From assembly GCA_022797375.1 (NCBI GenBank), contig JAAWKM010000025.1, positions 1 through 32,296 of the forward strand: 32,296 nucleotides of DNA, given 5' to 3'. Below the pieces are notes generated by a model. It saw only the letters and a program-made list of their open reading frames with translations. It ran no database searches and was not told where the DNA came from. Position numbers and translations under genes: made by a program. Shown in pieces: positions 1 to 32,296 of the stretch. Every line of letters begins with the position of its first letter. The stretch's first letter is position 1. The stretch is from Lachnospiraceae bacterium (GTDB taxonomy: Bacteria > Bacillota > Clostridia > Lachnospirales > Lachnospiraceae).

Positions 1-18
1 GTGGAGTGACAGCTTTCG

Positions 19-86
19 CAGTCCAGTAAAAGATATATACATTCCTGCAAACAAGCTTGCGGAATGATATATCTTTTACTGGACTG
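19..86. repeat. long near-perfect hairpin repeat at window start
   Basis: The arms at 19-44 and 61-86 are complementary over about 26 bp, with inner CATTCC/GGAATG and GCAA/TTGC pairing around a small loop. It is followed at 82-95 by CTGTGAATAGTAAC, whose reverse complement recurs at 7281-7294 before pfkA. The next stretch, 104-127, resembles the apical stem of the fold-back unit at 9246-9289 (shared GTTACAAAAAATG core). It is an intergenic structured repeat; transcription or function cannot be told from sequence. Confidence 0.75.
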
Positions 87-136
87 TGAATAGTAACGGA
101 TTGTTACAAAAAATGTAATTTTTTTCAAAAAAACAC

Positions 137-165
137 TTGCATTTTAAATTGATATATAGTATACT
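137..165 (+). promoter_or_regulatory. sigma-A promoter for tRNA-Arg
   Basis: A -35 box TTGCAT (137-142) and a -10 box TATACT (160-165) are separated by exactly 17 bp. They lie about 40 bp upstream of the tRNA. The spacing and near-consensus hexamers make this a strong housekeeping promoter. Confidence 0.75.
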
Positions 166-208
166 TCTATTCGTTCGGTGCTGATAAATTGGTATCATAA
201 ATAAGTAT

Positions 209-282
<74 letters not shown>

Positions 283-287
283 TTTCC

Positions 288-322
288 AAAACCTTTTCGT
301 ACAAAGTGCGGAGAGGTTTTTT
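288..322 (+). terminator. terminator after tRNA-Arg
   Basis: The arms AAAACCT (288-294) and AGGTTTT (314-320) pair and run into T residues, five bases downstream of the tRNA end. The loop is fairly long and the stem modest. It probably separates tRNA transcription from murB. Confidence 0.55.
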
Positions 323-366
323 AACTAATATGGGAAATAAGTCTTTTGTATAAGCAGGAGGGTTCT

Positions 367-1395
367 ATGTTCCAGGCAGATATATTAGAAGAGATAGCCA
401 GAAATTCTGAGATAAAAAAAGATGAACCAATGTCACTGCATACTACATTCCACATTGGCGGGCCAGCGGATTATTATATTGAAACCTGTTATATTGAGGA
501 TTTTATAAATATTGTGAAGTATCTGCAAAAGGAGAATTGCAAGTATTTTATAATGGGCAACGGGAGCAATCTTCTTGTGCATGATGAAGGGTACAGGGGG
601 ATTGTCGTTTCTACAAGAGGGATTAAAGACAGTAATATTGTTAAGGGCAATATAGATAACAAGGCGTGTGTTATTCAAAGGCTTGATGAGGTTAATATAT
701 ATCATGCAGGCGGCAGTGATGTGGTACAGTTTTTTATGGATAACGGCTATTTGTCTGATGTTTCTTTTTTGAAACCTGTAAATTTTGTACATGCAGGCGG
801 CGGCATACTGCTTTCCAGGCTTGCAAATGCCATAGGTGAAAATGGCCTGGCAGGGTTTGAATTTGCAAGTGGTATACCTGGCACACTTGGTGGTGCCGTT
901 GCTATGAATGCAGGTGCATATGGCGGGGAAATACGTGATATACTGGAGGGCGTGCGTGTTATTACAAGTGATGGCAGTATAATGGTATTAAATAAAAATA
1001 TGCTTGATATGGGATACAGAACCAGCATTATACAAAAAGAAGGCATGGTTGTGCTTGATGCATTGTTTGCGTTTGAAAGTGGTAACAGGGAACAGGTTCT
1101 TGGGCGGATGAAAGAATTAAACCAGAAACGCAGGGAAAAGCAGCCACTGGAACATGGTAGTGCCGGCAGCACATTTAAACGCCCAGAAGGGCATTTTGCA
1201 GGCCAGCTTATACAAGAGGCAGGGCTTAAAGGATACCGCTGTGGTGATATAATGGTATCTGGCAAACATAGTGGTTTTGTTGTAAATGTTGGTAATGGGA
1301 CATTTAAACAGGCTATGGATGTTATAAACCATGTAAAAGAAGAAGTTATGAAACATTCTGGTGTTGAAATGGAACTTGAAGTTAAGATATTATAA
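367..1395 (+). CDS. murB: UDP-N-acetylenolpyruvoylglucosamine reductase (MurB) with an insertion
   Basis: MurB is a cytoplasmic FAD enzyme that reduces UDP-GlcNAc-enolpyruvate to UDP-MurNAc in peptidoglycan synthesis. The FAD-binding signatures are present: HTTFHIGGPADYY (res. 25-37), GNGSNLLVHDEG (64-75) and GFEFASGIPGTLGGAVAMNAGAYGG. The catalytic serine lies in GSAGSTFKRP (about Ser268), and the conserved YRTS (about 217-220) and the C-terminal glutamate region are kept. The ATG at 367 is chosen because AGGAGGG lies just upstream; an in-frame TTG at 346 has no such site. At 342 aa the protein is about 40 longer than typical MurB. The excess is an insertion around residues 88-138, before VHAGGGILLS. 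It heads the rapZ-whiA-Crh block, as in many Clostridia. Confidence 0.95.
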   Translation: MFQADILEEIARNSEIKKDEPMSLHTTFHIGGPADYYIETCYIEDFINIVKYLQKENCKYFIMGNGSNLLVHDEGYRGIVVSTRGIKDSNIVKGNIDNKACVIQRLDEVNIYHAGGSDVVQFFMDNGYLSDVSFLKPVNFVHAGGGILLSRLANAIGENGLAGFEFASGIPGTLGGAVAMNAGAYGGEIRDILEGVRVITSDGSIMVLNKNMLDMGYRTSIIQKEGMVVLDALFAFESGNREQVLGRMKELNQKRREKQPLEHGSAGSTFKRPEGHFAGQLIQEAGLKGYRCGDIMVSGKHSGFVVNVGNGTFKQAMDVINHVKEEVMKHSGVEMELEVKIL

Positions 1396-1497
1396 TTATA
1401 ACCAGGAGCCAGTAGAATAAGCCAGCCGCAGAGCCGCTATTTAAGGAACCGGTTTTTAAAGGCTTGTTATATAATGTTAAAATAAAGGTGGATTTCT

Positions 1498-2355
1498 ATG
1501 AGATTTGTTATAGTTACAGGAATGTCTGGTGCAGGCAGGAGTTCTGTTATGAAAATGCTTGAAGATATAGGCTATTTTTGTGTTGATAACCTGCCAGTAC
1601 GCCTTATACCTAAGCTTACAAAGATTGTACTTGAAGAAAGCGCTTCAATAGACAGGGCGGCAATAGGCATTGATATAAGAAACCTGCAAGGTCTTTCAGA
1701 GTTTGGTGGCATACTTGAAGAAATGAAAGAAAATGGCTACAGATATGAGATAATATTTTTAGAGGCTGAGGACAGTGTGCTTGTTAAAAGGTATAAGGAA
1801 ACACGCAGGAACCATCCACTTGCTTTGCAGGGGCGTGTTGACAAGGCAATTGAAGCTGAAAGGCAGGAACTTGCATTTATTAAAAAAAGTGCGGACTATA
1901 TTTTAGATACAAGTCATATGCTGATAAGGGATTTAAAAAAAGAAGTTGACAAAATATTCCTTGATAATGAGGAATACGAAAACTTTTTTATAACCATACT
2001 ATCATTTGGGTTTAAGTATGGCATACCAGCAGATTCAGACCTTGTATTTGATGTGCGTTTCCTGCCAAATCCTTTTTATATACCTGAGTTAAAGGCTCTT
2101 ACAGGTAATGACAGGGAAGTGTATGATTATGTTATGGACTCAGAGAATGCAAGGATATTTGAAAAGAAACTATTTGAGATGTTAAGGTTCCTTATCCCTA
2201 ATTATATTATAGAGGGCAAAAACCAGCTTGTTGTAAGTATAGGGTGTACAGGTGGCAGGCACAGGTCAGTTACTATAGCCAATGCCCTTTCAAAAGATAT
2301 GAAGAAATTGCCATATGGCGTTAAAGTTGAACACCGTGATGCGGGAAGGATGTAA
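1498..2355 (+). CDS. rapZ: RapZ/YvcJ-family nucleotide-binding protein
   Basis: This 285-aa protein belongs to the RapZ (YvcJ) family. In enterics the family controls glmS via small RNAs; in Firmicutes it is a P-loop nucleotide-binding protein with a less clear role. Residues 8-16 form the P-loop GMSGAGRSS, in which the usual Walker A lysine is Arg14 (codon AGG at 1537-1539). Other family marks are EDIGYFCVDNLP (22-33), the FLEAEDSVLVKRYKETRR stretch, and the C-terminal GCTGGRHRSV and VKVEHRDAGR. The length is typical. GGTGG lies shortly before the ATG. whiA follows only 20 bp downstream, so the two are probably co-transcribed. yvcK, found between these two genes in Bacillus, is absent. Confidence 0.93.
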   Translation: MRFVIVTGMSGAGRSSVMKMLEDIGYFCVDNLPVRLIPKLTKIVLEESASIDRAAIGIDIRNLQGLSEFGGILEEMKENGYRYEIIFLEAEDSVLVKRYKETRRNHPLALQGRVDKAIEAERQELAFIKKSADYILDTSHMLIRDLKKEVDKIFLDNEEYENFFITILSFGFKYGIPADSDLVFDVRFLPNPFYIPELKALTGNDREVYDYVMDSENARIFEKKLFEMLRFLIPNYIIEGKNQLVVSIGCTGGRHRSVTIANALSKDMKKLPYGVKVEHRDAGRM

Positions 2356-2375
2356 ATACGTGTGAGGTGGGTGGT

Positions 2376-3332
2376 ATGTCGTTTTCAAGTGAAGTAAAAG
2401 AGGAGCTAAGGAGGCATGAAAGCCAGGCAAGGCATTGCTGTATTGCAGAGTTTGCAGCTTTGTTTATACTGGCAGGACATGTTAAAAGGTATGGAAACGG
2501 GGATATTTATATTAAAATACAGACTGAAAACTTGACAGTAGCACAAAAATCTTATATCTTATTAAGGAAAACATTTCGTGCTAAGATAGAAATTATGGTG
2601 CGCCGCCATAATTTGCAGGCTGGTACAGGAAGTTATTCTGTCTATGTAACCAGGAAGCATGATGTTTTAAATATATTGCAGGCTGTAAAGATAATAAATG
2701 GGCAGAGGGGGCAATGGGGCAGCTTATCAGAAGTCCATAACCTGCTTGTACAAAATACATGCTGCAAAAGGGCTTTTTTAAGGGGCGCATTTATGGCGGC
2801 CGGTTCAGTGTCAAGCCCTGAGAAAGCATACCATCTTGAAATTGCAGTTCTTTCAGACAGACTTGCTGGACAGATACGTGGAATTATATCTTCTTTTATG
2901 ATTGATGCCAAAATAATCGAAAGAAAGAAATATTATGTGGTATATATAAAAGAAAGTTCACAAATAGTAGATTTCCTTAATGTAACAGGGGCACATATTG
3001 CATTAATGGATTTTGAAAATGTAAGGATAGTTAAAGAAGTACGCAATTCAGTAAACAGGCAGGTAAACTGCGAAACAGCCAATATAGGTAAAACTGTTAC
3101 TGCTGCTGCCAGGCAGATAGAGGATATTAAATATATCCAATGTAATATGGGGTTTGGACAATTGACGGAGGGTCTTAAAGAAATAGCCATGCTGCGCCTT
3201 GAATATCCGGAAAGCCCGCTACAGGAGCTAGGAAGGATGCTGGGCAGGCCTATTGGCAAATCAGGGGTCAACCACCGTCTGCGCAAATTAAGTGATATTG
3301 CAAATCAAATGAGGGAGGAAGCTGGCAGATAA
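2376..3332 (+). CDS. whiA: WhiA sporulation/cell-division regulator
   Basis: WhiA is a DNA-binding protein with an N-terminal degenerate LAGLIDADG homing-endonuclease-like fold and a C-terminal helix-turn-helix. In Gram-positives it influences cell division and sporulation. The N terminus MSFSSEVKEELRRH, the LAGLIDADG-like LRGAFMAAGSVSSPEKAYHLE (about res. 139-159) and the C-terminal HTH region (LRLEYPESPLQELGRMLGRPIGKSG) match the family. The length (318 aa) is typical. ATG 2376 is preferred over the upstream in-frame GTG at 2367 because GAGGTG (2364-2369) lies 6 bp before it. It follows rapZ and precedes the HPr-like gene, the conserved yvcJ-yvcL-crh order. Confidence 0.93.
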   Translation: MSFSSEVKEELRRHESQARHCCIAEFAALFILAGHVKRYGNGDIYIKIQTENLTVAQKSYILLRKTFRAKIEIMVRRHNLQAGTGSYSVYVTRKHDVLNILQAVKIINGQRGQWGSLSEVHNLLVQNTCCKRAFLRGAFMAAGSVSSPEKAYHLEIAVLSDRLAGQIRGIISSFMIDAKIIERKKYYVVYIKESSQIVDFLNVTGAHIALMDFENVRIVKEVRNSVNRQVNCETANIGKTVTAAARQIEDIKYIQCNMGFGQLTEGLKEIAMLRLEYPESPLQELGRMLGRPIGKSGVNHRLRKLSDIANQMREEAGR

Positions 3333-3365
3333 GCCGCTGCCCTGCTAAAAGGAGGAAAATACGCA

Positions 3366-3626
3366 ATGGTTACAAAGAAAATAAAAATTCAGATTCAGAA
3401 TGGCCTTGAAGCCAGGCCAGTAGCTGTACTTGTACAGGTAGCAAGCCAGTATAACAGCAGTATTTATGTTGAATGTGAAAATAGAAAGGTGAATGCTAAA
3501 AGCATTATGGGAATGATGACATTGGGACTTTCTGCAGGTGAAGAGGTAGTAGTATCTGCAAATGGTGATGATGAAGAAAATGCAATGACAGATATTGTTA
3601 AATACCTTAGTGCTGCAAATGCCTGA
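3366..3626 (+). CDS. crh: HPr-like phosphocarrier paralogue of Crh type (Glu15, Ser46)
   Basis: This 86-aa protein has the HPr fold. The position of the PTS active-site histidine is Glu15 in NGLEARPVA, so it cannot accept phosphate from enzyme I. The regulatory Ser46 (NAKSIMGMMTLGL) and Arg17 are kept. That combination is diagnostic of Crh-like proteins (Bacillus Crh has Gln15), which are phosphorylated by HPrK on Ser46 and act with CcpA in carbon catabolite control. Location right after whiA repeats the Bacillus crh context. The ribosome site AGGAGG lies about 10 bp upstream of the ATG. The symbol is by analogy; many Clostridia annotate this gene simply as HPr family protein. Confidence 0.85.
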   Translation: MVTKKIKIQIQNGLEARPVAVLVQVASQYNSSIYVECENRKVNAKSIMGMMTLGLSAGEEVVVSANGDDEENAMTDIVKYLSAANA

Positions 3627-3708
3627 ATTATATTAAGAGGAGGCATTTTGCAGTTTCTGTCTGGTAATATCTGTTACATAAAAGATATATATAGCTGGTT
3701 TTATAATG

Positions 3709-3738
3709 GGGTTGTTGCATTTATATAATGCACAGCCC
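3709..3738 (+). terminator. terminator-like hairpin between the HPr-like gene and dnaE
   Basis: GGGTTGTTGCATT (3709-3721) pairs with AATGCACAGCCC (3727-3738) with one bulged base and a 5-nt loop, followed by TGTTTTA. The T tract is weak, so partial termination or attenuation before dnaE is possible. Confidence 0.45.
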
Positions 3739-3777
3739 TGTTTTAAGCTTACCAGCCAAGGGAAGGAGGTTTGTTTT

Positions 3778-6700
3778 ATGGGATTTACACACCTGCATGT
3801 ACATACAGAGTATTCACTGCTTGATGGTTCATGCAAAATCAAAGAGATTGCAATAAGGGCAAAAGAACTTGGCATGGAACATCTGGCAATTACTGACCAT
3901 GGAAATATGTATGGCGTAATTGATTTTTACCGTGCTGCTAAAGACGCAGGGATAAACCCGGTAATAGGGTGTGAGGTTTATGTTGCCCCGGGTTCAAGAT
4001 TTGACAGGGAGTTATTAAAAGGTGAAGGGCGTTATAACCACCTTGTGCTGCTTGCGGAGAATAATACAGGTTATGCTAACCTTATGAAAATAGTTTCAAG
4101 AGGGTTTACAGAAGGCTTTTATTATAAACCGAGGGTTGACTATGAAGTGCTTGAAAAGTACCATGAAGGAATTATAGCACTTAGTGCATGCCTTGCAGGT
4201 ATAGTGGCTTCTTCTGTGCTTTATGGTTCTTATGAAAAAGCCAGGGAAGAAGCATTAAAACTGGAAAAGATATTTGGAAAGGACAATTTTTTCCTTGAAC
4301 TCCAGGACCACGGAATACCACAGCAGGCAACAGTAAACCAGGCGCTTTTAAGGTTAAGCCAGGAAACAGGGATTAAGCTTGTTGCTACTAATGATGTGCA
4401 TTATATTATGGCGGAGGATGCAGAAGCACATGATATACTGTTATGCATACAGACACAGAAAAAGGTACAGGATACAGACCGTATGCGTTATGATGGCGGC
4501 CAGTATTATTTAAAATCAGAAGAGCAGATGCTTGAATTATTTCCATATGCAACAGAAGCTGTGATGAATACAGGGTTAATAGCAGAAAGGTGCCATGTGG
4601 AAATAGAGTTTGGCAATTATAAACTGCCGCGGTTTGATGTACCAGAAGGCTTTACATCAGAAAAATATTTAGAAAAACTTTGTAAAGAAGGGTTTTATGA
4701 AAGATATAAAAACCCCCCGGAGGAACTGGAAGAAAGGCTTGCATATGAGCTTGATACAATAAATACGATGGGTTTTACAGATTACTTTCTTATAGTATGG
4801 GATTTTATAAAATATGCAAGGGACAATGGCATAAGTGTAGGGCCTGGAAGGGGTTCAGCGGCGGGAAGCATAGTTTCTTATTCGCTTGGCATAACTAATA
4901 TAGACCCAGTCCAGTATGACCTTCTTTTTGAACGTTTTTTAAACCCTGAACGTGTTACAATGCCTGATATTGATATAGATTTTTGTTATGAACGCAGGCC
5001 TGAAGTAATAGAGTATGTTATGAATAAGTATGGCAGGGACCATGTTGTACAGATAGTTACATTTGGAACGCTTGCCGCAAGGAATGTTATACGTGATGTT
5101 GGAAGGGTTCTTGACCTTCCGTATAATTATGTGGATGTTATTGCCAAGTCAATTCCTATGGAACTTGGAATTACAATAGATAAGGCATTAAATTCAAACC
5201 CTGAGTTCCGCCAGGTTTATAATGAAGATGCACAGGCAAAGAAGCTGGTAGACATGGCAAGAAGGCTTGAAGGGCTGCCACGCCACACTTCAATGCATGC
5301 CGCCGGTGTGCTTATAAGCCCTGAGGCTGTAGACGAGTTTGTACCACTCTCAAAAGCATCAGATGGCACTATAACGACACAGTACACAATGGTTACACTT
5401 GAAGAATTAGGGTTGCTCAAAATGGATTTCCTGGGACTTCGTACTCTTACAGTTATTAATGATGCTGCCACTATGGCAGGCCTTGGCGGAGTCTATAACA
5501 TGGAAATAGACTATAACGATAAAAATGTATTTGACATGTTAAGCACAGGAAGGACAGAAGGAGTATTCCAGCTTGAGAGTGCTGGTATGAAGCAGTTTAT
5601 AAAAGAACTTAAGCCGCGCAATATGGAAGATATTATAGCAGGAATATCACTTTACCGTCCAGGGCCTATGGACTTTATACCTAAATATATTGAAGGAAAA
5701 GAGAGGAGCGGAAGCATAACGTACGACTGCCCGCAGCTTGAACCTATACTTGCGCCTACATATGGATGTATTGTATACCAGGAACAAGTTATGCAGATAG
5801 TAAGAAACCTTGCGGGATACAGTTTTGGGCGCAGCGACCTTGTACGCAGGGCAATGTCTAAGAAAAAAACGAAAGTTATGGAGGCTGAGCGCAGGAACTT
5901 TGTATATGGCAATGAAGAAGAAGGGGTTAAAGGCTGTATTGCTAATGGAATACCAGAAAATATTGCAAATAAAATTTATGATGAAATGATTGATTTTGCA
6001 AAATATGCATTTAATAAATCCCATGCTGCGGCATATGCAGTAGTTGCATACCAGACAGCATATCTTAAATATTACCATCCTGTTGAATTTATGGCAGCAC
6101 TGCTTACATCTGTTGAAGCAAACCCGGGTAAAGTGCTTTCATATATTATGACATGCCGCCAGATGGGCATAGAGATAATACCACCAGATATTAACAAGGG
6201 TTATGGCGAGTTCCATGTTTCAGATGGCAAAATAATGTATGGCATGTCTGCAATAAAAGGAATTGGCACGCCTGTAATTGATGAAGTAAAAGCAGAGCGG
6301 GAACGGGGCGGTGATTTTACTTCAATGCAGGACTTTATTACAAGAATGACTTCCAAGGAGGCAAACCGCCATACTATAGAAAATTTTATAAAATCTGGCG
6401 CATTTGACTGCCTGCCAGGAAACAGGCGGCAGAAAATGATGGTTTTTGGTTCAATTATTGATAGCGTGAACCATGAGAAAAGGGATATTGTAGCAGGCCA
6501 GCTCTCACTTTTTGATATGGCAGATACAGGGTTTGAACATGCAAATGAGGTAAAATTCCCTGATGTGCCAGAATATGACAAGGAAGAACTGCTTGCATTT
6601 GAAAAGGAGACATTAAGCATATATATAAGCGGCCATCCGCTTGAAGACTATACAGGTCTTATGGAAAAAAACTGTACAAGAAATTCAATGGATTTTATAT

Positions 6701-7239
6701 CCGATGAAGAAGATACAGGTATGGCAAAGGTGTATGATGGGGAAAATGTAATAATAGGAGGTCTGGTTACTGCCAAAAGTGTTAAAATAACAAGGAAAAA
6801 CACTACTATGGCATTTATTACAGTTGAGGATTTATATGGCTCTGTTGAAGTTGTGGTATTTCCTAATTCTTATGAGAAGAAGAAAGAACTGCTTGAACTG
6901 GATTCCAAAGTATTCATAAAAGGCAGGGCAAATATAGAAGAGGACAGGGCAGGCAAAGTTATATGCCAGGATATAATACCATTTAACAAGGTGCCATGTG
7001 AGCTCTGGATAAGGTTTGCAGACAAAGAAGAATTCCAGGCAAATGAAAGCCTTCTGTATAAGAAAACAATGCCTTATGATGGCAATGATACTATATGTAT
7101 TTACCTTACAAAAGAAAAACTTATCAAAAAGCTGCCTAAAAGCAGGTGTACTGATGCGAGAAGAGTAGTAAAAGACAGGGTTCTTGAAGAATTTGGCGAA
7201 AACGCAGTTGCAATAAAAGAAAAGAGTATTGAAAAATAA
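3778..7239 (+). CDS. dnaE: DNA polymerase III alpha subunit, DnaE type
   Basis: DnaE is the replicative polymerase catalytic subunit. Low-GC Gram-positives also carry PolC, so here DnaE likely extends primers or works on the lagging strand. The N-terminal PHP domain starts HLHVHTEYSLLDG, with TDHGNMYG further on. The C-family polymerase core shows PGRGSAAGS and the catalytic PDIDIDF motif (about res. 395-401), then SAGMKQF, YRPGPMDFIPKYI and YGCIVYQEQVMQI. A C-terminal OB-fold spans about res. 985-1075 (VIIGGLVTAKSVKIT onward). The length of 1153 aa is typical. ATG 3778 has AAGGAGG 8 bp upstream; an in-frame upstream ATG at 3706 falls before the hairpin and lacks a ribosome site. Confidence 0.96.
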   Translation: MGFTHLHVHTEYSLLDGSCKIKEIAIRAKELGMEHLAITDHGNMYGVIDFYRAAKDAGINPVIGCEVYVAPGSRFDRELLKGEGRYNHLVLLAENNTGYANLMKIVSRGFTEGFYYKPRVDYEVLEKYHEGIIALSACLAGIVASSVLYGSYEKAREEALKLEKIFGKDNFFLELQDHGIPQQATVNQALLRLSQETGIKLVATNDVHYIMAEDAEAHDILLCIQTQKKVQDTDRMRYDGGQYYLKSEEQMLELFPYATEAVMNTGLIAERCHVEIEFGNYKLPRFDVPEGFTSEKYLEKLCKEGFYERYKNPPEELEERLAYELDTINTMGFTDYFLIVWDFIKYARDNGISVGPGRGSAAGSIVSYSLGITNIDPVQYDLLFERFLNPERVTMPDIDIDFCYERRPEVIEYVMNKYGRDHVVQIVTFGTLAARNVIRDVGRVLDLPYNYVDVIAKSIPMELGITIDKALNSNPEFRQVYNEDAQAKKLVDMARRLEGLPRHTSMHAAGVLISPEAVDEFVPLSKASDGTITTQYTMVTLEELGLLKMDFLGLRTLTVINDAATMAGLGGVYNMEIDYNDKNVFDMLSTGRTEGVFQLESAGMKQFIKELKPRNMEDIIAGISLYRPGPMDFIPKYIEGKERSGSITYDCPQLEPILAPTYGCIVYQEQVMQIVRNLAGYSFGRSDLVRRAMSKKKTKVMEAERRNFVYGNEEEGVKGCIANGIPENIANKIYDEMIDFAKYAFNKSHAAAYAVVAYQTAYLKYYHPVEFMAALLTSVEANPGKVLSYIMTCRQMGIEIIPPDINKGYGEFHVSDGKIMYGMSAIKGIGTPVIDEVKAERERGGDFTSMQDFITRMTSKEANRHTIENFIKSGAFDCLPGNRRQKMMVFGSIIDSVNHEKRDIVAGQLSLFDMADTGFEHANEVKFPDVPEYDKEELLAFEKETLSIYISGHPLEDYTGLMEKNCTRNSMDFISDEEDTGMAKVYDGENVIIGGLVTAKSVKITRKNTTMAFITVEDLYGSVEVVVFPNSYEKKKELLELDSKVFIKGRANIEEDRAGKVICQDIIPFNKVPCELWIRFADKEEFQANESLLYKKTMPYDGNDTICIYLTKEKLIKKLPKSRCTDARRVVKDRVLEEFGENAVAIKEKSIEK

Positions 7240-7279
7240 TCCATTTTATCGTACAATTTTATATATGGAAATATTTACT

Positions 7280-7442
7280 TGTTACTATTCACAGCTATGC
7301 TGTCCATAGTAACATACAGTGCTGGCCAGCACTGTAATGCACACATTTTGCAAAAATCATGCAAAATGGCGCCATAAAACTTGTATTTTTGGCACAAAAC
7401 ATGCCAAAAATCCTCGGATTTAATTGGCTGTCCATAGTAACA
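7280..7442. repeat. cluster of four hairpins between dnaE and pfkA
   Basis: The 236-bp gap holds TGTTACTAT/ATAGTAACA arms (7280-7288 and 7306-7314), the perfect 20-bp palindrome ACAGTGCTGGCCAGCACTGT (7316-7335), CATTTTGCA/TGCAAAATG arms (7344-7352, 7360-7368) and TTTTTGGCA/TGCCAAAAA arms (7386-7394, 7402-7410). The 14-mer CTGTCCATAGTAAC occurs twice (7300-7313 and 7429-7442). The first arm matches the reverse complement of 82-95. It could be a structured pfkA leader, a dnaE terminator region or a repeat element; no gene is visible. Confidence 0.7.
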
Positions 7443-7475
7443 TTGACTTTACTTTTGTGAGATGAGGAGGGTATT

Positions 7476-8453
7476 ATGAGTTATGCAGTGAAAACTATTG
7501 GTGTATTAACGAGCGGGGGAGATGCCCCTGGAATGAATGCCGCCATACGTGCTGTTGTACGTACAGGTATTTCATGTGGTTTAAATATAAAGGGTATACG
7601 TCATGGGTTTGCAGGCTTATTGGAAGAAGATATAGTTGATATGAACAATCTTTCAGTTTCTGATATAATCCAGACTGGCGGGACTATTCTTTATACTGCA
7701 CGCTGCCTTGAATTCAAGAAAAAAGAATACCAGGAGAAAGGCGCAGATATATGCCGCAAACATGGAATTGACGGGGTGGTAGTAATTGGTGGTGATGGTT
7801 CTTTTAATGGTGCAAGCAGGCTTGCAGAGCATGGCATTAACACAGTAGGCGTACCAGGGACTATTGACCTTGATATAGCATGTACAGAATACACGATTGG
7901 CTTTGATACAGCCATTAATACAGCTATGGAGGCTATTGACAAGTTAAGGGATACTTCAGAATCACATGAGCGCTGTTCTATTGTAGAAGTAATGGGGCGT
8001 ACAGCAGGGCATATCGCACTCTGGACTGGCATAGCGAGTGGTGCTGAGTATATACTTACAACAGAAAAATATCATGGTGACATCCAGAGAATAATAGGCA
8101 AGATTTTAGACAGGCGCAGGCTTGGCAAGAAGAACCATATTATCGTTAATGCAGAGGGTGTTGGAAGTTCAACAGAGATGGCAAAGCTTATAGAACTTGC
8201 AACAGGAATAGAAACAAGGGCAACAGTGCTTGGACACATACAGCGTGGTGGAAATCCTACATGTAAAGACAGGGTATATGCATCTGCACTTGGAACAAAG
8301 GCAGTTGAACTTCTTTGTGAGGGTAAGACAAACCGCATTGTAGGGTACAGGGGCGGTGAATTTGTGGACTTTGACATACAGGAAGCGTTGTCAATGACAA
8401 AAGACCTTGACCCATATTTATTCCATATTACACATAAACTCACAACCAAATAA
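7476..8453 (+). CDS. pfkA: ATP-dependent 6-phosphofructokinase
   Basis: PfkA phosphorylates fructose 6-phosphate to fructose 1,6-bisphosphate, the committed step of glycolysis. The sequence has the ATP-binding GVLTSGGDAPGMNAAIRA (res. 9-26) and GGDGS (105-109; the Gly of this motif is typical of ATP- rather than PPi-dependent enzymes). The catalytic TID motif is at 129-131, with Asp131 as the proton acceptor. Phosphate- and substrate-binding signatures MGRTAGHIALWTG and LGHIQRGGNPTCKDR follow. The stretch after the catalytic Asp reads LDIACTE rather than the common NDIPGTD; I recall this variant in other Clostridia, so it need not mean loss of activity. The 325-aa length is typical. GAGGAGGG lies 4 bp before the ATG. 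Confidence 0.95.
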   Translation: MSYAVKTIGVLTSGGDAPGMNAAIRAVVRTGISCGLNIKGIRHGFAGLLEEDIVDMNNLSVSDIIQTGGTILYTARCLEFKKKEYQEKGADICRKHGIDGVVVIGGDGSFNGASRLAEHGINTVGVPGTIDLDIACTEYTIGFDTAINTAMEAIDKLRDTSESHERCSIVEVMGRTAGHIALWTGIASGAEYILTTEKYHGDIQRIIGKILDRRRLGKKNHIIVNAEGVGSSTEMAKLIELATGIETRATVLGHIQRGGNPTCKDRVYASALGTKAVELLCEGKTNRIVGYRGGEFVDFDIQEALSMTKDLDPYLFHITHKLTTK

Positions 8454-8503
8454 AACAATAAATGCTGAATAAAATTTTTAAAATAAAGGGGGAAACCATT
8501 AAC

Positions 8504-8773
8504 ATGAAAAAAGTAATTAAATTTGTAGCAGGAGCAGCAGCAGTAGCAGGAACTGTATGCGGAGTAGTGTATTTGCTTAAGAAAGTCTTTGGTGTTGATG
8601 TAATTGGCAAAGATGAAGATTTTGATGATGATTTTGACGGGGACTTTGATGATATTGATGACGAAGAAGAGCCCGATGACAGGGAATATGTAACACTGGA
8701 TATGGAGAAAGAAGACAGCAGTGAGGAAGAAGCAGCACAAGAAGAAGATACAGAAACTACAGTTAAAGCATAA
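8504..8773 (+). CDS. small acidic protein with one membrane segment, unknown function
   Basis: This 89-aa protein starts with a basic MKKVIK stretch and a hydrophobic Ala/Gly/Val-rich segment (about res. 5-24), probably one membrane helix or an uncleaved signal. The rest is very acidic, with a DEDFDDDFDGDFDDIDDEEE stretch (about 36-55) and another Asp/Glu-rich tail. No catalytic motif is visible and I do not recognise a family. The ATG at 8504 is chosen because GGGGGAA lies about 10 bp upstream; an in-frame ATG at 8462 has none. It lies 50 bp after pfkA and may share its transcript. Its TAA stop abuts a fold-back repeat, and the same TAA precedes the repeat copy at 32221, so the stop may come from the repeat. 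Confidence 0.7.
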   Translation: MKKVIKFVAGAAAVAGTVCGVVYLLKKVFGVDVIGKDEDFDDDFDGDFDDIDDEEEPDDREYVTLDMEKEDSSEEEAAQEEDTETTVKA

Positions 8774-9050
8774 GATAATTTCCAGTTATCTTGTGTTTTG
8801 TGATAAACGGACGGTTTCAGGTGCCAGAGCCAGAATATTCCATACAGGGGTACGCTTCCGCTACGATGGCATACGCAGCGGCACATAAAGTCCCTGTGTC
8901 CCAAAAGAAACTTACATTTCTCCTGTGACACAGGAACTTAAATGCCGGCGATGCCAAAGTACCCCTTTTATGGAATATTACTGGCATCTGGCACCTGAAA
9001 CCTGTCACTGTAAATTTGCAATAAAACCCAGAATAAGATAACTGGAAATT
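8774..9050 (+). repeat. fold-back unit A (about 277 bp imperfect palindrome)
   Basis: The ends AATTTCCAGTTATCTT (8777-8792) and its exact complement (9035-9050) pair. Further in, CAGGTGCCAG and CTGGCACCTG pair, then AATATTCCATA with TATGGAATATT, GGGGTAC with GTACCCC, GGCAT (8868-8872) with ATGCC (8951-8955), and CCTGTGTC with GACACAGG around an apical AAAAGAAACTTACATTTCT loop. A side hairpin CCGCT/AGCGG sits in the left arm. The first 76 bp recur with one mismatch at 32221-32296. Confidence 0.8.
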
Positions 9051-9138
9051 GGAGGGGAAGTATAACTAAGAAAACAATGAAATTGTATAAATAGTATTCC
9101 TGTATTTTACGTATGCCAGAATAAATTTCCACACCCAC

Positions 9139-9406
9139 TATTTCTAGTTATATTATCAATTGATTGTGCCAGTGGACAGCAGGTTTGCAGTTGTCCAGGC
9201 TGTAATATTCCATGACAGGGGCACTTTGGCATCGCCGGCGTTTAAATCCTTATGTTACAAAAAATGTTAATTTTTTGTAACATAAGGATTTTATGCGCCG
9301 TTGCGTATGCCATCGTAGCGGAAGCGTGCCCTGGAGTGGATATTACAGCCTGGACACGTAGAAAACCCTGCGTCCGTCCACCAGCAAAAGATAACTGGAA
9401 ATTATC
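9139..9406 (-). repeat. fold-back unit B, opposite orientation to unit A
   Basis: Read on the minus strand this has the same order of blocks as unit A: ATTTCCAGTTATCTT, GGACGGACGCAGG, the paired TGTCCAGGCTGTAATATTCCA-like arms (9192-9212 and 9337-9356), GCTTCCGCTACGATGGCATACG, and GCCGGCGATGCC. The apical stem is different from A: a perfect 19-bp stem (9246-9264 with 9271-9289) around a 6-nt loop. The left end is degenerate (ATTTCTAGTTAT at 9140). Confidence 0.78.
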
Positions 9407-11651
9407 ACAATTTTATTTTAACAGGTTTATCATTCCGGTTTTTTAGCTTTATTTTTTGTGGGTTGTAATGCTTATTATTAAATTCTATATCCGTATCTTC
9501 TGGTGAGGTTATACAGGCATACGCAAGCATATCCCCTTTGGCAAGCGATATACCTTTAAGCCCTTTGCTTGTCTTCTTAAATTCATCTGTCTGGTTTAAC
9601 GGGAATAAAAGTACAGAACCCTTTTCAGTTACCATTAGTATGTTTCTGTTATCTGCTATGCTTTCTTCTACTGTAACTGGCTGTACACATATAAGTGTAT
9701 CTTCTTTTTCAAGTTTTGTTGATGCTATTACAGAGCGGTTTGTTTCAAATTCTATTCCTGATACAAGTTTTACATATCCTGACTTTGATACAAATAAAAG
9801 CTGTGATTCTGATAAATCGTCATATGCTATATATGTTATTATATCATCTCTGCCTATTTTACAAAGGTTCTGTATAAGTACGCCTTTGTCACGGCTCCGG
9901 GTTTTAGGTATGGACATGGCTTTTATCTGGTACATTGAGCCAGAGGAAGAAAATATACATAGTTTTCCTGTATTCTTTATTGGAATTATATGTATGTATT
10001 CATTAAGGGTTTCAGGGGCAAGGCGTGAGTAGCTTGTTTCATCAAGTGATTTGCAGTAGCCAAACCTGTCTATTACTACATATATTGTTTCTTCCCTGAT
10101 TTCTTCAACATATTTTGTATTGCCTATATTGTCAAGGGCGGTGCGTCTTTCCCTGCCAAACTGCTTTTTATATGTTTTAAGCCTTTTTTTAATAACTTTG
10201 TGTAATTCGTTAATGTCGCCCAGTATTTTCTTGTAATTAGTGATATTGGTTATAAGCATATTGCTTTCCTGGTGCAGTTTCAGAAGTTCAAGCCCTATAA
10301 GTTTGCTTAACTGCATTGTTAATATTGCTTCTGCCTGCCTTTCTGAAAAATCAAGGCGTGCTGCTTCTTTTTCTGATTTCTTTGTCCTGAATTTTATATC
10401 TGTTGTTTTTCCTTTAGTAAGGCATTCCTTAGCCTGTTTCACAGAGTTGCTGCCTCTTAAGATTTCTATTATAAGGTCAATTACATCAGTTGCTTTTATA
10501 AGGCCTTCAACAATTTCAAGCCTGTCATTTGCCTTGTCAAGCAGATGCCTGTATTCTTTTGTATAAAGTTCTTCCTGGAATGTGACAAATTCATTAATAA
10601 GTCCTTTAAGTGTAAATGTTACTGGCTGTTTGTTTTTAACTGCAAGCATATTTACACCATATGTATCTTCCAGTGATGTTTTCTGGTAAAGCCCGTTTAA
10701 GAGGTTATGTGTATCCCTGTCTTTTTTTACTTCTACGATAATACGTATTCCCTCTTTTGATGATTCATCCCTTACATCATATATTTCATCAAATACTTTA
10801 TCTTTGGCAAGTGCAGCAAGGCTTTCCAGTAGTTTTGTCTTATTACCTGCAATTGTATAAGGGATTTCTGTTATTACAATATTTTTGCGCCCATAATCAC
10901 TGTCTTCAATTTCAACTTTGGAACGTATTTTGATTTTGCCCTCTCCTGTATCATAAATATTAAAAAGGTCATCAGAGTTTATGATTGTAGCCCCTGTTGG
11001 GAAATCAGGGCCTTTTATATATTTCATAAGCCCTTTAGTGGATATTTCCGGGTTATCCATAAATGCAATAATGCCATCTATTACTTCAGAAGTGTTATGT
11101 GGAGGCATGTTAGTAGCCATTCCAACTGCAATGCCTGTAGTTCCGTTTATAAGCAGGTTAGGAATTGTTGCAGGCAGTACAAGTGGTTCTTTTTCGCTTT
11201 CATCAAAATTCGGGCCAAATGGCACAAGACCTTTATCCAGGTTGCCAAGAAGCGCCATTGCACCATGTGAAAGCCTTGCTTCTGTATAACGCATGGCAGC
11301 AGCGCCATCACCATCAATAGAGCCAAAATTGCCATGCCCGTCTACAAGTGGTATAGACAGCGAATATTCTTCTGTCATATGTACAAGTGCGTCATATATG
11401 GAACTGTCACCATGCGGGTGGTATTTACCCATTGTATCACCAACAATACGTGCACTTTTCCTGTGTGGTTTGCCAGGGTCAAGTGAAAGCTCATTCATTG
11501 CATAAAGTATACGCCGTTGTACAGGCTTAAGCCCGTCCCTCACATCTGGAAGCGCTCTTGCAATAATTACACTTACCGCATAATCACGGTAAGAATTACG
11601 CATTTCTTCTGAAAAATCCAGTTGTATTACAGGCTGTTCATTATATTTCAT
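9405..11651 (-). CDS. parC: type IIA topoisomerase subunit A (topoisomerase IV ParC-like)
   Basis: This is the DNA-cleaving subunit of a type IIA topoisomerase. The winged-helix region has [19 protein letters not shown] (res. 34-52), the quinolone-region [12 protein letters not shown] with Ser83 and Asp87, and the catalytic pair Arg121-Tyr122 in [11 protein letters not shown]. The C-terminal domain has propeller-like repeats but no GyrA box (QRRGGKG), the nearest stretch being TRSRDKGV. This favours topoisomerase IV over gyrase. ATG 11651 has GAGGGAA 3-9 bp upstream; an in-frame TTG at 11720 lies in an upstream hairpin and is less likely. The length is 748 aa. It lies downstream of the B subunit, 207 bp apart. 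The TGA stop uses the first bases of the adjoining repeat. Confidence 0.9.
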
Positions 11652-11690
11652 AATTTCCCTCATTTCTGCGCTGCTTTTTACGCATAATAC

Positions 11691-11725
11691 AAGTTTGTGG
11701 CAAGCAGCGCGCAGGCACAAACTTT
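11691..11725. repeat. hairpin in the parC leader
   Basis: AAGTTTGTG (11691-11699) is the exact complement of CACAAACTT (11717-11725), with a GC-rich loop containing GCGCGC. It lies 40-74 bp upstream of the parC start. It may act as an attenuator or processing site in the parE-parC transcript; no function is shown. Confidence 0.5.
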
Positions 11726-11727
11726 AC

Positions 11728-11799
11728 AAAAATCCCCATGCCGTGCTTTGCATGGCACAAATAGTAATGAAAAATGCTGTTTTTGCATTTTTCACACTA
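11728..11799. repeat. short double-hairpin repeat X, copy 1
   Basis: Positions 11728-11780 are identical over 53 bp to 21703-21755. Both then diverge in a loop and resume with CATTTTTCACACTA. The unit folds as CCATGC/GCATGG followed by ATGAAAAATG/CATTTTTCA. It lies alone here between parE and parC, but is nested inside a fold-back repeat at the other locus, so it behaves as an independent mobile repeat. Confidence 0.75.
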
Positions 11800-11858
11800 C
11801 TTTTCACTCCTTCACTATCTTTCTTTATCGTAGATATTAATGTACTGGTTATATAATT

Positions 11859-13781
11859 CTATATATCAAGATTTGCATATCTGGCTTCTTCCATTATAAA
11901 CTGCCTGCGTGGCGGTACATTGCTGCTCATAAGTGTTGTTGTCACTTCGTCTGCATCTACGCTGTCACTAATGGAAATCTGTGCAAGCACCCGGCTTTCA
12001 GGGTCAAGTGTTGTCTCCCAGAGCTGTTCTGCATCCATTTCACCAAGCCCTTTATAACGCTGTATGCCAGTGATTTTATTACTCTTATTTTTTCTGAACT
12101 TTTCAAGTTCAAAATCATTAAAAATATATTCGGAATTTTTCTTTTTACCGTTTGTATAGTCAACTTTATAAAGTGGCGGAAGCCCTCTGTATATTTTGCC
12201 AGAGTATATAAGTTCTGGCATAAACCTGTAGAAAAATGTAAGAAGAAGTGTACTTATATGTGCGCCGTCAACATCAGCATCAGTAAGTATTATAATTTTG
12301 TCATAGCGCAGTTTGCTTATATCAAATTCATCACCAATGCCACATCCAAATGCGGCTATCATTGATTTTATTTCATTATTCAGCAGTATTTTTTCAAGGG
12401 TTGCTTTTTCTACATTAAGTATTTTACCTCTTAGCGGCAGGACTGCCTGGGTATGCCTGTTCCTTGCTGTCTTGACGGTGCCGCCGGCAGAGTCACCTTC
12501 GACAATATAAACCTCACATTCTTCTGGTTTCCTTGAAGTACATGCAGCCAGTTTGCTTTTTGTATCAACATCATTTAACTGCTTTAAAACAGCATTGCGG
12601 GCTTTGTCACTTGCTTTGCGTGCATTATAGGATTTAAGTGAGTTATCGAGGATTGTACGCAGGATGTCAACATTCTTATCAAAGAAACGCTCTACTTCAG
12701 TACCAAATACGTCTTCAACAGCAGTTTTGGCATCAGTGTTGCCAAGTTTTGTCTTGGTCTGCCCCTCAAACTGCGGGTCAGGATGTTTTATAGAAATAAT
12801 TGCAACAAGCCCGTTCCTTATATCTTTTCCATCGAAATTCCCATCTTTATCTTTAAGTACGCCTAGTTCCCTTGCATACTGGTTCATAACGCGTGTAAGT
12901 GCTGTTTTAAAGCCAGTAACAAGAGTACCACCATCAACAACATTTATCCTGTTACAGTATGGGTTAATCTGTTCAGAAAAGTTTGATGTATACTGGAATG
13001 CGGCTTCAACTTCAATATCCCCGCTTGTACCTTCAATATATACTGGTTCGCTGTGTAGAACCTGGGCATCACGGTTAATATAGTTTATAAAACTTTTAAT
13101 CCCGTCCTTTTCCAGATAAATTTTCTCTTCACCTGTATTTTCATCTGTAAATACTAGTTTTAAATTCTTATTAAGATATGCCGTTTCTTTAAGTTTCTTT
13201 TTAATAACATCAGCTTTAAATTCTGTTGTTTCAAAGATTTCAGGGTCAGGGTAAAATGTAACAGTAGTTCCTGTATCTGATTTGGCACATTTGCCAGAAG
13301 GTTCAAGAGAGCCATCTTCATTAAGTACTGTTACAGGATGCCCGCCATTTTTATATTCATCACGGTAAATAAGACCATTTCTGTGGACTTCTACAATCAT
13401 ATGTGTAGACAGCGCGTTTACAACAGATGAACCTACGCCATGAAGACCGCCAGAAACTTTGTATGCAGAATTGCCAAATTTGCCACCTGCATGAAGTATT
13501 GTATATACTACGCGTATAGTAGCGGTTTTTTTTGAAGGATGTATGTCAACTGGCACGCCACGTCCATTATCTTTAATGCGGATACCACCATCTTTCTGCA
13601 TTGTAATATGTATTTCACTGCAGAAGCCTGCAAGCTGTTCATCTATGCTGTTGTCAAGGATTTCCCAGACAAGGTGGTGCAGGCCGCGTGGTCCTGTAGA
13701 ACCTATATACATGCCTGGACGCTTGCGGACGGCTTCCAGGCCTTCTAAAATTACAATTTCTTTTCCAGTATATTCACTCAT
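11859..13781 (-). CDS. parE: type IIA topoisomerase subunit B (topoisomerase IV ParE-like)
   Basis: This is the ATPase subunit paired with the A subunit downstream. The GHKL ATPase shows LEGLEAVRKRPGMYIG, EILDNSIDE (the Glu and Asn of the Bergerat fold), DNGRGVPVD and GGLHGVGSSVVNAL. The TOPRIM region shows VEGDSAGG, PLRGKILNVEKA and LTDADVDGAHI, then QRYKGLGEM near the C terminus. The length is 640 aa. ATG 13781 has GGAG about 7 bp upstream; an in-frame ATG five codons earlier has none. The insertion-free size suits ParE or Gram-positive GyrB; pairing with an A subunit lacking a GyrA box makes topoisomerase IV likelier. A separate gyrase near the origin is expected but not in this window. 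Confidence 0.88.
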   Translation of the reverse strand: MSEYTGKEIVILEGLEAVRKRPGMYIGSTGPRGLHHLVWEILDNSIDEQLAGFCSEIHITMQKDGGIRIKDNGRGVPVDIHPSKKTATIRVVYTILHAGGKFGNSAYKVSGGLHGVGSSVVNALSTHMIVEVHRNGLIYRDEYKNGGHPVTVLNEDGSLEPSGKCAKSDTGTTVTFYPDPEIFETTEFKADVIKKKLKETAYLNKNLKLVFTDENTGEEKIYLEKDGIKSFINYINRDAQVLHSEPVYIEGTSGDIEVEAAFQYTSNFSEQINPYCNRINVVDGGTLVTGFKTALTRVMNQYARELGVLKDKDGNFDGKDIRNGLVAIISIKHPDPQFEGQTKTKLGNTDAKTAVEDVFGTEVERFFDKNVDILRTILDNSLKSYNARKASDKARNAVLKQLNDVDTKSKLAACTSRKPEECEVYIVEGDSAGGTVKTARNRHTQAVLPLRGKILNVEKATLEKILLNNEIKSMIAAFGCGIGDEFDISKLRYDKIIILTDADVDGAHISTLLLTFFYRFMPELIYSGKIYRGLPPLYKVDYTNGKKKNSEYIFNDFELEKFRKNKSNKITGIQRYKGLGEMDAEQLWETTLDPESRVLAQISISDSVDADEVTTTLMSSNVPPRRQFIMEEARYANLDI

Positions 13782-13823
13782 AAAAATCTCCATTCTAAAA
13801 CAAAATTACGAACAAACATTTGT

Positions 13824-13853
13824 ATTATATACATAATTGCATGTGAAAGTAAA
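13824..13853 (-). promoter_or_regulatory. putative promoter for parE-parC
   Basis: On the minus strand, TTTACT (13853-13848) and TATAAT (13829-13824) are separated by 18 bp and lie about 43 bp upstream of the parE start. The -10 box is perfect and the -35 is moderate. Confidence 0.5.
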
Positions 13854-13872
13854 GTGGTTTCTGCTTTTTAAT

Positions 13873-14078
13873 CAGAATAAACGCATGATCAAAAAAAGAG
13901 CAAATTATCTGATAATATTTAGCAAAATTAACAAGAACATATTTTCGGTTTTATTGCAATACTATAACAGAACATCTTAATTTTAAGTGATTCGGTTATT
14001 TTGTATCAAAATCACAGTATAAAATTGAACAAAAAATGTACCTTTTTTGCAATGATTTCCGTTCATGCGTTTATTCTG
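13873..14078. repeat. 16-bp inverted repeat pair flanking 174 bp
   Basis: CAGAATAAACGCATGA (13873-13888) and its exact complement (14063-14078) form an inverted repeat. The right copy lies inside the start of the IS4-like transposase remnant. The segment between is AT-rich with no gene. It could be ends of a small element or a rearrangement scar; I see no flanking duplication. Confidence 0.5.
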
Positions 14079-14490
14079 GAAAAATGGAATACAAAAAATT
14101 TACCACATCTGCCAAAAGATCTGGATGAACTGGCTAATAAAACAGGTGTGATATAAAGAAAACGTGGAATTAATTTTTCTGCAGATTTGTTAAAAATATT
14201 ATTTTTGTATGCCTGTTCAAAAATTTCTTTCCGTATTTTAGCTTTTGTAGCCTGTGTATTTGGTATTTCTAATATTTCTGATACTGCATGGAGAAAACAA
14301 TTTTCTAAATCAGTTTTTTTTGCGTGAAATTTTATATTATATGTTATCGTCTTTTATTTTTTAAGCAGATACGTCCCCGTTTTAAAAGGAATAAAGAATG
14401 TACTGTTCATAGATGCATCTGTAATTTGCAAGTAAGGAAAATAGCAAGAACAATAACGTGTACTTTTTAGATTGTAGTATCGTGATAAAA
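14052..14490 (+). pseudogene. decayed IS4-family-like transposase, N-terminal part
   Basis: A single frame reads MISVHAFILEKW, LPHLPKDLDELANKTGVI, stop, RKRGINFSADLLKILFLYA, ISDTAWRKQFSKS, stop, and NVLFIDASVICK before three more stops. From memory this matches IS4-type transposases: the LPxDLxELAxxTGxxxRKR start, a SDTAWRKRF-like block and the first catalytic Asp in the IDAS motif. In-frame stops lie at 14154 (TAA), 14325 (TGA), 14433 (TAA), 14442 (TAG) and 14454 (TAA). All can be read as C-to-T or G-to-A changes at expected Gln or Trp codons, typical of AT-biased decay. The frame is never shifted, so loss may be recent. The copy ends at about 14490, where a truncated lipoprotein gene begins on the other strand. 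Confidence 0.7.
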
Positions 14491-14494
14491 TTTA

Positions 14495-14708
14495 TAGAAT
14501 TTTTGCTTTATCCCAATTATATAATTCTGATAGTTTTCTCCTCTGCTTCTTGAGCTGGCTGGACCGTATTTTCATTGGTAATAGTCTGTGGCTCTTTTAT
14601 GTTTTTGGGTTGTGAACATCCTGTAAGAAAAGCAAAAAGGAGACAAAAAACAATAATTTCCTTTGTAATGTTTTTCTTTATGTTATTTTTTAAAACAAAT
14701 TTAAACAT
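14495..14708 (-). pseudogene. truncated and frameshifted duplicate of the neighbouring lipoprotein gene
   Basis: The ATG at 14708 follows GGGGGG and starts a 63-codon frame with a lipoprotein signal peptide ending LTGC. It then reads SQPKNIKEPQTITNEN, closely like the next gene upstream (SQSNSIKEPQTTINEK). A run of A is two bases shorter than in that gene, near 14535, shifting the frame to an early TAA. DNA similarity continues past the stop to about 14495 (TAGAATTTTTGCTTTATCCC in both) and then ends at the transposase remnant. It is a tandem partial duplicate, probably cut by that insertion. A short lipopeptide could still be made. Confidence 0.75.
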
Positions 14709-14784
14709 TTTATGCCCCCCTTTATAACATTTATTCCATTTTCTGATGCTTGCACCATTTGTATTTATCAGTAATTTCTTTGAT

Positions 14785-15918
14785 TTAATCATAACATAGA
14801 TATGAAAGATATTCATCATTTTTGCCATCTACAGCATAAAACAGCATATCATCTGGAGCATATACAGCTGCATAAAAATTTTTTGGCATTTCTATTTTTT
14901 TGGTGGAGGCTGATTTTACGTCATATGTAATGACAATGTAATCACTATCTTCAAAGGGACCACATTCAAGGATTATTTTTCCTGAATCACATTTTACTGA
15001 ACACACGGCTGCACTTGGTACATTAAAATCACATATTTTTTTATCATCTTTCCCATCGCGGTACATATAAAGGACAGGTTTTTTCACAGTCTGCAGCTGT
15101 ATATAATATATTTTTCCATCTGATTCTGTAATTCCTTCATAATATTTTGGGTTGTCACTATTCTTATTAGTTCTTAGAACCGGTGTGCTCTTTCCTGTAC
15201 TAATATCTGTTTTAAAAGCTCCCCTTCTTGAAAAATCCGTATAAAATAATGCATTGTCACAAAAACACCCCCCAAAGGTAGCATATTTTGATATTTTTGA
15301 AACTTTTTTTGTTGATAAATCCAATTTCCACATATAGAAGTAGGATATAAAATACAAGTCATTCTTGTAAAAATATAAACATTCTGCCCCTCCTGTCCGC
15401 CATCCGTTACCCTTTATAGCAACAACCTGTCTTTTTAATTTTTTGCGGGATATAATTTTACTTGTATTATTTCCTTCAAAATCACAGGAATAAATATTAC
15501 CAAAATCTTCAATATATAACCGGTCATCTGCCAGACAGTAATGCAAATCCAATTCTTTATTAAATTTGGAATTATAAATAACTTTTTTTTCACCATCTGA
15601 TTTATTGATTCTTACAATTTTATTGCCATCATCAGGGTAAAAAACATAGTACTTGTTTTGCTGGATAAGACCATATCCAAAGTTTGGATAATTCCAGTCC
15701 AATAGAATTTTTGCTTTATCCCAGTCATATAATTCTGATAGTTTTTTCTCCTCTGCTTCCTGCACTAGCTGCATAGTTTTTTCATTAATAGTAGTCTGTG
15801 GCTCTTTTATGCTATTGGATTGTGAACATCCTGTAAGAAAAGCAGACAGGAGGCAAAAAATGATAATTTTCTTTATATTATAAATTAATTTAAGCATTCT
15901 CCAGTTCCAGTATAACAT
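14785..15918 (-). CDS. putative beta-propeller lipoprotein (DUF5050-like), unknown function
   Basis: This is a predicted secreted lipoprotein of 377 aa. A basic N terminus and hydrophobic core end in the lipobox LTGC (about res. 29-32). The mature part has six or seven repeated blocks of the pattern 'D-x-L-Y-hydrophobic ... hydrophobic-D-hydrophobic-x-T/S-K-K', such as DDRLYIEDFG, NDLYFISYF, NALFYTDFS, GKIYYIQLQ and DDMLFYAVDG. This is the appearance of beta-propellers such as DUF5050 proteins. No enzyme motif is seen. ATG 15918 has GGAGGG 5 bp upstream; an in-frame ATG at 15897 also leaves the signal intact. It overlaps the end of a broken gene upstream. The truncated duplicate just downstream shows local duplication. 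Confidence 0.65.
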   Translation of the reverse strand: MLYWNWRMLKLIYNIKKIIIFCLLSAFLTGCSQSNSIKEPQTTINEKTMQLVQEAEEKKLSELYDWDKAKILLDWNYPNFGYGLIQQNKYYVFYPDDGNKIVRINKSDGEKKVIYNSKFNKELDLHYCLADDRLYIEDFGNIYSCDFEGNNTSKIISRKKLKRQVVAIKGNGWRTGGAECLYFYKNDLYFISYFYMWKLDLSTKKVSKISKYATFGGCFCDNALFYTDFSRRGAFKTDISTGKSTPVLRTNKNSDNPKYYEGITESDGKIYYIQLQTVKKPVLYMYRDGKDDKKICDFNVPSAAVCSVKCDSGKIILECGPFEDSDYIVITYDVKSASTKKIEMPKNFYAAVYAPDDMLFYAVDGKNDEYLSYLCYD

Positions 15919-16154
15919 TGTTTCCCTCCAATATAATTTGTTCCTTACCAGAAAAATCTTCAAATGTATATTCCAGATATGAAATTTCATTAAGAATACC
16001 TTCCTGTTGCAGCTTTATAATATTTTCACACACTTCATCGAAATGTTTCTGGAAATGGGGACAAAGGCAGGAAACTGCTCCTGGTAAACCTGCTCCATTT
16101 CAAATAGTTTTTTGTTTTTAGCTGGATGGTATATTCTTCAAAGTACTTATTCAT
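15890..16154 (-). pseudogene. frameshifted remnant of a small unknown gene
   Basis: Reading from ATG 16154 gives MNKYFEEYTIQLKTKN, then the sense moves to a second frame (KLFEMEQVYQEQFPAFVP) and to a third (HFQKHFDEVCENIIKLQQ, EGILNEISYLEYTFEDFSG, KEQIILEGNNVILELENA), ending TAA at 15890. The three pieces join into a plausible 88-residue soluble protein, so two indels have probably broken it. I do not recognise the family. Its 3' end overlaps the start of the lipoprotein gene, suggesting the two were once a translationally coupled pair. Confidence 0.5.
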
Positions 16155-16263
16155 TAACTATTGTTTCCTTTATTTATATACTGTATAAATTATATATTAT
16201 ACCATAATAAAAGTAAATGAAAATTGCAAAATGAAACGGATGTGAATGTTTTAGAATAATTCA

Positions 16264-16292
16264 TTGATGTAACTGGAAATTTGCAGTATACT
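16264..16292 (+). promoter_or_regulatory. sigma-A promoter for the GH13 gene
   Basis: TTGATG (16264-16269) and TATACT (16287-16292) have a 17-bp spacer and lie about 43 bp before the GH13 start codon. The spacer contains AACTGGAAATTT, a stretch like the ends of the fold-back repeats, which may be coincidence. Confidence 0.65.
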
Positions 16293-16334
16293 ACAAAGTG
16301 GTACAGATAATTTACAAAAAAGGAGGGCAATATT

Positions 16335-17645
16335 ATGTGGGCATACGAAAGTGTATTTTATCAGATTTATCCATTGGGATTCTGTGGAGCGCCATTTGAG
16401 AATGACGGGGAGGAGAAACCCCGTATTTTAAAGGTTATTGACTGGATTCCACATATTGTGAAGCTGGGGGCTGATGCTATATATTTTTCACCTGTGTTTG
16501 AGTCTGATACACATGGATATAATACAAGGGATTTTAAGAAGATTGACTGCAGGTTAGGGAGTAATGATGATTTTATTAAAGTTTGTGAAGAGCTTCATAA
16601 GGAAGGCATAAAAGTAGTGCTTGATGGTGTATTTAACCATGTCGGAAGAGGATTCTGGGCATTCCAGGATGTACTTGCCAACAGGGAAAGTTCAAAGTAC
16701 CGTGACTGGTTCCATATTGATTTTGGTGGCAACTCAAATTATAATGATGGTTTATGGTATGAGGGATGGGAAGGCAATTACGACCTTGTAAAGCTGAATC
16801 TGCGTAATGAAGAAGTTATACAACATATTTTTGATGCAGTACGCTGCTGGGTTGATGAATTTGGAATTGACGGGCTGCGTCTTGATGTAGCATATTGCCT
16901 TGACAAAGACTTTTTAAAGAGGCTAAGGCAGTTTACAGATTCTTTAAAAGAGGAATTTTTCATTGTAGGTGAAACACTGCATGGTGACTATAAGCAGTGG
17001 GCAAATAATGAAATGTGCCACTCCGTTACAAATTATGAATGTTATAAAGGGCTGTATTCAAGTTTCAACAGCATGAATATGTTTGAAATATGCCATTCAC
17101 TTGCAAGACAGTATGGACCAGAGGAATGGACACTTTATAAAGGGATGCATTTGTTAAGCTTTGTGGATAACCATGATGTAAGCCGTATTGCGAGCAATCT
17201 GGATAATGAGAAACATCTGCCGCTTGTTTATGCGCTTAATTTTGGAATGCCTGGAATTCCATGTGTTTATTATGGAAGTGAATGGGGCGCAAAGGCGGCT
17301 AAAAGTGAAGGAGATCCCGCACTACGTGCATGTTTTGAAGATCCTGTATTTGGGGAACTGGCGGAATGGATTTCTAAGCTTGCTAAGGCGAAGAAACACA
17401 GCAAGGCATTAAATTATGGAAATTACCGTAATGTTGTCCTTACAAACCACCAGTGTATATTTGAACGTGCATGTGAAGATGAAAGGGTACTTGTGGCAAT
17501 TAATGCTTCTGATAAACCATATGTAGCACACTTTGATGCAGGATGTGGTATGGCAGAAGACTTGATTACAGGAGAACCACATGACTTTGGAGGTGGAAGT
17601 GAACTTCCTCCATATTCAGCAGCATTCTGGCTAATGGAAAAATAA
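16335..17645 (+). CDS. intracellular GH13 alpha-glycosidase (alpha-amylase family)
   Basis: This 436-aa enzyme is an alpha-amylase-superfamily (beta/alpha)8 glycosidase. The four conserved regions are visible: DGVFNHVG, GLRLDVA with nucleophile Asp184, VGETLHG with acid/base Glu213, and FVDNHDVSRI with Asp281. A short C-terminal beta domain follows. There is no signal peptide, so it acts in the cytoplasm, probably on maltodextrins or cyclodextrins that have been imported (cyclomaltodextrinase or neopullulanase-like). The N-terminal starch-binding domain of classic neopullulanases is missing; the protein starts directly in the barrel (ESVFYQIYPLGF). AGGAGGG lies 7 bp before the ATG. It is monocistronic, with its own promoter and terminator. 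Exact substrate cannot be told. Confidence 0.88.
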   Translation: MWAYESVFYQIYPLGFCGAPFENDGEEKPRILKVIDWIPHIVKLGADAIYFSPVFESDTHGYNTRDFKKIDCRLGSNDDFIKVCEELHKEGIKVVLDGVFNHVGRGFWAFQDVLANRESSKYRDWFHIDFGGNSNYNDGLWYEGWEGNYDLVKLNLRNEEVIQHIFDAVRCWVDEFGIDGLRLDVAYCLDKDFLKRLRQFTDSLKEEFFIVGETLHGDYKQWANNEMCHSVTNYECYKGLYSSFNSMNMFEICHSLARQYGPEEWTLYKGMHLLSFVDNHDVSRIASNLDNEKHLPLVYALNFGMPGIPCVYYGSEWGAKAAKSEGDPALRACFEDPVFGELAEWISKLAKAKKHSKALNYGNYRNVVLTNHQCIFERACEDERVLVAINASDKPYVAHFDAGCGMAEDLITGEPHDFGGGSELPPYSAAFWLMEK

Positions 17646-17696
17646 AATGTAATGAATGTATACAAATTTATATATTTAAGAACAGCAGTAATTAAT

Positions 17697-17730
17697 AAAT
17701 CCCTATAATTCTTATTATGGGGATTTTATT
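17697..17730 (+). terminator. terminator after the GH13 gene
   Basis: AAATCCC (17697-17703) pairs with GGGATTT (17720-17726), with an inner ATAAT/ATTAT stem and a 4-nt loop, followed by TTATTATTATT. It lies about 50 bp after the GH13 stop. Confidence 0.7.
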
Positions 17731-17823
17731 ATTATTAAAACAATTACAGATACCAGGGGATATAAAATATACACATGTTTTATTACCCGAATAATGGGTT
17801 TTAAATTATTTTTAACTAAAGTA

Positions 17824-17877
17824 TTGAAATTATGCCTACAGTGTGTTAATATAATTATGCCTACAATATGTTAATAT
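17824..17877 (+). promoter_or_regulatory. blaI promoter with tandem 25-bp BlaI-type operators
   Basis: A promoter TTGAAA (17824-17829), 17 bp, TAATAT (17847-17852) precedes blaI. Two 25-bp direct repeats, 17828-17852 and 17853-17877, abut with no gap and differ at two positions. Each contains CCTACA-N2/3-TGTTA, an imperfect dyad like the TACA/TGTA operators of BlaI/MecI repressors. The first covers the spacer and -10 box, the second the start region. This predicts autorepression of blaI-blaR1. Confidence 0.75.
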
Positions 17878-17891
17878 AGAAAGGAGGAAAA

Positions 17892-18266
17892 ATGTTACAA
17901 CAAATCAGCGGGTCAGAGTTTGTGCTTATGAAAATTATCTGGAAGAATGGTGGAAGTGCCTTGTATTCATATATTATGGATGAACTGGAAAAAGGGGAAA
18001 GCATCTGGAATAAAAATACTGTGCTTACATTACTTTCCAGGCTGTCTGCAAAAGGATATCTTAAGACAGATAAAATTGGCAGGCGTAATGAATATATTGC
18101 ACTTGTAACAGAACAGGAGTACCAGGCAGCACAGACATGTAATTTTGTGGACAAAATATATGAGGGTAATGTGAAAGGGCTTGTATCAACTCTTTTGCAA
18201 CAAGATATTATTTCAGCAGATGAATTAAAGGAGATAGAAAGGTTCTGGGAAGAAAATAATGGCTGA
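17892..18266 (+). CDS. blaI: BlaI/MecI/CopY-family transcriptional repressor
   Basis: This 124-aa protein is a winged-helix repressor of the penicillinase-repressor family. It has the N-terminal SGSEFVLMKIIWKNG helix, the recognition region NTVLTLLSRLSAKGYLKTDKIGRRNEYIALVTEQEY (about res. 43-78), and a C-terminal dimerisation helix region. Members bind TACA/TGTA operators and are cut by the partner BlaR1 protease when the signal is sensed. AAAGGAGG precedes the ATG. It overlaps the next gene by 8 bp, so the pair is translationally coupled. No beta-lactamase gene is adjacent, so the symbol describes the family only and the regulated target is unknown. Confidence 0.88.
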   Translation: MLQQISGSEFVLMKIIWKNGGSALYSYIMDELEKGESIWNKNTVLTLLSRLSAKGYLKTDKIGRRNEYIALVTEQEYQAAQTCNFVDKIYEGNVKGLVSTLLQQDIISADELKEIERFWEENNG

Positions 18267-19980
18267 ATTTATTAAAATTCTATTGTCACTTTCATTATCT
18301 GGCACATTATTTTTACTGGTTATTTTTGTATTAAAGCATTTTTATAAAAATATATTTAGCAGGTGCTGGCAGTATTATATTCTGCTGCTGGTGGCATTAA
18401 GGTTTTTGCTTCCAGTATCTTTGCATTATAACCTTAATGTTTTTTTATATAAAATAGCTGGAAATATAACAGTACAAAAAGAGATACCAGTTAAAAATAC
18501 AGATAAGGAAAATACAAAAGAGATAACAGGTGAAGTAAAAGAAGGAGCAGTTAAAAATAAAGAAATAGAAGAAACAGGCAGCAACATTATAACGGATATA
18601 AAAAATGAGATTGAAGATAACTCTGGTGAAGATAATTTACTACATAATATTTTAAAAGGCATATTGTTCATATATAAGGGTTTATTTTATATATGGCTGG
18701 TATTTTTAATTGTGTTTGTAGCAAAAAATGTAATTACATATAGAAGATTTTTAAAATATATAAAAGTAACGCAGGAGGAAGTACAGGATACTGGAATATT
18801 GGAATTGCTGGCAGAGTGCAGGCAGAAACTTGGAATTAATAAAAATATAGAATTATATTTTAACCCTATGGTTTCATCGCCTGTACTGACAGGTTTTTGG
18901 AATCCATGTATTATTATTCCAGCAGATATTATAGAAAAAGACAGGCTGTTTTTTGTGTTTCTTCACGAACTTGTACATTATAAACGTAAAGATATGTTTT
19001 ATAAGTGGTTTATACAGACAGTTATTTGTATACACTGGTTTAATCCGTTTATACGTCTGCTTGGAAAGGAAATAAACAAGGCATGTGAACTTTCATGTGA
19101 TGAAGCAGTTATAAGCATATTAAATAAAAAGCAGAGACGGGCATATGGTGATACACTGCTTTTATTTGCAAGGGCTGGCAGAATTTATAGAAAAAATACT
19201 GGTACTGTTACTTTAACAGAAGGAGCAGCACAATTAAAAGAAAGGTTAGGTGCTATTATGAATTTTAAAAAGAAATCTGGTATAATTAAACTTTCAACAA
19301 TGTTTATCACAATAATTATATGTTTTAGCTTTTCATTGTCTGGTGTATATGCTGCTACTGATAAGGGGAATACAGGAAGTGATATATTAAAGCATAAAGA
19401 TTTAGAAAATATAAATCTAAAAGTTAATTCAAATAATTACACAATGTATTATATGCAGCAGGGCTATTATTATAATTCCTATATCCTGGAAATGGGCTGG
19501 AACCTGAATGCAAGAGCAGAGAAAGCATATAAGAATAAAATAAATATAACATTAGAAGATAATTCTTTAGTTACTGTATGTTTCGCCAATAATGTAAAAA
19601 AATATTCCAAAGACCAGAAAGTAATTAAAGCAATAAGAGGTCTTGCCAATTCGCTTGGAGATACATATCCTGTATTGGAGAAAGCATTAATTGCACGTGT
19701 TACTTATGTAAAAAAGGATGATATACTGGATTATGCCAGGAAATATTATAAGAATAAAGACCTTATAGGTTTTTCTGCACTTTTTCCAAAATTAGATAAA
19801 AAAGAACAAAAAAAATATCTGGACAAAATGTATAAGTCTAATAAAACCGCATTCTTTTCAAGCATAATGGAATATGTTGATGATGATCTGGTTTCATTAT
19901 ATACTGATAAATCATCTAGTGATGGAAAAACAGCCTTTTATTCTATTTTAACAAAGCATACAAAGAAAGAAGAATTATAA
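18259..19980 (+). CDS. blaR1: BlaR1/MecR1-type M56 membrane metalloprotease with an unrecognised C-terminal domain
   Basis: This 573-aa protein is an M56-family antirepressor. Two N-terminal membrane helices (about res. 5-28, 33-55) are followed by a charged loop rich in Lys/Glu (about 75-128), a third helix (about 132-155), the zinc motif HELVH (res. 236-240) with the downstream ELSCDEA (about 275-281), and a fourth helix (about 345-365). The C-terminal 200 residues do not show the penicillin-binding SxxK, SxN and KTG motifs of true BlaR1, so the sensed signal is probably not a beta-lactam. This segment is Lys/Tyr-rich, with KKDDILDYARKYYKNKDLIG and similar helical stretches. The start overlaps blaI by 8 bp. 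It ends 41 bp from a convergent acetyltransferase. Confidence 0.82.
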   Translation: MAEFIKILLSLSLSGTLFLLVIFVLKHFYKNIFSRCWQYYILLLVALRFLLPVSLHYNLNVFLYKIAGNITVQKEIPVKNTDKENTKEITGEVKEGAVKNKEIEETGSNIITDIKNEIEDNSGEDNLLHNILKGILFIYKGLFYIWLVFLIVFVAKNVITYRRFLKYIKVTQEEVQDTGILELLAECRQKLGINKNIELYFNPMVSSPVLTGFWNPCIIIPADIIEKDRLFFVFLHELVHYKRKDMFYKWFIQTVICIHWFNPFIRLLGKEINKACELSCDEAVISILNKKQRRAYGDTLLLFARAGRIYRKNTGTVTLTEGAAQLKERLGAIMNFKKKSGIIKLSTMFITIIICFSFSLSGVYAATDKGNTGSDILKHKDLENINLKVNSNNYTMYYMQQGYYYNSYILEMGWNLNARAEKAYKNKINITLEDNSLVTVCFANNVKKYSKDQKVIKAIRGLANSLGDTYPVLEKALIARVTYVKKDDILDYARKYYKNKDLIGFSALFPKLDKKEQKKYLDKMYKSNKTAFFSSIMEYVDDDLVSLYTDKSSSDGKTAFYSILTKHTKKEEL

Positions 19981-20021
19981 CATTTGTCCAGAAGCCGTTA
20001 TATAATTAAAAGCTGGCAGTT

Positions 20022-20612
20022 TTACTGGTTAATACCACGTATTACTTTGCATGGGTTGCCAACTGCCAGTGAATTATCTGGCACATCTTTTGTAACAACG
20101 CTTCCAGCGCCTATAACACAGCCATTGCCTATTGTTACACCAGGAAGTATTATTACACCGCCACCAATCCAGCAGCCATTGCCTATTGTTATTGGCAGTG
20201 CATAAGTACGGCAGAAGTACTCACCGCTTTCAGGAGTCCAGCCAGGCACAAGCCTTTCTGATAAGTCTACAGGATGTGTGGCTGTGTAGAGTTGTACATT
20301 TGATGCAATAAGTACATTATCCCCGATTATAATTTTATTGCAGTCTACAAATGTACAGTTCATATTTATTGATACATTATTCCCGATATAAATATTCTGT
20401 CCATAGTCACATATAAAAGGAAGCCCCACAGAAGTATTGCTTCCAATGCTTCCAAACATTTGTTTTAAAATATCTGTTTTTTCTTCTTTCTGGCTGTATT
20501 CTAATGAATTGTACTGTTTCAATAGTTTTCTTGTCTTTTCTTTAAAATCAAGAAAAACTTTATCATGGCAGTTGTAGTATTTACCAGACATACATTTTTC
20601 AAGCTCTGTCAT
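20022..20612 (-). CDS. maltose/galactoside O-acetyltransferase family protein
   Basis: This 196-aa protein is a left-handed beta-helix (hexapeptide repeat) acetyltransferase of the Maa/LacA/NodL group, which acetylates sugars with acetyl-CoA. The N-terminal MTELEKCMSGKYYNCHD motif is the Maa signature. The helix is built of repeats such as IYIGNNVSINMNCTFVD, IIIGDNVLIASNVQLYT, then the catalytic-type His in TATHPVD, and ITIGNGCWIGGGVIILP, VTIGNGCVIGAGSVVTK. The C-terminal NSLAVGNPCKVIR is also typical. ATG 20612 has GGAGGT 6 bp upstream. It is convergent with blaR1 and divergent from the GNAT gene. The exact acceptor sugar is unknown. Confidence 0.88.
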   Translation of the reverse strand: MTELEKCMSGKYYNCHDKVFLDFKEKTRKLLKQYNSLEYSQKEEKTDILKQMFGSIGSNTSVGLPFICDYGQNIYIGNNVSINMNCTFVDCNKIIIGDNVLIASNVQLYTATHPVDLSERLVPGWTPESGEYFCRTYALPITIGNGCWIGGGVIILPGVTIGNGCVIGAGSVVTKDVPDNSLAVGNPCKVIRGINQ

Positions 20613-20691
20613 AATATACCTCCATACCATTCCTGGCAGTTTAAATAATTGTAAATAATACTATATTTTGCAGTTTAAATCTTTGGGAAAC

Positions 20692-20720
20692 TTGTTTCTT
20701 TTGTTATTTTTAATTATACT
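20692..20720 (+). promoter_or_regulatory. promoter for the GNAT gene
   Basis: TTGTTT (20692-20697) and TATACT (20715-20720) are 17 bp apart, 53 bp before the ATG, in the AT-rich gap between divergent genes. Confidence 0.6.
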
Positions 20721-20772
20721 ATAAATAAAAATAAGTACAAGCCTGTTATATAAAATTAAGGAGGGGTTAGTT

Positions 20773-21687
20773 ATGTTTATTGGAAATAAAAATTACATAT
20801 ATTCAACAAATGTAAGGGATAATGATATACTGCGTAATTCATTTAATATACTTGTGAGAAAGACATTTTGTTTTGATTTTACAGAATGGTATAATGCAGG
20901 ATACTGGGGAGAAATGTATATTCCACATGTACTGTCTGATGGGGAACGTGTAGTTTCCAATGTTTCTGTAAACATTATGCAGTTTGATATATGCGGTATA
21001 AAAAAGAATTATATACAATTAGGAACAGTTATGACAGATAGTGAATATTGCGGCAAAGGCTTAAACAGGTATATTATGGAAAATATTTTAGAGAAATACA
21101 GGGACAGTACAGATGGCATATATTTATTTGCAAATGACACTGTACTGGATTATTACCCCAAATTTGGTTTTGTGCCTTCAAAAGAATATGAATATTTTAT
21201 GCCTTGCAGTGGTATGGCGGACGTAAAACCTTATGTCCTGGAAAGAGCCAGCATATCACAAGAAAGGCACAGCGTGGGGCTTTATAATGCAATAACAGGT
21301 TATTGCAATGATGATGGCTTTACAAACCAGAATGACAGAATGTATATGGATAAAAACCCTGGGCTTTACCAGTTCTGGATGGCAGAAGGATTTTGGGAAA
21401 GGATTTACTATATACCAGAAAAGGGTGCTTATGTTGCAGCAGATATGGAAGGAAAAGTGCTGCATATATACCAGGTTTTTGGAAAGAAATACATAGAAAC
21501 CAGACGTCTTGCCAAATCATTTGGCGAAGGGGTGGAAGAAGTAGTAACTGGATATACTCCTGTCTGCAAGGAAGAATTCCAGATAAGGGAACACAAAGAA
21601 GAAGACTGCACTTTATTTATTATGGGAGAGGATTTGCAGCGTATAGAAAAAGATAAAATTATGTTCCCTGTTTTATCACATGCATAA
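20773..21687 (+). CDS. Eis-like GNAT N-acetyltransferase
   Basis: This 304-aa protein has an N-terminal GNAT fold with the acetyl-CoA pocket in LGTVMTDSEYCGKGLNRYIM (about res. 84-103), preceded by strands with SNVSVNIMQFD and followed by LDYYPKFGFVPSKEYEYF. The long C-terminal half resembles the second GNAT-like and sterol-carrier-like parts of Eis-type multidomain acetyltransferases, though it is shorter than mycobacterial Eis (about 400 aa). The substrate is unknown. AAGGAGGGG precedes the ATG. The stop codon lies one base before a fold-back repeat (21689 onward). Confidence 0.75.
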   Translation: MFIGNKNYIYSTNVRDNDILRNSFNILVRKTFCFDFTEWYNAGYWGEMYIPHVLSDGERVVSNVSVNIMQFDICGIKKNYIQLGTVMTDSEYCGKGLNRYIMENILEKYRDSTDGIYLFANDTVLDYYPKFGFVPSKEYEYFMPCSGMADVKPYVLERASISQERHSVGLYNAITGYCNDDGFTNQNDRMYMDKNPGLYQFWMAEGFWERIYYIPEKGAYVAADMEGKVLHIYQVFGKKYIETRRLAKSFGEGVEEVVTGYTPVCKEEFQIREHKEEDCTLFIMGEDLQRIEKDKIMFPVLSHA

Positions 21688-21688
21688 C

Positions 21689-21844
21689 CACGTCCGTCTC
21701 ATAAAAATCCCCATGCCGTGCTTTGCATGGCACAAATAGTAATGAAAAATGCTGTCTTAGAATCATTTTTCACACTATTTCCAGTTATTCTGTGCTGGCA
21801 GACGGACGCAGGTTTCCCAGTGTCCCAAAAGAAACTTATGTTTC
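21689..21844 (+). repeat. truncated fold-back unit E interrupted by repeat X
   Basis: It begins CACGTCCGTCTCATAAAAAT, like the terminal repeat of the 23602-24289 composite. Repeat X follows (21703-21777), then TTTCCAGTTATTCTGTGCTGGCAG and ACGGACGCAGGTTTCCCAG as in the other units. It breaks off in the apical AAAAGAAACTTATGTTTC segment (to about 21844), so the right half is missing. It fills the gap between two convergent genes, and the stop of the minus-strand gene (21836-21838) lies inside it. Confidence 0.75.
21703..21777. repeat. short double-hairpin repeat X, copy 2 (nested)
   Basis: It is identical over 53 bp to 11728-11780 and then shares CATTTTTCACACTA. It sits within fold-back unit E, between CATAAAAAT and TTTCCAGTTAT, which are contiguous in uninterrupted units. 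It is therefore a later insertion into an existing repeat. Confidence 0.7.
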
Positions 21845-22120
21845 CAGCGCACTAATTATATCTTGTATTTCAAGTGTGGCATCTTCTACACATAACTGGA
21901 CGTCTTCACTCCAGAACCTGCTTCCGCCAGCTAGTTCATCAATAAGATTAAAAACAGCCACTGCATCTTCAACAGGTATAGAGCCGCTTGTCTTCCATCC
22001 AGGTAAGTGCATGTTAAGATAATTTTTAATATCTTCAAATAGCTGCTGGTTAAAAGAATTATTACAACGTAATTCTATTAATAAACCGTTTTCTCCAATT
22101 ACCATATCAGATAAACTCAT
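21836..22120 (-). CDS. small acidic protein of unknown function
   Basis: This 94-aa protein has no signal peptide or membrane segment. It is acidic, with patterns such as MVIGENGLLIELRCNN, HLPGWKTSGSIPVEDAVAVFNLIDELAGG and QLCVEDATLEIQDIISALE. I do not recognise a family. AAGGAGG lies 5 bp upstream of the ATG. It begins 47 bp after the MATE gene's stop on the same strand, so the two are probably one transcript. The final codons (GAA ACA TAA) are part of the apical segment of fold-back unit E, so insertion of the repeat probably altered its original C terminus. Confidence 0.6.
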   Translation of the reverse strand: MSLSDMVIGENGLLIELRCNNSFNQQLFEDIKNYLNMHLPGWKTSGSIPVEDAVAVFNLIDELAGGSRFWSEDVQLCVEDATLEIQDIISALET

Positions 22121-22167
22121 TTTAACCTCCTTACTGCCTATAGCAGATTAAATAATAAATATGGAAT

Positions 22168-23514
22168 TTACTGCCTTTCTATGCTGCATTTATGTTTAAT
22201 TAGTATTCCTGTTATATCTGCCAGTATCCAGCCAATAGGAATTGACCACCATATAGCTGTTACACCTAATGGTGTATTTGGTGCAAGGGTATAAGAAAGC
22301 AGAACTCTTGTACCAAGTGATATAATTGTTAATATAAGTGATATTCCAGACTTTTGTATTCCCCTGAAATATCCATATAACAGAAAAAGGCATCCAATTC
22401 CAAAATAAAATGTTCCTTCTATCCTTAAATATTTTACTCCTTCTGAAATAATTGCAGTTTCTTTTGCATCTACAAACATATACATAAACTGGCTGGAAAA
22501 TATCCATATTATTACAGATATAAACAGACAGAATGTAACAGATACAATGGCAGCGGTTTTTGTTCCTTTTTGTATACGTTCATTCTTTCCTGCACCATAA
22601 TTTTGTGAAATAAATAAAGAATATGCATTTCCAAATTCCTGTGCAGGCATATATGCAAGTGTATCAATTTTTACTGCTGCGGCAAAAGCTGCCATAATAG
22701 TAGTGCCAAAACTATTTATAAGACCCTGTATCATTAAAATGCCAAAATTCATAACAGACTGCTGCATCCCTGTAAATATATCATTTTTTATAATAATTTC
22801 CAGCCTTGTCCACTGCAGCCTGCCATGGAATCTAATAAATTCCGGGTATTTCCATATTGTATATAATGTAATGCCAATACCTGCAAATCCTTGTGAAATT
22901 ACTGTTGCTGCTGCCGTTCCTGGAATTCCCTTTTTTAAGGAAATGACAAAGTATAAATCAAGTGCAATGTTTATTATAGAGGATATTGCAAGAAAACACA
23001 ATGGTACAACTGAATTTCCAGCTGAGCGCAGAAGATATGCAAAAAAATTATAAAGAAATATAAAACCAGTTCCAATAAAAATTATTTTTACATATGTACG
23101 CATTAAACTATATATATTATCTGGCACTGAAACCATGCGCAGTATTATATCTGTCCCAGGAAATACAACCAGGTATATTAACAGGGTTACAGTGCCAATA
23201 AAGTAAAAAGATAATTGCACATCCTGTTGCATTTCTTGTAATTTCCCGGCACCATACCATTTTGAAAATAAAGCACCACTGCCCATACACAAACCAATAA
23301 TAATAGAATTTATAAATGTCATAAGAGTATACGCAGAACCAGCGGCAGCAAGGGCGTCTGTGCCAATATAGCGCCCAGCTATAAGAGTATCGGCAATATT
23401 ATAAATTTGCTGCAGGAAATTCCCAGCCATCATAGGCATTGCAAATAATAATAAATTTTTAAAAATATTTCCTTCTGTCAGTTTTGTGTTTTTATTAATT
23501 GTATCTGCAGGCAT
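22168..23514 (-). CDS. MATE-family multidrug/toxin efflux transporter
   Basis: This 448-aa membrane protein has about 12 predicted helices in two homologous halves. The first begins NLLLFAMPMMAGNFLQQIYNIADTLIAGRYIG, the MATE signature, with the second half repeating a similar start (TRLEIIIKNDIFTGMQQSVMNFGI). Its length is typical. MATE proteins export cationic drugs or metabolites by proton or sodium antiport; the substrate here is unknown. The ribosome site is weak (AGAAATGG). An inverted repeat and a fold-back transposable-type element lie upstream. It probably leads a two-gene transcript with the 94-aa protein. Confidence 0.92.
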   Translation of the reverse strand: MPADTINKNTKLTEGNIFKNLLLFAMPMMAGNFLQQIYNIADTLIAGRYIGTDALAAAGSAYTLMTFINSIIIGLCMGSGALFSKWYGAGKLQEMQQDVQLSFYFIGTVTLLIYLVVFPGTDIILRMVSVPDNIYSLMRTYVKIIFIGTGFIFLYNFFAYLLRSAGNSVVPLCFLAISSIINIALDLYFVISLKKGIPGTAAATVISQGFAGIGITLYTIWKYPEFIRFHGRLQWTRLEIIIKNDIFTGMQQSVMNFGILMIQGLINSFGTTIMAAFAAAVKIDTLAYMPAQEFGNAYSLFISQNYGAGKNERIQKGTKTAAIVSVTFCLFISVIIWIFSSQFMYMFVDAKETAIISEGVKYLRIEGTFYFGIGCLFLLYGYFRGIQKSGISLILTIISLGTRVLLSYTLAPNTPLGVTAIWWSIPIGWILADITGILIKHKCSIERQ

Positions 23515-23562
23515 AAAATAATTACCATTTCTTCTTTTTGATTTTATTATAACATAAAAGCA

Positions 23563-23601
23563 GCAGAGAATGTAGATAAAAATTTAAACTCCATTCTCTG
23601 C
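23563..23601. promoter_or_regulatory. inverted repeat upstream of the MATE gene
   Basis: GCAGAGAATG (23563-23572) and CATTCTCTGC (23592-23601) are exact complements 19 bp apart, 49 bp upstream of the MATE start. They might be an operator or a leader hairpin. The second arm is duplicated at 24290-24299, on the other side of the inserted element. Confidence 0.5.
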
Positions 23602-23617
23602 CACGTCCGTTTCATAA

Positions 23618-23905
23618 AATTTACAGTTATCCTGTGTTTGGAAACGGACGCAGAGTTTCCGTTGCCAGGGCGGGTTTATTCCACTCCAGGAAAGCATGTC
23701 ACAGACATGGCTTTTGCACACTTGCGTTACGTTAACCCACGCAGCGGCACATAAAGCCCCTGTGTTCCAAAAGAAACTTATGTTTCTTCTGCTACACAGG
23801 GGCTTAAATGCCGGCGGGGTTAAAGTGCACCTGTCATGGAATAAACCCGCCCTGGCATAGAAAACCTGCTGTCTTCTGGCAAAATGAATAATATAACTGG
23901 AAACT
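23618..23905 (+). repeat. fold-back unit C
   Basis: The ends ATTTACAGTTAT and ATAACTGGAAA are related to those of unit A. A perfect 21-bp arm pair lies at 23663-23683 and 23837-23857. Further in, TTAACCC (23732-23738) pairs with GGGTTAA (23817-23823), and AGCCCCTGTGT with ACACAGGGGCT around the AAAAGAAACTTATGTTTCTT apex. Confidence 0.78.
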
Positions 23906-24016
23906 GTATTGTGTGACAGGTTCCACATATTATATAACAACATTTATTACATTTGCTGTTATATAAATAATATCACAATATCTCCCGTTTGTCTGAATAA
24001 TTTAACACACAATAAA

Positions 24017-24274
24017 AATTCCAGTTATAATTTTAAGTTTGCCAGAAGACAGCAGGTTTCACATGTCCAGGCGGTTATTTTCCATGACAGAAGCACTTTG
24101 GCCCCGCTGGCGTTTGAATCTGGTTTTTTCAGATTTTATGCGCCGCTGCGTGGGCTGATGTAGCGGAATGCATGCAAAAACCATGTCTGCGGCATGCTTT
24201 CCTGGAATGGAATAATACCAGCCTGGCACTGGAAACCCTGCGTCCGTCTGCCAGCACACGATAACTGGAAATTT
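24017..24274 (-). repeat. fold-back unit D, opposite orientation to unit C
   Basis: On the minus strand it reads AATTTCCAGTTAT, GCTGGCAGACGGACGCAGGG, TGCCAGGCTGGTATTATTCC, CCGCTACATCAGCCCACGCAGCGGCG, then a short apical stem ATCTG/CAGAT, and returns through CGCCAGCGGGGC. Pairing is less regular than in C, but GCCC/GGGC and the outer arms are kept. Confidence 0.72.
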
Positions 24275-24430
24275 TATGAAACGGACGTGCATTCTCTGCC
24301 ATTATATGATATTTTATAATTATATTAAAACTTTACCTTCGGTTTTTACGATATAAAAAGTCAGTTTTTAAATTTAAGTGGCTTTATTATATTTATTTTT
24401 ATGATACATACATAAAAATATACTTTAGAA

Positions 24431-24778
24431 TTATTTTATATATAGTACAAGTTTTTTATCTGATGTTGTTAATGATGATGTTTTACAAATTCCGCCATTT
24501 GCATCAAATGTTATTGTATATTCTTTTATTTCTTCAGACTGTGTTGTAAAACTTATAATATCAGATTTTATTGTTACTTCATCATCGTTAATAAAATAGA
24601 ACTGGGCATAGTATTTGGCCGCAGGTACTAATTATATGCAATATTCCAGCTACTATATCCCGGTAAAGGCTGTGGACTAATACTTTATCTGTCTGACCAT
24701 GAATCGTAACAAAATAATTCTCCTTTTGATTTAGATTCCGGATTTGCAAGCATTACATATGCCTGTAATCACCAATAT
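24431..24778 (-). pseudogene. broken fragment of a secreted/surface protein with FN3-like and InlB-repeat-like parts
   Basis: On the minus strand one frame reads LQAYVMLANPESKSKG, ELFCYDSWSDR, stop, SISPQPLPGYSSWNIAYN. After a frameshift near 24645 it continues VPAAKYYAQFYFINDDEVTI, KSDIISFTTQSEEIKEYTIT, FDANGGICKTSS and ends at TAA 24431. The first part after the shift looks like the end of a fibronectin-type domain. EYTITFDANGG is the start of a Listeria-Bacteroides (InlB B) repeat. Both are common in Clostridia surface proteins. No start codon or signal peptide remains, and the terminator at 24841-24877 lies upstream, so it is a gene relic. Confidence 0.6.
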
Positions 24779-24840
24779 AGCTATTGGAAATGTTATTGAA
24801 GTAATTATTATAGAAAATATTAATATATATATTATTTTGG

Positions 24841-24877
24841 AATTTCCGTTTTTTATGAAAAAAACGGAAATTTTTTT
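24841..24877 (+). terminator. strong terminator hairpin
   Basis: AATTTCCGTTTTTT (24841-24854) pairs perfectly over 14 bp with 24859-24872 around the loop ATGA, followed by a T tract to 24877. No plus-strand gene lies just upstream, so it may insulate the next gene from read-through or be left from a lost gene. Confidence 0.7.
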
Positions 24878-24935
24878 GTACTGATATATGATATGCTTAT
24901 ATTTATAATAATTTATAATGAAAGGATGATATTTT

Positions 24936-25196
24936 ATGAAAAGAATTAAAAGAACTGGGAGTACATTTTTAACAGCAATAATAGCTATAATCAGTATATC
25001 TGGCATTAATTGTAATGCAAAATCATTAGAAACAGGATAAGAACAGTTGCAAGTAATGGAGAATATACAAGAAGATGACAGTTATGATGAGGAAATTATA
25101 TCTGTGTCTAATAAAGGAAAGAAAGTTTCAGGTTCAAAAATTAAATATAATGAAAAATATTATCAGGAGGATATTAATAATGAAAAGACAAATTAA
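24936..25196 (+). pseudogene. small secreted protein interrupted by a stop codon
   Basis: ATG 24936, after AAAGGATG, starts MKRIKRTGSTFLTAIIAIIS, a clear signal peptide. It stops at TAA 25038 after 34 codons. The same frame continues openly as EQLQVMENIQEDDSYDEEII, SVSNKGKKVSGSKIKYNEKY, YQEDINNEKTN and ends at 25196, overlapping the start of the CHAP gene. One nonsense change would explain this, making an 86-aa secreted protein into a relic. Alternatively the 34-aa peptide itself is the product. The family is not recognised. The overlap suggests it was coupled to the CHAP gene. Confidence 0.55.
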
Positions 25197-26646
25197 CAGA
25201 ATGATAATAGTTGCTGTGGCAATAGTTATAATAGTAACAGGAATGTTTGGGATTAAAGAGGTAAGTGCTGCTAGTAATCCATATCCTGGCAGCCAGAATG
25301 TTGATGGTGACCAATATTATGAAATACCATGTACATGGTTTGTATGGCAGCATGTTTATAATAATCTGGGCATTGAATTGCCAAAATGGGGAAATGGCGG
25401 GCAATGGCTGGATAATGCAAGGAATAGTGGCTGGAGTACAGGAAACGAAGCAAGAATTAATAGTATTGCTGTATGGCAGGATGGTGGATTTGGACATGTT
25501 GCATTTGTATCTGCGGTTAATGGTGATACTATGGAAGTTTCAGAAGGAGGAAGAACAGATTTAGACCACACAGCATCACATGGAATAACATATAATTTTA
25601 AAGTATCATCTAATGTGGGTTCTTATAGAAGTGAAGGAAGGCAGAGATTAGCAGGTTTTATATATCTTCCTGGATTTTTACCACCACAGGGATGTGTGGA
25701 TTCTATAAAGGGTGGTAAGGGTAATATATCAGTAAGTGGATGGGCGTTTGACAAAGATGTGATAGATAAGAGTTTACAAATACATATTTATATAGGAGGA
25801 CCAGCAGGAACACAAGGAGCAGAGAAACAAGTAATTATGGCAGATGCAGAAAGAAAAGATGTAAATGATGCTTATAATGGTGTAGGAAACCATCATGGAT
25901 TTAGTGCTACATTAAACACATCAAAGTATGGCAGGCAGCCAGTTTATATATATGCAATAAATGAAGGGGCAGATATAGGAAGTCCATGTATAGGCTCAGG
26001 TATTGTAGATATTGCACAGGCATATAATCCAGAAGGAAGCTATGATTCAGCAACCGGTGGAAAAAATTGTGTGAGAGTAACAGGCTGGGCATTTGACAGA
26101 GATTCAACTGGAACCGCTTTAAAGATGCATATATATATTGGAGGTGCAGCAGGTGAGAAAGGTGCAGAATGTCATGAGATAACAGCAAATTTGTTAAGAA
26201 AGGATGTAAATAATGTACATAAAGCTGGAGATTATCATGGATTTGATGCAACTATAAAAACAAATAAGGTAGGAGTACAACCTGTATATGTATATGCAAT
26301 TAATATAGGTGGTGGGCAAAACCTATGCTTAGGGAATAAAAGTGTAACAATTTCAGGAGATATAAAGTTAGAGAAAATTTCAAATGTTGTAGTAAAAAGT
26401 TTGAAAACAAAAACGGCTGATATGTATTGGCCAAGTGTAGAAGGAGTTGACGGATATGAAATTGCATGGGCGGCTAATCCACTATTTTTCAATAAAAAAA
26501 CGGCAAAACAAAAAGAAAATCAAGTGAAAATAAGTGGGCTTACAAGAGGAAGAAAATATTATTTTAAAGTTAGGGCATATAAGGTCTCTGGTAATAAAAC
26601 ATACTACGGACAATGGAGTAATGCAGTTAGTTGTAATATTAAGTAA
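25180..26646 (+). CDS. secreted CHAP-domain amidase/peptidase with two GWAFD repeats and a FN3 domain
   Basis: This 488-aa protein has a signal peptide (res. 1-30, cleavage near VSA-AS). A CHAP domain follows (about 34-165), with catalytic Cys51 in IPCTWFVW and His106 in GFGHVAFV, and Glu122 as a possible third residue. CHAP domains cut peptidoglycan amide bonds. Two roughly 110-aa repeats come next (about 171-282 and 287-396), each with GWAFD(K/R)D, HIYIGG, RKDVN, HGF and VYxYAIN. They are common in clostridial surface proteins and are probably beta-sandwich wall- or sugar-binding modules. A C-terminal fibronectin type III domain (about 402-488) ends the protein. ATG 25180 has AGGAGG 9 bp upstream. 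It could act in wall remodelling or competition; no immunity gene is seen. Confidence 0.85.
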   Translation: MKRQINRMIIVAVAIVIIVTGMFGIKEVSAASNPYPGSQNVDGDQYYEIPCTWFVWQHVYNNLGIELPKWGNGGQWLDNARNSGWSTGNEARINSIAVWQDGGFGHVAFVSAVNGDTMEVSEGGRTDLDHTASHGITYNFKVSSNVGSYRSEGRQRLAGFIYLPGFLPPQGCVDSIKGGKGNISVSGWAFDKDVIDKSLQIHIYIGGPAGTQGAEKQVIMADAERKDVNDAYNGVGNHHGFSATLNTSKYGRQPVYIYAINEGADIGSPCIGSGIVDIAQAYNPEGSYDSATGGKNCVRVTGWAFDRDSTGTALKMHIYIGGAAGEKGAECHEITANLLRKDVNNVHKAGDYHGFDATIKTNKVGVQPVYVYAINIGGGQNLCLGNKSVTISGDIKLEKISNVVVKSLKTKTADMYWPSVEGVDGYEIAWAANPLFFNKKTAKQKENQVKISGLTRGRKYYFKVRAYKVSGNKTYYGQWSNAVSCNIK

Positions 26647-26722
26647 ATATTATAATTTATAAGAGAAAACTGAAAAAATAATTGTAAAATAATGTTAAAA
26701 TAGAAATATTTTAATAGTTTAG

Positions 26723-26760
26723 AGCAGGGATAGAATATAAATTTCTTCCCTGCTGTTTTT
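26723..26760 (+). terminator. terminator after the CHAP gene
   Basis: AGCAGGGA (26723-26730) pairs with TCCCTGCT (26747-26754), followed by GTTTTT. It separates the CHAP gene from the spoIIIA operon. Confidence 0.75.
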
Positions 26761-26813
26761 CATTGCAGTTTTATTTGTAGTATGGACACTTAGGATTTTC
26801 CCGGGTGTTTTTT

Positions 26814-26843
26814 GCATAAATTTATTTTATATTCATATACATT
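26814..26843 (+). promoter_or_regulatory. putative sigma-E promoter of the spoIIIA operon
   Basis: GCATAAA (26814-26820) and TATACATT (26836-26843) are 15 bp apart, 45 bp before spoIIIAA. They resemble the sigma-E consensus (-35 near GCATATT, -10 CATACANT). In spore-formers the operon is transcribed by sigma-E in the mother cell. Confidence 0.55.
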
Positions 26844-26888
26844 GTGTAAAGGCATTTTTATTAAATGTGTGTGGAGAGGAGGCTGGTT

Positions 26889-27884
26889 ATGGACAAGGAC
26901 AATACAGGGCAGGTAATGCAGATACTTCCTGTTGCAATAAGAAAAAGATTTTCTGAGGTTTTTAAGGATTTGTCTGATGTGCAGGAGATACGTTTGAGGA
27001 CAGGAAGGCCGCTTATAATTTTGTATGGCAGGTGTGAATATTTTTTAGGTATAAATGGTGGTCTTACGCATAATATGAAAAAGGCATATTATGTTTCAGC
27101 CGGGGAATTAAGGGAAGCAATGGATTATATAAGCAGCTATTCAAGATATGCATTTGAAGAGGAATTAAGGCAGGGGTATATTACAATACAGGGGGGACAC
27201 AGAATAGGCGTGGCGGGAAAAATAATATGGGAGAATGGAAGAATAAAAAATATGGGTAACATATCATTTATGAATATAAGGGTAGCGCACCAGATACCAG
27301 GATGTGGTGAAAAGCTTATGCAATATATAAGGCATGGGGACAGTATTTACAATACTCTTGTTATTTCGCCACCAAGGTGTGGCAAGACTACACTTTTAAG
27401 AGATATGATACGCATACTTTCTAATGGTGACAGTTGTAACAGGGGGTTTACAGTTGGTGTTGTAGATGAACGTTCAGAACTTGGGGCATGTTACAGGGGA
27501 TGCCCGCAGAATGACCTTGGATACCGTTCTGATGTGCTGGATGGATGCCCGAAGGCAGAGGGAATGATGATGCTTGTGCGTTCAATGTCGCCAGAAATCA
27601 TTGCGGTTGATGAGATTGGCTCTAACCAGGATGCAAATGCAGTTGATTATGTAATGAACTGCGGGATACGTGTAATTGCCACAGTACATGGGCTTGATAT
27701 GAGTGAAATCAGGAATAAGCCTGTACTTGGAAGCCTTGTAAAAGAACAGGCTTTTAAAAGGTATATATTGTTAGAGGCAGGTAAAATAGGAAAAGTAAAC
27801 AAGGTATTTGATGAAAGGGGTTCAGTTATATGTAACCAGGAGTGTTTTATACAGGAAAATATGGGCGGGGTGAAAAGTGCGTGA
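26889..27884 (+). CDS. spoIIIAA: stage III sporulation protein AA, AAA+ ATPase
   Basis: SpoIIIAA is the secretion-type ATPase of the SpoIIIA-SpoIIQ channel joining mother cell and forespore. Walker A is SPPRCGKTTLL (about res. 160-170) and Walker B EIIAVDEIG (about 236-244). The N-terminal region VQEIRLRTGRPLIILYG and the central GVVDERSELGACYRG are family signatures. The length is 331 aa. ATG 26889 has AGGAGG 6 bp upstream; an in-frame ATG at 26865 would lie before that ribosome site. The TGA overlaps the GTG start of spoIIIAB by four bases. Confidence 0.95.
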   Translation: MDKDNTGQVMQILPVAIRKRFSEVFKDLSDVQEIRLRTGRPLIILYGRCEYFLGINGGLTHNMKKAYYVSAGELREAMDYISSYSRYAFEEELRQGYITIQGGHRIGVAGKIIWENGRIKNMGNISFMNIRVAHQIPGCGEKLMQYIRHGDSIYNTLVISPPRCGKTTLLRDMIRILSNGDSCNRGFTVGVVDERSELGACYRGCPQNDLGYRSDVLDGCPKAEGMMMLVRSMSPEIIAVDEIGSNQDANAVDYVMNCGIRVIATVHGLDMSEIRNKPVLGSLVKEQAFKRYILLEAGKIGKVNKVFDERGSVICNQECFIQENMGGVKSA

Positions 27885-28396
27885 TAAAGTTTATAGGTGT
27901 AGTTTTTATAATATCAGGTGGTGTGCTTACCGGGCATTATTTTGCAGAAAAAAGCCTTATACGTATACATATTTTAGAAGAACTTGAGCAGGCGCTGCAA
28001 TTTATGTATGGCGAGATAGAATATGCCGCATCTGATATTACAGGAATATTTGGAAGCCTTTCAGCCAGAAGCAGGTATTGTAAAGATTTCTGGCTTTATA
28101 TGCATGACAGGCTTTTGGAAAATGAAGGGGGCGCTTTATACAGCATATGGGAAGACGGGCTGGATAAAAGCGTATGGTCTAAGTACCTTTTATATGAAGA
28201 CAGGCTTTTTATGGGTGAAACTGGAAAGAATATTGGTAACCTGGACAGGCAGAGCCAGCTTCATACCTTGGAAATATTTAAGAAAAGACTTGGCAATATA
28301 ATACTTGCAGCAAGAAGTGAGTATAAAGGAAGGGCAAAGGTATGCCACGCAGCGGGGGCAGCGGCAGGAATTTTTTTAAGCATACTGTTAGTTTGA
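27881..28396 (+). CDS. spoIIIAB: stage III sporulation protein AB
   Basis: This 171-aa protein resembles GspF-like platform proteins, with membrane helices at the N terminus (IKFIGVVFIISGGVLTGHYF) and C terminus (AGAAAGIFLSILLV) and a helical soluble part between. IHILEELEQALQFMYGEIEY and the FKKRLGNIILAARSEYKGRAK stretch are typical. The start is GTG 27881, overlapping the spoIIIAA stop in GTGA, so translation is coupled. Longer upstream starts would overlap spoIIIAA deeply. Confidence 0.9.
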   Translation: MIKFIGVVFIISGGVLTGHYFAEKSLIRIHILEELEQALQFMYGEIEYAASDITGIFGSLSARSRYCKDFWLYMHDRLLENEGGALYSIWEDGLDKSVWSKYLLYEDRLFMGETGKNIGNLDRQSQLHTLEIFKKRLGNIILAARSEYKGRAKVCHAAGAAAGIFLSILLV

Positions 28397-28420
28397 TTTA
28401 TGGAAGGACAGGGCGTATAA

Positions 28421-28618
28421 ATGACAATTAACCTTATTTTTAAAATTGCTGCCGTAGGAATACTTGTATCAGTGCTTGGACAGGTCCTTAAACATTCGGG
28501 AAGGGATGAACAGGCATTCCTTGTAAGCCTGGCGGGACTGATACTTGTGCTGTTATGGGTAGTGCCATATATAGAAGATTTGTTTGAAACAATACAGAGG
28601 CTGTTTGCAATGGGATGA
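28421..28618 (+). CDS. spoIIIAC: stage III sporulation protein AC
   Basis: This 65-aa protein has two membrane helices with the linking LKHSGRDEQAF segment that marks SpoIIIAC. It is a small integral membrane component of the SpoIIIA complex. It follows spoIIIAB by 24 bp and precedes spoIIIAD by 15 bp. Confidence 0.93.
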   Translation: MTINLIFKIAAVGILVSVLGQVLKHSGRDEQAFLVSLAGLILVLLWVVPYIEDLFETIQRLFAMG

Positions 28619-28633
28619 AAGGCGGGTTTTTAT

Positions 28634-29008
28634 ATGATAAAAGTTGCTGTTATCGGAGTTATTGCTGTTTTCCTTGCAATGGCAGTTAAGAATGACAAAC
28701 AGGAATTTGCTATGCTTGTTATTCTGTCAGCAAGCCTTATTATACTTGGACTTGCTTTGTCAAAGATAGATGATGTTCTGGAAGTAATACATATGGTGGA
28801 GGGGTATCTTGGCAATAATTCATTATATATAAATATCCTGCTTAAAATGGTCGGGATTACATATGTTGCAGAGTTTTCTTCTAACTTATGCAGGGATGCA
28901 GGTTTTGGAGCAGTTGGCAACCAGATAGAGTTTTTTGGGAAAGTTATGATAATTGCTGTAAGTATGCCTGTTGTTAAGTCGCTTATACAGACTATTTCAG
29001 GATTCTGA
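28634..29008 (+). CDS. spoIIIAD: stage III sporulation protein AD
   Basis: This 124-aa protein has three or four membrane helices and is related to SpoIIIAC. VAEFSSNLCRDAGFGAVGNQIEFFGKV (about res. 77-103) is the family signature. It is a membrane component of the channel. An 87-bp gap with a hairpin follows before spoIIIAE. Confidence 0.93.
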   Translation: MIKVAVIGVIAVFLAMAVKNDKQEFAMLVILSASLIILGLALSKIDDVLEVIHMVEGYLGNNSLYINILLKMVGITYVAEFSSNLCRDAGFGAVGNQIEFFGKVMIIAVSMPVVKSLIQTISGF

Positions 29009-29032
29009 CTATGTAGTAAGAAAGTTTCTATA

Positions 29033-29054
29033 AACCAGGAAAGCTTCCCCGGTT
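29033..29054 (+). promoter_or_regulatory. hairpin before spoIIIAE
   Basis: AACC-A-GGAA pairs with TTCC-CC-GGTT around an AGC loop. It lies in the only sizeable gap of the operon. It has no T tract, so it is more likely an RNA processing or translation-control structure than a terminator. Confidence 0.4.
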
Positions 29055-29095
29055 ATGAGGAAAGTATCCATAATAAAGAGAGACAGGGTGTATAT

Positions 29096-30151
29096 ATGGA
29101 TGATATTACTGGCAGCATTATGCAGGAGATTTCAGGTGATGAAATACAAAAAGTCATGGATGAAACACTTAAAGGAGGACATTTTAATTTTTCGGATTAT
29201 GTAGGAAATATTATAAACGGCCAGAGCCCCTTTTCATTTGAAGAGGCAGCAAAGTATATATTAGATGGAATTTATAACAACATTGTGCAGGAAAAAAGTA
29301 TTTATATATATCTGGTTGTAATAGCAGTTATGGGTGCTCTTGTATCTAATTTTTCCAAACTGTTACAAGGGAAAAAGGTTGCTGAAACGGCATTTTATAT
29401 GGTGTACATGCTGTTTTTTTCTGTTCTTGCAGTTTCATTTACCCAAGTGTGCAGCATTGCATCAGAAACTCTTATAAATGTATCTGATTTTTTGAAAGTA
29501 TTTTCAACAGCTTATTTTACATGTATTGCATTTACAAATGGAAGTGTGGCAGGCAGTGTATTTTATGAGTTTACGCTTGTTATGATGAATGTGACGAGTT
29601 ATGTGGTAGTGAAATTTGCGCTTCCTGCTATACAGTTTTACTTTTTCTTGCGTATTGCCAGCCAGATTTCGGAGGAGGATATATTTTCAAGGCTTGCAAA
29701 ACTTGTTAAAGATATTGTGGGTACAGGACTTAAAACAATGTTTGGCATTATTATGGGGATAAATGTTGTACAAGGTCTTGTAGTGCCAGTTGCCGCGGAG
29801 GCAAAGAATTCACTGGTTGTTAAAATGGGAAGTGCAATACCTGGCATTGGGAATACAGTGGGAAGTGTAGCAAGTACAGTTTTATCTGCTGGCAAACTTG
29901 TAAAAAATGCTGTCGGGATAACGGGTATAATTGTTGTTGTGTTTATATGCCTTGTACCTTTAACAAGAATACTTATAAGCAAATTTATATACCAGTTAAT
30001 TTCTGCATTTATCCAGCCAGTGTCAGATAAAAGGATTACAAGCTGCCTTGATGCTGTAGTGGAGTCGCTTAAAATGCAGCTTTATGCAGCAGGAACTGGG
30101 TGCATGATATTTGTTATTTCTATTGCCCTTATAAGTGCAATGACAACATAG
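29096..30151 (+). CDS. spoIIIAE: stage III sporulation protein AE, apparently without signal peptide
   Basis: SpoIIIAE is the large polytopic membrane protein of the SpoIIIA complex. The protein (351 aa) has about eight hydrophobic segments beginning SIYIYLVVIAVMG (about res. 65) and the conserved LPAIQFYFFLRIASQISEEDIFSRLAKLVKD and VAAEAKNSLVVKMGSAIPGIGNTVGS stretches. Most relatives are near 390-400 aa and start with a signal peptide; this frame starts directly with MDDITGSIMQEISGDEIQKV. A different frame from ATG 29055 reads MRKVSIIKRDRVYIWMILLA and ALC, a good signal-like sequence over the same DNA. A one-base indel would join them. The ribosome site before 29096 is weak (AGGGTG). Confidence 0.88.
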   Translation: MDDITGSIMQEISGDEIQKVMDETLKGGHFNFSDYVGNIINGQSPFSFEEAAKYILDGIYNNIVQEKSIYIYLVVIAVMGALVSNFSKLLQGKKVAETAFYMVYMLFFSVLAVSFTQVCSIASETLINVSDFLKVFSTAYFTCIAFTNGSVAGSVFYEFTLVMMNVTSYVVVKFALPAIQFYFFLRIASQISEEDIFSRLAKLVKDIVGTGLKTMFGIIMGINVVQGLVVPVAAEAKNSLVVKMGSAIPGIGNTVGSVASTVLSAGKLVKNAVGITGIIVVVFICLVPLTRILISKFIYQLISAFIQPVSDKRITSCLDAVVESLKMQLYAAGTGCMIFVISIALISAMTT

Positions 30152-30185
30152 GTGTTTCTAGTGCAATGGCATAAAAGGAGGGGTT

Positions 30186-30845
30186 ATGGCAGATTTTATA
30201 AAAAGTGTATTAATATTTACACTGGTTGTAACCGTAATGAAGGGGTTAATAAACAGTGACAGTTTCAGGATGTATTTTAAATTTTTCAGCGGGATTGTAC
30301 TTATAATGTTAATGATTACGCCGCTTATAAATTTCCTGTCAGGCGGTAATGGCTGGTACAGCCTGCTTGAACAGGAGATTTTTAATTTCAGCCTTGAAGT
30401 TATGAATGATGAACTGGAGGTGGCTGGTGGGAAGTTTGAGGAAATTATAAGGGAAGAATGTAAAAAAGATATTAAAGAACAGATTATAAAACTTGCAGAT
30501 AACAGGGAAATTGGCATTAAAGATATAGACATAGTGCTTGGAGAACATGAGGGTGCTATACAGGTTAATTCAGTTGATATCAATATTAGTAAAGAGTACA
30601 AGGATAGCAGTATAAATAATCCCGGTATGGATGCCGCTGTCAAGGACGGTACAGAAGATATACAAAGCATAGAAGATATAAAGGATATAGAAATTGCAGA
30701 TAGTTCTGGCAGCATGGAGGCAGTAGACGCAATGTCAGATGAAGGAAACAGGAGAAAAGCGTCAGGGAAGAATGTCCGTAAATTAAGGGAAGATATAAGC
30801 ACCTATTTTGTTATAAAGGAGGCATCAGTAAATATATGGGAATAA
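30186..30845 (+). CDS. spoIIIAF: stage III sporulation protein AF
   Basis: This 219-aa protein has two N-terminal membrane helices (SVLIFTLVVTVMKGLI and FFSGIVLIMLMITPLINFL), then a soluble domain with a ring-building type fold (LADNREIGIKDIDIVLGEHEGAIQVNSVDINI region) and an acidic low-complexity insert (about 145-190). AAAGGAGGGG lies upstream of the ATG. It overlaps spoIIIAG by 10 bp. Confidence 0.92.
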   Translation: MADFIKSVLIFTLVVTVMKGLINSDSFRMYFKFFSGIVLIMLMITPLINFLSGGNGWYSLLEQEIFNFSLEVMNDELEVAGGKFEEIIREECKKDIKEQIIKLADNREIGIKDIDIVLGEHEGAIQVNSVDINISKEYKDSSINNPGMDAAVKDGTEDIQSIEDIKDIEIADSSGSMEAVDAMSDEGNRRKASGKNVRKLREDISTYFVIKEASVNIWE

Positions 30846-31492
30846 AGTGGGACGGTAAACGCCTGGCAAAATTTATGGAGGACAGGGGGCAGGTTATACA
30901 GAAAATAGGGCTGTGGCGTATTGCACTTGTAATAATTGCAGGAATTGTGCTTGTTATAGCGTCTGTTACAGATAAAAAAGGGAATAATGGGTTATATAGG
31001 GATAATGATACAGATACACTTTACAGTAACAGTGAAGAAGGCGGATATGGCAGTTCTTCTGGTTATCTGGATGAGTCTGCCGCCCTGGGTGCGATGGCAG
31101 AGTATGCTGCGAGGGAGGAGGGCAAGCTGGAGAAAATTCTTGGGCAGGCTGAGGGCATTGGCAAGGCCAAGGTAATGATTACACTTGCTTCTTCAGAAGA
31201 ACATATGGTGTTACAGGATACTGACAATAAGGAGAATACTATAGAAGAACACGACCGGAATGGCGGTACAAGGCAGCAGGAGGAATATAGCCTAAAAAGT
31301 GAAAATGTAATAATTTCATCGGATGGCAGTGAGCATCCTTATGTTGTGCAGGTAAATTCACCTAAAATAGAGGGAGTGGTAGTTGTGGCAGAGGGTGCGG
31401 GCAATGGAGAAAAAGATAGTGAAATAATTGATGCAGTTGTGGCATTATTTTCGGTTGAACCTCATAAAATCAAAGTAATGAAGATGGAATAA
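30836..31492 (+). CDS. spoIIIAG: stage III sporulation protein AG
   Basis: This 218-aa protein has a short cytoplasmic N terminus, one membrane helix (IALVIIAGIVLVIASV, about res. 29-44), and an extracellular domain. The domain has EGKLEKILGQAEGIGKAKVMITLASSEEHM and PKIEGVVVVAEGAGNGEKDSEIIDAVVALFSVEPHKIKVMKM, the conserved ring-building motif of SpoIIIAG. In Bacillus it forms a large ring in the intermembrane space. Its ATG lies within the end of spoIIIAF, with AAAGGAGG upstream. Confidence 0.94.
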   Translation: MGIKWDGKRLAKFMEDRGQVIQKIGLWRIALVIIAGIVLVIASVTDKKGNNGLYRDNDTDTLYSNSEEGGYGSSSGYLDESAALGAMAEYAAREEGKLEKILGQAEGIGKAKVMITLASSEEHMVLQDTDNKENTIEEHDRNGGTRQQEEYSLKSENVIISSDGSEHPYVVQVNSPKIEGVVVVAEGAGNGEKDSEIIDAVVALFSVEPHKIKVMKME

Positions 31493-31515
31493 TGCAAAGA
31501 AAGGATTTTAATGAA

Positions 31516-32220
31516 ATGAAGAAAACGTCACACAAAAACCAGATTATTATTACTGCACTTGCTGTAATGATAGTAGTAGCGGGTTATCTTAACTTTACAG
31601 GCCAGGAAATAAGCACAAGCGGCCTTACAAAAAGCAATAAGGAAACAGCCAGCAATAATAACAGCAAAGATACAGACGATAAGAGTGCCTCTGGGGAACA
31701 GACAGCGGACAGCAGCAAAGAAGACGGGGATGTTACAAAAGATATTTCTGCAGAAGATATAGGTAATGATGATTATGTAGTAGCTGATACTGGCGATGTG
31801 GTAGCATCAGAAGAAAACCCAGGTGAGGCAGTAATGGTTTCAAATACGATAGGAGCAGATTATTTTGCATCTGCAAAGCTTGCAAGGGAACAGACACGTG
31901 CAAAAAACAAAGAAACGCTTATGAATATAGTTAATAATAAGGCTATTGCTTCAGCAGATAAAAAATCTGCAATAAGACAGGTAGCAAATATTACGAAAAA
32001 TTCTGAAAAAGAAAATGCTGCTGAGCTTATGTTACAGGCAAAGGGGTTCCAGAATGCAGTTGTAAGCATAAATGAGGGTAATGCAGATGTTGTAGTTGAT
32101 GCAAACGGCCTTACAGAGCAGCAGATAGCACAGATTGAAGACATTGTCAGGAGGAAAACAGGCATAGAAGCAGATAAAATTGTAATAACACCTGTAAAAG
32201 TTACAGATAATAATGAGTAG
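31516..32220 (+). CDS. spoIIIAH: stage III sporulation protein AH
   Basis: SpoIIIAH binds forespore SpoIIQ across the intermembrane space and has a YscJ/FliF-like ring domain. The N terminus MKKTSHKNQIIITALAVMIVVAGYLNFTG carries the membrane helix. A low-complexity Ser/Asp-rich linker follows (about res. 38-85), then the soluble domain with KNKETLMNIVNNKAIASADK, AAELMLQAKGFQNAVVSINEG and the final VRRKTGIEADKIVITPVK. ATG 31516 gives the family-like start and has AAGGA 10 bp upstream; an in-frame ATG at 31492 overlaps the spoIIIAG stop by one base and is the alternative. The TAG stop is directly followed by a fold-back repeat. Confidence 0.93.
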   Translation: MKKTSHKNQIIITALAVMIVVAGYLNFTGQEISTSGLTKSNKETASNNNSKDTDDKSASGEQTADSSKEDGDVTKDISAEDIGNDDYVVADTGDVVASEENPGEAVMVSNTIGADYFASAKLAREQTRAKNKETLMNIVNNKAIASADKKSAIRQVANITKNSEKENAAELMLQAKGFQNAVVSINEGNADVVVDANGLTEQQIAQIEDIVRRKTGIEADKIVITPVKVTDNNE

Positions 32221-32296
32221 TAAGATAATTTCCAGTTATCTTATGTTTTGTGATAAACGGACGGTTTCAGGTGCCAGAGCCAGAATATTCCATACA
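32221..32296 (+). repeat. start of another fold-back unit, cut by the window edge
   Basis: These 76 bp match 8771-8846 with a single difference (A for G at 32243). This includes TAAGATAATTTCCAGTTATC, the ACGGACGG stretch and the GGTGCCAGAGCCAGAATATT arm. The copy begins directly after the spoIIIAH stop codon. The other arm must lie beyond the window. Confidence 0.85.

Follow-up and report, generated by a model that had tools for sequence, protein, structure and literature searches.

Bacterial MITEs are short, gene-less elements with inverted termini that duplicate their target and occur in many copies. Insertion sequences of the ISAs1 family duplicate 8 to 10 bp of target (ISfinder). TnGBS and related insertion sequences insert 15 to 17 bp upstream of the −35 region, and the passages of the source cited here present fixed-distance insertion before sigma-A promoters as a property of two Mutator-type transposase groups (PMC3942029). 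Palindromes of the REP/BIME type and those tagged GTAG or CGTC are 20 to 40 bp long and mostly proteobacterial according to the main text of their description, which contains no word beginning with clostridi or firmicutes (PMC3733652). Here, we report a 688-bp gene-less palindrome from a Lachnospiraceae genome (G000; 3.94 Mb in 269 contigs), its family in that genome, and the structured core that it carries. The palindrome lies in a contiguous stretch of 32,296 nucleotides, all of which was analysed and is called the window below.

The block is an imperfect palindrome throughout (inverted arms of 117, 110, and 34 nt; 70% self-complementary from end to end), has termini CACGTCCGTTTCAT, and begins and finishes with inverted copies of CACGTCCGTTTCATAAAATT (Table 1). 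An earlier note on this DNA had outlined such a block, and its coordinates were exact; the terminal inverted repeats of about 20 bp were present, and the perfect 10-bp target duplication lay directly at both flanks. The two fold-back units in opposite orientation that it had described are real and proved to be two copies of one structured core. The block with its duplications (708 nt) folded as DNA at −236.5 kcal/mol, versus −84.3 kcal/mol for 20 shuffles (standard deviation, 5.5; z, −27.8). Absence of a gene had also been claimed, and the sole open reading frame of at least 90 amino acids over the block (23584 to 23943, minus strand) had no Pfam match. The neighbouring gene was correctly named as a MATE transporter, and the inverted repeat of which the target was said to be one arm was present; this repeat may be operator-like. 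Searches for an empty site corresponding to the window copy, as the earlier note had suggested, found none, and the nearest MATE homologue (G023, 78% at the amino acid level) had no recognisable counterpart, by eye, in the short upstream stretch that was compared.

Table 1. Features of the palindromic element and its left flank, in window coordinates
Feature	Position	Strand	Basis
Palindromic gene-less element (MITE-like), 688 bp, probably ISAs1-derived	23602..24289	.	Termini, inverted repeats, fold, copy search
Left target-site duplication CATTCTCTGC	23592..23601	+	Repeat analysis
Right target-site duplication CATTCTCTGC	24290..24299	+	Repeat analysis
Left terminal inverted repeat CACGTCCGTTTCATAAAATT	23602..23621	+	Sequence and terminus search
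Right terminal inverted repeat	24270..24289	-	Sequence and terminus search
Fold-back unit 1, outer arm, 5' side	23655..23690	+	Inverted-repeat pair I3
Fold-back unit 1, outer arm, 3' side	23830..23865	+	Inverted-repeat pair I3
Structured core, copy 1	23716..23828	-	Model R1, 85.9 bits
Structured core, copy 2	24093..24175	+	Model R1, 85.7 bits
Older inverted repeat GCAGAGAATG-N19-CATTCTCTGC; one arm is the duplicated target	23563..23601	.	Sequence
MATE gene, likely −10 box (TATAAT)	23546..23551	-	Promoter-like sequence
Best −35-like hexamer for the MATE gene, start 27 bp from the element	23569..23574		Promoter scoring
MATE-family transporter gene beyond the left end	22168..23514	-	PF01554

Among the 155 matches that a search of G000 with the element returned, many are fragments that overlap one another and come from either strand. 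The terminus WTTTTATGAAACGGACGTG (up to 3 mismatches) matched 245 times in this genome versus 9 times for the reversed control; across 60 other genomes the pattern stayed near the control level, save for a few real copies (e.g., in G014 and G018). Identical flanks in named contigs (L233 and L237) equate G014 and G018 with Lachnoclostridium sp. UBA7097 and UBA7122; UBA7097 is assigned to Lachnospiraceae, to which the window's genome and its family f1 would accordingly belong. Many contigs of G000 start or stop inside an element, and some joins may therefore be chimeric. Elements with both ends numbered 21 and were 51 to 694 bp long. Different inverted-repeat modules were nested in members at L137:2854–3062, L082:1111–1351, L166:1582–1844, and L056:1079–1519, and the simplest type of member seen was a 69-bp near-perfect palindrome (L144:2214–2282) composed of a terminus plus a CCCCATGCCGTGC stem. 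Copies without a CACGTCCGTTTCAT-type terminus at the end also exist, among them a second nested palindrome in the window (8774 to 9406, between a short open reading frame and a gyrA-like gene), which contains two cores (8850 to 8962, minus strand; 9221 to 9329, plus strand), is bounded by GATAATTTCCAGTTATC and its inverse in place of the CACGTCCG terminus, and has no flanking duplication by eye. A seven-copy repeat in G022 (L239 to L245, containing TTTATGAAGCGTACGTG), picked up by the terminus pattern, was rejected as a member of the family; its copies are near-identical, with like flanks in 7/7.

Exact 10-bp duplications flanked 4/21 two-ended elements (L137, L149, L072, and the window element), 10-bp duplications with one mismatch a further 2/21 (L117 and L169), and exact 9-bp duplications another 2/21 (L130 and L056). 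With end pairing shuffled, 0.2 exact and 0.07 one-mismatch 10-bp duplications were expected. The earlier note had named full copies without flanking duplications as an observation that would count against its view, and this was partly borne out: 13/21 two-ended elements had no duplication of 9 to 10 bp, and 8/21 had one (10 bp with at most 1 mismatch, or exactly 9 bp). Promoters, scored as described below, lay at both ends of 7 of these 13 and at one end of the other 6; among the eight with a duplication, 5 had a promoter at one end and 3 at neither. Promoters at the ends of the 13 elements suggest that recombination between copies has brought together the ends of two separate insertions, or that the 269-contig assembly is chimeric at these places.

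The link to ISAs1 came from contig C42 (L160) of the same genome, where the terminus (at 1726) and the end of a reading frame (at 1736) are 10 bp apart. This frame scored 116.9 bits against the NCBIfam ISAs1 model NF033564 (cut-off, 70); another frame of the same broken gene reached 70.0 bits, and a third, small frame had no match to the ISAs1 model. The elements thus share the terminus of an ISAs1-family insertion sequence, one end of which is readable; inserted hairpins and the end of the contig cut off the other. The terminus was also found about 13 bp beyond ISAs1 fragments at two places in G014 (exact or with one mismatch) and in G006 (three mismatches), and a variant of it lay beside ISAs1 fragments in G044, a member of another family of the order. 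Because the terminus closes ISAs1 genes or fragments in the home genome and in relatives, the elements are probably non-autonomous, MITE-like derivatives of ISAs1. Two intact ISAs1 copies in G030 (99.8% alike over 1,254 bp; the one scanned scored 355.4 bits) have CACG...CGTG ends, with an exact 10-bp duplication at one and a 9-bp duplication at the other, a signature shared with the window element and its exact 10 bp. No intact transposase of this ISAs1 lineage was found in the window's genome. An IS256 next to the ISAs1 remnant was a further candidate for moving the elements; it was rejected because its ends, read by eye, are different. Many copies, common inverted termini, duplications of 9 to 10 bp, lack of a gene, and an ISAs1 remnant with the same terminus bear out the view, first put forward in the earlier note, of a transposed non-autonomous element. 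By the features tested, it appears to belong with ISAs1-derived miniature elements, and it would have been moved by a transposase of the ISAs1 type that acted on its termini in trans.

Placement relative to promoters was assessed for a subset of the 245 terminus matches, which supplied 131 distinct ends whose flanks were 75 bp or longer. Matches to TTGACA and TATAAT were counted at spacers of 16 to 18, with half a point deducted if the spacer was not 17. Scores of at least 9 were reached at 77/131 ends, compared with 20 in shuffled flanks, and 63/131 ends (1.84 in shuffled flanks) both scored at least 9 and had the −35 hexamer starting 17 to 20 bp away; for 57 of these ends the distance was 18 to 19 bp. 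At a score of at least 8 there were 107 ends, of which 78 had the −35 hexamer at 17 to 20 bp and 68 at exactly 18 or 19 bp. When similar flanks were merged, 120 clusters remained (70 scoring at least 9; 58 at an offset of 17 to 20). On the opposite strand, 21/131 ends scored, 1 of them at the 17-to-20 offset, and in the next 75 bp outward, 10/130 ends scored, none of them at that offset. A start codon with a ribosome-site-like motif followed within 300 nt at 62/78 promoter-facing ends (score of at least 8) versus 23/53 others. Statistically, about half of the family ends examined lie 17 to 20 bp, mostly 18 to 19 bp, upstream of a sigma-A-type −35 box. A fixed distance from end to −35 hexamer thus characterises the family but not the window copy taken alone, which is an exception, with its best promoter-like sites at offsets of 27 (left) and 2 (right). 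In other genomes, 12/22 ends scored at least 8 at 17 to 20 bp (L246 and L247 among these are near-identical in flank) and 10/22 were without promoter placement. The two intact ISAs1 copies of G030 are not before promoters (no end above 6.5 at 17 to 20 bp), so promoter placement is not general to ISAs1. The transposase, perhaps together with bound RNA polymerase or promoter DNA shape, may select the site upstream of the promoter.

The least familiar part of the element is the core. Its motif is approximately CGYYGGYRYTTA, followed by a variable stem, then by TTA(T)GYRCCRYTRCG, and lastly by the short AGC-GNRA-GCG hairpin. A first alignment of 45 sequences (21/22 from relatives, one with N being omitted, and 24/62 from the home genome, spanning types) paired in 93.5% of cells, with double changes in 24/29 pairs; sliding the partner by 1 to 3 columns lowered pairing to 28 to 49%. 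A wider set of 65 matches from 56 sources, in which some places are represented twice, gave 62 distinct rows; these paired in 92.3% of cells (29 to 43% in slid versions) and showed double changes in 28/29 pairs (538 cells versus 154 in shuffles), counts that lean towards the model because the rows were fitted to it. An unconstrained consensus fold contained 27 pairs, 26 of them with double changes. Four covariation measures were above shuffles, and a fifth, further pair types, was not (reached by 65/500 shuffles of the first alignment and by 400/500 of the wider one). At one pair of the core, the T-G wobble was the commonest form (26/45 sequences); such wobbles would fit RNA better than DNA, though they are no proof.

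The core model matched 25/28 genomes of the genus, including G000, which has at least 144 copies (150 candidates scored), and with stricter filters the core was present in 23/295 genomes of an order-wide sample, all of them the home genome or of the same family. Against Rfam 15, the window gave only a tRNA at the gathering score, and 23 core-bearing loci gave six weak matches at permissive thresholds, all below gathering; the sole one overlapping a core (L050, MIR2646) had 25.5 bits against a gathering score of 245. A consistent gene context of the riboswitch kind was looked for in 25 loci and was not seen, contexts being mixed; in other genera, several copies stand just before start codons. 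The window element and one core unit from another genus had no match in phage and plasmid collections, and three exact core patterns had none in viral contigs; carriage by phages is therefore not supported. A literature search (titles and beginnings of abstracts, among the matches listed) returned no mention of the core or of promoter placement by ISAs1. At L325 and L330, apparently the same locus in two species, the core is similar and the self-complementary arms differ. Before rmlB in genus g43 (L338 to L342), two species have the core, two have another hairpin with GCTTGAGAGCGTAAC, and one has neither.

In relatives, the elements that contain the core have termini of other kinds, and direct repeats of roughly 10 to 12 bp accompany some of them (by eye). 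G061, of genus g35, has at least 12 core matches, and 8 loci were compared (9 were given, and one was not recovered). Identity between these loci was 0.74 in the core and 0.59 and 0.57 in the arms, versus 0.56 for shuffled arms; the arm-to-arm score averaged 21.6 within a locus (11 to 27) versus 6.7 between loci (at most 13). The spacer upstream of rapZ holds a 182-bp insert in G061 and is without it in the sister G098; the core is also missing from this spacer in seven more species of the genus, one of which (G282) has a different inverted repeat. The rapZ insert has no clear duplication. Both of its arms are part of the insert, and an origin of the outer arms as inverted duplicates of neighbouring DNA was not supported at this site. 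Two further spacers measured 288 and 177 bp in G061 versus 6 and 13 bp in G098; at the 177/13-bp spacer, G098 has just a short stem, the outermost one, and may therefore have lost the remainder. These occupied and empty sites show that, in another genus, core-bearing hairpins are in all probability insertions. We tentatively suggest, with reservations that slightly outweigh our confidence, that the core represents a new class of structured mobile hairpins of Lachnospiraceae with its own way of insertion, having a conserved apex on long outer arms whose sequences, in at least one genome, vary between loci while the two arms of each locus still pair. It would also be carried by unrelated MITEs, and its carrier in the window's genome would be an ISAs1 lineage in which insertion before sigma-A promoters arose independently. 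Our best guess at its putative role is that of a selfish structured element which tolerates, or profits from, a place by transcribed DNA.

Taken together, we consider it highly probable that the block is a non-autonomous transposon of the ISAs1 lineage, moved by a transposase in trans, with about half of the family ends placed at promoters and the core as a mobile passenger. Its body is a set of nested inverted repeats, two of which carry the conserved core that is also found with unrelated termini elsewhere in the bacterial family, and the core, itself mobile, may have been trapped and amplified inside a promoter-seeking element. Placement here resembles that of TnGBS/ISLre2 without a linked Mutator transposase, and the 18 to 19 bp are close to the 15 to 17 bp upstream of −35 given for TnGBS-type insertion in the cited passages (PMC3942029), which favours a Mutator-superfamily transposase (ISLre2/TnGBS or ISKra4 type) as the mover. 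We think this very improbable, as the common terminus closes ISAs1 genes in the home genome, G014, and G006 (in G044, a variant of it does), and as a search confined to PF00872 yielded a full gene, the IS256 with ends that differ by eye, and a partial one.

A strongly structured and conserved core, several copies of which directly precede start codons in other genera, would also be expected if the fold-backs were intergenic regulatory or terminator palindromes that do not move and are maintained by selection, with duplications that arose by chance. Exact duplications well above shuffled pairing, sites filled in one species and empty in its sister, and the mixed gene contexts at 25 loci make that reading more improbable still. 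Targeting itself could be apparent, if ends lay near promoters only since insertions survive in intergenic, promoter-rich DNA; the flanks of family ends are A+T-rich, and non-genic insertions tend to fall near promoters. Against this, to which we give the least credence of all, stand the narrow peak (78/107 ends scoring at least 8) and its disappearance on the opposite strand and further out. The favoured reading, an ISAs1-lineage element with a passenger core, extends beyond that of the earlier note in the promoter-proximal placement of the family and in the conserved core. If it is true for ISAs1 derivatives, promoter-upstream insertion would be a convergent strategy that keeps genes intact and could change their control, and the dozens of promoter-facing ends in one genome are naturally occurring data from which the reading of promoters by a transposase can be studied. 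The core adds a covariation-supported hairpin, absent from Rfam 15 and multi-copy in many genomes of one family, that sits in insertions.

Compared with known systems, the family is like bacterial MITEs in having no coding capacity, inverted termini, many copies, and, in 8/21 two-ended elements including that of the window, target duplications; it differs in its nested inverted repeats of up to 694 bp and, in the window element, in two conserved structured cores. With the ISAs1 family it shares a remnant that matches the NCBIfam model, CACG...CGTG ends, and duplications of 9 to 10 bp, whereas the elements here are gene-less, palindromic throughout, and numerous (one genome has 245 terminus matches), and many of them, unlike the two copies of G030, precede promoters by a fixed distance. 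TnGBS/ISLre2 (p-MULT 3) and the ISKra4 lineage (p-MULT 4) likewise insert at a fixed distance upstream of a sigma-A −35 box, but theirs, in the cited passages, is 15 to 17 bp and goes with a Mutator-superfamily transposase, whereas the distance here is 18 to 19 bp and the link is to ISAs1 (PMC3942029). REP/BIME and GTAG- or CGTC-tagged palindromes, as the main text of their description presents them, are similarly numerous, intergenic, and often in opposite orientation, while the core reported here is longer, at about 80 to 113 nt, and has a second hairpin (PMC3733652).
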